Below the pieces are notes generated by a model that worked only from the letters and a program-made list of their open reading frames with translations, was not told where the DNA came from and ran no database searches. A stretch of 45,051 bases of DNA, taken from IMG/VR virus record IMGVR_UViG_3300038450_000158, positions 1-45,051 of that record; one strand, written 5' to 3'. This stretch comes from a virus. The translations under genes and the position numbers were made by a program. Below, piece by piece: positions 1 to 45,051 of this stretch (position 1 is the first letter of the stretch; the number at the start of each line of letters is the position of its first letter).

Positions 1-1
1 G

Positions 2-1699
2 TTGGTTACTGCGCCCGCAGCACTACCTATCTACATGAGACAAGGTTTGAAGTTCGACCGCGCCCTGATGAATCCTGAGAAGGCTGACGCTCATGTCTTG
101 GAAATAGCCAAGATTCTGGTAGGTGGCGGAACTCGGCCAGCAGCAGAAACCAATTTGAAAAAGATTCTAGCCGGGCATCTTCAAGATGTCTGGGAAGCAG
201 GGCCTCTTCATCCCTTACAGGCTACGGGCCATTTACTGAAAACCGCCTCTGCTGGTCTGATGGATTATGTGGTGCCCCAGGGCAAAAACGGGCAAATCTA
301 TCTGGAATTTAACAAGGAAGTGGAACGGTTTCAGAGAACGCAGGGGCGCCCCGCCACCCCCGAGGAAGAAGCCCGGATAGCCTATGAGGTCCGCGAGCAC
401 GCCGATAATGTCTGGGGGGAGGTAGCCAAGGACAATGTGGCTATGAACGCCACGGTCAAAAGCCTTTTCGGAGCCATCATTCAGTTCCCCCGGTTCAACA
501 TCGGGAGTGCCAAACTGGCTTCCCGCAGCTTTGCCGGAGCCAAGGATGTTTTGATGAAAGCGGTGGATTTCGCCCGGGGAGAACCCGTCAGAGATTTAAA
601 GATGCAGGATCGTCTTGCGTTGCAATATGCTACAGGCTTACTCTTTTCTGTGGGAATGATGGGTGGGCTTATGCACTGGGCCTTCACCGGAAAGAAACCG
701 GAACAGCTCAAGGATTATTTCTACCCGGCTACTGGCGAGACTATGCCCAACGGTGCCGAGGAACGGTTGCAGCTTCCTTCTTACCTAAAGGACGCCATGG
801 GGTTATGGAAACATCCCTTCCGCACCGTGACGGCCAAGGAAGCGACTTTTATCCATATCATCAGCGATCTTATTGAGAATAAGGATTATTGGGGCAACCA
901 GATCGCCGACCATTACGATCCTTACAGCCAGCAAGCTTGGGGTGTCCTGAAATATATGACCAAGCAGGCATCGCCCTTTATTCTGCAAAGCTATCAGAAA
1001 GGAGCAAAGCAAGGACCGGAGAGAGCGGCTTTGAGTCTATTTGGAGTAAGACCAGTCCCCCGTGAAATCGCCAATACCCCGGCGCAGAATGTCATCGACG
1101 AATATAAACAGTTAATGCGGGCCTCCACTACTACTAAGGAATCGGCAGAGACCAAAAAGCTCCGGGGCGATTTGACAAAGATGGCACGGGATGAAGATAG
1201 CGAGGGATTTGAAGAAGCAGCCACACAGGCGGTGAGTGAGGGGAAATTGACGCGCCAGCAGGTCAAGGAGATCGTGGAAGAGAGCCAAGTCCCCGCGGGG
1301 CAAGCTCGATTTTATAGGCTTCCGCTTGAATGGATGGCGCGGACTATGGAACAGGCATCAGACTATGAGCGCCAGCAATGGACACCCCTGATGCAGAGGA
1401 AGATCGCCAATGCCAAGCCGGAAATGCTTATCCGTAACCGGGACGCCCTGGTTCCCCTCTTGAGAGAGTTGGATATGGATAAGGTGGCCGACACCATTCA
1501 GGATATGCAGATGCCGGAGGAGCCGCTGGCGGGCCAGGACCTTACCGGCCTGGGGATTCTAAGACCGGCCACGGAAACGCCCGGAATGGATGAGGTCAAC
1601 GAGGCGATCAGCGCCGACATTGAGAAGAACTTGGAGAAGGTTGGACAGCCGGGAAAGACTCGAAAGAAAACGGATAGGTATCAGTTCTTGGGTTTATAA
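2..1699 (+). CDS. Large internal/polyvalent-type virion protein, C-terminal part (5' partial)
   Basis: The frame is open from the left edge, so the true start lies outside the window. The visible 565 residues are mostly helical and charged. There is a hydrophobic segment near residues 210-225 (GLLFSVGMMGGLMHWAF) and a charged C-terminal tail rich in Lys, Glu and Arg. Very long helical proteins of this style, placed between tail and lysis genes, are typical of the internal or ejected proteins and multi-domain polyvalent proteins of podovirus-like phages. No catalytic motif is seen in this part. It is followed 60 bases later by small virion-like genes on the same strand. The virion role is inferred from position and composition only. 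Confidence 0.6.
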   Translation: MVTAPAALPIYMRQGLKFDRALMNPEKADAHVLEIAKILVGGGTRPAAETNLKKILAGHLQDVWEAGPLHPLQATGHLLKTASAGLMDYVVPQGKNGQIYLEFNKEVERFQRTQGRPATPEEEARIAYEVREHADNVWGEVAKDNVAMNATVKSLFGAIIQFPRFNIGSAKLASRSFAGAKDVLMKAVDFARGEPVRDLKMQDRLALQYATGLLFSVGMMGGLMHWAFTGKKPEQLKDYFYPATGETMPNGAEERLQLPSYLKDAMGLWKHPFRTVTAKEATFIHIISDLIENKDYWGNQIADHYDPYSQQAWGVLKYMTKQASPFILQSYQKGAKQGPERAALSLFGVRPVPREIANTPAQNVIDEYKQLMRASTTTKESAETKKLRGDLTKMARDEDSEGFEEAATQAVSEGKLTRQQVKEIVEESQVPAGQARFYRLPLEWMARTMEQASDYERQQWTPLMQRKIANAKPEMLIRNRDALVPLLRELDMDKVADTIQDMQMPEEPLAGQDLTGLGILRPATETPGMDEVNEAISADIEKNLEKVGQPGKTRKKTDRYQFLGL

Positions 1700-1758
1700 G
1701 GACAAATGCACTTGATATTTAACCAAAATTCCTTTATGGGGAAATAAGGAGACAGATC

Positions 1759-2139
1759 ATGCCTGGAGTTGTACGGTTTACCGATCCGAAAGCAAATGTC
1801 GAAGGGGACCTTCTGGGTGATCTGGTATTGGATGCCCAGAATAAATTAATTAATGTCATTCCTTTATCAGGCACCACCAATGGTCAATGGATTCAGACTA
1901 AATCTTACGACAAGATGTGTCTGAGCCTCTGGTGCGATACCGCGGCCACTTTCGAGGTCTGCGGTTCTATGCTGGTCGCTCAGCCACTTAACAGTTACGA
2001 TGGATACCAGCTTTTTGTAACCAAAACTTACGCGGCGCCAACTGAGGAAATTTTGGCGATCAAAACTCCTCTGCGCTGGCTTAAAGTCAAGGTCACGGCC
2101 AACACCGGCAATGTACTGTCTCCATTCATCGGGGTTTAA
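1759..2139 (+). CDS. Small beta-rich phage protein, unknown (possible virion component)
   Basis: 126 residues starting at an ATG with AAGGAG 9 bases upstream. The sequence is rich in Val, Thr and Gly with alternating hydrophobics, as in beta-sandwich decoration or fibre-associated proteins, and has no signal peptide or cysteine motif. It lies between the large internal protein and another small protein with 11-base spacing, in one rightward operon. I do not recognise the family; the structural role is inferred from position. Confidence 0.5.
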   Translation: MPGVVRFTDPKANVEGDLLGDLVLDAQNKLINVIPLSGTTNGQWIQTKSYDKMCLSLWCDTAATFEVCGSMLVAQPLNSYDGYQLFVTKTYAAPTEEILAIKTPLRWLKVKVTANTGNVLSPFIGV

Positions 2140-2150
2140 GGAGAGAGTCA

Positions 2151-2483
2151 ATGGATACCTTTCCTCCAAGCGAAATTAGTGGTTTTGAATGGGGTGACAT
2201 TATTGGGGTCATATCGACCCAATCCGACCTTATGGCGCTCTTGAACGCCAAGCAGGCTTCCCTTCATGGCGGACCTGTAACCCTGACGGCTGGGGCAACC
2301 ACTACGGTAAACAATGCTGCGGTGACGGCTAATTCACTGATATTCTTATTCCCCACCAACTTGGCGGCTACTGTCGCTACCCTGGTTCCGTACATCAGCG
2401 GGAAATCGGCTGGAGTCTCGTTCACCATTACCCATATAGGGGCAACGGGGAGTGAAACTTTTAACTATCTCATTGTCAACTAG
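2151..2483 (+). CDS. Small Ala/Thr-rich phage protein, unknown
   Basis: 110 residues; the ATG follows AAGGAGAGAG. Residues 40-110 are rich in Ala, Thr, Val and Gly and look like a small beta fold (LTAGATTTVNNAAVTANSL, then a C-terminal FTITHIGATGSETFNYL stretch). This resembles the C-terminal domains of phage tail-fibre or head-fibre proteins, but no named family is recognised. It is co-directional with its neighbours. Confidence 0.45.
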   Translation: MDTFPPSEISGFEWGDIIGVISTQSDLMALLNAKQASLHGGPVTLTAGATTTVNNAAVTANSLIFLFPTNLAATVATLVPYISGKSAGVSFTITHIGATGSETFNYLIVN

Positions 2484-2598
2484 GTAATCTTGGGAATATC
2501 CCAATGATTGAATTCCTAACTTGTCGCTTCCGAAGCATTTTACCAAGACCTCCCAGAGCTGATTGGGAAGCCATGAGGAAAGCTAAAGAGGAAAGAAA

Positions 2599-3090
2599 AT
2601 GTGGGATTTCACGAAAGTCATCTGGCGCACCAGCCCGGCCATGCGTTACGACACGTCCGGGGATTGGCACGGCGATGTCATCGAGGCCTGGGACGGGATG
2701 CCCCCTCTGAGCCAGCAAGCCGTCCTGCTCCACGAGTTCAACGAGTCGGCTATCCTGCGGGCTGCCGGGATCACCGAAGAACAGATCGACATCATGGACA
2801 ATTTCAAAGAGGCAGCTATCGCCTACGCCAGGGCCCCGGAAGGTATATCAAAGGCCCACGCATTTGTAAAAATGTCAAACTCAGCCCAGGCTTACGAAGC
2901 CATCCCTCCCGAACTCCGCAATCTCTACGATGAGGCCCATGTTCTCGCGCTGCTGGTGGAGCGGGCCTTCCTGGAAGCTGCCGGCGGTAACTGGCAGGAG
3001 CATTGCCGGGGAATTGAGGATACCCGGGGGAGGATTCCGGTTGATAAAGATGGAGAGGTAACTGTAACAATTAAGGCTAAAAATCCGTGA
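2599..3090 (+). CDS. Conserved phage protein with LLHEFNE motif, unknown function
   Basis: 163 residues; the start is supported by GAGGAAAG upstream. The central motif LLHEFNESAILRAAGIT followed by a downstream ID.MDN resembles a phage family whose members carry an HE-containing helix followed by an acidic segment, sometimes suspected of being minimal metal-binding proteins. Only the pattern is recognised; no enzymatic activity is claimed. The last four bases (GTGA) overlap the GTG start of the ATP-grasp gene, so the two are probably co-translated. Confidence 0.5.
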   Translation: MWDFTKVIWRTSPAMRYDTSGDWHGDVIEAWDGMPPLSQQAVLLHEFNESAILRAAGITEEQIDIMDNFKEAAIAYARAPEGISKAHAFVKMSNSAQAYEAIPPELRNLYDEAHVLALLVERAFLEAAGGNWQEHCRGIEDTRGRIPVDKDGEVTVTIKAKNP

Positions 3091-4457
3091 AAAATAGCCT
3101 CTGCATCCTCTCCTGCAAAGGAGAGACTCTGCCAGTCATGCGGGACCTTCTGCGTGAAGGCATCCCCTGCCAAATCTATCTTCACGACCTCCACTACCAA
3201 AACAGCTACAAGAACATCCTCCCCCGAGTCGGGTTGGACGACTTGGTGGCCGCGGTCAAGAAGGCCGAGGTCATCTGCATCGACACCATCGTAAAGAATA
3301 GGAGAACCTATCGTGATCTGGCCCTCCTGGACAAGTTCAACATCAGCCACAATGTCCCCGATCTCTACGGGCGCCTGGGGGACATCCTTAAACGCCCGCC
3401 CTGGGACAAGCTGGTCATTGGAGGCGGTGAAGAGGTTGCTCAATATGAGCTTGATCGATCCAAAGGCATCGAGTTCGCCCGAAAATGCGGTTTTAGCATC
3501 CCGCCTTACCAGGACTTCAAAACCATTAAGGAAGCTGTTCGGTTCCTACAAAGCTCCGAGGGCCAGAAAAGGGAGAAATGGTACTTCAAAGCGGACGACA
3601 ATCTGGCCCTGGACCTCACCTTCGATGGCACGCCGGCTCAGCTCATCGACTACCTCACAAACAAAGTCCCAAAGCGGCTCGGCACCGACAAGGTGAATTG
3701 CGTCCTGCAGCAGGCTGTTGAGGGTGAGGTGGCGGAACTGGACCGGGAGGTCTGGAAGGGGCCGGACGGCAAGCTGGGGCCTTTCAGTAGCACCCTGGAG
3801 GATAAGAAGCTCCACTCCCGAAAATCAGGTCCCAGGGTGGGCTCGGCGGTCAACACGGTGTGGCTGGACGATGACCCTGGGGGTATCATCTATAAGCAGA
3901 TTACGGTCGCTGCCGGCCTCCTGAGAGGCTACTGCGGCCCGATCTCGGCCAACTGCATCATTACTCCGGATCTTCAAGCCTGGATCCTTGAGTGGACCCT
4001 GAGACTGGGGTGGAGCGCCTTCTACTTGCTGCTGAAGTTCATTATGAAAGGAAAAGTTGGCAATTTTTTCCTTAATCCTTTCCAAACCGTTTGGAAACCC
4101 GGCTTCGTAGCCAGCCAGGTGCTCTCCCTGGCCCCCTTCCCGCCCACGGAAAACAATCGGAAGGACTTTGAGGAGATGATCGTCGGGAACCTCATCAGCA
4201 GCAAATTGGAGGAATCCGACTTTTCCTGGCTTGATGTCTTGGAGGATTCCTTGGGTGTCTTCCGGGTGGCTGGCAACGATGGGCTGATCGGGGTGGGCGT
4301 GGGGCACGATGAAGATATGGAGGCGGCAATCGGGAAAGCCTTCAAGAAGGTGGACGGCATTGAGATCACCGGCAACAAGCAGTTCTGGCCCCTGCAGGAG
4401 CATCTGGACTCGCATCTGAACCGGTACAAAGACTTGGAAAAATGGGGAGCGATATGA
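3087..4457 (+). CDS. ATP-grasp protein resembling PurD (phosphoribosylamine-glycine ligase fold)
   Basis: 456 residues with a GTG start overlapping the previous stop (GTGA). The order of blocks follows the PurD family: an N-terminal CILSCKGETLPVMRDL (Rossmann-like start), a middle ATP-grasp region, GYCGPISANCIITPD, then ILEWTLRLGWSAF where PurD has the Mg/ATP-binding F-E-x-N-x-R-x-G-D block, and finally VGHDEDMEAAIGKAFKKVDGI like the PurD C-terminal domain. Asn and Asp of the metal-binding block are replaced by Thr and Ser, so activity may be changed or lost. The family joins a carboxylate to an amine using ATP. In a late phage operon next to lysis genes a purine role is unlikely; modification of a peptide, lipid or wall component is possible but not shown. 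Confidence 0.65.
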   Translation: MKNSLCILSCKGETLPVMRDLLREGIPCQIYLHDLHYQNSYKNILPRVGLDDLVAAVKKAEVICIDTIVKNRRTYRDLALLDKFNISHNVPDLYGRLGDILKRPPWDKLVIGGGEEVAQYELDRSKGIEFARKCGFSIPPYQDFKTIKEAVRFLQSSEGQKREKWYFKADDNLALDLTFDGTPAQLIDYLTNKVPKRLGTDKVNCVLQQAVEGEVAELDREVWKGPDGKLGPFSSTLEDKKLHSRKSGPRVGSAVNTVWLDDDPGGIIYKQITVAAGLLRGYCGPISANCIITPDLQAWILEWTLRLGWSAFYLLLKFIMKGKVGNFFLNPFQTVWKPGFVASQVLSLAPFPPTENNRKDFEEMIVGNLISSKLEESDFSWLDVLEDSLGVFRVAGNDGLIGVGVGHDEDMEAAIGKAFKKVDGIEITGNKQFWPLQEHLDSHLNRYKDLEKWGAI

Positions 4458-4489
4458 TCAAAACCGTCCTAATAACGGGGAATTATTAA

Positions 4490-4951
4490 ATGCCCCAAAC
4501 CCTTAAAAATATCTGTGACCCCTATGCCTGGATAATCATCGCCATCCTGGTAGCCATCGTCATTCTTCAGGCTGCGGGGATGGGGTTGAAGCCGCTGATT
4601 AAGGCCGCCTTGAGACGCCTTTCGGGAGAGAGAGCAGAGGTGAATGTCAATATCGGTGAAACAGGAGACGCAATGCCTAAATTTGGCAACCCAGGGGGCC
4701 TCATTGACCCTACACATTGCCCGGCCCACCTTGCTTTGGTTCAACAGGGCGATAGAAACGAAGCTGAAATCAAGGATATTTGGAAAACCTTTGGGGAACT
4801 GAGAAAAGACATGCAGGCGTGGTTTGAGCAAGTAAAGGATAGCCAGTCAACTCTTCTGGAGGCCATAAGAGCAACGACGGCGGCTGCGTCATCGGCGGCA
4901 ACGGCTGCGGCGGCGGCTGCGGCGGCGGTTGTGACAAGAGACAGGAGCTAA
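4490..4951 (+). CDS. Single-span membrane protein with Ala-rich C-terminus (lysis cassette)
   Basis: 153 residues. An N-terminal transmembrane helix (about residues 13-30, WIIIAILVAIVILQAAGM) is followed by a charged region, a helical segment near 95-125 and an alanine-rich tail encoded by GCG/GCA repeats. It starts 32 bases after the ATP-grasp gene and ends three bases before the endolysin gene. The topology fits a holin, antiholin or inner-membrane spanin component, but no family is recognised. The GC-rich Ala tract looks prone to slippage. Confidence 0.5.
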   Translation: MPQTLKNICDPYAWIIIAILVAIVILQAAGMGLKPLIKAALRRLSGERAEVNVNIGETGDAMPKFGNPGGLIDPTHCPAHLALVQQGDRNEAEIKDIWKTFGELRKDMQAWFEQVKDSQSTLLEAIRATTAAASSAATAAAAAAAAVVTRDRS

Positions 4952-4954
4952 TAA

Positions 4955-5335
4955 ATGAAAACACCCTGGATGGATATAGCTGAAAAGGAAATCGGTGTTA
5001 AAGAACCCGATGATTTAAAATATTTTTCAGCAACAAATTATCCCAATCCTGACGGCCATACGCCTTATTGCTCTGCTTTCGAGAATTGGTGCTTGAAGCA
5101 GGTGGGAATCAAAGGCACCGGATCGGCGGCGGCCTTCTCTTGGAAGCATTGGGGTAAGGATGTTTCTGATACGAAACCCTTTGGTGCCATCGTGGTTTTC
5201 AGTTTCAGCCATGTAGCGTTCAAACATCATGGGGAGAATTTTATAGGCGGGAACCAGAAGGGCGACCATGAGGTGTGTATCGAGCATATTCCTATGGAAG
5301 ATGCTATCGCCTGGCGGATGCCGGAGACGACTTGA
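4955..5335 (+). CDS. Endolysin, TIGR02594/CHAP-like peptidoglycan hydrolase
   Basis: 126 residues, the usual length of the TIGR02594 family. Visible marks are the N-terminal PWMDIAEKEIGVKE, the catalytic-Cys block PYCSAFENWCL (Cys39), the GTGSAAAFSWKHWG signature, HVAF with probable catalytic His86, and the GGNQ motif before the C-terminus. The family cuts peptide bonds in peptidoglycan through an NlpC/P60- or CHAP-like papain fold. No signal peptide is present, so a holin is needed for release; a holin-like gene lies 590 bases downstream. Confidence 0.85.
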   Translation: MKTPWMDIAEKEIGVKEPDDLKYFSATNYPNPDGHTPYCSAFENWCLKQVGIKGTGSAAAFSWKHWGKDVSDTKPFGAIVVFSFSHVAFKHHGENFIGGNQKGDHEVCIEHIPMEDAIAWRMPETT

Positions 5336-5352
5336 GTGAAAAATGCCCGGAC

Positions 5353-5529
5353 ATGGTTATGGGAATAGTTTTGACTCTTTATCCATATCCCATTAAAGCC
5401 TGCATCCACTGGAAGATAGACGGATTTTGTAGGTTGCCGAAGCATATTTGCTGTTGGGCTTCCCTGTGGAATAGACCCGAGTTGCCCTTCGAGCAAGGAC
5501 AAATGGAGTTGACAGATTCGCAAAAGTAG
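5353..5529 (+). CDS. Possible small Cys-rich peptide, unknown
   Basis: 58 residues from ATG 5353; a TTG at 5332 overlapping the endolysin stop (TTGA) would give 65. The product has four cysteines (KACIHW, GFCRL, KHICCW) and several Trp and Pro residues. No strong ribosome site is seen before the ATG. It fills an otherwise empty interval in the lysis operon. It may be a short membrane-associated lysis peptide or a chance frame. Confidence 0.3.
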   Translation: MVMGIVLTLYPYPIKACIHWKIDGFCRLPKHICCWASLWNRPELPFEQGQMELTDSQK

Positions 5530-5543
5530 GGAAGGATAAATTA

Positions 5544-5720
5544 ATGGGCGACATCTTCGTAGAATATATTAACCAAAGGCGTTATCCTCCACACACAGGA
5601 GAAATGCCTTGGGACAAGATATGGAATTTTGATGATTACCCATTAAGCGGTGTAAGAAAAAGAACCATTATTTGTTATGAAAAGGAGAAACCAACATGGC
5701 AATTACAGGAACAGCGGTAG
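5544..5720 (+). CDS. Possible small protein, unknown
   Basis: 58 codons from an ATG preceded by GGGAAGGATAAATT. The product is rich in Tyr, Arg and Pro and has no hydrophobic segment. Its 3' end overlaps the next gene by 25 bases, and the ribosome site of that gene (AAAAGGAGAAA) lies inside it, an arrangement common in tightly packed phage operons. No family recognised. Confidence 0.35.
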   Translation: MGDIFVEYINQRRYPPHTGEMPWDKIWNFDDYPLSGVRKRTIICYEKEKPTWQLQEQR

Positions 5721-5914
5721 TACTGATTGGTGCCACGGGTGGAGCGCAGTTGAGCGTAACCTTTGTGGCGGATATGGCGGATGTGATGGCTTCTGTTGCC
5801 AGCAAAACCCCAATGGCGGTGGCTCTGGAAATATCCGACATCGCCGGCTGGCAGGCACAGATGAGTTGCGTACCGGCGGCTGACTCAGCTCATGCCGCTG
5901 CGCCAACTTCGTAA
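5696..5914 (+). CDS. Small Ala/Val-rich protein, possible membrane-active lysis protein
   Basis: 72 residues; AAAAGGAG lies about 8 bases upstream of the ATG. The composition is small and hydrophobic (Ala, Val, Gly) with two cysteines absent from the N-terminal half. It precedes the holin-like gene by 10 bases in the same operon. It could be a second holin or antiholin, but the hydrophobic runs are interrupted by Asp and Lys, so this is uncertain. Confidence 0.45.
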   Translation: MAITGTAVVLIGATGGAQLSVTFVADMADVMASVASKTPMAVALEISDIAGWQAQMSCVPAADSAHAAAPTS

Positions 5915-5924
5915 AGGAGGGTCT

Positions 5925-6161
5925 ATGATAAATTGGAAAACAACCGTATCAGGTATCGTGGCGGCACTGGGAGTAGCCCTAACCCAAATCAATGATCCTA
6001 TCATCCACGCTATCGGGGTCATCTTGTCTGGTGTTGGGGCACTCCTTGTCGGCTTAACAGCCAAGGATTACAACGTTCACGGCGGCACAGTAGCCCAGGC
6101 GACTCCCCCTGCTGTGCAAGCAAGTAGTGAGGCTCAAGGGGTTCAGTCACTGGCGAAATAA
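5925..6161 (+). CDS. Holin-like protein, two membrane segments
   Basis: 78 residues from the ATG at 5925, which has a strong AAAGGAGGG six bases before it. The N-terminal MINWKTTVSGIVAALG followed by two hydrophobic segments (about 8-22 and 31-48) and the AKDYNV end of the core match small phage holins of the MINWKTT type. The tail after residue 50 is hydrophilic and Gln/Ala-rich. It would form the membrane lesion that lets the endolysin reach the wall. Confidence 0.7.
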   Translation: MINWKTTVSGIVAALGVALTQINDPIIHAIGVILSGVGALLVGLTAKDYNVHGGTVAQATPPAVQASSEAQGVQSLAK

Positions 6162-6193
6162 ATCATCACAAATATAGGAGAAAGGATAATTCA

Positions 6194-6634
6194 ATGAAGA
6201 AGATGCTTGTTTCAACAATCTTTGCAGTACTGATTTTCTCACTAGCGGTAATGCCCGCTTGCACCACCGTCAGTAACGCCGTCACCGGGGCGCAGCAGCT
6301 TTTGTGCAATCCCACGGTAGATCAGCAGAACGAGGCTAACGCCGGGATCACCTGCGCTAATGCTATCCTGGCAATTCTTATGGCAATTCCTAACCCGACG
6401 CAGGGGGTAGCCTCGCTGATCGTATCCATTGGGGGAGCGGCTACGGTGTTCAAGACCGTCCAAACCGGCGGTTGTGTACTGATGACGGAGTTGGCTGCGG
6501 CAATGGCTGCCCTGGATACGGCGGAACAGTCGGCTCCTGCCAATGCTGCCTCTATTGCCATGGCTTCAGCTAAAGTGCAGGTAGCATGGCCGGTAATTCC
6601 GCCGCTGCCGAACCTGCATAATTGGGTGAAGTGA
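6194..6634 (+). CDS. Predicted lipoprotein, unknown (possible outer spanin-like role)
   Basis: 146 residues starting with a signal sequence (MKKMLVSTIFAVLIFSLAVM) and a lipobox-like PAC at residues 21-23, so the mature protein would begin at Cys23. The mature part is Ala/Thr-rich with several cysteines and ends in a proline-containing tail. It directly follows the holin gene. A lipoprotein in a lysis cassette suggests an outer-membrane spanin-like partner, but it is long for that and the partner is not obvious. Confidence 0.55.
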   Translation: MKKMLVSTIFAVLIFSLAVMPACTTVSNAVTGAQQLLCNPTVDQQNEANAGITCANAILAILMAIPNPTQGVASLIVSIGGAATVFKTVQTGGCVLMTELAAAMAALDTAEQSAPANAASIAMASAKVQVAWPVIPPLPNLHNWVK

Positions 6635-6803
6635 AGGGAATCATGGACCACACCAAGCCAAGCACAAGTGGACCCAGATAAGGCAGAGGGGCCGGCCTGG
6701 GACTGGCCCCTTGCGCCGCCTACCAGGAGCGGGCAGGATGCCTGGGAAGACCCGTGGATGGACTGTGATTGGAGTTTTGTGATACCTTTGTGGAGGTGGT
6801 AGC

Positions 6804-6977
6804 ATGATTACTCCTGTCTGTGAAATCTGTATTAAGCACACCGTTGAATATTCGGGTAAGTGGGATTCATTCGCCTGCTTAGATTGTAACAGGTGGGTCG
6901 ATGACCCATGCCCTGACCCAAACTGTAAATGTTGCAGGAATAGGCCAGATAAGCCAACGGGAGACAGCCATGAATGA
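6804..6977 (+). CDS. Small Cys-rich zinc-binding protein
   Basis: 57 residues from an ATG preceded by TGGAGGTGG. Cysteines occur as CEIC, CLDC and a C-P-D-P-N-C-K-C-C cluster, enough for two zinc sites. It overlaps the next gene by eight bases. The 169 bases before it contain a GC-rich hairpin (GGGGCC ... GGCCCC near 6688-6710) and a Trp-rich open frame from GTG 6668 that lacks a ribosome site. Confidence 0.55.
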   Translation: MITPVCEICIKHTVEYSGKWDSFACLDCNRWVDDPCPDPNCKCCRNRPDKPTGDSHE

Positions 6978-7152
6978 CTGGGTGAATGCCTTGTTACAAA
7001 AACCAGAACCATATAAGAGGGTAATTGTAAAAACACAATTAGGTGAATTTGAGGGGAGCTGGAATCCATATTTTAGTAGGGAAGTCTGGATTGCAGGAGA
7101 TGGGCCGTTTATTGTGCAGTCAGAAGTCACGCATTGGAAGGATATAAAATGA
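6970..7152 (+). CDS. Small protein with WNPYFSREVW motif, unknown
   Basis: 60 residues from ATG 6970, which overlaps the zinc-finger gene. The ribosome site GGGAGACAGCC lies 6 bases upstream. The product looks like a compact soluble domain with aromatic residues and no cysteines. Its stop overlaps the next start (ATGA), indicating translational coupling. No family recognised. Confidence 0.5.
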   Translation: MNDWVNALLQKPEPYKRVIVKTQLGEFEGSWNPYFSREVWIAGDGPFIVQSEVTHWKDIK

Positions 7153-7940
7153 TAGATTATCGCTCTGTAAAACTCGGTAAATTACCTTACAGGCATGACA
7201 CTCGAAACCTGCAATTCGCAAAGTATCTGCCTCAGAGCTTGCGGTCTATGGCGCAGCTCGGGCCTCCCTCCTGCCCATCTTCCTACGACTGGTTAAGTAA
7301 GGTGAGCAAGTTCGGGCCGATGGGGAACCTGGACGTGGGGGATTGCACGGTAGCTGGGGCGGGGCACATGATCCAGGTATGGACCGCCAATGAAGGCAAA
7401 GAGGTTATCCTGCCGGATCAGGACATTCTTGCAGTTTACTCGAAATTGAGCGGCTATATCCCTGGCAATGAGTCAACTGACAATGGTCTTGAACTCTACC
7501 AGGTTCTCAAAGAGTGGCAGCAAAACGGGATTGACGGCCATAAGATTGGGGCCTATGTGCAGGTGAAAAATCTATCGCATATGGCCTTGGCTTGCTATCT
7601 TTTCGGTGGCCTTTATTGCGGGGTGATGCTCCCTTTGAGTGCTCAAGACCAGGATCAGTGGGTCGTGGCTGACCAGAGTCTGCAAGGTAACGCAGCTTAT
7701 GGTTCCTGGGGAGGCCATTGTGTGTCGGGAAGTAGATTTGTCCCTCTCAGCTTTACTTTCATTAGCTGGGGGAAATTAATAGTCGCTACACATACCTTCA
7801 TCCAGGATTACTTCGATGAGGTCTGGGCCATTATCTCCCAGGATTTCCTTGACGGGAAGCAAGAGAACCCGCTGGGGATTAACATTGACCTGCTGAATCA
7901 GGATTTGCAGACGGTGAAGGAGCAACCAGGAGGCCCATAA
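7149..7940 (+). CDS. Papain-like (C1-type) cysteine peptidase of phage family
   Basis: 263 residues from the ATG at 7149, chosen because it overlaps the previous stop as ATGA. The catalytic block is GNLDVGDCTVAGAGHM with Cys66, and the His block is YGSWGGHCVSG with His190, followed by a F-I-S-W-G segment and a Y-F-D-E-V-W segment typical of this phage group. The fold is that of papain-family peptidases or transglutaminases. No signal peptide is present. Encoded right after the lysis genes, it could act on virion proteins, on host targets or on the wall; the substrate is unknown. Confidence 0.65.
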   Translation: MIDYRSVKLGKLPYRHDTRNLQFAKYLPQSLRSMAQLGPPSCPSSYDWLSKVSKFGPMGNLDVGDCTVAGAGHMIQVWTANEGKEVILPDQDILAVYSKLSGYIPGNESTDNGLELYQVLKEWQQNGIDGHKIGAYVQVKNLSHMALACYLFGGLYCGVMLPLSAQDQDQWVVADQSLQGNAAYGSWGGHCVSGSRFVPLSFTFISWGKLIVATHTFIQDYFDEVWAIISQDFLDGKQENPLGINIDLLNQDLQTVKEQPGGP

Positions 7941-8182
7941 TGGACGATGACAATAAATGCCTTGAATGTACTAAAGCGGGCCATACGCCTTCCCGGCTGA
8001 CCCGGCTACCATTGGCTGAGGGTATTGCGATTTTTATTCTATCTTCCAGGGCAGGCGTCTCTACAGAGATTCATTATGCAGTAGCGGAGTTCCTGGAGAA
8101 GATCGGGAAGGAATTGAGCGAGACTCTACTGAACGAGGATGTGGCAAAGAAGGCTCTGGACCTGATGGAGACGGTGCATTGA
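7940..8182 (+). CDS. Small protein with CLEC motif, unknown
   Basis: 80 residues; the ATG overlaps the last base of the peptidase stop, and GGAGG lies just upstream. One CxxC pair sits near the N-terminus, and the C-terminal half looks like a coiled helix (VAEFLEKIGKELSETLLNED). Part of the same rightward operon. Not recognised. Confidence 0.5.
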   Translation: MDDDNKCLECTKAGHTPSRLTRLPLAEGIAIFILSSRAGVSTEIHYAVAEFLEKIGKELSETLLNEDVAKKALDLMETVH

Positions 8183-8183
8183 A

Positions 8184-8411
8184 ATGAAGTGCGCTCGCCA
8201 TGTTGGAGAAAAAGAACTAACCAACTGTGGCTGTCCGATATGCCAGGGACAGGTAGAAATAAAACTGACTGTGTATCCTGGGTTTATGTGCCAGTTTTGC
8301 GGCAAGGAAGCTGATTGTTATTCTGTCATGGCTGATTGGACATATCAGGCATTTACCCAGAAACTTAATTTATATATTTGTAAGCCTTGTCTGCGCGCAA
8401 AGATAGGATGA
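8184..8411 (+). CDS. Small double zinc-ribbon protein
   Basis: 75 residues with cysteines arranged as C...CGCPIC, CQFCG and CKPC, giving one or two zinc ribbons. It is separated from the previous stop by one base. Similar small zinc proteins are common in phage accessory genes and often bind nucleic acid, but nothing here fixes a function. Confidence 0.55.
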   Translation: MKCARHVGEKELTNCGCPICQGQVEIKLTVYPGFMCQFCGKEADCYSVMADWTYQAFTQKLNLYICKPCLRAKIG

Positions 8412-8415
8412 AATA

Positions 8416-8544
8416 ATGTCTCTTTCGCCCCAATGGAAAAACTTTTTGGTCCGCATGATGGCTCTGGCTATTGCCTTTATCGCCGGCTACGGGGCCTGCT
8501 TATTGACCCTGCTTATCTCCGGGGTGATTAAAGTGGCTGGCTAA
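8416..8544 (+). CDS. Tiny single-span membrane protein
   Basis: 42 residues. A basic N-terminal start is followed by a long hydrophobic helix (about residues 15-38, ALAIAFIAGYGACLLTLLIS). The ATG is 5 bases after the zinc-ribbon stop, with AGGATGAAA as a ribosome site. It is the last gene of the rightward late block. Its 3' end overlaps the convergent leftward membrane protein by 45 bases. Confidence 0.5.
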   Translation: MSLSPQWKNFLVRMMALAIAFIAGYGACLLTLLISGVIKVAG

Positions 8545-8730
8545 CCATACTTTAATAACACCAATCCCCACCCCAGTAATAGTAACTAATCCCCAAATTA
8601 ACCCACAGACAATGGCTGGGATCTTTAAAATTGGGTAATCTATAGAGGCTGCCAGTCCCACTAAATAAAAAAAGAAACAGAATAAATATAATCCAACAAG
8701 AATAGATACTATTACTTTTCTGAACATCAT
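8500..8730 (-). CDS. Small two-span membrane protein
   Basis: 76 residues from the ATG at 8730, preceded by AAGGAGGGGAA. Two hydrophobic segments are visible (about 5-24 and 33-56). It is the last gene of the leftward early operon, meeting the rightward operon tail-to-tail. I see no intrinsic terminator at the junction. Function unknown. Confidence 0.5.
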   Translation of the reverse strand: MMFRKVIVSILVGLYLFCFFFYLVGLAASIDYPILKIPAIVCGLIWGLVTITGVGIGVIKVWLASHFNHPGDKQGQ

Positions 8731-9104
8731 TTCCCCTCCTTCTCCGCCCTCGCCGCTAGCCAAGCAGCATGGGCTGCCAAGAGGATAGCATTGCGGCGGG
8801 GTTCAGTATATTCTCTTAAATTTCTAAATGAACTAAAATCTTTTGAAAAGCTGCAATGAGTTTTTTCACCACGGTAGTGCAAGTTTAGGCCCCACTCTAA
8901 CTCCCTCATCTTGTCAATCACCATCTCAATCTGGCCGTTGGGTTCGTCGGGGCGCCAGTCGGCAACTCTGATTACATAAGAAAGAGAAGAGTTTGAATTG
9001 ACGTGGTAAGCAGGGCCAGTTGGGTAATTATATTCTCCTTTAGCCCACCCCATCAAATCACAGGCAGACCAGCGGCGGAGTTCGGTCAGTTCTTCGGGAG
9101 TCAT
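8727..9104 (-). CDS. Phage ABA-sandwich-domain-like protein
   Basis: 125 residues. The arrangement of an N-terminal helix, a central VADWRPDEPNGQIEMVIDKMRE block and a C-terminal Ala-rich helix (PRRNAILLAAHAAWLAARAEK) matches the small phage proteins grouped as ABA-sandwich domain proteins. Their function is not known. Its end overlaps the start of the two-span membrane gene by four bases. Confidence 0.5.
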   Translation of the reverse strand: MTPEELTELRRWSACDLMGWAKGEYNYPTGPAYHVNSNSSLSYVIRVADWRPDEPNGQIEMVIDKMRELEWGLNLHYRGEKTHCSFSKDFSSFRNLREYTEPRRNAILLAAHAAWLAARAEKEGK

Positions 9105-9196
9105 TTCCCTTCTCCTCCTATCGAGTTAGTGGTAAAATAAATAATTGCTAAAATAACGGCAGCAATTATAATACAAAAGGCGTCGGCGTCTGTCAT
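9101..9196 (-). CDS. 31-residue single-span membrane peptide
   Basis: The ATG at 9196 has AAAAGGAGAAGCC upstream and the stop overlaps the next start as ATGA. The product is one hydrophobic helix (FCIIIAAVILAIIYF) with short polar ends. The coupling to its neighbour and the ribosome site argue that it is expressed. It is too small to match a family by eye. Confidence 0.45.
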   Translation of the reverse strand: MTDADAFCIIIAAVILAIIYFTTNSIGGEGK

Positions 9197-9235
9197 GGCT
9201 TCTCCTTTTCCAAGCAGCCACGGTTAGGATTTCGG

Positions 9236-9520
9236 TCATTTCCATTCCCCCGTTTTAAGTTTCTCCGCACACCGCTCACATACCTGGCTGCTGGTTCCAG
9301 CGAAGCAGTCAAGTTCAATCGCTTCGTCTGTGGTTTCGTTTCGAGCAAAAGTCCGATGCTTCTCGCAGAAATACCAGCCGCAGGAATAACATAAGTAGGA
9401 AATTCCTCGGTCTATCATTGCCCGACATCCGCAGTGGTGACATTTGCATCGAACCCCATATCCCCGCTGCATCGGAACTTGGCTATCAAACCTGTTTATT
9501 TCATAGACGGCGTATCCCAT
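9236..9520 (-). CDS. Multi-cysteine zinc-finger protein, unknown
   Basis: 94 residues with the series CKCHHCGC, CYSCGWYFCEKH and CERC. This gives two probable zinc sites, the second RING- or ZPR-like. It lies in the leftward early operon among other small genes. DNA, RNA or protein binding is possible; no family is recognised. Confidence 0.5.
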   Translation of the reverse strand: MGYAVYEINRFDSQVPMQRGYGVRCKCHHCGCRAMIDRGISYLCYSCGWYFCEKHRTFARNETTDEAIELDCFAGTSSQVCERCAEKLKTGEWK

Positions 9521-9548
9521 TAGCCTGTCTCCTTGACGGTTTTAATGA

Positions 9549-9734
9549 TTATAACCGCTCACCATCTTTAAGTCCCAACACACGGCGAAATTCAAGCGTC
9601 GCTAGTTCTTCTTCTGGATATTCAGCTTCCAAGGCGATAAGTGCTAATTCCGCACTTTGACGTCTCACCAGTATCATCTCACCTAAATCCAATCTGTTCA
9701 AGAGACGGCCACAAAGACAACGAAGTTCTTCCAT
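9549..9734 (-). CDS. Small protein with N-terminal CLCG motif
   Basis: 61 residues starting MEELRCLCGRLLNRLDLG, which resembles the first zinc-binding half of Com-type translational regulators of Mu-like phages. The second cysteine pair is missing and the rest is an acidic helix. A Com-like role is therefore doubtful. Part of the leftward operon. Confidence 0.45.
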   Translation of the reverse strand: MEELRCLCGRLLNRLDLGEMILVRRQSAELALIALEAEYPEEELATLEFRRVLGLKDGERL

Positions 9735-9736
9735 AG

Positions 9737-10282
9737 CTATCTTTCCTCCCCCGGCTTCTCCTTTCCCAGGGCGGCTTTGAGATCATCCACACTTCTTTCT
9801 GGAATCCCTCCATCCCCGAAATAAGAATTTTCTTCAACCCATTCCATAACAGCGGCCAAGGCTATGCGCCGCACTAGTACCATCTCTGTATGGTCTATTC
9901 CACAGACAAAAGGTTCCTTGCTACAGACTGGACACTTCCCGGCCTCAGCCTTCTCTTGCTGCATTGCTTCAATTACCAAATCGGCTTCAGTCATAGGATT
10001 AGTAAGCACTTGCCCAGCCTCAGCATCGGCGGGAGTAGTCGGGGCGAGGAAGGCTTCAAGAGCAGAGATCAGATTTTGTGTCTGAGTGACCATATGGCCT
10101 GGATCGGTATTACGTAATCTTATTTTACACATCCATAACAGTCCTCTTGCCGCTTTTTGCCATTCCCCCTGGGTGGCAAGTTGGCTTTGGAGGCCCTTAA
10201 TCTCCAATGCCATCCCGGAGTAAAGCGGCGACTTCCTCTCTGCCTTGCAGGGTTCGCAGGGGCAGTCTTTGTCGTGCCTCAT
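9737..10282 (-). CDS. Early-region protein with two zinc motifs, unknown
   Basis: 181 residues. It begins with DCPCEPCKAER and has a second motif CPVCSKEPFVCGIDH in the C-terminal third, with a helical segment between. The ribosome site AGGAGGTGTGAGGA precedes the ATG. The helical middle and Ala-rich stretches suggest oligomerisation. Not recognised. Confidence 0.5.
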   Translation of the reverse strand: MRHDKDCPCEPCKAERKSPLYSGMALEIKGLQSQLATQGEWQKAARGLLWMCKIRLRNTDPGHMVTQTQNLISALEAFLAPTTPADAEAGQVLTNPMTEADLVIEAMQQEKAEAGKCPVCSKEPFVCGIDHTEMVLVRRIALAAVMEWVEENSYFGDGGIPERSVDDLKAALGKEKPGEER

Positions 10283-10306
10283 TCCTCACACCTCCTATCC
10301 TGGGAG

Positions 10307-10465
10307 TTATGGTGTAGATTTATAGACATCTATCTTTTTCTGTAAATCATATAATTCTTTCGTGAGCTTATTATTTCTATCCTGTTGTGGGGCTAACACA
10401 AACCAATGAGATAGTCCCAACAATATAAACAAAATACCAGTAATTCTATACAATATAGATGGCAT
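10307..10465 (-). CDS. 52-residue membrane protein with short coiled-coil
   Basis: The ATG at 10465 overlaps the preceding stop as ATGA, with GGAGAGGGAGTG as ribosome site. Residues 4-24 form a transmembrane helix, then a charged heptad-like stretch (NNKLTKELYDLQKKIDVYK). The topology is like an inner-membrane spanin or a membrane-anchored coiled coil, but it is in the early operon, not the lysis cassette. Confidence 0.5.
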   Translation of the reverse strand: MPSILYRITGILFILLGLSHWFVLAPQQDRNNKLTKELYDLQKKIDVYKSTP

Positions 10466-10749
10466 CACTCCCTCTCCTTGCGCAACTTGTTAATCTCGTC
10501 CCGGTCCATGAAGGCTTGGACTTCCTTTTTATACCAAACCCCGATATGCTCTAAATCATCCCCTGCCATTTCTTTAAAGATGGCTATCGCCTCCAGTAGC
10601 ACCTCAGCTCGGGCGGCAAGTTGGGATTCGGCAGCAGTAGCTCTTGCAATAGCTTCGACAAGTTCAGCTAATACCGCATCGGTCTGGTCTAAAGATACCC
10701 CCAAAGCAGCCATAGCCGCCCGCTCGGTTTCACTAATTTCTTTGCTCAT
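10465..10749 (-). CDS. Helical early protein, unknown
   Basis: 94 residues, nearly all helical: Ala/Glu-rich repeats in the first two thirds (AELVEAIARATAAESQLAARAE), then a basic-acidic tail. It is translationally coupled to the small membrane protein downstream. No enzymatic motif is visible. Ribosome site AAGGAGGCAAC upstream. Confidence 0.5.
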   Translation of the reverse strand: MSKEISETERAAMAALGVSLDQTDAVLAELVEAIARATAAESQLAARAEVLLEAIAIFKEMAGDDLEHIGVWYKKEVQAFMDRDEINKLRKERE

Positions 10750-10758
10750 GTTGCCTCC

Positions 10759-11088
10759 TTAAAATATTTCTACTTCCCAGCCGCCCTTTTCGGCCTTCAC
10801 CGCTAAGAAGCGAAAAGGATAGATGTCGGCTGCTACCCGGATTCTCACTTTAGCCGCTTCCCGCCAGAATCCTTTGACTTCGTGAATCTCCAAAGTGCCG
10901 TCTTTGACCATTACCGCGAAATCCGGTTTAAAATACGAATCATCTGCCAACCGCAATCGGACCCCCTCAAACTTATACCACAGCACTTCGCCGGTCCGCA
11001 ACAGAAGCTCAAGACGGTTGGCATAGGCAGCTTCAGTTTTATTCATGGTACTAGTTTTAAGGTGGCCCTTAGCGGTTACTTTTCGCAT
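10759..11088 (-). CDS. DUF1064-type nuclease (PD-(D/E)xK fold, putative Holliday-junction resolvase)
   Basis: 109 residues. The pattern MNKTEAAYANRLELLLRTGEVLWYKFEG, KPDFAVM and EIHEVKGFW contains the conserved P-D and E-x-K of the restriction-endonuclease-like core, and matches the DUF1064 family found in phage early regions. That family is thought to be related to Holliday-junction resolvases. It sits near the putative annealing protein gene, consistent with a recombination role. Activity is inferred from the family. Confidence 0.75.
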   Translation of the reverse strand: MRKVTAKGHLKTSTMNKTEAAYANRLELLLRTGEVLWYKFEGVRLRLADDSYFKPDFAVMVKDGTLEIHEVKGFWREAAKVRIRVAADIYPFRFLAVKAEKGGWEVEIF

Positions 11089-11105
11089 TTTACTCCTTTA
11101 AAAAT

Positions 11106-11510
11106 TTATTCCTCCCGGACCCCTCTATGGGCAGCGCCTCGTACGAAAGCAATCTCCCAATAAGGACCGAACCTCTCGCCCTGCCGGGTGTACCAGAAGC
11201 GGCTTATGTGAAAAACCTGATAACCAGCAGCAGTAGCAATTTCCTCTGCCCGAAAGCCTTCACTTTCATTGCCTTTGAACCAGACTACCGGTCGTTCACT
11301 AGCATGGCTAGGGCCACCCTGGCAGGAATCAAATGTATCAATTCCGGCCTCTCGAAGCACTTTAACAACTCCAATGATTCCATCATCGAGAGCATCAGGG
11401 CCTTCCAACATCCACGATTCCATTGGGAATATCTTTCTGTATTTGAGTCCTGATTTTCCGTACGATTCAGCACCGCAGCGCCGACAATAGAATGAAGGTT
11501 TCAATTTCAA
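11106..11510 (-). CDS. Conserved phage protein with SCQGG motif, unknown
   Basis: 134 residues. An N-terminal CRRCGAES zinc knuckle is followed by FDSCQGGPSHASERPVVWF. The SCQGG-x-x-H pattern with a downstream WF is a recurring feature of small phage proteins of unknown function. Located in the leftward operon next to the DUF1064 nuclease gene. Confidence 0.5.
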   Translation of the reverse strand: MKLKPSFYCRRCGAESYGKSGLKYRKIFPMESWMLEGPDALDDGIIGVVKVLREAGIDTFDSCQGGPSHASERPVVWFKGNESEGFRAEEIATAAGYQVFHISRFWYTRQGERFGPYWEIAFVRGAAHRGVREE

Positions 11511-11514
11511 TTCT

Positions 11515-11772
11515 TTAAAACTTATTCCTGCACATCCGCGGGTCCGGCTCGTGCCCCTTAGGAACTTCTGTTTGTGGCGGCTTCGGAAGAGGTTGCCAAT
11601 GGGTAGGCTCTGTGGGTGTAATTCTTCTGATTACCGGCCAACCAAACCAATAGTTTCTAATCTTTGTCCCAACGCCTATACGATACTGCGGCGTTATCAC
11701 CGTTAAATCCTGGAAATATAGAAGAATTGGTTTGTCGAAAGGTGCAGTAGTAATATCATGCCACTTTTCCAT
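11515..11772 (-). CDS. DUF551-like small protein
   Basis: 85 residues from ATG 11772, chosen for its CAAGGAGACGC ribosome site. An in-frame ATG at 11808 overlaps the previous stop as ATGA and would add 12 residues (MNCIICEGQGDA). The body has the W-H-D-I-T-T-A-P start and the THWQPLPKPP end that mark DUF551 proteins, a phage family with no known function. Confidence 0.6.
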   Translation of the reverse strand: MEKWHDITTAPFDKPILLYFQDLTVITPQYRIGVGTKIRNYWFGWPVIRRITPTEPTHWQPLPKPPQTEVPKGHEPDPRMCRNKF

Positions 11773-11804
11773 TGCGTCTCCTTGCCCTTCACAGATGATG
11801 CAGT

Positions 11805-12038
11805 TCATCGGTTTACCCGTCTTGGTGCCAAGTTTGGACTCCAATAACAGGCTGGCCCGTCCGTTGGGATAAAACAGTACCACTTCCAGCCTCTTATAAG
11901 AGCTTCTAATTTAGGATTTATGCTTGACCATACCGGAGCTACCTGGAAAGACTGTTGTCCATCTATCCCTGCCATGGCTTGAGCTTTTTCAACTTCCTCA
12001 ATAGATACCTTATGAGGATAATGATTACATAATAACAT
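11805..12038 (-). CDS. Small early protein, unknown
   Basis: 77 residues. The sequence has a normal protein composition (VSIEEVEKAQAMAGIDGQQ), no cysteine pairs and a Trp-containing C-terminal half. Its end overlaps the upstream alternative start of the DUF551-like gene. It is the first gene after the 213-base structured gap and has only a weak ribosome site, so its leader could be regulatory. Confidence 0.4.
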   Translation of the reverse strand: MLLCNHYPHKVSIEEVEKAQAMAGIDGQQSFQVAPVWSSINPKLEALIRGWKWYCFIPTDGPACYWSPNLAPRRVNR

Positions 12039-12251
12039 TAGACATCACCAGCTTCTTAATTAAGAGTTTGTGCCCCAACTCTCCCGGGGGCACTTAGGGC
12101 CTGGGTGCCAGAGGCTTAGGACCGGCAGAAAGGCACAAGGCCAGCGCAACCGGCCCCTACGATCTCCGGGTGGTGGGGAACACCGAAGACCAGCCTGGCG
12201 TTAACGAGGTCAGGCGCCCTCGAAGGAGGAGTACTGCGCTGGCCTAACTGT
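12039..12251 (-). other. Gene-free, highly structured GC-rich leader or ncRNA candidate
   Basis: No open frame with a ribosome site is seen on either strand. The stretch holds nested inverted repeats. A 10-base stem GGCCAGCGCA (12139-12148) pairs with TGCGCTGGCC (12235-12244) and encloses several smaller hairpins. GTGCCCC/GGGGCAC forms a 7-base stem near 12070-12093, and GTGCC/GGCAC another near 12105-12136. It lies inside the leftward operon between two genes, so it is probably transcribed on the minus strand. It could be a cis-regulatory leader or a processed RNA. Confidence 0.4.
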
Positions 12252-12488
12252 TTAATCGGGTTCGCCGTCGTCGTCTGAGTCAGCACGAGGCTCAATTTTT
12301 ATCTCCCAGAGGTCACATACCCCTTGCGCCTTCACCGCGAAGCCTCCGATACCGCAGGGTCGGCTCATTTCGTAACTCTTATATATAGGGTGCATCTTCC
12401 TCACCAAATTCCCGCAGGTCCGGCAGCATCGGGCCAGGGGTTTAGGATTGTAACCTTGCTTCGCCTTCGCGTCAGATTGCTTGCTCAT
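12252..12488 (-). CDS. Small zinc-binding early protein
   Basis: 78 residues from ATG 12488, which follows AAGGAGGATTTGAT. Cysteines occur as ARCCRTCGNL, RPCG and GVCDLWE, a possible single zinc site. The tail is acidic (DSDDDGEPD). It lies just upstream of the structured gap in transcription order. Confidence 0.5.
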   Translation of the reverse strand: MSKQSDAKAKQGYNPKPLARCCRTCGNLVRKMHPIYKSYEMSRPCGIGGFAVKAQGVCDLWEIKIEPRADSDDDGEPD

Positions 12489-12561
12489 ATCAAATCCTCC
12501 TTCCTTGCTGTTTATCTTTCTGGTGAATAAGGTCATGCATGACTTGGCATAACTTGTGTCC

Positions 12562-13527
12562 CTATTCTGTTGCGAGATCAGCCAGCTTTTTCAGTTCCTC
12601 CGATCCCCACTTATCCCGGTTCTTGCCGAACTTCACCACCAATTTTGCCACAGGCCATCCCTTGTTCTTAAGAGTATCCAAAAGTTCTTTGATGTCCGGT
12701 CTCTGATCTTCTGGACTCGCAGTACCCCCCTTATCATCCTCTGTCTTTTCTTTTTTCGTGCCTCCTGGGGCATCAGGTGAAGCCGAGGCGGGAGAAGTAG
12801 GTGGGGCGTGGTTCATATCGGGCAGGTCTTCGATGTCCTGGTTAAAATATTCGGAGGCGTTGACAGCCACAAGAGTCGTCGCCACTAGCGCCCGCTTGTA
12901 GGCCATCTTCTGAATCGTGTTCACCAAATCGGCGGGGTCCGGGTTCTTCTTTTTCCCGACATCCTGTTTTTCAATCTCAGCAGAGCCTTTTAGGAATTGT
13001 GTGCCGCATCCGCCGAGTTTAGACCAGCAATACCACCCTCCACCTTTTTCCTCTTTGTTCCGGCGAATAGCTTCTTGGTGGCACTTGGGGCATTTATACT
13101 CACCCTGGCGATAACGGTGTTTGGTTTCCCAGGAGTTTGCACTACCATCGGCTTCGGCCACTAACCGGCCATTGCGGGATAGGCGAATTAAGTAATGGAA
13201 GTAGAAGAAGGCTTCCCCTCCATGGTCTTTGCCAGTCCAGTCCATTTCCCTGGCGAGAATTTGTTCCTCTTTGGTCAAACCAAAAAAGGTGCAAAGTTTC
13301 TCGGCTCCTGGCTTCAAAAGGGTCCACATGGGTACTTCTACTTCGCCACCCGGTAACATGATTTTGCGCTTTCCGGTTCCTGGTATTACTCCGTAATCAG
13401 TCCCAGGCCGCATGATCTCCTTCACGAATTGCCCCAGCATTTTGAACCTCTCCACGGCGGTCGCAATGTCCATTTCCGGGAGGCTCAAGCTCTTCTCCAC
13501 AATTTCTAACTCTCGGGGTTCGTTCAT
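12562..13527 (-). CDS. Putative single-strand annealing/DNA-binding protein with zinc ribbon
   Basis: 321 residues. The blocks MRPGTDYGVIPGT, LLKPGAEKLCTFFGL, NSWETKHRYR and NPADLVNTIQKMAYKRALV, followed by an acidic segment FNQDIEDLP, match a widespread phage early family. A zinc ribbon (CPKCHQEA ... WYCWSKLGGCGTQF) interrupts the core, as in other members. Related proteins are usually encoded with recombination genes and are suspected to be Rad52-like annealing proteins; that assignment is inference. The C-terminal third is Pro/Ser/Lys-rich linker followed by a small helical tail. The start follows AAGGAGGAGAAG, which lies inside a 37-base duplication. Confidence 0.6.
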   Translation of the reverse strand: MNEPRELEIVEKSLSLPEMDIATAVERFKMLGQFVKEIMRPGTDYGVIPGTGKRKIMLPGGEVEVPMWTLLKPGAEKLCTFFGLTKEEQILAREMDWTGKDHGGEAFFYFHYLIRLSRNGRLVAEADGSANSWETKHRYRQGEYKCPKCHQEAIRRNKEEKGGGWYCWSKLGGCGTQFLKGSAEIEKQDVGKKKNPDPADLVNTIQKMAYKRALVATTLVAVNASEYFNQDIEDLPDMNHAPPTSPASASPDAPGGTKKEKTEDDKGGTASPEDQRPDIKELLDTLKNKGWPVAKLVVKFGKNRDKWGSEELKKLADLATE

Positions 13528-13558
13528 CTTCTCCTCCTTGGCTTAATTCAGGGTATTC
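13522..13558. repeat. 37-base direct repeat, copy 1
   Basis: Identical to 13917-13953 over 37 bases and similar for about 20 more on one side. This copy covers the start codon and ribosome site of the annealing-protein gene. On the minus strand the upstream part encodes an out-of-frame version of the N-terminus of the neighbouring gene (HLFYEYPELSQGGEDE). Confidence 0.85.
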
Positions 13559-13575
13559 ATAGAATAAGTGGGGGT

Positions 13576-13974
13576 TCATCCTAAAGCACCCCCGTTCTTG
13601 CTGATGCACTTATGACTAATAGTATCACTCGGCAAGTTCCAGCCACATGCAGGACAGATTTTGGTCGTTATGTAACCTGGTGATTCTGATAGTTTTTCGC
13701 ACCATTTTTTATCAAAGTCCCAATAGGCTAACTCCGGGGACTTCCCAAACCCCGCTACGCCGTCTTGGAGATTTTCGCCATACAAAGCACACCACATATC
13801 ACCATCAATGAAGATGCGGGGTTTAAGCAGGTGGCAAGGACGACGTAATTCACAGGCATAAGCGTAAAGTTCATTTTGAATACGGGCCGCTTGTTGATCG
13901 GATAATCGGATAATATGTTCATCTTCTCCTCCTTGGCTTAATTCAGGGTATTCGTAAAATAGATGATGATCCAT
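13576..13974 (-). CDS. Conserved early protein with C-terminal zinc motif
   Basis: 132 residues from ATG 13974, preceded by AAGGGAGAAGC. After an N-terminal HLFYEYPELSQGGED segment, residues 60-110 contain FGKSPELAYWDFDKKW, a motif seen in small phage proteins. The end carries ICPACGWN ... HKC, a probable zinc site. Its first 20 codons are duplicated downstream around the start of the annealing-protein gene. Confidence 0.55.
   Translation of the reverse strand: MDHHLFYEYPELSQGGEDEHIIRLSDQQAARIQNELYAYACELRRPCHLLKPRIFIDGDMWCALYGENLQDGVAGFGKSPELAYWDFDKKWCEKLSESPGYITTKICPACGWNLPSDTISHKCISKNGGALG
13917..13953. repeat. 37-base direct repeat, copy 2
   Basis: Identical to 13522-13558. This copy is within the coding region of the zinc-motif protein and is probably the source, because here the encoded peptide is in frame with its gene. 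Confidence 0.85.
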
Positions 13975-13987
13975 TTGCTTCTCTCCC

Positions 13988-14218
13988 TTATTGTTCAACC
14001 CATTCAGGCCATTTTCCTTCTTCCCATGCTTTAGCTCTGTCAACATCAGAAGAAGTAGGATCATCAGGTACTAATTTGATCCATTCTGGACCGTAGCATT
14101 CACGGGCAAGAGCTTGGCCCCAGTCATACGATTTGCCATCCTTGCCGTGAACGGTTCCCCCATGTTTTCGGCCCATACGCATGATCCAGTCAATAACCCA
14201 ATTTGTGTAGTTCATCAT
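13988..14218 (-). CDS. Small Trp-rich early protein
   Basis: 76 residues; the ATGATG start follows AAGAGAAGGATACC. The product has seven Trp residues and no cysteine pair, with WGQALARECYGPEW in the middle. It overlaps the previous gene by four bases. Not recognised. Confidence 0.5.
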   Translation of the reverse strand: MMNYTNWVIDWIMRMGRKHGGTVHGKDGKSYDWGQALARECYGPEWIKLVPDDPTSSDVDRAKAWEEGKWPEWVEQ

Positions 14219-14463
14219 GGTATCCTTCTCTTGGGCACGATTCGCCGCACAGGGATAATGGGAGACTTGTCTTTCACCAATGCCTCGTGAAGTTTATCCA
14301 GCCAGAGTGTCGGATACTCCACCCGCAGGTGCGCAAAACCGTCTCCATGAAGCTTTACGAATTCTTCCTGGCGTCCGGATTGCTCCATCTGAAAATCTGC
14401 TTTTGTAAAAATATCGGGGTCTGTGCTAAAGCGACTTACCACATTTTCTTCAAGTTCTTTCAT
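14215..14463 (-). CDS. Small early protein, unknown
   Basis: 82 residues with start supported by AGGGAGAATAGG. Helical N-terminal half with acidic residues; the C-terminus is basic (PVRRIVPKRRIP). Coupled by a four-base overlap to the Trp-rich gene. Not recognised. Confidence 0.5.
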   Translation of the reverse strand: MKELEENVVSRFSTDPDIFTKADFQMEQSGRQEEFVKLHGDGFAHLRVEYPTLWLDKLHEALVKDKSPIIPVRRIVPKRRIP

Positions 14464-14474
14464 CCTATTCTCCC

Positions 14475-14654
14475 TTAATACTTACGGAGTCGCGCCAAGC
14501 AACGAGTCAAATCCATCGAGGCCCTGATGGCAGCGGCGTTGTATTTGCCGGCTTCTTCTTCCTTTTTTTGAGCACTCAGGGCTTTATGTGCCGCACCGAT
14601 GAACCTCACAGCTTCGGCTATGCAATCTTCAAGGTCTTTGATAGTTACGGGCAT
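14475..14654 (-). CDS. 59-residue helical protein
   Basis: The ATG at 14654 follows TAAGGAGACTAAG. The product is two amphipathic helices (VTIKDLEDCIAEAVRFIGAA and NAAAIRASMDLTRCLARL) with a Lys/Glu linker. It fits exactly between its neighbours, which strengthens the call. Function unknown. Confidence 0.55.
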   Translation of the reverse strand: MPVTIKDLEDCIAEAVRFIGAAHKALSAQKKEEEAGKYNAAAIRASMDLTRCLARLRKY

Positions 14655-14664
14655 CTTAGTCTCC

Positions 14665-14868
14665 TTAATACTGATTTTTCATTACTACCCCATCATTTTG
14701 AAAATCGCTCAAGGTTTTGGCGATGGATAGAATGGCGCAAGATTCATGCTCCGGTTTCTCACCCCACTTTTCCCACCAGGCACATTTTTCTTTTTCGCAC
14801 TGGGGGCTATCAGTTAATGCCGGGCTTCTGCTAGGGGGATATTGAGAAAATTTTAAAGGGCAGAACAT
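14665..14868 (-). CDS. Small Cys/Trp protein of phage CAWW type
   Basis: 67 residues; AAAGGAGGATGAA precedes the ATG. The motif CEKEKCAWWEKW followed by SCAILSIAKTL is a recurring pattern in phage early genes, where PLKF at the N-terminus and CAWW with a later CAI helix probably bind a metal. No function is known for it. A GNRA-type hairpin lies directly upstream in the mRNA leader. Confidence 0.55.
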   Translation of the reverse strand: MFCPLKFSQYPPSRSPALTDSPQCEKEKCAWWEKWGEKPEHESCAILSIAKTLSDFQNDGVVMKNQY

Positions 14869-15080
14869 TTCATCCTCCTTTGGGGCCAGCTCTCGCCAGC
14901 CCCGGTCATGTGGTTAGCGGTCCTTCTTTATAATGCGCCTTGGGCGAGCCAATGTTGCTTCCCTTCCCACCCCGGCCTCTAAAAGCCGTCGCCCCTCAGC
15001 ACAAACTTGAAATCATGCCCGGCTTCACTGAGGTGCCGGGCGACCCCTATTAGGGGGTGCGCTTTCTTGAAGCCTCGTCC
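14869..15080 (-). other. Gene-free structured region with GAGA-tetraloop hairpin
   Basis: No supported coding frame. On the minus strand 14903-14882 forms a 9-base stem (with two wobble pairs) closed by a GAGA tetraloop, ending 14 bases before the next ATG. Further hairpins are CCCCTATTAGGGG near 15044-15057 and GCCCGGC/GCCGGGC near 15017-15041. Together with 12039-12251 this is one of two structured gaps inside the leftward operon. Confidence 0.4.
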
Positions 15081-15281
15081 CTAATTCGTCAGCATCCAAA
15101 TCACAAACCCCACCCCAACGACCACCAACCCCGCCACCACGCCCCTTACGACTTCCTTAGCTCGCCAGTAGGGTTCCGGTGCCATCGGCTCACGGACCGC
15201 CAGGCGTTGGCAAAGCCGTATAATGTCCTCTGACGTGATTTCCCGGTAGGGGGGCTTGGGGAGGTAGATGAGTTTGCCCAT
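15081..15281 (-). CDS. Tail-anchored small membrane protein
   Basis: 66 residues from ATG 15281 with AGAAGGGAAATAGCC upstream. A soluble N-terminal part (KLIYLPKPPYREITSEDIIRL) is followed by a C-terminal transmembrane helix at residues 45-64. The frame is open upstream without a stop into 15755, but the start here fits the ribosome site and the neighbouring stop. Confidence 0.55.
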   Translation of the reverse strand: MGKLIYLPKPPYREITSEDIIRLCQRLAVREPMAPEPYWRAKEVVRGVVAGLVVVGVGFVIWMLTN

Positions 15282-15283
15282 GG

Positions 15284-15514
15284 CTATTTCCCTTCTATGC
15301 AGTTTATGTGATTCAACTCGCAGTAGAAAAACCTCAGCCGCTCGTACATTGCCTCTTTTCTGATCCAGATAGTGAATCCTTCCCCATCGTTCAGGGAGCC
15401 GGTTAAATATCCGACTCCGTGATTTCCATACCGCCGGTCGCACCCGCAGGGGCAAGGACGAGATAAAACGATATTGTGATCCTTTTCGCCTTTCCAGAGG
15501 ATTTCTTTGCCCAT
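15284..15514 (-). CDS. Conserved phage protein with CPCGCDRR motif
   Basis: 76 residues from ATG 15514 preceded by GAGGGGAGGAG. The sequence SRPCPCGCDRRYG ... GVGYLTGS ... GEGFTIWI matches a small phage family of unknown function with a Cys cluster. It is read in a different frame from the long open frame that covers the same bases. Confidence 0.6.
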   Translation of the reverse strand: MGKEILWKGEKDHNIVLSRPCPCGCDRRYGNHGVGYLTGSLNDGEGFTIWIRKEAMYERLRFFYCELNHINCIEGK

Positions 15515-15516
15515 AA

Positions 15517-15755
15517 TTACTCCTCCCCTCGGGCCGCGCCAAGGCGACCCTGGCTTGGATTAGTGAGCAATCGGCTTCATGCTCAATCTCGGTGTGATTG
15601 CCGTCTTCATCCTCGCCCATTGTGCCAACGCAGCCCATACAGGTCAGGCCATCGGTGAAATCCTCGGCATCCCCAATGAGGCGGACAAGCGCCTCCACGA
15701 GCTTCGTGATTATGGCTTGTTGGCGAATAATTACTTGTTCATTTGATGCGGACAT
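15517..15755 (-). CDS. Small Cys-containing early protein, 3' end probably frameshifted
   Basis: Starts at ATG 15755 with GAGGAGGTAAACA. The first 75 residues (to ARVALARP) look like a real protein with CMGCVG and an H-E-A-D-C motif. In the annotated frame no stop is met until 15081. In the +1 frame a GEE-stop would occur at 15517-15519, just where the next ribosome site begins, as expected for a normal gene end. A one-base indel near 15530-15545 is the simplest explanation. Confidence 0.5.
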
Positions 15756-16234
15756 TGTTTACCTCCTCTCTTTGCCAAGTTACAATTATAACACAAAATA
15801 GTGTATTCTTTTGGGAAACTTCTGCGGATTACATTTCTATATACCCCTGAACCACCGCCATATTGTTTCCGATGTTCATCGCCATCATTGTTTAAATGTT
15901 CTAATGTTAAAAAGGTTATTTCAGATTCACCACAACAAGTGCATTTGCCCCCATAACCAGCAACAATTTGAGTCTTTAATTTAGTCCGATATTGAAGCAT
16001 ATAATCAAGAGATTTACTGTAATGAGCTTGTCGCCATTTCTTTGTTTTAGCAACTGAAAGTGCACTGATATAATGGGCTTTTCTATATATGGAAGCACAG
16101 AGTTTACAGCGGCCTTTATGGCCATCACTTTTTGCTTTTTCAATATCAAATTCCGATAAGGGTTTCTCTTGTTGGCAATGACAGCAAATTTTGAAACCTT
16201 TTTTACTCGGCAACGTCTTGAAACACTTTGTCAA
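15731..16234 (-). CDS. HNH-type endonuclease with N-terminal zinc finger
   Basis: About 167 residues if translation starts at TTG 16234, which follows AAGGAGG with 8-base spacing; the frame is open to an ATG at 16282. Two zinc elements are visible: CCHCQQEKPLSEFD ... GRCKLC at the N-terminus, and CTCCGESE ... LEHLNNDGDEH ... CYNCN, an HNH core with Cys pairs. Such free-standing endonucleases spread by cutting related phage genomes. The TTG overlaps the previous stop as TTGA. Confidence 0.65.
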   Translation of the reverse strand: MTKCFKTLPSKKGFKICCHCQQEKPLSEFDIEKAKSDGHKGRCKLCASIYRKAHYISALSVAKTKKWRQAHYSKSLDYMLQYRTKLKTQIVAGYGGKCTCCGESEITFLTLEHLNNDGDEHRKQYGGGSGVYRNVIRRSFPKEYTILCYNCNLAKRGGKQCPHQMNK

Positions 16235-16380
16235 ATCACCATCCTCCTTGTTAGTTCCCGCAGGCTCAACAAGCCACGGCAAGATTTTGGGGGCCGGATT
16301 CGATACCGGCTATTATCCTTGGCATTGACCGCTCGCCATCGGCCATTCACCACAGAATCATTTATGCCTACCTGAGACAT
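16231..16380 (-). CDS. Possible small basic protein
   Basis: 49 residues from ATG 16380 with GAGAGGAAC upstream. The product is Arg-rich with no recognised motif. Its stop overlaps the proposed TTG start of the HNH gene. It may be genuine or a leftover around the inserted HNH gene. The 187 bases upstream (16381-16567) hold an open frame ending at 16366 without a good start. Confidence 0.35.
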   Translation of the reverse strand: MSQVGINDSVVNGRWRAVNAKDNSRYRIRPPKSCRGLLSLRELTRRMVI

Positions 16381-16567
16381 GTTCCTCTCGATTCAGCATC
16401 CCGGTTGCGCCGGGCCGCCCCATCGCCTCGCCGTAGCTGTTCAATTTGCCGAAACTTGCCCCGCCTCCGCAGACAATCACGATTGGATACACGTCCCTAT
16501 CCCTGCGGTTCTTCAGCCCGCCCTCGTCGCCTGATGGTGCTTGCTCGTGGGGGCAGCGCCTATGGGC

Positions 16568-17086
16568 TTATTTAAATCTCCCGTCAAGGCCATACCGATG
16601 AAGCCGCCGATGACAGGACTTACAAAGCCAAATTACTATTAAAGGTTCGTTATAATTGGGATGGTGTGATTCATATTGCTGTCCTATTTTGAAAACATCC
16701 CAGCATCCGTTACATAAAAGAGGCGGACCTTTAACCAGACCGGTCCTAAGAGCGTTTTTAAATTCAAGCCATGCTTTATCTTGTAATTTCTTTAATAAGT
16801 GATTAGCTTCCCGTTTCTTCCGTCTTTCAATCTGAATCTCTGTATTGCGGGTTTGATAATAATTATTAAAATAGGTTCTTTGCTTTTTCTGTAGATCGGG
16901 GTTTTTAGATTTATGTTCTACTTGATATCGACGGCCACAAGATTTACAATATGCTCCTTTACCACCGGCCATTAACGGATTGTCATAAAACTCAGTTGTC
17001 GGCTTGATCCCTTTTCACCGGGAACACCGACGATAAATTTGGTCGGCTTCCTGGAAAAACACCCGAGAACCCTCAATCGCTTCCAT
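16568..17086 (-). pseudogene. HNH endonuclease gene interrupted by in-frame TGA
   Basis: The intact-looking part (134 residues from ATG 16972) carries YCKSCGRRY and an HNH core (CNGCWDVF ... YESHHPNYNEP ... CKSCHRRLHR). It has no ribosome site. The same frame is open upstream to ATG 17086, interrupted only by TGA at 17015-17017. The upstream part ends RRCSR, and the part after the stop reads KGIKPTTEFY, so the TGA is where such HNH zinc fingers have the second Cys of CxxC. A nonsense mutation of TGC/TGT is most likely. The ATG at 17086 lies at the predicted start of transcription from the early-left promoter. Confidence 0.55.
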
Positions 17087-17092
17087 GATTAT

Positions 17093-17121
17093 CTATTAGC
17101 ACAGGCGAATTTCATTTGCAA
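17093..17121 (-). promoter_or_regulatory. Putative early-left promoter (PL-like)
   Basis: On the minus strand TTGCAA (17121-17116) and TAATAG (17098-17093) are 17 bases apart. The ATG at 17086 is where transcription should start, so the transcript is probably leaderless. The sequence between TTGCAA and TAAT is nearly the same as in the promoter at 17662-17690. Confidence 0.6.
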
Positions 17122-17129
17122 GGTTTTTT

Positions 17130-17143
17130 TTCGCATGAACGAA
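17130..17143. promoter_or_regulatory. Putative operator, left
   Basis: TTCGCATGAACGAA has inverted arms TTCG/CGAA. It ends 8 bases upstream of the -35 of the left promoter, the same spacing as the better palindrome at 17640-17653 shows to its promoter. Probable binding site for the repressor encoded next to it. Confidence 0.55.
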
Positions 17144-17196
17144 TTTTTTTTAGGGAGAAACTCGGGAGCGGGGATTAGTGCAGTTTAGGTCTGAAT

Positions 17197-17616
17197 TTAA
17201 GGATTTTCGCTAGTAGCTTCGAGGGGGGAAAAGAGCCTTTGGTGATAAACCTGGAGGCTTGCGGCGAGAGGTTCGATATCGCTATCGGCCAGAATGAGGG
17301 AAATTAATTTATCTATGAGGTTGTGGCGATCTTTCTTGATAGCTTCCTGCCAGCGAGAGAAGCCTAAATTTTCGGTATCCAGGCTGCAAGGCTTCTCGCC
17401 CCTGATGACATGGGCGAGTTTATAGATGGTGATGAAACTCGGCTGCTTATGGCCTTTTGCCCCTGATTTATATTCGTTGAAGGTTGTCTCAAGAACCCCT
17501 GCCGCCGCAGCCATATCTTTGTCGCTCTTGAATTTGGCGGGCCGCTTCTCCATTCCGGAAATCACTTCCTTAAAAAATTTCCAAGCGGCCGCCTCAATTT
17601 CCCTTGGAGTGTTCAT
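17197..17616 (-). CDS. CI-like repressor (HTH protein)
   Basis: 139 residues from ATG 17616, chosen for the GATAGGAGATAGC ribosome site; the frame is open further upstream across the operator, which is unlikely to be translated. An HTH-like region spans about residues 25-65 (SDKDMAAAAGVLETTFNEYK ... PSFITIYKLAHVIRG). The rest is helical and could dimerise; no LexA-type peptidase domain is seen. It is transcribed divergently from the Cro-like gene with operator-like palindromes on both sides, the classical layout of a lysogeny repressor. Confidence 0.65.
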   Translation of the reverse strand: MNTPREIEAAAWKFFKEVISGMEKRPAKFKSDKDMAAAAGVLETTFNEYKSGAKGHKQPSFITIYKLAHVIRGEKPCSLDTENLGFSRWQEAIKKDRHNLIDKLISLILADSDIEPLAASLQVYHQRLFSPLEATSENP

Positions 17617-17639
17617 GCTATCTCCTATCATGGGATTTA

Positions 17640-17653
17640 TTCGCATGGGCGAA
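17640..17653. promoter_or_regulatory. Putative operator, right
   Basis: TTCGCATGGGCGAA is a perfect palindrome with 5-base arms (TTCGC/GCGAA) and 4-base spacer. It lies in the divergent repressor/Cro region, 8 bases upstream of the right promoter -35 and 24 bases upstream of the repressor start, so binding could control both. Confidence 0.65.
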
Positions 17654-17661
17654 AATATGTC

Positions 17662-17690
17662 TTGCAAATCCGATTCGCTTGTGCTAATCA
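17662..17690 (+). promoter_or_regulatory. Putative early-right promoter (PR-like)
   Basis: TTGCAA at 17662-17667 and TAATCA at 17685-17690 with a 17-base spacer. The next ATG is at 17698, where transcription should begin, and no ribosome site is present, so the Cro-like mRNA is probably leaderless. The -35 is a palindrome, so it could also serve the opposite strand. Confidence 0.6.
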
Positions 17691-17697
17691 TCGTTTT

Positions 17698-17913
17698 ATG
17701 ACCCTCAGAGAATTTTTCACCGAGCAAGGCATCCACTACACCCCGTGGGCGAAAATGAATGGTGTCCCGGCCTCCTGTATCCATCGCCACCTTAGGGGGA
17801 AGGGCTATTTTAAGCCGGCAACCGCCCGGATAATTCATAAAGCTACTGGCTGCTTGGTTCCTTTGGTCAACTTATGCCCTGACCTGGAAGAAAGTTCGCC
17901 TGACTGTGCCTAA
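17698..17913 (+). CDS. Cro-like HTH protein
   Basis: 71 residues from ATG 17698. The sequence MTLREFFTEQGIHYTPWAKMNG followed by a second helix pair (PATARIIHKATGCLV) fits a small YdaS/Cro-type HTH protein, in which a short N-terminal helix, a recognition helix near HRHL and a K-A-T-G turn are usual. It is divergent from the repressor and heads the rightward early genes. Confidence 0.6.
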   Translation: MTLREFFTEQGIHYTPWAKMNGVPASCIHRHLRGKGYFKPATARIIHKATGCLVPLVNLCPDLEESSPDCA

Positions 17914-17941
17914 CATTTTCACAAACTATTTTTCATCCGTC

Positions 17942-18013
17942 TGCCAAAATATTTCAGCGGTTGCCAAAAATGCAGAAGCAGCAATATCAAGGGTTTCCCG
18001 GCCTATTTTGGCA
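17942..18013. repeat. Three TGCCAAAA-type sites
   Basis: TGCCAAAAT at 17942-17950, TGCCAAAAAT at 17962-17971 and the inverse ATTTTGGCA at 18005-18013 lie in the 135-base gap before the next gene. The same motif recurs beside the tRNA-Pro gene at 29.1 kb. They could be arm-type sites for the integrase or excisionase, or regulator sites. Confidence 0.4.
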
Positions 18014-18048
18014 AAACCCCCTTCCCCTTGCCACGGAGAAAAAGGCTG

Positions 18049-18207
18049 ATGGCTGAATTTGATTGGGATGATTTTATCTCCGATTTATGCCGGGACCTCC
18101 TGCATGGCGTGGATCTCACCCGCATTCTTGAGCGCACCAAGCTATCCGCCAACACTATCGGCTGTCACATCCTTCGCACCAAGCCCCAGATACCCAACTC
18201 GAAATAG
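18049..18207 (+). CDS. Small HTH-like protein ending at a UAG inside an open frame
   Basis: 52 residues from ATG 18049 with GGAGAAAAAGGCTG upstream. LTRILERTKLSANTIGCHIL reads as a helix-turn-helix. The stop TAG at 18205-18207 is followed in the same frame by 47 more codons (18208-18351), and a 7-base stem CCCAACT/AGTTGGG (18193-18212) surrounds it. Either a complete short gene or the first half of a gene split by an amber codon. Confidence 0.45.
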   Translation: MAEFDWDDFISDLCRDLLHGVDLTRILERTKLSANTIGCHILRTKPQIPNSK

Positions 18208-18351
18208 TTGGGGATTTACCTGGATGAAGCGATGAAGCAGCGACCCGAGAATGTGCGCCAGGCCCTAAAACGGATTTGCGCTCGGTTTGGGATGACGGCT
18301 GAGTCTCTGGATATTCTACGGAAAGAAGTTGAGAGAAATAATGGGGGATAA
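18208..18351 (+). CDS. Small helical protein continuing the frame after UAG
   Basis: 47 codons starting at TTG 18208 directly after the TAG, or 39 from ATG 18232. The product DEAMKQRPENVRQALKRICA with GMTAESLDILRKE is a credible helical domain. Without the amber codon the two pieces would form one 100-residue protein. It overlaps the excisionase-like gene start. Confidence 0.4.
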   Translation: MGIYLDEAMKQRPENVRQALKRICARFGMTAESLDILRKEVERNNGG

Positions 18352-18595
18352 CCCCACCCCACCGCTGCTAACCGTCAAGGAGGCGGCTTTGCTCTTGAAA
18401 TTATCTCCACGTTCTATATACCGAAAGGCGCGGGTACTCGGGGGCTTCTACCCTCTTGGCCTGCGCTGTTTACGATTTCGGGCGGAGGTAATTTTCAATG
18501 CCATGCTGGCGCGAGAAGAAGGGCTGGCGGTATCGATTCCAGTACCAGGGCAAAAAATTCAACAAAGCCTGGTTTCGTACCAAGGCCCAGGCTAG
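18341..18595 (+). CDS. Excisionase-like MerR-type HTH protein
   Basis: 84 residues from ATG 18341. LLTVKEAALLLKLSPRSIYR is the helix-turn-helix of the excisionase/helix_turn_helix_17 family, followed by a short wing containing LRFRAEVI. The last 30 residues overlap the integrase gene out of frame. Its position immediately before the integrase gene supports a directionality-factor role. Confidence 0.65.
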   Translation: MGDNPTPPLLTVKEAALLLKLSPRSIYRKARVLGGFYPLGLRCLRFRAEVIFNAMLAREEGLAVSIPVPGQKIQQSLVSYQGPG

Positions 18596-19499
18596 AGCTG
18601 CCGAAGCGGTGCACAAGGCCGAGTTAAAAAAAGCGGTGACGGCCAAGACCCGAACCGGCATGGGCTTCGAGGACCTCGCAAATGAATACCTCGACTACGG
18701 AATTAGAAGATTTGCTCCAAAGACTTACAAGTATAAATCCTATGTCTTTAAAGAATTCATTAGGGTCATGGGAGATTTACCCCTCTCCCGGATCTCGGTG
18801 TCTGTGCTGGAGATTTATCTACGATCTCGGCGAACTAATGTCAATTATAACCGGCATAGAAAAGATCTCTGTGCGCTGCTGGTTTGGGCATGGAAAAGGC
18901 AAAAGATTGAGCAAAATCCGTGTTTCTTCCTGGAGAAGATGCCGGAGCCTCAGTTCATCCGGCAAATACCCACGCCTGATGAGATGCGCCGCCTCCTGCT
19001 GGCGGCAGGGGAGGACCGGCCATTAATCCTCGTCCTCTATCACACCCTGGCCCGAATAGACGAGGCGCTGAGGCTCCGCTGGGAGGATGTGAATTTCCAG
19101 GAGCGCACGGTGCGACTATGGACCAGGAAGCGCAGGGATGGGGCCTGGGCTGCCGATACGCTACCCATGAATCAGGTGCTATACGACACCCTCTGGGGCC
19201 TGTGGCGGGCACGAGAGCAAGCGGAGTGGGTATTCTACAACGAGAAGACACGGACTCGGTATATGAGACGCCCCAAGTTGATGCGCACCCTTTGCCGGAG
19301 GGCGGGGATAAGATATTTCAATTTTCATTCCATTCGCGCATATGTAGCTTCTTTACTCCACGATTCAAAGAAGGTAAGCACAATAGTAATATCCAAATTA
19401 TTGCGTCACAAGAGTCTTCAAACCACCGAAATATATATAAAAAGTATGGACAAAGGGATGCAAGATGCGATAGAATTACTAGAGAAAATTCAGTATTAA
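18498..19499 (+). CDS. int: Tyrosine recombinase (phage integrase)
   Basis: 333 residues. An N-terminal arm-binding segment (WRYRFQYQGKKFNKAWF), a core-binding SAM-like domain (about 55-140) and the catalytic domain with Arg186 (LARIDE), Lys210, His277-Arg280 (HSIR), His304 (LRHKS) and Tyr313 (TEIYIKS). All catalytic positions are present, so it should be active. It catalyses integration and, with a directionality factor, excision. It overlaps the excisionase-like gene by 98 bases. Confidence 0.85.
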   Translation: MPCWREKKGWRYRFQYQGKKFNKAWFRTKAQARAAEAVHKAELKKAVTAKTRTGMGFEDLANEYLDYGIRRFAPKTYKYKSYVFKEFIRVMGDLPLSRISVSVLEIYLRSRRTNVNYNRHRKDLCALLVWAWKRQKIEQNPCFFLEKMPEPQFIRQIPTPDEMRRLLLAAGEDRPLILVLYHTLARIDEALRLRWEDVNFQERTVRLWTRKRRDGAWAADTLPMNQVLYDTLWGLWRAREQAEWVFYNEKTRTRYMRRPKLMRTLCRRAGIRYFNFHSIRAYVASLLHDSKKVSTIVISKLLRHKSLQTTEIYIKSMDKGMQDAIELLEKIQY

Positions 19500-19506
19500 G
19501 ATTGAC

Positions 19507-19541
19507 GAGCCGAGGGGGTGCGCTAACACCGCCCCCGGCTC
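19507..19541 (+). other. GC-rich hairpin after the integrase gene
   Basis: GAGCC and GGGGG pair with CCCCC and GGCTC, with a two-base bulge and a 13-base loop. It starts 8 bases after the integrase stop and lacks a U tract, so it could be a weak terminator or an mRNA stabiliser. Confidence 0.4.
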
Positions 19542-19573
19542 TCCCCACAACCAACCTGCAAGGAGGTTCGGCC

Positions 19574-20128
19574 ATGAGTGATTCTCAATTTAGCAGACTT
19601 GGCGAAAATTGGAAAGCAATTTCTGGATTTCCTGGATATGAGGTTTCGGACCAGGGACGGGTTAGGTCTTACTTAAAATCCAGGGGAAGAAACTTAGGAA
19701 CCTATATTAGCACGACCGCGCAGAAAATCTTAAAACCTCATCCTGATCGTTTTAACCGATTAGCTTTGTATTTACGAAAAGATGGAAAAACCTATCGAAT
19801 TTTTATTCATAGGTTAGTACTGATCGCCTTTGTTAGTCCTTGTCCTTTGGGCATGGAAACCTGTCACAATGACGGCAATCCTGCCAACAATAATTTAACA
19901 AACCTACGATGGGATACAAGGCGTAATAATGCCCAAGATACGATAATTCATGGAACTGTTTTGGCCGGAAGTAAAAACCCTCGGGCCAAACTTAACGAAT
20001 CTCAAGTTATCCAAATCAGAGAAATGGCGGCTAATGGAATTGCCAACAAAAGACTTGCGGAAATGTTTTCTGTTTATCCAGAACATATTAGCGGGATTAT
20101 TCATCGCAAATATTGGACGCATATATAG
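19574..20128 (+). CDS. NUMOD4-HNH homing endonuclease
   Basis: 184 residues from ATG 19574 after AAGGAGGTTCGGCC. An N-terminal NUMOD4 segment (WKAISGFPGYEVSDQGRVRSY), an HNH core (HRLVLIAFV ... CHNDGNPANNNLTNLRW) and a C-terminal DNA-binding helix region (LNESQVIQIREMAANG) are in the usual order. It ends one base before the CCA end of a tRNA-Pro gene on the opposite strand, as expected for an element that moves near tRNA genes. Confidence 0.8.
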   Translation: MSDSQFSRLGENWKAISGFPGYEVSDQGRVRSYLKSRGRNLGTYISTTAQKILKPHPDRFNRLALYLRKDGKTYRIFIHRLVLIAFVSPCPLGMETCHNDGNPANNNLTNLRWDTRRNNAQDTIIHGTVLAGSKNPRAKLNESQVIQIREMAANGIANKRLAEMFSVYPEHISGIIHRKYWTHI

Positions 20129-20129
20129 A

Positions 20130-20206
20130 TGGTCGGGGCGGGCGGATTCGGACCGCCGACTTCCTGGTCCCAGGCCAGGCGCGCTTCCAGACTGCGCTAC
20201 GCCCCG
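20130..20206 (-). tRNA. tRNA-Pro (UGG), with encoded CCA and C33
   Basis: Full cloverleaf on the minus strand. The acceptor stem is CGGGGCG/CGCCCCG (7 pairs), the D-stem GCGC/GCGC, the anticodon stem CCTGG/CCAGG with loop CCTGGGA, and the T-arm GGCGG/CCGCC with loop TCCGAAT. Discriminator A and CCA are encoded. Anticodon TGG reads proline codons. Position 33 is C instead of the almost invariant U and T-loop position 55 is C, so function may be reduced. As the tRNA gene next to the integrase it is also an attachment-site candidate. Confidence 0.75.
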
Positions 20207-20272
20207 ACATTTAAATTTACCAAAAAACGGAGCAGGCTCCCATGAAAATTCCCTTGAAGTCAGGAAAAGTCG

Positions 20273-20437
20273 ATGAATAGTGCAAGAGGTCCGTCTCCCA
20301 AGGCAGTCCCTCCATCCCTAAACCCCTTTAACGACGCATGGTTGACGTGCCCTTGCTGTCTGCAAACGACAGAAAGTGGCGCGGTTTTCGGTTTAGGCTC
20401 CCACAACGGTTCCCATGGAAAAAAGGGGTTGACCTGA
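20273..20437 (+). CDS. Possible small protein with CPCC motif
   Basis: 54 codons from ATG 20273 with AGGAAAAGTCG upstream. Sequence includes AWLTCPCCLQTTE. Its stop shares one base with the start of the transglycosylase-like gene (TGATG), suggesting coupling. No family recognised. Confidence 0.4.
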   Translation: MNSARGPSPKAVPPSLNPFNDAWLTCPCCLQTTESGAVFGLGSHNGSHGKKGLT

Positions 20438-21096
20438 TGCAGATTTTAATTGGGGATACCTCTGAAAAAAGAATTAAACGCATCTGCCAAGAAACAGGCA
20501 TGGGTCGTATGGTGGCGCAGAACTGGCCTGACCTTTATGAGGGGGAACCGTGGGGTTTTGACAACGGGGCTTGGGGTTTCAAAGACCTGCCAGGGGGTTT
20601 TGACGAGAAAACCTTTGTCAACCGTTTACAAAAGGCAGTTGGAAAATATAAGCGGCCTTATCTTGCTGTTTGCCCTGACATTGTGGCGGGGGGCATGAAG
20701 TCGCTTGAGTTCTCGATGAAATGGTTTTATCAACTCCCGGAATGGCCTTGGTATCTAGCAGTGCAGGACGGAATGGAAGTCGTGGCGGTTATGGAGGTGA
20801 TTGACCAGTTTGCAGGTATCTTTTTGGGCGGGACCGACGAATACAAGAGATATGCTGGGTATTGGTGTCAACTGGCCCATCACTGCGGGAAGAAGTTTCA
20901 CTATGGCCGAGCTGGCACTCTGAACAAGTTGGCTCATGCTATCATGGTAAAGGCGGATTCTCTTGATTCTGCTTTTCCGTTGTGGACTAAGAATAGGCTT
21001 TTTAGTTTTATTCAGGCTATTTCGCAACAGCACTTTGACTTGACCATATTTGCCCCGCATCCTGAAAGAGGTCAAGGGTCTCTAGTTCAAATTTAG
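20437..21096 (+). CDS. DpdA-like tRNA-guanine-transglycosylase-fold protein
   Basis: 219 residues from ATG 20437. The order FDNGAWGF, CPDIVAGGMKS, YLAVQDGM, FLGGTDEYKRY, HYGRAGT and KADSLDSAF follows the short-form TGT-related proteins of phages and genomic islands. The aspartates, the GG and the H-x-GR/DS blocks correspond to the substrate pocket of the family. Related DpdA enzymes put 7-deazaguanine bases into DNA. No preQ0-synthesis gene (FolE, QueD, QueE, QueC) is visible in the window, so the base would have to come from the host. Function by family inference. Confidence 0.6.
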   Translation: MQILIGDTSEKRIKRICQETGMGRMVAQNWPDLYEGEPWGFDNGAWGFKDLPGGFDEKTFVNRLQKAVGKYKRPYLAVCPDIVAGGMKSLEFSMKWFYQLPEWPWYLAVQDGMEVVAVMEVIDQFAGIFLGGTDEYKRYAGYWCQLAHHCGKKFHYGRAGTLNKLAHAIMVKADSLDSAFPLWTKNRLFSFIQAISQQHFDLTIFAPHPERGQGSLVQI

Positions 21097-21120
21097 TGTC
21101 TCTCGCCGGCCTATGTGGCC

Positions 21121-21183
21121 ATGAGCGAGAAGCAATTCGGGAAGGTTCTGGCCCATTACGGCGCGATGATGAGGGAGAACTGA
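21121..21183 (+). pseudogene. Possible gene remnant (20 residues)
   Basis: MSEKQFGKVLAHYGAMMREN; the same frame is open back to the DpdA stop at 21094-21096. The short peptide looks like the C-terminal helix of a larger protein. It contains the ribosome site of the next gene. Probably a remnant. Confidence 0.3.
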
Positions 21184-21184
21184 G

Positions 21185-21493
21185 ATGACACAAAAAGAGT
21201 TAATTGAATTGGCCATTGCTTATAGATGGGAAAAACTTACGGCTGTGAATACGGGAGGACAATTCACAATACTAAGAAAAGGGAAATACGAGTTATGGCT
21301 TAAAGGCGATGTCTGTAATATTTTGGAAAACGATAGTTATTCACATGGTATGGGCAGGGGTATGATGTATTTATCAAAAGCAAAAGTCCATCCAAACCCT
21401 TGGGTGATTGGACTTTTCGGCCCCATTGTTGGGCGCTGGTTTTCTTTGAAAGCTAATAAATTTCTTAGCTATGACCCAAGATTTAGCCTATAA
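21185..21493 (+). CDS. Small protein, unknown
   Basis: 102 residues; GAGGGAGAAC precedes the ATG. Mixed alpha/beta composition with several Trp and Gly residues, no zinc motif. It sits between the transglycosylase-like gene and the replication region. Overlaps the next gene by 23 bases. Not recognised. Confidence 0.45.
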   Translation: MTQKELIELAIAYRWEKLTAVNTGGQFTILRKGKYELWLKGDVCNILENDSYSHGMGRGMMYLSKAKVHPNPWVIGLFGPIVGRWFSLKANKFLSYDPRFSL

Positions 21494-21674
21494 ATGGTTT
21501 TGCCCGATCCTCCAGGTCCGCACCCTGCGCCATCCCTGCAAGGCGCGGCTGGCGGCGCTTAGGTTTAAAAGGTCGGTGGCCTCGAATGCGGCGCTTTATT
21601 TCAACAACTACCAATGTCTGGAATGCAAAGGGAAGAAGCTGGTGAGGCTTAAAGGAGATACCAATGGTCATTGA
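21471..21674 (+). CDS. Small zinc-finger protein
   Basis: 67 residues. Cysteines CPIL ... PCKARLAALRF ... CLECKGKK fit a pattern of small phage zinc proteins in which an early Cys pair and a late CxxC enclose an Ala/Arg-rich helix. DNA binding is possible but not shown. Confidence 0.45.
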   Translation: MTQDLAYKWFCPILQVRTLRHPCKARLAALRFKRSVASNAALYFNNYQCLECKGKKLVRLKGDTNGH

Positions 21675-21864
21675 AATTCTTGGCGAGGCAGGGCGGAAGG
21701 TTAAATTCTGCAAGGCCGGTACTTGTCTTGGATATGAACAAACTATGCTGGCAATTTTTAAGGGCGATGAAATGCTGGCTTCGGTTATCCTGCCCATTTC
21801 TGAAATGATTGAAGGATTCCAGAAAATCCAATTCAATGAAAATCCTGAGCATGAAAAAACTTAA
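21664..21864 (+). CDS. Small protein, unknown
   Basis: 66 residues with AAAGGAGATACCA as ribosome site. Alternating beta-like segments and a helix (SEMIEGFQKIQF). Overlaps both neighbours by 11-14 bases, consistent with a packed operon. Not recognised. Confidence 0.45.
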   Translation: MVIEILGEAGRKVKFCKAGTCLGYEQTMLAIFKGDEMLASVILPISEMIEGFQKIQFNENPEHEKT

Positions 21865-22087
21865 CGGCCCGGGTGATCTGCGCGCCGACTTTTCAGCGGA
21901 GTTTGGCGAACCGCCTTGGCTGGTTATCCGGGGTATGAAACTATTCAAGAGAAACACTGGCCTCTGGCCCACCATGCCCGGCGTCAAATATCAAGGCTGC
22001 TGGGAATATCATGTCAACATCATTAACCCGGAAACCTTCAACGAACTAGCCCGGCTGGCTCAAGAGTTCTATGATAATTTACCATAA
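21851..22087 (+). CDS. Small protein, unknown
   Basis: 78 residues from ATG 21851. Basic N-terminus and aromatic-rich middle (PGVKYQGCWEYHVNIINPETF). It is the last gene before the 243-base gap with repeats. Not recognised. Confidence 0.45.
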   Translation: MKKLNGPGDLRADFSAEFGEPPWLVIRGMKLFKRNTGLWPTMPGVKYQGCWEYHVNIINPETFNELARLAQEFYDNLP

Positions 22088-22330
22088 TTTACCAATGTTA
22101 TCAAAATTAGTTAAGATTACCCATTTTTACTAAATGACAAATTTGTTACCGAGATTACCGGGTTTTGACCATTTGTTACCATGTCGCGGATAACTTGTTA
22201 CCATCTAGGTTTGGCATACTCGGTGCAATTATATAACCGGGCGCGCGCACGCGGTTAACCGCACGGTTAATCCACGCAGTTAATATATTTTAAATGCAAA
22301 AGCGATAAAGGCAAAACCAAGGACTTTATA
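22088..22330. repeat. Iteron-like region, candidate replication origin
   Basis: Gene-free stretch before the helicase gene. ATTTGTTACC occurs at 22141-22150 and 22171-22180, and CTTGTTACC at 22194-22202. A second set, consensus CRCRGTTAAY, occurs three times from about 22250 to 22285, the first copy as the palindrome GCGGTTAACCGC (22251-22262). The repeats flank an AT-rich segment. Direct repeats next to a helicase gene are typical of phage or plasmid origins. Confidence 0.5.
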
Positions 22331-23680
22331 ATGGTAAAAACCCAGCAAAAGCCCATAGAATCTAAAGAAGCTGAACAAACCGTGTTGGGTAGTCTGCTTA
22401 TAGACCCCCAAAAAATTGCAGAGGTACTAGAAAAAATCAGAGCAGAGGATTTTTATTATTCCAATCATCAACTGATATTCAAAGCCATGACCGATTTAGA
22501 AGAATCCGGGGCACCCATTGATTACCGATCTGTATGCGTGGCCTTAACCGAATCAGGGAAATTAGTCGAAGCTGGAGGCATGGATTTTTTGGTGAAGCTC
22601 TCAGAAGAGGTTGGTCATGCCGCTAATCTTTCCCACTTTGTCAATATAGTACATGAAAAATCTACATTAAGGCGATTAGCCGAGATTAGCAGCAAAATAT
22701 ATCACGCCTGCCATGAAGGGCGGAAACCCGATGAATTAATTATAAAGGCTCAGGAAAAATTAGCGGAGTTGTCAGCCGGAGCAGGCTGTAAAAGCGGCAA
22801 TCTAACCGCGAAGGTTAGAGACTGGATTAAAATATCGCCTGGACAATTTGAAGTGCGGCAGATTTATAACGATTTGGCGATTATTGCGCCTGGGGATAAA
22901 AAGACGGTTCTTATGGCTCTTGGCCGCGCTGAAAAAGAAGATTTAATTGACAAAATTCCTGGCAAACGTGGTCATTACCGGATTAAGGAAACTAATGTAA
23001 ATAAAATAGATTTTCTTCATGCCGATCCTTCCAACTGGCTGGACCTCAAATTGCCGTTGGAGATTGATAAATATGTAAGACTGTTTCCCTCTAATATTGT
23101 AATAATTGCAGGGGAGAAAGGGATAGGCAAAACCTCATTTTGTTTAGATATGACACGGATGAATAAAACAAGATTCCCTGTAAATTATTTATCAAGCGAA
23201 ATGGGACCAGAAGAATTACGTAACCGTTTAGAGAGATTTGAATTGCCGATAGAAGAATGGACGGTAGTCAATTTTAGGGCAAGAAGAGATAATTTTGCTG
23301 ACCTGATAGAGCCTGATTCTATAAACGTAATTGATTATTTGGAAAAATACGATCAATTTTGGACTATCGCTTCGGATATTTGTGGGGTATTCGATAAATT
23401 AAATAAAGGGATATGTTTTATAGCTATCCAGAAAGATACGGGAGCGGAATCAGGCCGAGGAGGTATGTTTACTAGGGAAAAATGTAGGCTGCATTTGGCG
23501 CTATCTAGGAAAAAGGACCCGATTAAAGGAGTAGTCAATGAGGCCAAGATAGATGATGTGAAGGTCTTCGCCATGCCCGGGTATAACCCGAATGGCCTTG
23601 TTTTAAAATATAAGTTAATCCAAGGCGCAAGATTTTCACTGGCAGAAACAGGTATTAGCAATGGAAAGGAAGGGTGGTAA
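22331..23680 (+). CDS. Composite DnaB-like replicative helicase/loader
   Basis: 449 residues. Residues 8-115 are the DnaB N-terminal (primase-contact) domain (EAEQTVLGSLLIDP, EDFYYSNHQLIFKAM). Residues 155-222 read as a winged helix (VRDWIKISPGQFEVRQIY ... GKRGHYRIKE). From about 240 there is a RecA-like ATPase with Walker A GEKGIGKT at 261-268. Classical DnaB has no winged helix between the domains, and its usual linker and hairpin blocks are missing. The candidate origin lies directly upstream. It is probably the phage replication motor or a loader fused to a DNA-binding part. Confidence 0.7.
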   Translation: MVKTQQKPIESKEAEQTVLGSLLIDPQKIAEVLEKIRAEDFYYSNHQLIFKAMTDLEESGAPIDYRSVCVALTESGKLVEAGGMDFLVKLSEEVGHAANLSHFVNIVHEKSTLRRLAEISSKIYHACHEGRKPDELIIKAQEKLAELSAGAGCKSGNLTAKVRDWIKISPGQFEVRQIYNDLAIIAPGDKKTVLMALGRAEKEDLIDKIPGKRGHYRIKETNVNKIDFLHADPSNWLDLKLPLEIDKYVRLFPSNIVIIAGEKGIGKTSFCLDMTRMNKTRFPVNYLSSEMGPEELRNRLERFELPIEEWTVVNFRARRDNFADLIEPDSINVIDYLEKYDQFWTIASDICGVFDKLNKGICFIAIQKDTGAESGRGGMFTREKCRLHLALSRKKDPIKGVVNEAKIDDVKVFAMPGYNPNGLVLKYKLIQGARFSLAETGISNGKEGW

Positions 23681-23884
23681 ATGAAACCCTGTCCCCATCT
23701 GATTAACGGCAAGTGCGGCCATTTCTCATCGCTGCTTCAAGGCCGGCCATACCTTCAATGCGAATCTGTGCGCCTCATCAGGAATGGCTGCCAACTCAAG
23801 GTAGTTAGTCCCGGCGCGGCACCGGACGAGGGCCTGGCGGGGGAGATTAAACAGGGTTTAGAGAACACAGCAAAGGGAGCTTAA
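23681..23884 (+). CDS. Small Cys-containing protein, unknown
   Basis: 67 residues beginning MKPCPHLINGKCGHF with further Cys at about 27 and 37, so one zinc site is possible. It starts on the base following the helicase stop. Not recognised. Confidence 0.45.
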   Translation: MKPCPHLINGKCGHFSSLLQGRPYLQCESVRLIRNGCQLKVVSPGAAPDEGLAGEIKQGLENTAKGA

Positions 23885-23886
23885 TT

Positions 23887-24111
23887 ATGGCTATTCGCAT
23901 TGAGACCAAAGAGGGCAAGCTGGTGGTGGAATATGGAGTTACAGAAATTTCTACTCGCAAGCAGAAATTTCTTTACAGGCTAAAGGGCACTGAACTACAC
24001 CCCATGGCTTATTTCAAGGCTGATGCTGATGCCGAAGAATTTAAAGACTTTTTGAATAAGATAGGGAGCCTTATCAAGGGTATGCGGGTGGAGCGGGAAG
24101 GGGAGATGTGA
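23887..24111 (+). CDS. Small protein, unknown
   Basis: 74 residues: beta-rich first half (IRIETKEGKLVVEYGVTEIS) and a helical second half. Two bases after the previous gene; its stop shares one base with the next ATG. No motif recognised. Confidence 0.45.
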   Translation: MAIRIETKEGKLVVEYGVTEISTRKQKFLYRLKGTELHPMAYFKADADAEEFKDFLNKIGSLIKGMRVEREGEM

Positions 24112-24299
24112 TGGCTAAATCCTGCTGGACTTGTGATAACTGGTTGCCCGAACCCTGGGATTTAATGCCGGAGCAGCGGGACGCTTGGTGCATTATCAAA
24201 TCTAAGCGTACCCTTTCTGATGATTTGTGCGGTGAACACAATAAAACCGGACCATTTGACGTCCTAACTGGGAGACCCTGGGTGCCTAAAAAGGATTAA
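24111..24299 (+). CDS. Small Cys/Trp protein
   Basis: 62 residues from ATG 24111 (an in-frame GTG 24108 precedes it). SCWTCDNWLPEPWDL, AWCIIKS and LCGEH give four cysteines for a zinc site, a pattern seen in small phage proteins with CxxC and a later C-x-H. Ribosome site GGAAGGGGAG. Confidence 0.5.
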   Translation: MAKSCWTCDNWLPEPWDLMPEQRDAWCIIKSKRTLSDDLCGEHNKTGPFDVLTGRPWVPKKD

Positions 24300-24311
24300 G
24301 CGAGGAAAGTA

Positions 24312-24512
24312 ATGTTTGATAATCTGCGCTTTAGTTATGATAAGGCTTTCAGTTATCACAAAATGGTAGGGACCATTGATGGTCACTTTTTCAGTCGGCG
24401 CATTTATGATATAGGAACGGGCAAACCCTATATTCTTATCAGCAATGAGAAATATTATTTAATGCTTGTTAGAAAAGAATCATTAGAAATGCTTATTGAG
24501 GATTTAAGATGA
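24312..24512 (+). CDS. Small protein, unknown
   Basis: 66 residues; AGCGAGGAAAG precedes the ATG. Aromatic-rich beta-type composition. Its stop overlaps the methyltransferase start (ATGA), so it may be a partner or simply a packed neighbour. Confidence 0.45.
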   Translation: MFDNLRFSYDKAFSYHKMVGTIDGHFFSRRIYDIGTGKPYILISNEKYYLMLVRKESLEMLIEDLR

Positions 24513-25297
24513 GTTGGCCTGATGATTATATCCCTAACGGCTTCACGCCATTTCACATTGAGGATGCTGGCATAATCTTCAACTGTGATTGCCAAGAGAT
24601 TCTGCCCAAGTTCCCTGATAACTGCATTGATTTAAGCATAACCAGCCCGCCCTATAATGTTGGCTTAGATTACGGAAACGGCTGGGCAAAAGATAGATTG
24701 AATGTTAGTGAATATAAAAATCATGCAGATTCTATAATGGTTTATTTAAATAGAATAACCAAAACAGGGGGTAGGTTCTGTATTGAAATTGGTGGAAGTG
24801 GTAGAAACCTGCCATTATCCTGGATTTGGCAGGATGCAGCATATAAAGCTCAATGGGGATTATTTAGTGAGATAACTATTCCTCATCGCAAAACTAATCC
24901 AACGGCGTGGGGGAGTTATCTAAAAGCAGACAATGTTTATACAATTCCTAATTTCCACATGGCATATATCTTTTATAAAGATTTAGAACGGAAAGAGGGC
25001 GATGTTACTGAAATCACGAAAGAGGAATTTGTTGAATGGACACGCGGCTATTGGAAAATAAATTATTCAGGCCGAGAAACTAATCATCCCGCGGAATTTC
25101 CCAAAGAATTACCAGCAAGGTTTATGAAATTGGTGGGTCATAGCTCCGATGTTATATTGGATTTTTATCTTGGTTCAGGGACAACTGCAGTAGCCGCCAA
25201 GGAATTAGGCCGCAAGTTTATCGGAGTGGAGATTAGTGAGGAGTATTGCGCCCTTTCGGTTAAGAGGTTGAGGCAAGGAGTAATGAACTTCGGATGA
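24509..25297 (+). CDS. DNA methyltransferase, beta-type N6-A or N4-C
   Basis: 262 residues. Catalytic motif ITSPPYNVG (45-50) precedes motif I ILDFYLGSGTTAVAA near residue 220 and GVEISEEYCALS, the order of class beta amino-methyltransferases. The region between is the target-recognition part. SPPY rather than DPPY occurs in both N4-cytosine and some N6-adenine enzymes. No cognate restriction gene is nearby, so it is probably an orphan enzyme for protection or regulation. Confidence 0.8.
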   Translation: MSWPDDYIPNGFTPFHIEDAGIIFNCDCQEILPKFPDNCIDLSITSPPYNVGLDYGNGWAKDRLNVSEYKNHADSIMVYLNRITKTGGRFCIEIGGSGRNLPLSWIWQDAAYKAQWGLFSEITIPHRKTNPTAWGSYLKADNVYTIPNFHMAYIFYKDLERKEGDVTEITKEEFVEWTRGYWKINYSGRETNHPAEFPKELPARFMKLVGHSSDVILDFYLGSGTTAVAAKELGRKFIGVEISEEYCALSVKRLRQGVMNFG

Positions 25298-25312
25298 GAA
25301 GGAAAAGAAGAT

Positions 25313-25492
25313 ATGATGCTTTATATAGCTTTACTAATTAGCGCAGCGGGATTCTTTATGTGGGGGTTTTATTACTGTCGCTATAAGACTTTTATGCGAC
25401 TTAAAAACTTTATTGGTAAAGGCAAGCTGGATTACTTCATAGTTTTGCAGATTCTTGCAAATGATCTGCCTAAAAAGGAAAAGGAGAAATGA
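25313..25492 (+). CDS. Small single-span membrane protein
   Basis: 59 residues; GGAAAAGAAG before the ATG. N-terminal transmembrane helix (LYIALLISAAGFFMWGFYY), then a basic cytoplasmic tail. Its stop overlaps the next gene (ATGA). Not recognised. Confidence 0.5.
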   Translation: MMLYIALLISAAGFFMWGFYYCRYKTFMRLKNFIGKGKLDYFIVLQILANDLPKKEKEK

Positions 25493-25695
25493 TGAGCTGT
25501 ATTCCATTGGATAAAAAGCCTCAATGCAAGTGGTTAACCTGTATTGCAGGAATGGGCGTAGCAGGCATGGGCGTCTGTTTTTTGCACGGGGACACGGATA
25601 ACCCCAAGTGCTCCAAATATGAAAATGAAACGGAATTTTTAGAGAGGTGGAAGAATGCTGACGAAAACCTGTCCAGTCTGCAAGGAAGTATTTGA
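25489..25695 (+). CDS. Small Cys-rich protein, unknown
   Basis: 68 residues with five cysteines (CIPLDKKPQCKWLTCIAG ... VCFLHG ... PKCSKY). Coupled to the membrane protein upstream and overlapping the next gene by about 40 bases. Ribosome site AAAAGGAGAA. Confidence 0.45.
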   Translation: MMSCIPLDKKPQCKWLTCIAGMGVAGMGVCFLHGDTDNPKCSKYENETEFLERWKNADENLSSLQGSI

Positions 25696-26011
25696 GACAA
25701 TTTATGCCCATCAAATTTACAACAAAAAACGGTGTGCCAACCTGGCTAACCGGCAGCGCCAGAAATTAAACGGGAAACATTACGAGTCGTCTATACATGA
25801 CGGTAACTGGGGGTTTGAGCGGGAAGCTGATTATATTTTGCACCTTGGCACAAACCATTGGAGCGGGGCTGCTATGTCTCGGCGAGAACTTCTGCTGAGT
25901 TATATTAATACCATCCATCTCCGGACCGCTCCGTGGTGGCACAAGGTTTATAATTATGCCTGCAAGCTCTATCAAGAAGAGTTTGGGGAGAGGGGGATGC
26001 AGCGGGGATAA
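25655..26011 (+). CDS. Zinc-knuckle protein, unknown
   Basis: 118 residues. An N-terminal CPVCKEVF ... KRCANL motif (Cys4-like, treble-clef style) is followed by a helical domain ending in ARG-rich residues. The start ATG lies within the previous gene. Last gene of the rightward replication operon, followed by a hairpin that terminates the opposite strand. Confidence 0.5.
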   Translation: MLTKTCPVCKEVFETIYAHQIYNKKRCANLANRQRQKLNGKHYESSIHDGNWGFEREADYILHLGTNHWSGAAMSRRELLLSYINTIHLRTAPWWHKVYNYACKLYQEEFGERGMQRG

Positions 26012-26044
26012 AAAAAGAGAGCCAGGGCTTGCGGTCCCCGGCTC
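26010..26044 (-). terminator. Intrinsic terminator for leftward operon
   Basis: On the minus strand GAGCCGGGG pairs with CCCTGGCTC (one G-U pair, 9-base stem, 8-base loop) and is followed by TC and a run of T's (26016-26010). It stops transcription coming from 27.8 kb. The hairpin may also act for the rightward operon. Confidence 0.8.
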
Positions 26045-26057
26045 CCGGGGTAGTGGG

Positions 26058-26264
26058 TTAAACCAGATTTTTAAAAGATGCTTTAAATTGGCTGTCTGCG
26101 GCTTTCCTCGCATGAGCTTCTGCCATCGCTGCTTTTTTAGTGCGAAACCAGTCACCCGCCCAACAACCGGGGCCGTCTGAAGCAGGTTCACCAGAGCGGT
26201 AAACTTCTCCGCCAAACCAAGGGTGGGAACCTGTGCCTTTGTAAACTCCGAAATATTTATCCAT
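26058..26264 (-). CDS. Small Trp/Gly-rich protein, unknown
   Basis: 68 residues. First half with HPWFGGEVYRSGE, second half a basic Ala-rich helix (KKAAMAEAHARKAADSQF). Ribosome site AGGAGGCAGGAAG upstream. Last gene before the terminator. Confidence 0.5.
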   Translation of the reverse strand: MDKYFGVYKGTGSHPWFGGEVYRSGEPASDGPGCWAGDWFRTKKAAMAEAHARKAADSQFKASFKNLV

Positions 26265-26276
26265 CTTCCTGCCTCC

Positions 26277-26495
26277 TTACTCGATTGATACCGGAAAGGT
26301 TATCGTCTCTCCCGCCGCAATCCGTCTCTTGATCCGGCGGACCTCGGGGTGGGTGCCTCGTGCTCTCTCTCGGTGCATGTCACAACGCACCCAATGATTT
26401 CGTTCTTCTCGGGTACGGAAGCGATTGATAAATTCCAAAGTACCCGCTCCTTCTTGGGGTTGGAAATGCTTAGCCCAAAACCATTGTTTCCTCAT
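26277..26495 (-). CDS. Small basic protein, unknown
   Basis: 72 residues, Arg/Trp-rich (RFRTREERNHWVRCDMHRER). Probably nucleic-acid contacting because of charge, but no family is recognised. GGAGGG lies upstream of the start. Confidence 0.5.
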   Translation of the reverse strand: MRKQWFWAKHFQPQEGAGTLEFINRFRTREERNHWVRCDMHRERARGTHPEVRRIKRRIAAGETITFPVSIE

Positions 26496-26553
26496 CTTTA
26501 AAACCCTCCTGTGGCTTCACCTAAGCTCCGTGGTGAGGCGATTGGGGTGGGGG

Positions 26554-26760
26554 TTAGCTCTCATGGTCATCCACAGTAATTTGGGCATCTATAGCTTCCC
26601 GGTAATATTGGCGGAAGGGAATGCCGATCTCCCGCGCTTCCCTTGCTATTTCGCGTCGGTTTAAATAACTGGCGGCGCAACGCCTCGCAGTTGCAATGCT
26701 CCGGTGCCTGTGACCGCATGATTCCCGGTTCCCGACTCTATAATTTATCATCGTCTCCAT
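26554..26760 (-). CDS. Small protein with CGHRH motif
   Basis: 68 residues. ESCGHRHRSIATARRCAAS recalls small phage proteins where C-x-H-x-H and a following Arg-rich helix form a minimal zinc site. The remainder is helical. Ribosome site AAAGAGGATGGAGACG. Confidence 0.5.
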   Translation of the reverse strand: METMINYRVGNRESCGHRHRSIATARRCAASYLNRREIAREAREIGIPFRQYYREAIDAQITVDDHES

Positions 26761-26801
26761 CCTCTTTCTTGGAGGCCGGCCACCCGGCCTCCTGGTGGGG
26801 G

Positions 26802-27152
26802 TTAATTGCTGGCAGCCTTGAGATACTTTTCCGGGAAGCTGATGTTATAGCTGATGCGGCCACCATATTCCCCGGTTCTGCCAGTGATTTCTCGGAGTCT
26901 TTTGTCGAGGTCAACAGAAACGCGGCGCCATTCAATCTGACATTCTTCGCAGGTTTCAGGAAACTTTCGTCCCTCATTTTCTTGCTGGCATCGGCAGGTT
27001 CCGGGTCTAGGTATATTGCAATAAATTTCTAACCAACCCCAGGCAGTCCCGGTCCCGTGTCCAACCCGTATATTAGGATAATCCCTCACTAGGGCTTTCT
27101 TGACGGCCTTGGTTTCCTCTTTGTGGTTTTCAAACTTTCTCCATCCGCTCAT
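26802..27152 (-). CDS. Conserved phage protein with GHGTGTAWGW motif
   Basis: 116 residues. The VGHGTGTAWGWLEIYC block and a CRCQQ ... CEEC cysteine set resemble a small phage family in which the VxxGxGTAxGW strand is shared. Start supported by AAGGAGGGCAAGGCG. Function unknown. Confidence 0.55.
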   Translation of the reverse strand: MSGWRKFENHKEETKAVKKALVRDYPNIRVGHGTGTAWGWLEIYCNIPRPGTCRCQQENEGRKFPETCEECQIEWRRVSVDLDKRLREITGRTGEYGGRISYNISFPEKYLKAASN

Positions 27153-27184
27153 CGCCTTGCCCTCCTTGATTTTGCTTGCTTAAA

Positions 27185-27325
27185 TTATTTTCCCTTCTTT
27201 TCCTGCCGTGAAGTATCCCAATAAGGCGATTTGCACTTAGGACAGACCTTGGGGTGGTCCTGCTTTGTGGGCCAGGAGTGGCCGCAGCGAAAACACTCTT
27301 TGACTCGGATTTTAAACCAAGGCAT
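27185..27325 (-). CDS. 46-residue zinc ribbon protein
   Basis: ATG 27325 follows GAGGAAGAAGAAA. ECFRCGHSW ... KVCPKCKSPYW is a clean two-CxxC zinc ribbon. Such small ribbons bind nucleic acid or proteins. Fits exactly between its neighbours. Confidence 0.6.
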   Translation of the reverse strand: MPWFKIRVKECFRCGHSWPTKQDHPKVCPKCKSPYWDTSRQEKKGK

Positions 27326-27382
27326 TTTCTTCTTCCTCGCAAAAAAGCCCATTCCAACCCCGAAGGGTCAAGGTGGGATATG

Positions 27383-27514
27383 TTAGGTTTCTTTTTCCTT
27401 GGCAGCGTTTTTGCGTTTTTTATTAGCTTCTTTGGTAGCCTTCACCACTTTGCGTTGAGTTGCCGCCATGCGGACCGCCGCTTCCCAAACTTTTTCCCTA
27501 ATCTTCGCATCCAT
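27383..27514 (-). CDS. 43-residue basic helical protein
   Basis: The ATG at 27514 has AAAGGAGGATAAAGG at good spacing; an in-frame ATG at 27550 is possible. The protein is one Lys/Ala-rich helix. It is the first gene of the operon transcribed from the promoter at 27765-27794. Confidence 0.5.
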   Translation of the reverse strand: MDAKIREKVWEAAVRMAATQRKVVKATKEANKKRKNAAKEKET

Positions 27515-27764
27515 CCCTTTATCCTCCTTTTGAATTAAGTCGTTTATCATGGCTCTTGGTGGTGGACCAGCTTCCAACTGGGACTCGCACCCTTTTAACC
27601 GCCCAGTTTGTATCAAAGGTGGCCTTGGATCTTGCAATGTTGCGCCCCTTACCCCTGGGTGTGTCGCTTGTCTTGCCTGGACCAGCACCAGTTTACGGAC
27701 TTGCACCGACATCAAGAACCATGACAAAGAATTTAATTCGGTTTATCTATTTTTCTTGATTATT
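27515..27764 (-). other. 5' leader without supported gene
   Basis: About 250 bases between the promoter and the first gene. On the minus strand AACTGGG pairs with CCCAGTT (7 bases) around a 19-base loop, and two similar segments GGGTGCGAGTCCC and CGGTGCAAGTCCG lie about 100 bases apart. Open frames on both strands have no ribosome sites. May be a regulatory leader. Confidence 0.35.
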
Positions 27765-27794
27765 AGTATATGCACGACAGGGTATGCTTGTCAA
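27765..27794 (-). promoter_or_regulatory. Near-consensus sigma70 promoter
   Basis: Minus strand TTGACA (27794-27789) and TATACT (27770-27765) with an 18-base spacer. It drives the leftward block 27.5-26.0 kb that ends at the terminator at 26010-26044. Its strength suggests constitutive expression, possibly in the lysogen. Confidence 0.75.
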
Positions 27795-27927
27795 GTATGT
27801 CAATATCGTCCAAAGGTTGATTTTTGTGAAACTTTATGTTTTTTTCTGAGATGGATTTGATAGTTCGGAAATATAAAAATAGTTCAGGAGGGGGTGCAAA
27901 TCAGGACAAATTTTATGTCAGGTAGGA

Positions 27928-28497
27928 TTAAATGAGGCAAACTAATTTTTGTTCTCTATGCCACTTTATAATAATTTTGCGATTAACATTGAGAAGTTTC
28001 GCTAATTCAGTTGATGTATAACCATATAATTTTCGATATTTAGACATCATTGGTTTATTATACTTTCTATGACATTTCCGGCATAAAGGGATTAAATTAC
28101 TTGGCTTATGATTAGTTTTTGAGCCATCTTTATGGTGAACATCATTGGTAAATTCAGCGCATTCAATACATTTATAATTAAAGTCCTTCAATACTTTCAA
28201 ACGATTTCTTTTAAGTTCGGAGTAGTTTTTATATTCAAAAATGCCACCTTTCCAATGAGGATTCCTGTCTCCCATTAAATACCATCCCCGAGGTTCGCCA
28301 GCGGGTCTTTTGACAAGTCGGTGTTGAGCGCATAAAGGAGGATTCTTGGGTTTTGTGGTGCACTCTGGCCATTCACAATTCGGTTTGTGGGGTTTTGGTT
28401 TTAAGCTGCGCATATATTTGTAATAATGATTGATGCAAAACGATCTGCAACGAGCTGGTTTTTGACAATCAAAGATAGAACATAATTGTTTAGCCAT
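27928..28497 (-). CDS. HNH homing endonuclease with Cys-rich N-terminus
   Basis: 189 residues. N-terminal Cys/His clusters (LCSIFDCQKPARCRSFCINH, then CEWPECTTKPK), a GDRNPHWKGG block, an HNH core (CIECAEFTNDVHHKDGSKTN ... CRKCHRKY) and a C-terminal HTH (TSTELAKLLNVNRKIIIKWH). GGAGAGAATAT precedes the ATG. It stands beside the tRNA island. Confidence 0.8.
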   Translation of the reverse strand: MAKQLCSIFDCQKPARCRSFCINHYYKYMRSLKPKPHKPNCEWPECTTKPKNPPLCAQHRLVKRPAGEPRGWYLMGDRNPHWKGGIFEYKNYSELKRNRLKVLKDFNYKCIECAEFTNDVHHKDGSKTNHKPSNLIPLCRKCHRKYNKPMMSKYRKLYGYTSTELAKLLNVNRKIIIKWHREQKLVCLI

Positions 28498-28604
28498 ATA
28501 TTCTCTCCTTTAAAATGCGATGTAAACAAATTTAATTTAAAATGATAACGATGATTTGTCCACTACATTTGTCCTTTTTGGGGGTGTTTAGTGACAAGAG
28601 GGGG

Positions 28605-28634
28605 TTGACATTCTCTGAGAACCACATTTAAACT
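28605..28634 (+). promoter_or_regulatory. Promoter for the tRNA island
   Basis: TTGACA at 28605-28610 and TAAACT at 28629-28634 with an 18-base spacer. It lies about 40 bases before the first tRNA-like gene on the plus strand. Confidence 0.65.
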
Positions 28635-28675
28635 ATGGCTATGGATGGAAGGGTCATCTGACGGATGGGATTCGA

Positions 28676-28748
28676 TGCGGGAAGCCAAGGTGTGCCGTCA
28701 GGTCTCATAAGCCAGATTGTGGGGGTTCGATTCCCTCTCCCGCTACCA
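28676..28748 (+). tRNA. tRNA-Met-like (CAU), short D-arm
   Basis: The acceptor TGCGGGA/TCCCGCT has a T-T mismatch at the first pair. The anticodon arm CAGGT-CTCATAA-GCCAG has anticodon CAT and an A-A mismatch. The T-arm is GGGGG/CCCTC with a TTCGATT loop, and CCA is encoded. Only 16 bases separate acceptor and anticodon stems, so the D-arm is reduced. A CAU tRNA could be Met or, after modification, Ile2. Confidence 0.55.
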
Positions 28749-28760
28749 AACTATTTGCTA

Positions 28761-28782
28761 CCCCGCCTCGAAAGGGGCGGGG
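28761..28782 (+). other. GC-rich hairpin after the tRNA-Met-like gene
   Basis: CCCCGCC pairs with GGCGGGG across an 8-base loop. It lacks a T run. Possibly a processing or termination signal for the tRNA transcript. Confidence 0.45.
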
Positions 28783-28796
28783 ATGGATTTAAGACT

Positions 28797-29036
28797 ATGA
28801 ATGATCGAACGACAACAGGCGAAACCAGACGAGCCTCTGTAGCTCAAAAATCATTGACTTTTAAGGAAGTATTGTCGTGTTTTAAACAAGCAAATAAAGT
28901 AATTAATAAAAATGGCGATGTTGACATTGAGGTTTGGATAGGAACCAAAATGTATAGAATTGTGAGTGTAGGCCAATTTAATTTCGTACCTACGGTTACT
29001 TTAACATTGGCCGATGAACCAGAGCTTGCATTATAA
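28797..29036 (+). CDS. Small protein, unknown
   Basis: 79 residues from ATG 28797; the frame is open back through the tRNA, which is not coding. The core (SLTFKEVLSCFKQANKVINK ... DIEVWIGTKMYRIVS) looks like a compact alpha/beta domain. Only a weak ribosome site (GGGGATGG). It lies between two tRNA genes. Confidence 0.5.
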   Translation: MNDRTTTGETRRASVAQKSLTFKEVLSCFKQANKVINKNGDVDIEVWIGTKMYRIVSVGQFNFVPTVTLTLADEPELAL

Positions 29037-29038
29037 AC

Positions 29039-29114
29039 CGGGGTGTAGCTCAGTCAGCGGAGCGCCGGGCCTGGGACCCGGAGGTCGCAGGAGCGAAGCC
29101 TGCCGCCCCGACCA
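29039..29114 (+). tRNA. tRNA-Pro (UGG), second copy, degenerate T-loop
   Basis: Acceptor CGGGGTG/CGCCCCG, D-stem GCTC/GAGC, anticodon stem CCGGG/CCCGG with the same loop CCTGGGA as the other tRNA-Pro (C33), T-stem GCAGG/CCTGC with loop AGCGAAG instead of TTCGANT; A and CCA encoded. The altered T-loop makes full function doubtful. Only about two thirds identical to the copy at 20130-20206, so not a simple recent duplicate. Confidence 0.65.
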
Positions 29115-29412
29115 TATTGCCAAAATTATTGCCAATTTAACAAAAAGTTGAGTTTATGCATTTAGTTAGCTTGCCAAAATGTGTGTCAAAAATTGCAACT
29201 CGCTCCCATTGGCGAGATGGAGGGCAATGGGTGGTGGGACGGAGCGGTGAACTACCGCGCCCCCGTGTTCTCATTGGCACGTTAAACAACAATGACCGGT
29301 ACTTGGCCCGGGTAAGGCCCGGCTGTGATCCCGAGGTCGATAGGCATTCTGTGGCTGCAGCTCCAGTTTGCTTCGGGACGTTTTTTAAAGAGTCCGCGGA
29401 GGATGAAAAACA
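29115..29412. other. Gap with TGCCAAAAT sites
   Basis: No supported gene in about 300 bases. TGCCAAAAT occurs at 29118-29126 and 29172-29180, with a partial TGCCAAT at 29130. It is the same motif as upstream of the integrase block. A GCGGT/ACCGC hairpin lies near 29244-29260. An open frame 29156-29416 has the look of translated structured RNA. Confidence 0.35.
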
Positions 29413-29949
29413 ATGATACCTTTATGCGCTTGCGGTTGTGGAGAGCAAACAAATATAATCTCCAAAACTGACAATAGCAGAGGGAGAATAAAAGGACAAT
29501 ATTATAAATATGTTTGGGGTCATAATGTAGGGAAAGGAGAAAATGCCCCAACCTGGCGCGGTGGAATTGCTATAAAAAATGGATATTTATCTGTATTTAT
29601 TCCAGATCATGCACGGGCGGATAAGGACGGATACATAGCGAAACATATTATACTTGCCGAGAAAGCCCTTGGCAAACCTCTTCCCTTAAAAGCCGAAGTT
29701 CATCATTATAACGGAACTAAAAATAGTGGGCCGCTTGTGCTTTGCCAGGATAGAAAGTATCATATGCTACTGCATCAACGTATGCGAGCTTTGAAAGCCT
29801 GTGGAAACGCTTCTTGGCTAAAGTGCTGGATTTGTAAAGAGTATGATGATCCGGGAAAATTATATTTACCAGAAAAAGCAAGTCCTCGACATCCTGATTG
29901 CATGAAAGAATATTGCAATGGCCGATCGGGTCCCAGCGGGAGGGACTAA
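29413..29949 (+). CDS. HNH homing endonuclease
   Basis: 178 residues. CACGCGEQTN zinc knuckle at the N-terminus, GHNVGKGENAPTWRGG block, and the HNH part (GYIAKHIILAEKALG ... VHHYNGTKNSGPLVLCQ ... YHMLLHQRMRA) are characteristic of phage HNH endonucleases. A second Cys pair near the end (CWICKEY ... CMKEYC). Flanks the tRNA island on the side opposite the HNH gene at 27.9 kb. Confidence 0.8.
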   Translation: MIPLCACGCGEQTNIISKTDNSRGRIKGQYYKYVWGHNVGKGENAPTWRGGIAIKNGYLSVFIPDHARADKDGYIAKHIILAEKALGKPLPLKAEVHHYNGTKNSGPLVLCQDRKYHMLLHQRMRALKACGNASWLKCWICKEYDDPGKLYLPEKASPRHPDCMKEYCNGRSGPSGRD

Positions 29950-30472
29950 GGGAATGTCAAGGCGGTTGGCTTATGGCCCCCGATACCTTGGCGGAGCCCA
30001 GACCTGCGCTGCCCGCGATGCGGCCGCATCTGGCGTAGGGATTTTTGATGCCCCGGGAAGCTGTCGGGCCACATTTCAGGCCCTCAAGTACTGGGCAGCT
30101 TCCCGTATTTTAAAACAGTCTCTTAGAGCGGCCCCGGTACGCTGATTGGCGGATGAATCGTAGCCGAAGCAGTTCAAGGCTTGATTCAGATAGTATCTGG
30201 CTTTCATAGCAGCCGGAAGTGATCGGGAGATTCATCTGAGTATATCGGCGGGGAGTTTCCGCTTGTCAGCTTTTCTGAGGGACTTGGTGCTGGCAAGATG
30301 CCTCACTGATAATTTGCTGGGTTTTTTAAAAGCCTAGCAAGTCCCTTATTTTAAAAACTATGATTGATATTATAGCAGACACCTTCCTGCTCGCTGCCTT
30401 CCTGGTAGCACTCCTAAAACTCCATTTGCAGATAGGTTGACTTTTGCCAGCCTTTCGAGTTAATCTCAAACC
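29950..30472 (+). other. 520-base gene-free stretch with two long hairpins upstream of terminase
   Basis: CGGGAAGCTG (30054-30063) pairs with CAGCTTCCCG (30096-30105) around an inner GGGCC/GGCCC hairpin. GGGACTTG (30279-30286) pairs with CAAGTCCC (30338-30345). Both 3' arms are followed by nearly the same sequence, TATTTTAAAA. GATGCGGCCGCATC (30017-30030) is a 14-base palindrome. An open frame 29955-30145 is possible but would cover the first hairpin. The place is right for a packaging site or for small RNAs. Confidence 0.45.
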
Positions 30473-31006
30473 ATGACCCCTGAAGAGAAAAGCGCCCAAT
30501 GCCGTCAAGCCGTTCTTAGTGCCATTAACAAGTTGACCCCAGAGGAACGTAAAAAGAGGATGGAAAGAGCACTCGCCGCTCGTTGGGGACCAAAGGACGA
30601 GACAGAGAAGGAAGAAGATAAAGAGCTAAAACAGTTAGAAAAACTGCAAAGGGCGGCTAGCTCGATAAAAGATAAAAAGCATGAAGGAAGTGGGCCAGAT
30701 CCGGCGAAAGTGTGTCGTGCCGTCGGCTTGGGAGAGATTGACGTTCTTAAGGGTGTTAAGACTCTAGCCGAAAAGTCTAAGTCAGATGTAGTGCGCCTGC
30801 GAGCCTATGAGCTGGCCTGCAAGGTTTTACGCATGATCAGGGAGGATACCCAGCAGAATGAGGGGGTTAGGATCATCATTCAGGCCCTTGAGGGCTCCCA
30901 GCAAGTCAACATCACCCCACCGGGCCAGACCCTACTCCAGGAGCCAGCCTCTTACAATCACCCTCAGCCCTCATCGCCTGGCAAGCCGATCCAGATAGTC
31001 AAGTGA
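30473..31006 (+). CDS. Terminase small subunit (putative)
   Basis: 177 residues. Highly charged helical N-terminal half (MTPEEKSAQCRQAVLSAINK ... RMERALAARWG), a middle with HTH-like DPAKVCRAVGLGEIDVLKGV, then a Pro/Gln-rich tail. Small terminase subunits are often basic HTH proteins with low-complexity ends. Placement upstream of TerL (with an accessory island between) and just after the possible packaging region supports the call, but the family is not certain. Confidence 0.45.
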   Translation: MTPEEKSAQCRQAVLSAINKLTPEERKKRMERALAARWGPKDETEKEEDKELKQLEKLQRAASSIKDKKHEGSGPDPAKVCRAVGLGEIDVLKGVKTLAEKSKSDVVRLRAYELACKVLRMIREDTQQNEGVRIIIQALEGSQQVNITPPGQTLLQEPASYNHPQPSSPGKPIQIVK

Positions 31007-31338
31007 CGTTGTAATGCAGGCCAGCCGCAGTCTTGCTATACCATATCTTGATAGCACCGCACTTGATAATATTTCTGATTATATCTATCTCAATCATATC
31101 AACTACTTAGCATATTTGCTAACGTCTAATATCATTCATTATGTAAACTAACACTTGTGAAAAGGACATACAACCCCGGCCTGCCTTACTGACCTGGCAT
31201 CGCGGCCCTGATGCTGCCTCTACTCGCCTCAAATTTCCTTCCTGGAAACGCGAACCCCGGGAGCGGCAGGTACCCCCCCCTGGGTAGCAATGTTTCCCCC
31301 GAGAAATATTCACATTTTCCATCCCGGTATTATTATGC
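31007..31338. other. Gene-free stretch before the J-domain gene
   Basis: About 330 bases. The first part is AT-rich and contains imperfect repeats of ATATC/TATCT; the second part (31180-31300) is GC-rich with a C run of eight (31272-31279). No coding frame with a ribosome site on either strand. Nothing further is recognised. Confidence 0.4.
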
Positions 31339-31368
31339 TTGACAACCTTTTCTGAAATCCTATATATT
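31339..31368 (+). promoter_or_regulatory. Promoter giving a leaderless mRNA
   Basis: TTGACA at 31339-31344 and TATATT at 31363-31368 (18-base spacer; TATATA at 31361 would give 16). The ATG at 31376 lies at the expected transcription start, with no ribosome site between. Confidence 0.6.
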
Positions 31369-31375
31369 CCAAATC

Positions 31376-31771
31376 ATGACAGCTTGGGGTTTTAAAATTA
31401 AAAGGCAACAAAGTAATGATAAATCTTCTTCTATTTTAGAAGCGCCTTCTATAGACATAGAGAAAGAGAAGTTTAAAAGAACAATTGTCCATCTTGAGGA
31501 TTTAAACAGCGACCTTCATAAAGACAATTTTGATTTACGGAACCAGGTTATTGCTCAAAAGAAGCAATTAATTCAATTACAGCATCAACTCAGCATGGCG
31601 CAGCGGTATCCGGGATATTTAGGGAAGATTCCACCAGAAGCAGACCTCTTGGAATTTATTGAAAGGCACCTGAAGTTTCTGATTTTTGCTTCACATCCAG
31701 ACCGGAATCCTGGGAACGATGAAGCAGCCGAGGTCACCAGAAAGTTGATAAAATTTAAAGAGGGGGAATAA
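31376..31771 (+). CDS. J-domain-like protein with coiled coil
   Basis: 131 residues. Residues 25-80 are a coiled coil (VHLEDLNSDLHKDNFDLRNQ ... KKQLIQLQHQLSMA). The C-terminal 45 contain FLIFASHPDRNPGNDEAAEVTRKL, a truncated J-domain with the HPD motif needed to stimulate DnaK. Small phage proteins with such C-terminal HPD segments are known. It could recruit host DnaK to a phage or host target. It has its own promoter. Confidence 0.6.
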   Translation: MTAWGFKIKRQQSNDKSSSILEAPSIDIEKEKFKRTIVHLEDLNSDLHKDNFDLRNQVIAQKKQLIQLQHQLSMAQRYPGYLGKIPPEADLLEFIERHLKFLIFASHPDRNPGNDEAAEVTRKLIKFKEGE

Positions 31772-31792
31772 TTCCATCCCGGCACAAAACTG

Positions 31793-31820
31793 CTTGATCT
31801 TTAATAAAAGGTGTTATAAT
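31793..31820 (+). promoter_or_regulatory. Promoter upstream of tRNA fragment and HTH gene
   Basis: TATAAT at 31815-31820, preceded by TG; a -35 CTTGAT or TTGATC at 31793-31799 (15-16 spacing). It would start a transcript near 31827 running through the tRNA-like piece and the HTH gene. Confidence 0.55.
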
Positions 31821-31858
31821 GTAGTAGTCATGGAGGATAAAGAGCAAGGAAGACATCA

Positions 31859-31883
31859 CCCGTATAGCTCAGTCGGGATAGAG
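31859..31883 (+). other. 5' half tRNA-like fragment
   Basis: CCCGTATAGCTCAGTCGGGA followed by TAGAG matches the 5' acceptor end, positions 8-9 and the D-arm of a tRNA. No anticodon or T-arm follows; the HTH gene begins eight bases later. It is a remnant of a tRNA gene or a recombination scar. Confidence 0.5.
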
Positions 31884-31891
31884 GATATGAC

Positions 31892-32089
31892 ATGACCACC
31901 CTTGGCGCCCGCATCCGTTCCCTTCGGGAATCCCGGGGCTTCTCCCGACCAGCGCTGGCGCAGATGTCCGGGGTATCGGAGCGGGCGATCCAGAACCTTG
32001 AATTGGGTCAGGCTGATCCTCGGGTGGGGACTTTGGAGAAGATAGCCGTGGCGTTGGGGGTGAAGGTGGAGGAGTTGGTGAAGAAGTAA
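31892..32089 (+). CDS. Xre-family HTH regulator
   Basis: 65 residues, a full HTH_3 domain (RIRSLRESRGFSRPALAQMS, then VSERAIQNLELGQADPRVGT and LEKIAVALGVKVEELV). No other domain. It lies directly after a strong promoter and the tRNA fragment, and may regulate the following genes or itself. No ribosome site is clear. Confidence 0.75.
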   Translation: MTTLGARIRSLRESRGFSRPALAQMSGVSERAIQNLELGQADPRVGTLEKIAVALGVKVEELVKK

Positions 32090-32234
32090 TGATGCGGGTC
32101 ATAAGGGAATTGAAGTAACTCCTACTGATTCCATTTTCGATGTAAAGCACAAGATTATGAAAGCCAAACTGATTCCTTTGGAGGAATTATCGCATGAGAA
32201 CCCCTGATGGGTTGGCACCCCTTAAAATGCCTGA

Positions 32235-32618
32235 ATGAAGTTATGGATAATCGTGCTTCTAACAATAATCTTCTACCCAGCGACCGGACAATGCCAACCC
32301 GCACCGACAGTAATATGCACGGCCTACTGCCTCAAGGGCCACACAACATCGGGGCCAGCGACAGCCGAGATTCACAGGAAAGGCGGCTGCATAGCCCTGA
32401 GCCGGAAGCTGGCGCAGGACCTGGGCCTGAAATGCGGTTCAGGGAAATACGACTACAGGTTTGGGGTTCGTGTAGAGGTCCTAACGGTAGGCACCTTCAT
32501 CTTTGCCGACTTAATGCCGCCGAAGTGGAAGCACTATCGGGTGGATATTTACTTCCCCACTCTGCACGAATGCCATGTTTTCGGGGTTAAGCGATGCCAG
32601 GTGACGGTGGTTAAATGA
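32235..32618 (+). CDS. Exported 3D-domain protein (cell-wall related)
   Basis: 127 residues with a signal peptide (MKLWIIVLLTIIFYPATG, cleavage near QCQ). The mature part has CTAYCLKGHTTSGPAT, GGCIALSRKLAQDL, FIFADLM and YRVDIYFPT ... FGVKRCQVTVV, the order of 3D/RlpA-like double-psi beta-barrel domains, which bind or cut peptidoglycan. The family aspartates (ADLM, VDIYF) are present. A signal peptide on a phage protein suggests action in the periplasm during entry, lysis or lysogeny. Confidence 0.6.
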   Translation: MKLWIIVLLTIIFYPATGQCQPAPTVICTAYCLKGHTTSGPATAEIHRKGGCIALSRKLAQDLGLKCGSGKYDYRFGVRVEVLTVGTFIFADLMPPKWKHYRVDIYFPTLHECHVFGVKRCQVTVVK

Positions 32619-32863
32619 ACGAAGTCTGGCTAATTGAGCAACGCATTTGCCGGCCTGGGGAAGAACCCACCGATTGGGTTGCTATTCTGGATCAGGTTTT
32701 CTTTGAGCCAAGCATGGCCAGAGTCGAGGAAATATACCAGCCATTTACTGCTGAGAGCGGCATTGTTTGTGAATACCGGGTTATTCCCTACCGCCGTGTC
32801 GAACCAAAATCCCTGACGCTCAGGGAACAGTCGAGGAAGGAGGGGTGGAATCCTAACCCCTGA
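32615..32863 (+). CDS. Small protein, unknown
   Basis: 82 residues; its ATG overlaps the previous stop as ATGA. Alpha/beta composition without known motif. Its end overlaps the convergent gene at 32853 by 11 bases. Confidence 0.45.
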   Translation: MNEVWLIEQRICRPGEEPTDWVAILDQVFFEPSMARVEEIYQPFTAESGIVCEYRVIPYRRVEPKSLTLREQSRKEGWNPNP

Positions 32864-33044
32864 TTTCTTCTTCGGGTAGCAGGCTCCTGATCTTCTCAAA
32901 ATTTAACTCAAATCCATGTGCTATATCTAAATCAGGAATCGAAACAAAAATAAATAACCTGCTGTAATCTGGCCCCAAGGATTTTCCGGTTCCCATATCC
33001 AGCCACGATCCTCCGCCGGGACCACGCTTAATTAAGATATCCAT
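32853..33044 (-). CDS. Small partner protein of AbrB-like gene
   Basis: 63 residues from ATG 33044 with GGAGGAATGAG upstream. Beta-rich (MDILIKRGPGGGSWLDMGTG). Its start lies one base after the AbrB-like gene, so they form a two-gene unit. It could be a toxin, a co-regulator or a moron product; nothing identifies it. Confidence 0.45.
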   Translation of the reverse strand: MDILIKRGPGGGSWLDMGTGKSLGPDYSRLFIFVSIPDLDIAHGFELNFEKIRSLLPEEEIRG

Positions 33045-33045
33045 C

Positions 33046-33252
33046 TCATTCCTCCTCCACCGGCCTGATAAAAATCTCATTCCGGTCTAAATACAAAGCC
33101 ATCTTTAATCCTTGTATAAATCCCCGTTTTTCGCACCAGGGTTTAGGTAAGCGGATAAAATACCCCCCTCCTCTTTTTTGCACCCGCCTGAACATTACCG
33201 GCCTACATTTGCCAGACCCTCTTACATTTTTATTCCAAGTCCCTTTAGTCAT
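33046..33252 (-). CDS. AbrB/SpoVT-like DNA-binding protein
   Basis: 68 residues from ATG 33252 after AACAGGAGCCGC. The C-terminal RRVQKRGGGYFIRLPKPWCE ... LKMALYLDRNEIFIRP has the swapped-hairpin pattern of AbrB-type proteins (VRLPK, then an L-x-x-G-x-x-V-x-x-x-L-like strand). Such proteins are often antitoxins. With its partner gene it forms an independent unit oriented against the terminase operon. Confidence 0.55.
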   Translation of the reverse strand: MTKGTWNKNVRGSGKCRPVMFRRVQKRGGGYFIRLPKPWCEKRGFIQGLKMALYLDRNEIFIRPVEEE

Positions 33253-33274
33253 ATTGCGGCTCCTGTTTTTCTCA

Positions 33275-33303
33275 TTATTAACCCCTATTTTGCTAAGTGT
33301 CAA
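33275..33303 (-). promoter_or_regulatory. Promoter of the AbrB-like pair
   Basis: Minus strand TTGACA (33303-33298) and TAATAA (33280-33275) with a 17-base spacer. Strong match; suggests expression independent of the late operon, possibly during lysogeny. Confidence 0.7.
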
Positions 33304-33345
33304 GCCCTCTTGATTTTTATTCAGTTATCATCTTACTAATGAGAT

Positions 33346-34809
33346 ATGATAGATGTCCAGTGGTTATTTGGGCCAACCTCTCTGGCCTACATTCATTCCA
33401 CCGCCCAAATCAATGCCCTGTTTGGACCACCGGGGTCGCATAAGACTTTTGCCTCTATCCAGGCAATCCTTGCTCACCAGCAACAATGCGGTACCAGTAT
33501 CCGCATTGCCATCATCCGGGACACCTTAGAGAACATCCGTATTTCTGTAGTGCCTTCTTTTTTCGAGTATTTTGAAGTCGCCCCCGGCCAGGTCCATTTT
33601 AAGAATGAGAACAAGGAATTGCGGATTGATGTCGCTGGGGGGCTGAAGATTGAGGCTGACCTGTTTGGGTGCAACGACCCCGCCGACCTTCAGCGTCTTC
33701 AGGGTGCTTCTTCCTGGTCCTTGATCTGGATTAACGATCCAGCCCCCATGACTGAGCGGCAAAACGCCGGGGTGCCGGAAGTGGTTTATGACCATGCCGC
33801 TTATCGTTCTACTCGCAGGAGCGGCGGGCCAAGTCGGCTCCAGATTGACATGAATTATGCCGAGGAGACCCACTGGACTTATCGCCGGCTAATCCTGGAA
33901 CCTGATATCGACCCCGAGACTCCCCTGATCGTCAAACGGGTATTTCATGTGCCCTATGCTGAGATTCAAGTTCTTAATGAAGAAGCCATGCAGATGGCCA
34001 GGAGAGTCTTTAGCCATGATGAGACGGCCAGGGCCAGGTATGTGGAGGGCCGCTTTGCCGAATTTAAGCCAGGCAAGAACGTGGCCCCGGGCTACCGGCG
34101 GGCTATTCATCTTTGCCCCAGCGTTATTGAGCCAGCCGCTGGTTTAGAATGTTTTGCTTTCTGCGATGGCTGGCACAATCCCACCTGCGTCTTGGGACAG
34201 ATAACCAAATCCAACCGCTTGGTCTATATCGACACCGTGCGGGTGGAGGGTTCGGACATCTCTACTCTCCTGGAAACTCAAGTTGGTCCTCTTCTTGGGA
34301 ACCCCAAATGGAAAGACAAGTGGCGGTCCTGGCGGATCGGCGGGGACCGAACCATGGCGACCCCCGACCAGGGAAACATCAACCACAAATCCTCTGAGGA
34401 TGTGGAGAAGTTCTTCTCTCAGTTCGGTCATGGAGTCTATAAACCTCGTTTTGAGGGTGGACCTGTCACCTGGCGGGAGATTGAGCGCAGCTTCAATTAT
34501 TGGCTGGTACATTCCAACCAGAACAATGACCCGATGATTTATTTGTCGGCCAGCAACCATCTGCTGGATAAAGGCTTAAACGGAGCTTGGCATTTTAAGA
34601 TCGACAACTCGGGCAATATTGTGGGAACAGAACCCGTGAAGGACGAGATCAGCCATGTCATGGACGCTTGGGCTAATTCCGTGTGTGTGCTGCTGGGAAG
34701 CCAAATTGTACGGGTGAGCAAGGGAGCAATGAAGCAGGTGACCACCAAGATGCGGAACCGGGCTAAAAGTTACGGGTCAACTGGACTGGCTGCCAGGGGA
34801 GGCGTGTAG
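33346..34809 (+). CDS. terL: Terminase large subunit
   Basis: 487 residues. Walker A ALFGPPGSHKT (residues 27-34), a Walker-B-like LIWINDPAPM near 130, and a C-terminal nuclease with CDGWHNPTCVLGQ, IGGDRTMATPDQGN and HVMDAWANS, giving the acidic triad region of the RNase H fold. It powers DNA packaging and cuts the concatemer. The second acidic residue of Walker B is not a plain DE pair, a variation seen in podovirus-type terminases. The start has only a weak ribosome site (GAGAT). Confidence 0.85.
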   Translation: MIDVQWLFGPTSLAYIHSTAQINALFGPPGSHKTFASIQAILAHQQQCGTSIRIAIIRDTLENIRISVVPSFFEYFEVAPGQVHFKNENKELRIDVAGGLKIEADLFGCNDPADLQRLQGASSWSLIWINDPAPMTERQNAGVPEVVYDHAAYRSTRRSGGPSRLQIDMNYAEETHWTYRRLILEPDIDPETPLIVKRVFHVPYAEIQVLNEEAMQMARRVFSHDETARARYVEGRFAEFKPGKNVAPGYRRAIHLCPSVIEPAAGLECFAFCDGWHNPTCVLGQITKSNRLVYIDTVRVEGSDISTLLETQVGPLLGNPKWKDKWRSWRIGGDRTMATPDQGNINHKSSEDVEKFFSQFGHGVYKPRFEGGPVTWREIERSFNYWLVHSNQNNDPMIYLSASNHLLDKGLNGAWHFKIDNSGNIVGTEPVKDEISHVMDAWANSVCVLLGSQIVRVSKGAMKQVTTKMRNRAKSYGSTGLAARGGV

Positions 34810-34813
34810 GCCG

Positions 34814-35119
34814 ATGGCGATCAAGGTGGAGACCCCCGGATGGAAACGCTGGGTTGAAGTCCAGTCTTTTGAAGGCAAGGACCGGGAAGGCAACAAGATT
34901 GGGCGCCAGGCGTTTCGCAACACGCTCACTGGTCAGATGGTGTTTCCGGAGAAGGGCTGGGATGGTGACCTTGCTAAATTGGACCACGGCGAGACAGCCT
35001 GCGTGACCCATTCGCTGGTGGGTGACGATGAGTTCTGGACGGCAATGGCTGCCGCCAAGAATAATCCTTTAGGAGAGGTAATAAAACAAGAAAATGGGCG
35101 CACAATTATTCGCTACTGA
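34814..35119 (+). CDS. Small virion-operon protein, unknown
   Basis: 101 residues, basic-acidic beta-rich composition (WKRWVEVQSFEGKDREGNKI), located between TerL and small genes before the portal. Perhaps a head-completion or packaging accessory. Not recognised. Confidence 0.45.
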   Translation: MAIKVETPGWKRWVEVQSFEGKDREGNKIGRQAFRNTLTGQMVFPEKGWDGDLAKLDHGETACVTHSLVGDDEFWTAMAAAKNNPLGEVIKQENGRTIIRY

Positions 35120-35327
35120 CCGGCAACTTTATCCCAATGGCCGCTGCGTAATTTGCGGTGGGCATGAACATCGCAGTCCGAGCATACTTCCCCGAGACTT
35201 TCTTCAAGGGCATCGTCTGACGGAACGCCGGGATTGTCCTCATTATGAGGACTGCTTAACCCAGGCAGCCATCATAGATGCTGTGTGTGTTCCATGTGTG
35301 GTCTGTAATCAAATGACCCAGCATTAA
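35094..35327 (+). CDS. Small Cys-rich zinc protein
   Basis: 77 residues with CVICGGHEH, CPHYEDC and CVPCVVC. It starts inside the preceding gene with AGGAGAGG as ribosome site. Multi-Cys proteins in this spot are unusual for a structural operon. Function unknown. Confidence 0.5.
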   Translation: MGAQLFATDRQLYPNGRCVICGGHEHRSPSILPRDFLQGHRLTERRDCPHYEDCLTQAAIIDAVCVPCVVCNQMTQH

Positions 35328-35336
35328 GGAGGCGGT

Positions 35337-35546
35337 ATGCCAGCAGAAAGCAAGAAGCAAAGGCAGGCGGCTGGTATTGCTGAAGCGGTGAAGGAAGGCA
35401 AGATCAAGGCAAAGCCGGGTTCCGCTTCCGCAGAAATGGCCAAAAGCATGACCCATGAGCAGCTCCACGACTTTGCGGCAACCAAGGAAAAAGGTCTGCC
35501 GGTGAAGAAGACCAACACGGGGCATCTGACCAAAAAGAAATTTTAA
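35337..35546 (+). CDS. DUF3008-like protein
   Basis: 69 residues. MPAESKKQRQAAGIAEAVKEGK ... AEMAKSMTHEQLHDFAATKEKGLPVKK closely follows the DUF3008 pattern (basic N-terminus, a K-S-M-T turn, then L-x-x-x-A-x-T-K-x-K-G-L-P). Family function is unknown. Ribosome site AAGGAGGCGGT. Confidence 0.7.
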   Translation: MPAESKKQRQAAGIAEAVKEGKIKAKPGSASAEMAKSMTHEQLHDFAATKEKGLPVKKTNTGHLTKKKF

Positions 35547-35554
35547 GGACCTCC

Positions 35555-37552
35555 ATGGCAATTACCGTTCCTGAAGATCCAACCGCCGAGGTGCAACGCT
35601 CTCGCAACAAGCTGGAGATGGAGAGCGCCAAGCCAGAGATGGATGACAAGGAATTGGCGGAAAGAGAGGAAGCCACCCAGGCTTACGCCGGGGAGGATGA
35701 GGCCCATTTTGTCGCCTATCTAAATGCTTGTGTGAAGGAGTCCCGGGATTCCATGAAAGATATTCGGGATGAACAGGCGGAGTGCTGGGATGTTTTTAAC
35801 GAGAAAGAGCCGTTGAATTACAACTTCAAGGAGGAGTGGCAGAGCCGGGCGATCCTACCCAAGCCGAATATTTACGTCATGGCTTTCCTGGCGGTTATCA
35901 GCAAGGCTTTTGACCCGCAGTTTTTAAGTATCGAGAACGAGCAAAACAAAGTCGATGCGGAATTTATTCGCAAACTGATGTCTCTGATGATGTCCAAATC
36001 CTTCTCCAACTTCCCGATTAATTTTCTGGACGCCACCCAGATGGGGGCGGCGGTGGGTCAGAGCATGGAGATGATTCCCATGTGGCGCTCTGGTCAAGGA
36101 CCTTATTGGGACTTGATCGAACCCTGGAAGATACACCGCGACCCCGATTCTCTCAGCCGTCAGCCCCAGTCGGGTATGTATTGGATTCACCAAGAATGGC
36201 TGGACTACTCCGATTTGAAGAAGATGGAGGGAGCCGGGATACTTCAGAACCTCCAGGATTGTGGGCCTGGCGGGCAATGGGGCAACCCCTCAGCCGATGC
36301 CAATATCGATCCCAGCGAACTGAAACGGCGCCGGGATATGCTCTACCAGCAATCATCCTTTCGCACCAAGGTTCTGACCTCCGAGTTCTACGGCACCATC
36401 CTTAGCCGACGGGGCGAAGAGCTTCTACCCAATTCTACTTATTGGGTAGTGGCTGACCGGGTGGTTAAACTCCCCAAGATTAGCCCTTACCCAACTCTGC
36501 GCTGGCCTGGAACCAGCTTTAGCCCCCTGCCGCACCTGCTCCGTCACGATGGCCGTTCCCTGCTCACCGGCCTCAAGAGCCTGTGGTACGCCATGTGCAA
36601 CCTGTTTGCCCTGTATATCGACAACCTCAACTGGACGGTCAATCCTCAGAAAGAGATTGACACTTCCAGTATGGTGGACCCCGAGGACTTGACCGACTAC
36701 CCTGGTAAGCTCTACCTCGTTCGGGGAACTCAACAGGGAAATATGGCGATTCGGGTGGTGGACCGCAAGAGCATCACAGGTGATATCCTGGCGAATCTCA
36801 AATTCGGCGATCAGACTTTTCAAACCGGCGGACCAGTGACCTACGCCCAGCAGGGCCTCCCGGATTATCGGGCCGAAGTAACCGCTCGGGAGTCGGCACA
36901 GAACCTACAGCAATCCAATACCGTGATGAGCTTGGTGGGTGGCAACTTGGATGACGGGGCCTTGAGTGCCATCGAAGCTCTGTACGAGACGGTCAGGATC
37001 AATCTCACCTATGATGAATTAGCGAAATGGATGGGGTCGGAGGTGGCTGACAAGTATCGAGATAGCTCCGCTACCGGCCTTCGTCTTCCCAGTTTGACTA
37101 GTGGGAGTTTCAGGATCAGTGGAGCCTCTACGGTTCTTCAAAACCAGGAAGTGATCAATACTATCGGTAAATTAGTCTTGCCGCTCTGTGATCCTAACGG
37201 TTTAGGTAAGGTCTTTGGAGTCTATATGAAGCCCTATGGAATTATCAAAGCCATAGAAAAGCGGGCCAACCTGGAGGATGAGGGCATTGTAGTAACCGAA
37301 GAAGAGGCCAAACAGATTGATGCCAAGCAGCAGGCCCAACAGGAAGCTCAGATTGAGGCGCAGAAGCAGAAAGAAGCTGGTGAAGCTGCCAAGGCTGGAG
37401 CTGAGGCCCACGAGGTCGGCGCAGAAGGCGACCGGCATGTGGCACAAGCTGGTATGTTCGATGCTCAAGCCGGGGCGGTAGCGGCGCAACCACCGGGTGA
37501 AGGTGGCGGAGCACCCGCGCAACCGACGGAAATGCCGGGAGGGATGCAATAA
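35555..37552 (+). CDS. Portal protein
   Basis: 665 residues. After an acidic lead, the body (WDVFNEKEPLNYNFKEEWQSR ... PYWDLIEPWKIHRDPDS ... QEWLDYSDLKKMEGAG ... PFPHLLRHDGRSLLTG-like block ... NLFALYIDNLNWTVNP) matches large portals of podovirus-like and N4-capsid phages. The C-terminal 110 residues are Gln/Ala/Glu-rich coiled coil, as in portals with an internal barrel. It forms the dodecameric DNA gate and lies between TerL and scaffold. Confidence 0.8.
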   Translation: MAITVPEDPTAEVQRSRNKLEMESAKPEMDDKELAEREEATQAYAGEDEAHFVAYLNACVKESRDSMKDIRDEQAECWDVFNEKEPLNYNFKEEWQSRAILPKPNIYVMAFLAVISKAFDPQFLSIENEQNKVDAEFIRKLMSLMMSKSFSNFPINFLDATQMGAAVGQSMEMIPMWRSGQGPYWDLIEPWKIHRDPDSLSRQPQSGMYWIHQEWLDYSDLKKMEGAGILQNLQDCGPGGQWGNPSADANIDPSELKRRRDMLYQQSSFRTKVLTSEFYGTILSRRGEELLPNSTYWVVADRVVKLPKISPYPTLRWPGTSFSPLPHLLRHDGRSLLTGLKSLWYAMCNLFALYIDNLNWTVNPQKEIDTSSMVDPEDLTDYPGKLYLVRGTQQGNMAIRVVDRKSITGDILANLKFGDQTFQTGGPVTYAQQGLPDYRAEVTARESAQNLQQSNTVMSLVGGNLDDGALSAIEALYETVRINLTYDELAKWMGSEVADKYRDSSATGLRLPSLTSGSFRISGASTVLQNQEVINTIGKLVLPLCDPNGLGKVFGVYMKPYGIIKAIEKRANLEDEGIVVTEEEAKQIDAKQQAQQEAQIEAQKQKEAGEAAKAGAEAHEVGAEGDRHVAQAGMFDAQAGAVAAQPPGEGGGAPAQPTEMPGGMQ

Positions 37553-37903
37553 ATGTTGCGAGGTGGCGTGCAGACTGACATCAGGACGGGGCGACCCGTA
37601 GAATTTAAGCCGGATCAGCGCAAGGGTCAGGTTCAGGAGCGGTTTACCCGGAGTCTATTGGATGCCTCGGACATGGCGGTGGCTCTCCACCAGAATAATG
37701 CTGTCTTGAAAGTTTTTTTAAAGCAATATACCGCTCGGTTGGAGGAATTGGCTGCAACCGACCCGAAAGGGATTTGCCAGACCCTGGAGGCTTCTATCGG
37801 CGAAATTCGTAATATTTTGGAAGTATTACCCCTTTTGAGGGAACGGCAGGCCATGAGGGTCTTAGGACCGCAACTGGCCAGCCTTATTGAAAAGGAGACT
37901 TAG
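37553..37903 (+). CDS. Small helical head-operon protein
   Basis: 116 residues starting on the base after the portal stop. Mostly helical (QNNAVLKVFLKQYTARLEEL, EIRNILEVLPLLRERQAM). Possibly a portal-associated or head-completion factor. Not recognised. The 84 bases after it contain a GCCGG/CCGGC hairpin. Confidence 0.5.
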   Translation: MLRGGVQTDIRTGRPVEFKPDQRKGQVQERFTRSLLDASDMAVALHQNNAVLKVFLKQYTARLEELAATDPKGICQTLEASIGEIRNILEVLPLLRERQAMRVLGPQLASLIEKET

Positions 37904-37987
37904 GGTGCCCCATACGGGATAACACCCTCGGCATAGAAACAACCTGCCGGCCCGCAAGGATAACCGGCGTGGAGCGGAGCAAGAACC

Positions 37988-39022
37988 ATGCCAACAGGCG
38001 CAACGCTACAGGAAGAGATCATCACCGGCCCGAAGCCTGGGGAAGAGACTCTGGCGGACGAGTTGGATAATCGCCGTGAGGTCACCGGCGATATGCTGAT
38101 GGGTGGACACCCGAACGAGGAACCTGAAAAAGAAGAAACTCCGGTTGCCGGGGAAGAAGAGAAGCCTCCCGAAAAGGGCGAGGGCGAGGAAGAAAAACCT
38201 CCTGAGAAGAAGGAGCCGACTTTTCGGTTCAAAGATCAGGAGACTGCGGAGAAATCTCACGCCGAGGCCGAGAAGGAGATGACCAAGGCCAAGATGGAGG
38301 CCGCAGCCCTTCAGCGGGAACTGGATGAACTCAAGATCAAGCCCCCGGAGAAAAAAGAGGAAATTGTCAAGCCGCCCGAACCCAGCGTGGAAGAGCGAGA
38401 GGCGGATTTACTGAAACAGGCAACGGCAATCAGGGCTAAAGCTGCTGCGGATATTAACGAACTCGACCGCACGGCGGAGGACTATCTTGAGCAATGGGCG
38501 GCAATTACAGAAAAAGCCAATCTTGCGATTCGCCGGGCCGAGAGAAGGCTGTTTCCTCTACCCGCAGCGCCTGAAGACATTGACAGCCGGATTGATGCCA
38601 AAATCAAGGCTGATAGAGAAGCCGACAGGTTGGCCAGAGCAGAAGAGGACAGAAAGACCGCTGGCGAGCGTGCTTGGGAAGATGCCCTGAACTATGGCAA
38701 AAAAGCTGGCCTCAAACTGGAAGACCAGGAATCAGCCGACTATGATCTTTTCGACGTGGCTGGCCAGAAGTTGCCTCAAGAAATGAGGGGCAAGGGTGCT
38801 ACTCCGGAAGCTGTGGAGTGGATGGTCAATTACGTTCGCACCCGCACCGGCAAAGTAGTCCTCTCGGAAGCAGAGAAACATGCTTTAGCCCGCAAGACCC
38901 AACAGGAGAATCAGCCTTTGGGGAAAGGCGGGATTAAACCGAAACCGAAACAACCTCAACAAGAGACGGAGGGCTCGCTGAAGGATGATTTTGAAGAAGC
39001 CAGAGGGCGACGAATCCTCTAG
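37988..39022 (+). CDS. Scaffolding protein (putative)
   Basis: 344 residues, extremely charged (Glu/Lys-rich repeats such as EEKPPEKGEGEEEKPPEKKE), long helical segments and a basic C-terminus. The composition and position between portal and capsid are those of internal scaffolds that guide capsid assembly and then leave. No protease domain is seen, so it is probably not a fused maturation protease. Confidence 0.7.
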   Translation: MPTGATLQEEIITGPKPGEETLADELDNRREVTGDMLMGGHPNEEPEKEETPVAGEEEKPPEKGEGEEEKPPEKKEPTFRFKDQETAEKSHAEAEKEMTKAKMEAAALQRELDELKIKPPEKKEEIVKPPEPSVEEREADLLKQATAIRAKAAADINELDRTAEDYLEQWAAITEKANLAIRRAERRLFPLPAAPEDIDSRIDAKIKADREADRLARAEEDRKTAGERAWEDALNYGKKAGLKLEDQESADYDLFDVAGQKLPQEMRGKGATPEAVEWMVNYVRTRTGKVVLSEAEKHALARKTQQENQPLGKGGIKPKPKQPQQETEGSLKDDFEEARGRRIL

Positions 39023-39056
39023 CAAGCCCGCCTTTGCATGATAAAGGAGGCGCATC

Positions 39057-40022
39057 ATGCCTTTTAACTGGGAATGGGATGCCGCAGTAGGCATCTACAA
39101 AAATATGCAGTTGAGCAAAAAGCTGCGCAAGGTCGCCGCGGGCGCCTGTATCGTGGCCCCGTTTGGCCGGGACTATGGCATCGGATTTAAGGCCAATGCC
39201 GGCCAGTATATCAACATTATGCACATCGAACGGCTGCCCAACAGCCCGTCTTCGGTTTTGCAGGAGAACAACCGTATTCCGATCCGCAAACCCGCCTACG
39301 GCAATCGCCAGATTCCCGTGGTGGAATACGGCGAAGGGACGGAGTTCACCAACCTGGCCGAGCAGCTTTCCGTCTTCAAACCTTCTGACCAGCTTCAGCA
39401 GTTGCTCAAGCTTCAGATGGAGGAAGCCCTGGACAGCGCCACCGCCACCGCCTTCAAAGACGGCACCGCGGTCAAGATTATCTTCACCCCCTCGGGCCTG
39501 ACTACTGGCACCTTTGCCACCAGCGGGGTCGCCGCGGCCAAAGCTGGCGTGGGCCTGACTTTCGATCATTGCACCCAGATCTCGGACTATCTGGTGGACA
39601 CCCTTTACGTCCCGCCTTTCGAGGGTGAGTCGTTTGTCGGCATCACCGCCAACAAAAACTACCGCTCCCTGAAGAATGACCGCTACTGGCAGGAATGGCA
39701 CAAGTACCTGGCCAAAGGCGATTTCGTTTTCAAGCGGGAAATGGGCGCCACCGAATTGATTCGCTGGGTGGTCTGCAACCGGCCTCTGGCCTTCTCCAAT
39801 ACCGCTGGAACCTCGGCCTACTTGGGCGAGGGAGTGGTGTTCGGCGATGAGGCAGTGGCCCGCCTGGAAGCGGAAGCCCCTCATCTGCGTCTGGACAACA
39901 ACTACCAAAGCGATTTTGGCCGTGCCAAAGCCGTAGCCTGGTATGGAATCCTCGGGTTCGGGAGCGTTTGGGACAGCCCGGATGCGGGCAAGGCCAAAAT
40001 CATCCAGATCAACTCCCTGTAA
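39057..40022 (+). CDS. Major capsid protein, N4-gp56 family
   Basis: 321 residues; AAAGGAGGCGCATC before ATG. Core phrases ERLPNSPSSVLQENNRIPIR, YGNRQIPVVEYGEGTEFTNL, DQLQQLLKLQMEEALDSATA and FVGITANKNYRSLKN are characteristic of N4 gp56-family capsid proteins with the HK97 fold. Preceded by the scaffold and followed by a second virion protein, as usual. Builds the icosahedral head. Confidence 0.85.
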   Translation: MPFNWEWDAAVGIYKNMQLSKKLRKVAAGACIVAPFGRDYGIGFKANAGQYINIMHIERLPNSPSSVLQENNRIPIRKPAYGNRQIPVVEYGEGTEFTNLAEQLSVFKPSDQLQQLLKLQMEEALDSATATAFKDGTAVKIIFTPSGLTTGTFATSGVAAAKAGVGLTFDHCTQISDYLVDTLYVPPFEGESFVGITANKNYRSLKNDRYWQEWHKYLAKGDFVFKREMGATELIRWVVCNRPLAFSNTAGTSAYLGEGVVFGDEAVARLEAEAPHLRLDNNYQSDFGRAKAVAWYGILGFGSVWDSPDAGKAKIIQINSL

Positions 40023-40051
40023 AGGGACGAGGTAATAGGAGGTAATTTAAC

Positions 40052-41008
40052 ATGGTATATGGAACTTACGACCGTCATGTGGTGGACGGGTCCAACTCCG
40101 ACATCGGGCAGGGCGGGGCTGCGGCTATCAACCTGAGCAGCCAGGCGCTGGGGGTTTTTACCCTCTCCACCAAAACTGCCCGAGAGCCGATGACCGTAGA
40201 TCGGCTGGGATTTATGCCCGTCACCGTGTTCGCTTTGACCGTCCCGGGCGCCCTGGGACTCTATCGCTATCCGCACGGTTTGACCTGCGTGGACCTGCCG
40301 ACCGCTCTCAAGTTGTGCAACGACTTGTCAGCCAACATGATCGCTCACGCGGCTGACGCTGTGATTCACCTTTTACCTGACACCACGTACTTTTCTGCAA
40401 CCTTAACTCCATCAACGCCGGTCGTCGGTCTGACTGACATGATGGTCCAGATCAACCTGCTTATCACTGCCTTCACGGCACATGCAGCAACCGATGAAGC
40501 CAAGGGAACTCCGGTTTTTCACCTTGTTACCGATAGCGCCGGGGCTTCAGCTCAAGCCTTGACCAGCACCACTCCGGTCACCACCCTGGCAACCTCCATC
40601 ACCATGCTGAACGATATGTTGACCAGGTACAACCTTCACGACATGGATGTGGTTGCCCATCATGTCGGGCATCTCCACCAGTCCTACAAAGTTCTGCTGG
40701 CCAGCATTGCTCTGGTAACCCTCGATGCGGTAGGCTTCGACTACGTTTCCGATGTGGATAACCTGCCAGTCGAGGCCGTGTACCCCTACCAGGGGTTGGC
40801 TATCCGGGGTGTGGCTGACATGGTGCCGGGTGACCAAGTGGCTATCGAATTGATAACCAAACCCACTGGCACCGGCACCCTGCAACCGTTCTTTGGCTGG
40901 CACTGCCGGGCGGAATCCGAAGCGGACATGCCCTTCGTGGTCAATCGGACTCCGGTGAAGACCGCCGTGACCGGAACCAACCGCCTTGCGGTTGTTGGCG
41001 GCGATTAA
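40052..41008 (+). CDS. Virion protein with repeated His/Ala-rich segments (head decoration candidate)
   Basis: 318 residues; ATAGGAGGTAATTTAAC precedes the ATG. The middle contains two related stretches around residues 90-145 and 150-215 with an NDxxxxxxxHxxD/HAAD layout (LCNDLSANMIAHAADAVIH, then LNDMLTRYNLHDMDVVAHHV). Such N..K..NxH repeats occur in structural proteins beside N4-like capsids. Its place directly after the capsid gene suggests an abundant decoration protein. Confidence 0.55.
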   Translation: MVYGTYDRHVVDGSNSDIGQGGAAAINLSSQALGVFTLSTKTAREPMTVDRLGFMPVTVFALTVPGALGLYRYPHGLTCVDLPTALKLCNDLSANMIAHAADAVIHLLPDTTYFSATLTPSTPVVGLTDMMVQINLLITAFTAHAATDEAKGTPVFHLVTDSAGASAQALTSTTPVTTLATSITMLNDMLTRYNLHDMDVVAHHVGHLHQSYKVLLASIALVTLDAVGFDYVSDVDNLPVEAVYPYQGLAIRGVADMVPGDQVAIELITKPTGTGTLQPFFGWHCRAESEADMPFVVNRTPVKTAVTGTNRLAVVGGD

Positions 41009-41015
41009 TCGATCA

Positions 41016-41041
41016 AGGCTCCGGGGGTTATCCCGGAGCCT
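41016..41041 (+). terminator. Terminator-like hairpin after the capsid genes
   Basis: AGGCTCCGGG pairs with CCCGGAGCCT (10 bases) around a six-base loop, followed by CGGTCTTT. The short T run makes it a partial terminator that would lower expression of the following genes. Confidence 0.6.
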
Positions 41042-41063
41042 CGGTCTTTAAAGGAGTTGACTT

Positions 41064-41768
41064 ATGGGCTATCTTGCCGCAACCGATGTTATTGTTACGG
41101 TGATTCCTCAGTTGTGCTTCAATCCTCCTGGACAGCCGAAGGTAAGTTTCCCCACCATTGCTTTTGGCGATGGGGCTTCGTACTACCCGGCCCACGGCGT
41201 CCCTCTGCCTGCTATGGGGGCCTTGGGCGACTTTCTCAAAAAAATTCTGAGAATCATCATCACTCCGCCCCCTGGGGACGGCTACGTTTACAAATACGAC
41301 AAGAACTACGGCACCATCCGCATCTATGAGGCGCCCACGGCTGGGTCCCTTGCGGTAGTTGCGGTTTCTGCCGGGACACCCGCGGGCAATGTGGCGGTCC
41401 CTACGGGTAATTTGGCGGCAGCGGGTTTAACCATTGATGCCCATGCCCACACCCTCAAAATTCAGGGTTCAGGCAGCATTGCCGCCAACGATACGGTTGG
41501 CGTCAACGGTACAGCGTTGGTCAAAGTCAACGCCAGCGATGCTACCATCGCTGCTGCTGGGGCCGACTCCGGTGTCCAGAACACCAGCGCCACCGGCAAT
41601 TTGGCCAACACGGTTCTGACCATCGCAGCTCCCGCCTTTACTGGCAGTGCTATGGGGACCCATACCCACTCTCTGAGCGGTGAAGCTGCGGTGGGTGCTT
41701 TGGTGGAATTTACTACCGGCGCAGTAGCTCCTACCGCTTCTCTGGACCTTATGGTAATTGGGGAGTAA
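41064..41768 (+). CDS. Virion-type protein, paralogue of 43894-44268 with inserted repeat domain
   Basis: 234 residues. Residues 1-97 (ATDVIVTVIPQLCFNPPGQP ... YPAHGVPLPAMG ... PPPGDGYVYKYDKNYGTIRI) and the last 30 (VGALVEFTTGAVAPTASLDL) align with the two halves of the protein at 43.9 kb. About 110 residues of Ala/Gly/Thr-rich sequence with HAHTLKI and THTHSL motifs are inserted between. The insert looks like a surface beta-domain. Probably a head-fibre or tail-attached component. Confidence 0.55.
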   Translation: MGYLAATDVIVTVIPQLCFNPPGQPKVSFPTIAFGDGASYYPAHGVPLPAMGALGDFLKKILRIIITPPPGDGYVYKYDKNYGTIRIYEAPTAGSLAVVAVSAGTPAGNVAVPTGNLAAAGLTIDAHAHTLKIQGSGSIAANDTVGVNGTALVKVNASDATIAAAGADSGVQNTSATGNLANTVLTIAAPAFTGSAMGTHTHSLSGEAAVGALVEFTTGAVAPTASLDLMVIGE

Positions 41769-41775
41769 TCGGTTT

Positions 41776-43074
41776 ATGTGGCAGAAACGGGTCAAGAAGA
41801 CGATCTTCACGCTCAACGTGAACGACTACTCGCCAGAGATGACAGCGCTCACCTATCCCCTGATCCAGGCTTACGCTCGGAAGATAGGGGCGGATTTTCA
41901 CATCATCCGGGAGCGGAGGTTTCCCGACTGGCCCATCACCTACGAGAAACTGCAAGTCTACGAACTGGCGCAGCAGATGGAGAACGATTGGAACATCTAT
42001 ATCGACTCCGATGTTCTGGTCCACCCGGACACCCCGGATCTGACTTTACTGCTTTCCCGGGATACTGTGGCCCATTTTGGTTCTGACTTTGCCCCCACCC
42101 GATGGAAGACTGACAGGTTCTTCCATCGGGATGGACGGCATATCAGTTCGGGGAATTGGCTGGCCCTCGCCAGCGACCTGTGCATCGAACTCTGGAAACC
42201 GGTGGACGACCTTACGCTGGCGGAGGCTATCGACAACATCCAACCGAGCGTTATTGAACGGACGAGTGGTATCATTGAACCTCAACACCTCATTGACGAT
42301 TATATCCTCAGCCGCAATATCGCCAAGTATGGTCTGAAGTTCGTCAATATCAAGGATGTGCTGGCGAAGAATTACACGGATGGTGGTGGATTCTTCTGGC
42401 ACCACTACCTTATCCCGGTTGACCAGAAGATTGACGAGATGCACAAAGTCATTGACCAATGGAAAGTAGCTGGTCTTATGAAGGAAATTTATGGGGCTAT
42501 TTATCCGCGAAATCCTGTTGCTCAGGCCGTTGCAATCCCGGGCCGCATGACCCGAGCGGAACTTTACTGGCTCCATGAAACCGCCAAGAAAATGGAGTCT
42601 GTAGTGGAAATCGGTAGTCTGCAGGGTCGTAGCACCTTTGCCTTGTGTTCGGGGTGCAACGGCGGCAACGGGAAAGTCTATGCTGTTGATCCTTTTATCT
42701 TTCAAGGGGAATGGATGTTTGCTGCAGATCTCCAGTTCACCGGCTACAAGACAGGCGATAGTTTCTTTAAGGAATTTCTTAAAAATTGTGGTCATTTCCC
42801 TCACCTCACGGTCATCAAGAAGACGAGCGTGGAGGCTGCGGCTACCGACATTGTGCCGCCTGTGGTGGACATGGTTTTTATCGACGGCCCCCATGATCCT
42901 CAGAGCGTCTTGACCGATCTGGAGACTTGGGTACCCCGAACCCGTAAACTGGTCTGCGGCCACGACTTGGATCACCCGGAGTGTCCTGGGGTTCGCCAGG
43001 CTCTGACCGAGTTCTTCGGAATGGACAGGGTTGTTGCCGGACCCGATACTCTTTGGGCAGTTAAGATGGATTAA
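41776..43074 (+). CDS. Glycosyltransferase-methyltransferase fusion
   Basis: 432 residues from ATG 41776 (MWQKR); an in-frame ATG at 41758 overlaps the previous gene. Residues 1-205 look like a nucleotide-sugar-dependent transferase with NIYIDSDVLVHPD (DxD at 77-79) and an acceptor-side FFWHHYL. From about 215 a class I SAM methyltransferase follows: VVEIGSLQGRSTFAL (motif I), KVYAVDPF, DMVFIDGPHDPQSV and a final VVAGPDTLWAV (Methyltransf_24 type). A fusion of sugar transfer and methylation between two virion genes suggests glycan decoration of virion proteins or of the host surface. Confidence 0.7.
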   Translation: MWQKRVKKTIFTLNVNDYSPEMTALTYPLIQAYARKIGADFHIIRERRFPDWPITYEKLQVYELAQQMENDWNIYIDSDVLVHPDTPDLTLLLSRDTVAHFGSDFAPTRWKTDRFFHRDGRHISSGNWLALASDLCIELWKPVDDLTLAEAIDNIQPSVIERTSGIIEPQHLIDDYILSRNIAKYGLKFVNIKDVLAKNYTDGGGFFWHHYLIPVDQKIDEMHKVIDQWKVAGLMKEIYGAIYPRNPVAQAVAIPGRMTRAELYWLHETAKKMESVVEIGSLQGRSTFALCSGCNGGNGKVYAVDPFIFQGEWMFAADLQFTGYKTGDSFFKEFLKNCGHFPHLTVIKKTSVEAAATDIVPPVVDMVFIDGPHDPQSVLTDLETWVPRTRKLVCGHDLDHPECPGVRQALTEFFGMDRVVAGPDTLWAVKMD

Positions 43075-43077
43075 GGA

Positions 43078-43878
43078 ATGGAAATCCCCGTAGTTTTGAT
43101 AACCGATGAAGTCTTTGCTCCGTATTGTGCAACAGCTATGGCATCGGTCTTGAGAAACGCCGGGGATGATACGGAGATCAGTTTCCATATTCTAACAGAA
43201 GGATTATCGCAAATAGTTAAGGATAAGTTTAGTGGATTGAAATACATAAAGGATTGCGATATTAATTATAATATTATTAATAAAGAGGAATTTAGTGATT
43301 TACCAGTTTATTACCATATTCCATTAAGTTCATATTATAGGCTTAAATTGTTTTCTATGTTTCCTAATTATGATAAATTAATTTATTTGGATAGCGATTC
43401 GGTAGTTCTTGAAAATATTAAGGAACTGTTTGATATAGATATAGATAACTATTACGCTGGAATGGTTTTAGATATTGTACGAAAAGACGGAATGCGTGTT
43501 GATGAATTGATTAAAAAACTACAATTACCCTCGGATAGTAAATATTTTAACGCAGGTCTAATACTTGTAAATCTTAAAAAATGCCGGGAACATAGTATTG
43601 GAGACAAAATTATTAAGTGGGCCAAGCATAATAAAGAAAAACTAACTTGGGCAGACCAGGATACCATCAATGTTGTTATGAATGGGCTTATTAAGGAATT
43701 ACCGGACAAATATAATATTCAACTATGGTTTTATAACACTAACGCAAGGCGATCTGAAATAGATGGAAAAGCGATTATTCATTACTGTGGGCCAGAGAAA
43801 CCCTGGAATAATAAAAGAATGTTCCTGTCTGAACACTTCTGGGAAAACTATTATCCATTTATGGAGATTTATCAATAA
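43078..43878 (+). CDS. GT8-family glycosyltransferase
   Basis: 266 residues. ITDEVFAPYCATAMASVLRN, SSYYRLKLFSMFPNYDKLIY, LDSDSVV (DxD at 105-107), YFNAGLILVNLKKCREH, ADQDTIN and IIHYCGPEKPW are in the order of GT8 (LPS galactosyl/glucosyl) enzymes. The gene is much richer in A+T than both neighbours, pointing to recent acquisition. Starts 3 bases after the fusion gene. Confidence 0.8.
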   Translation: MEIPVVLITDEVFAPYCATAMASVLRNAGDDTEISFHILTEGLSQIVKDKFSGLKYIKDCDINYNIINKEEFSDLPVYYHIPLSSYYRLKLFSMFPNYDKLIYLDSDSVVLENIKELFDIDIDNYYAGMVLDIVRKDGMRVDELIKKLQLPSDSKYFNAGLILVNLKKCREHSIGDKIIKWAKHNKEKLTWADQDTINVVMNGLIKELPDKYNIQLWFYNTNARRSEIDGKAIIHYCGPEKPWNNKRMFLSEHFWENYYPFMEIYQ

Positions 43879-43893
43879 AGGAGATTAACTATT

Positions 43894-44268
43894 ATGCCTG
43901 CTGCTGCCATTGCTCTTGCGGATGTGAGTGTCATCCTGATCCCGCAACTGGTCTTTAATCCATCGTCGATGCTCAACGAGTCTTACCCAAGCATTGTTTT
44001 TGGCGACGCGACATTGACGTATGACACCTATGGTATCCCGATGCCGCCTCCTGGTGACTTCGGGATGCTTAATGCGATCATCCGAGTTTTTTTCCAGGAC
44101 CCGCCGGACGGCTACAAGTATGTCTATGACCCGACACCGCGGACGGCAACCCCGGTAGCTCCAAATGGCACGATCCGGATATTTAAAGTTGGGTCTGCCG
44201 GTGCTCTGACAGAATTTAGCGGAGCGGTTTCAGCCACAACCTTGCTGGCCATGATTATCGGCCAGTAG
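43894..44268 (+). CDS. Virion-type protein, short paralogue of 41064-41768
   Basis: 124 residues; AAAGGAGATTAACTATT precedes the ATG. ADVSVILIPQLVFNPSSMLN, YDTYGIPMPPPGDFG, DPPDGYKYVYDP, NGTIRIF and ALTEFSGAVSATTLLAMIIG align with both ends of the longer protein. It appears to be the minimal form without the inserted domain. Together with the longer form it flanks the sugar-transfer genes. Confidence 0.55.
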   Translation: MPAAAIALADVSVILIPQLVFNPSSMLNESYPSIVFGDATLTYDTYGIPMPPPGDFGMLNAIIRVFFQDPPDGYKYVYDPTPRTATPVAPNGTIRIFKVGSAGALTEFSGAVSATTLLAMIIGQ

Positions 44269-44298
44269 GATATTCCAACTAAAAAGGAAGGGGATTTT

Positions 44299-44982
44299 AT
44301 GGGTCAAATGCTGTACACGCAAGATGGCAGCAGCGTCGAAGTGGAGAACGTCTGGGTGGTCTCAGCAAAGCAGGATGCCGAGGGCCAGTGGATTCAAATG
44401 GGCGGCAAGGTCGCTCTCATGCCCAATGGGGCCTACTGCCACGGCGACGGCAATCTTCTTCCCTTTGAATCTGAGGAAGAAATCAGGGAAATTTTCAATA
44501 CCCGGGCTCACGATGGCGGCTCCATGGTTATCCCGGAGATGCAGTGGCTCCTGGACGCCATGTTGGAGTGGTTCGCCCACCGTGCTGACTTCGAGGGTCT
44601 GGTTATTCAAAAGGTCGTTCTCAACCGGAAGGGATACCCGGAATTGGAAGATGGAAGCCCGGCGGAAGAGTCGGACATCTACGCCTATTTTGAACCGGGT
44701 CCGGCTCTATCGGCAGCCATCGTCGGTTTGTATAAGCGGCGCGAAGTTGAGGCAGCAGAGGCTAAGGCTGCTAAACCGGAAATCTACCGGCAAGGACCCA
44801 CACCGCCACCGGGAAAACCGAGGGTAGCGGGTGATTTGGTGGCTACTCCCCCAAAGGTTTCTCCTAAGAGAGGGAAAGGTTTTACTACGGAATCACTGAT
44901 AAAAGCGCGAGCCACGAGGGCTGCCAATAAGGCAGCTAAAGCCATGGCAACTCCGAACCCGACACCGGCCACTACGGGGTAA
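44299..44982 (+). CDS. Late-operon protein with disordered C-terminus, unknown
   Basis: 227 residues; AAAAGGAAGGGGATTTT before the ATG. N-terminal 150 residues look folded (alternating strands, PEMQWLLDAMLEWFAHRADF); the last 75 are Pro/Ala/Lys-rich and probably disordered (PTPPPGKPRVAGDL, then AAKAMATPNPTPATTG). Possibly a minor virion protein. Not recognised. Confidence 0.5.
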   Translation: MGQMLYTQDGSSVEVENVWVVSAKQDAEGQWIQMGGKVALMPNGAYCHGDGNLLPFESEEEIREIFNTRAHDGGSMVIPEMQWLLDAMLEWFAHRADFEGLVIQKVVLNRKGYPELEDGSPAEESDIYAYFEPGPALSAAIVGLYKRREVEAAEAKAAKPEIYRQGPTPPPGKPRVAGDLVATPPKVSPKRGKGFTTESLIKARATRAANKAAKAMATPNPTPATTG

Positions 44983-44985
44983 TCA

Positions 44986-45051
44986 ATGCCGGATGATTGC
45001 GATGAGACGGTTGTTCATTGCCCCAACCCGAGGTGCGGGATCATATTCCGG
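44986..45051 (+). CDS. Start of zinc-motif protein (3' partial)
   Basis: ATG 44986 opens a frame to the right edge of the window (MPDDCDETVVHCPNPRCGII). The CPNPRCG motif suggests a zinc ribbon at the N-terminus, as in the early CxxC of small phage proteins. The rest lies outside the window. No ribosome site is evident. Confidence 0.4.
   Translation, partial: MPDDCDETVVHCPNPRCGIIFR

Follow-up and report, generated by a model that had tools for sequence, protein, structure and literature searches.

The immunity region and its genes

The stretch of DNA considered here, called the window, is a complete IMG/VR virus contig, 45,051 bases long. Across the immunity region, its sequence is matched letter for letter by another contig, IMGVR_UViG_3300025459_000008, which has 53,537 bases. 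At this locus, a repressor-like gene and a Cro-like gene diverge, and an HNH endonuclease-like gene is the first on the early-left side (Table 1). An integrase gene is found at 18498–19499. The whole represents the lysis–lysogeny control (immunity) region of a temperate phage. As relatives of its integrase sit in deltaproteobacterial genomes, the virus likely has a deltaproteobacterial host.

The 139-aa protein is called a repressor because of the gene order, its weak similarity to the HTH_3 repressor of the related locus L011 (28% identity, E=2e-6) and a low-confidence structural model (mean pLDDT 57.5, highest at residues 10–60) that resembles XRE/phage repressors. The top structural matches of this model, none of them significant, were SinR, a phage repressor and HipB-type proteins. 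The protein had no family match of its own, and no S24 domain was found in its 139 aa; a self-cleaving S24 repressor, as present in the relative L035, is not required of all CI-like switches. The divergence of the repressor gene from a small Cro-type HTH gene, which a lambda-type switch does require, is borne out by the gene order and the Cro relatives.

The window also holds two tRNA-Pro(TGG) genes, at 20130–20206 (−) and 29039–29114 (+). One of them lies directly downstream of the integrase gene, and a 55-nt stretch with 87% identity occupies the same place in L011 (7053–7107); this stretch is possibly the attachment site. The orientation of the immunity cassette relative to the integrase is opposite in L011 and the window.

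Table 1. Genes, promoter elements and operators of the immunity region.
Feature	Position	Strand	Remarks
Early-left first gene, HNH endonuclease-like	16568–17086	−	ATG 17086, predicted to be leaderless; TGA at 17015–17017
Early-left extended −10, TGTG-C-TAATAG (likely)	17093–17103	−	
Operator TTCGCCTGTGCTAA	17096–17109	−	overlaps the early-left −10 region
Early-left −35, TTGCAA	17116–17121	−	
Operator TTCGTTCATGCGAA	17130–17143	−	8 bp before the early-left −35
Repressor gene, 139 aa	17197–17616	−	Shine-Dalgarno sequence AGGAG at 17622–17626
Operator TTCGCATGGGCGAA	17640–17653	+	half-sites of 5 bp, perfect; 8 bp before the cro −35; repressor-promoter side
cro −35, TTGCAA	17662–17667	+	self-complementary; position kept in relatives
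Operator TTCGCTTGTGCTAA	17674–17687	+	overlaps the cro −10; score 18.9; counterpart in L042, L011 and L035; absent from the original prediction
cro extended −10, TGTG-C-TAATCA (likely)	17680–17690	+	compare TATG-C-TAATCA at both L042 promoters
cro-like gene, 71 aa	17698–17913	+	no Shine-Dalgarno sequence; predicted mRNA start at the ATG or within ~3 nt

Early promoters and paired operators

The two promoters facing outwards from the repressor gene share the block TTGCAAAT-N3-ATTCGC-N-TGTGCTAAT exactly, the chance expectation being 0. The shared motif TTGCAAATNNNATTCGCNTGTGCTAAT has two copies only, at 17662–17688 (+) and 17095–17121 (−), and was absent from all 100 shuffles, so that the likeness described in the original prediction is real. 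Equally true at both promoters is the TTCG-type inverted repeat ending 8 bp before the TTGCAA of the −35. The start codons follow the preferred −10 sequences by 6–7 nt and the −35 by 30 nt (cro) and 29 nt (early-left). These −10 sequences match sigma-70 poorly, and the transcription start is therefore not fixable from the window sequence alone; an alternative cro −10, AATCAT, has an 18-bp spacer. Being self-complementary, TTGCAA could also serve the divergent repressor promoter.

One operator per promoter had been proposed, but there are two at each. Repeat analysis of the window yielded a family, D1, with four copies, at 17095, 17129, 17639 and 17673, of which the two additional ones sit inside the presumed promoter box and overlap the −10. 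This box, ATTCGCnTGTGCTAAT, is itself an operator of the form TTCGC-N4-GCTAA. Its conserved part, ATTCGCnTGTGCTAA, reads TTCGC-N4-GCTAA, which makes the arrangement one of paired 14-bp operators at each promoter, 34 bp apart, in which the −35 lies between the two and the −10 is covered by the inner one. The four operators, which occur nowhere else in the genome, score 17.7–20.3 bits on a matrix built from these same four sites, against 11.9 for the next best site in the window. None of 200 shuffles had four sites in a 600-bp span or two sites spaced by 33–35 bp. By analogy with OR3 of lambda, the right outer operator may lie over the region expected for the leftward repressor promoter. Of the proposed lambda-style OL/OR pair, the repressor/Cro switch and the matching of the operator regions on both sides thus hold, whereas the single operator per promoter does not.

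Conservation of the layout in related phages

Relatives were picked by protein similarity and not by promoter; three of them (L040, L044 and L045) came from host genomes, through the likeness of their Cro. Searches with the window repressor and Cro, run against annotated phages and against contigs of viruses and genomes, gave the identical contig or no match; at the DNA level, scanning for the promoter block or for operator-N8-TTGCAA led back to the same phage only. A search with the L011 repressor returned L016 and L017, which are unrelated loci. L012, L013 and L014 have related integrases, with no immunity region within the stretch examined, and L046–L049, L052 and L053, among the Cro matches, were set aside as HigA-type antitoxins rather than phage Cro.

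The closest relative, L042 (Cro 60% and repressor 42% identical to those of the window), repeats all four operators and has TTGCAA-N17-TAATCA-N6-ATG at both promoters. Both read TATG-C-TAATCA, the TAATCA of which is part of TAATCA-AGGGGC-ATG, and this supports an extended −10 of the form TRTG-n-TAATCA located 6–7 nt before the ATG. The 8-base gap between operator and −35, whose conservation was looked at in the relatives, is not strictly kept, since L042 has 8 and 9.

In L011, whose integrase is 76% identical, the operators are unrelated (ATACC-N4-GGTAT), and near-consensus promoters precede cro (TTGCAA-N18-TATAAG-N6-ATG) and an HNH-type gene (TTGACA-N18-TATAAA-N6-ATG). L035 carries TTGCC-N4-GGCAA operator pairs in an equal layout at cro, alongside an S24-type repressor, and L040, L044 and L045 have TTGACA 30–31 nt upstream of the cro ATG. 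The operators among the relatives are thus of the TATACC type, the TTGCC type and others, with the geometry kept throughout: the spacing of the operator pairs is 34 ± 1 bp at matching promoters of L042, L011, L035 and L045. In all ten promoters, belonging to seven Cro relatives and three early-left genes without a proper Shine-Dalgarno sequence, the −35 ends 29–31 nt before the ATG, the chance of such a −35 in a 3-nt window being 0.0017 per gene.

This layout is not universal. The weaker Cro matches L051, L054 and L055 have Shine-Dalgarno-like leaders, and the gene served by the left promoter of L035 has both a long leader and a Shine-Dalgarno sequence, so the left side is not leaderless in every phage. 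A third operator-bearing promoter of L011 (4740) also precedes a gene with a Shine-Dalgarno leader. Because these two operator-bearing promoters of L035 and L011 precede leadered genes, repression alone does not account for the short distance between −35 and ATG. The L011 promoter (4731–4796, +) has a single operator; the gene behind it codes for an SmpA-like lipoprotein, has a normal Shine-Dalgarno leader and is possibly an extra target of the L011 repressor. In L038 (1934–1982, −), an operator pair surrounds TTGACA-N17-TATAAA directly downstream of a terminase-like reading frame; no obvious ORF directly follows this promoter.

Predicted leaderless starts

Many genes of the window have clear Shine-Dalgarno sequences; cro and the early-left gene do not, the best match being 3 nt at both ATGs. 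In L042, AAGGGG stands directly before both ATGs, too near for a normal Shine-Dalgarno sequence. A −10 located 6–8 nt before the start is clear in L011, L040 and L044; that of the window is weak with equal spacing. Across the seven relatives, conservation of the Cro N-terminus begins at residue 1. The leaderless early starts of the original prediction are therefore supported by ATGs 6–7 nt after the likely −10 and by a layout kept in relatives. From these features, we infer that a leaderless cro is conserved, together with a leaderless early-left gene in three phages.

The main competitor is a start a few bases further upstream, giving leaders of several nt and initiation independent of Shine-Dalgarno pairing. 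With GCTAAT as −10 (4 of 6 consensus positions in the window and L042, 15-bp spacer), for example, a start at G17693 would leave a 5-nt leader. Such leaders are a minor but real possibility; the near-consensus −10s of L011, L040 and L044, 6–8 nt before the ATG, leave a leader of at most ~1–2 nt, and the constant 29–31 nt between −35 and ATG in 10 of 10 promoters also speaks against them.

Leaderless starts are a habit of the group rather than a peculiarity of this switch, as indicated by genome samples, a published survey and a further gene of the window. Among ~747 starts, sampled from three genomes of the host class and the phage loci, ~8 genes have a strong sigma-70-like promoter 6–8 nt before the ATG, all without a Shine-Dalgarno sequence, compared with ~1.7 per equal-width bin further upstream, although these counts are small; the figure for E. 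coli is 0 of 208 starts. In the survey, leaderless genes were reported for 8 of 33 deltaproteobacterial genomes, making up 15.8% of genes on average (5.7–20.6%) (PMC3160421). The window gene at 31376 (TTGACA-N18-TATATT-N7-ATG) has no Shine-Dalgarno sequence and no such operator nearby, and is probably leaderless too. Its near-consensus promoter (31340–31376, +) directly abuts the ATG; the encoded 131 aa have coiled-coil character and include an HPDRNPGN stretch that recalls J-domains. A weaker leaderless candidate, also without a Shine-Dalgarno sequence, lies at 30473 (+; TTGACT-N16-GTTAAT-N8-ATG).

The early-left gene

Read from its ATG, the early-left frame gives MEAIEGSRVFFQEADQIYRRCSR*KGIKPTTEF... 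and would join the HNH-like ORF at 16568–16972 but for a single TGA. This TGA is codon 24, falls at a conserved Cys of the family, and recurs in the 100% identical contig IMGVR_UViG_3300025459_000008. With the TGA position read as Cys, the product matches the phrog_2340 endonuclease (E=2.3e-21). As the frame is broken, the start codon in the window is assigned by geometry alone, and likewise that of L042, whose contig ends after 20 bp.

A frame interrupted after 23 codons would suit an early-left "promoter" that is mainly a second operator site for looping or cooperativity and serves no important leaderless gene. We regard this as improbable, slightly more so than the short leaders, given that the HNH-type gene of L011 is intact and starts equally far from its near-consensus promoter, and that the window continues downstream with many consecutive minus-strand genes, among them one for a Holliday junction resolvase. 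Far less credible is readthrough of the TGA, by selenocysteine insertion or suppression, to a full-length HNH protein. The position of the TGA exactly at the conserved Cys would fit, as would the rise of the phrog_2340 score from 70.0 to 77.7 bits (+7.7) when it is read as Cys instead of X. However, no SECIS-like stem was found after the TGA, where the fold is no better than that of shuffles (z=+1.2), and the genome uses TGA as an ordinary stop, with 14 of the 42 likely genes of the window ending in it; selenocysteine is thereby discarded. For the same two reasons, the likeliest reading of the TGA is a nonsense codon that disrupts the early-left gene in this lineage of the phage. That the promoter likeness is a functionless result of recent duplication or coincidence can practically be dismissed: duplication could give two near-identical blocks, but it is insufficient alone, because L042 keeps both copies despite 42% repressor identity and the relatives changed operators at both promoters in step.

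Proposed switch

The sequences, their geometry and its conservation in relatives fit a four-operator repressor/Cro immunity region with both early transcripts leaderless and the repressor leadered, which we hold to be the correct reading with good, though not full, confidence. The small XRE-type repressor would bind the four 14-bp operators (TTCGC-N4-GCGAA form), two each at the early-right (cro) and early-left promoters, 34 bp apart within a pair. The inner operator of each pair would cover the −10 and block RNA polymerase, and the outer one would lie beyond the −35, on the right also over the promoter region of the repressor itself, like OR3 of lambda. Once repression is lifted, both promoters would become active, Cro would act on the lytic side, and both early transcripts would start at the AUG or within ~3 nt of it. 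They would be translated without a Shine-Dalgarno sequence, whereas the repressor message would carry a leader with one.

As in lambda CI/Cro with OL and OR, the repressor and cro genes diverge, both early promoters carry matched palindromic operators, and these overlap promoter elements. The switch differs from that of lambda in having two operators per side instead of three, a repressor of only 139 aa in which no S24 domain was found, and predicted leaderless lytic-side genes with a Shine-Dalgarno sequence on the repressor, where lambda has a leaderless cI. Leaderless repressor genes are known from lambda (cI) and from the cryptic prophage CP-933P (paaR2) (PMC8630535). In CP-933P, the repressor likewise diverges from a YdaS/Cro-type gene, but the leaderless gene is the repressor paaR2 (PMC8630535). 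The Cro relative of L040 matches Pfam YdaS_toxin.

A parallel for cro is immB of the telomere phage PY54, for which passages of PMC4488713 describe a cro mRNA that starts at the AUG, as mapped by RACE. There, cI is mapped as leaderless too and Cro binds a single operator; these passages report no leaderless early-left gene. The leaderless genes of deltaproteobacteria resemble those predicted in the window in that a −10-like signal precedes the start codon by ~12 bp, although that survey concerns host genes and not a phage switch (PMC3160421). The "unusual switch" of the original prediction is thus weakened by this deltaproteobacterial habit, by gene 31376 and by the mapped PY54 cro.

Implications for the phage family

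The switch type itself is already known, as are leaderless messages in deltaproteobacteria. New is the combination of a predicted leaderless cro and leaderless early-left gene with a Shine-Dalgarno-bearing repressor, in a geometry surviving full operator turnover. This describes a family of temperate-phage switches in deltaproteobacteria with complete operator turnover and constant spacing of the start codon from operator and −35. That this spacing stays fixed while operators are replaced suggests that the leaderless start is under evolutionary constraint. It is conceivable, though doubtful, that selection keeps the lytic-side transcripts leaderless and thereby ties lytic entry to ribosome state, for example to 70S-type initiation under stress. 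If so, a translational layer would be added to the phage decision, with the Shine-Dalgarno-bearing repressor made by normal initiation and the sign opposite to that in lambda. The seven phages and prophages provide a comparative set for a lysis–lysogeny bias by leaderless lytic genes.
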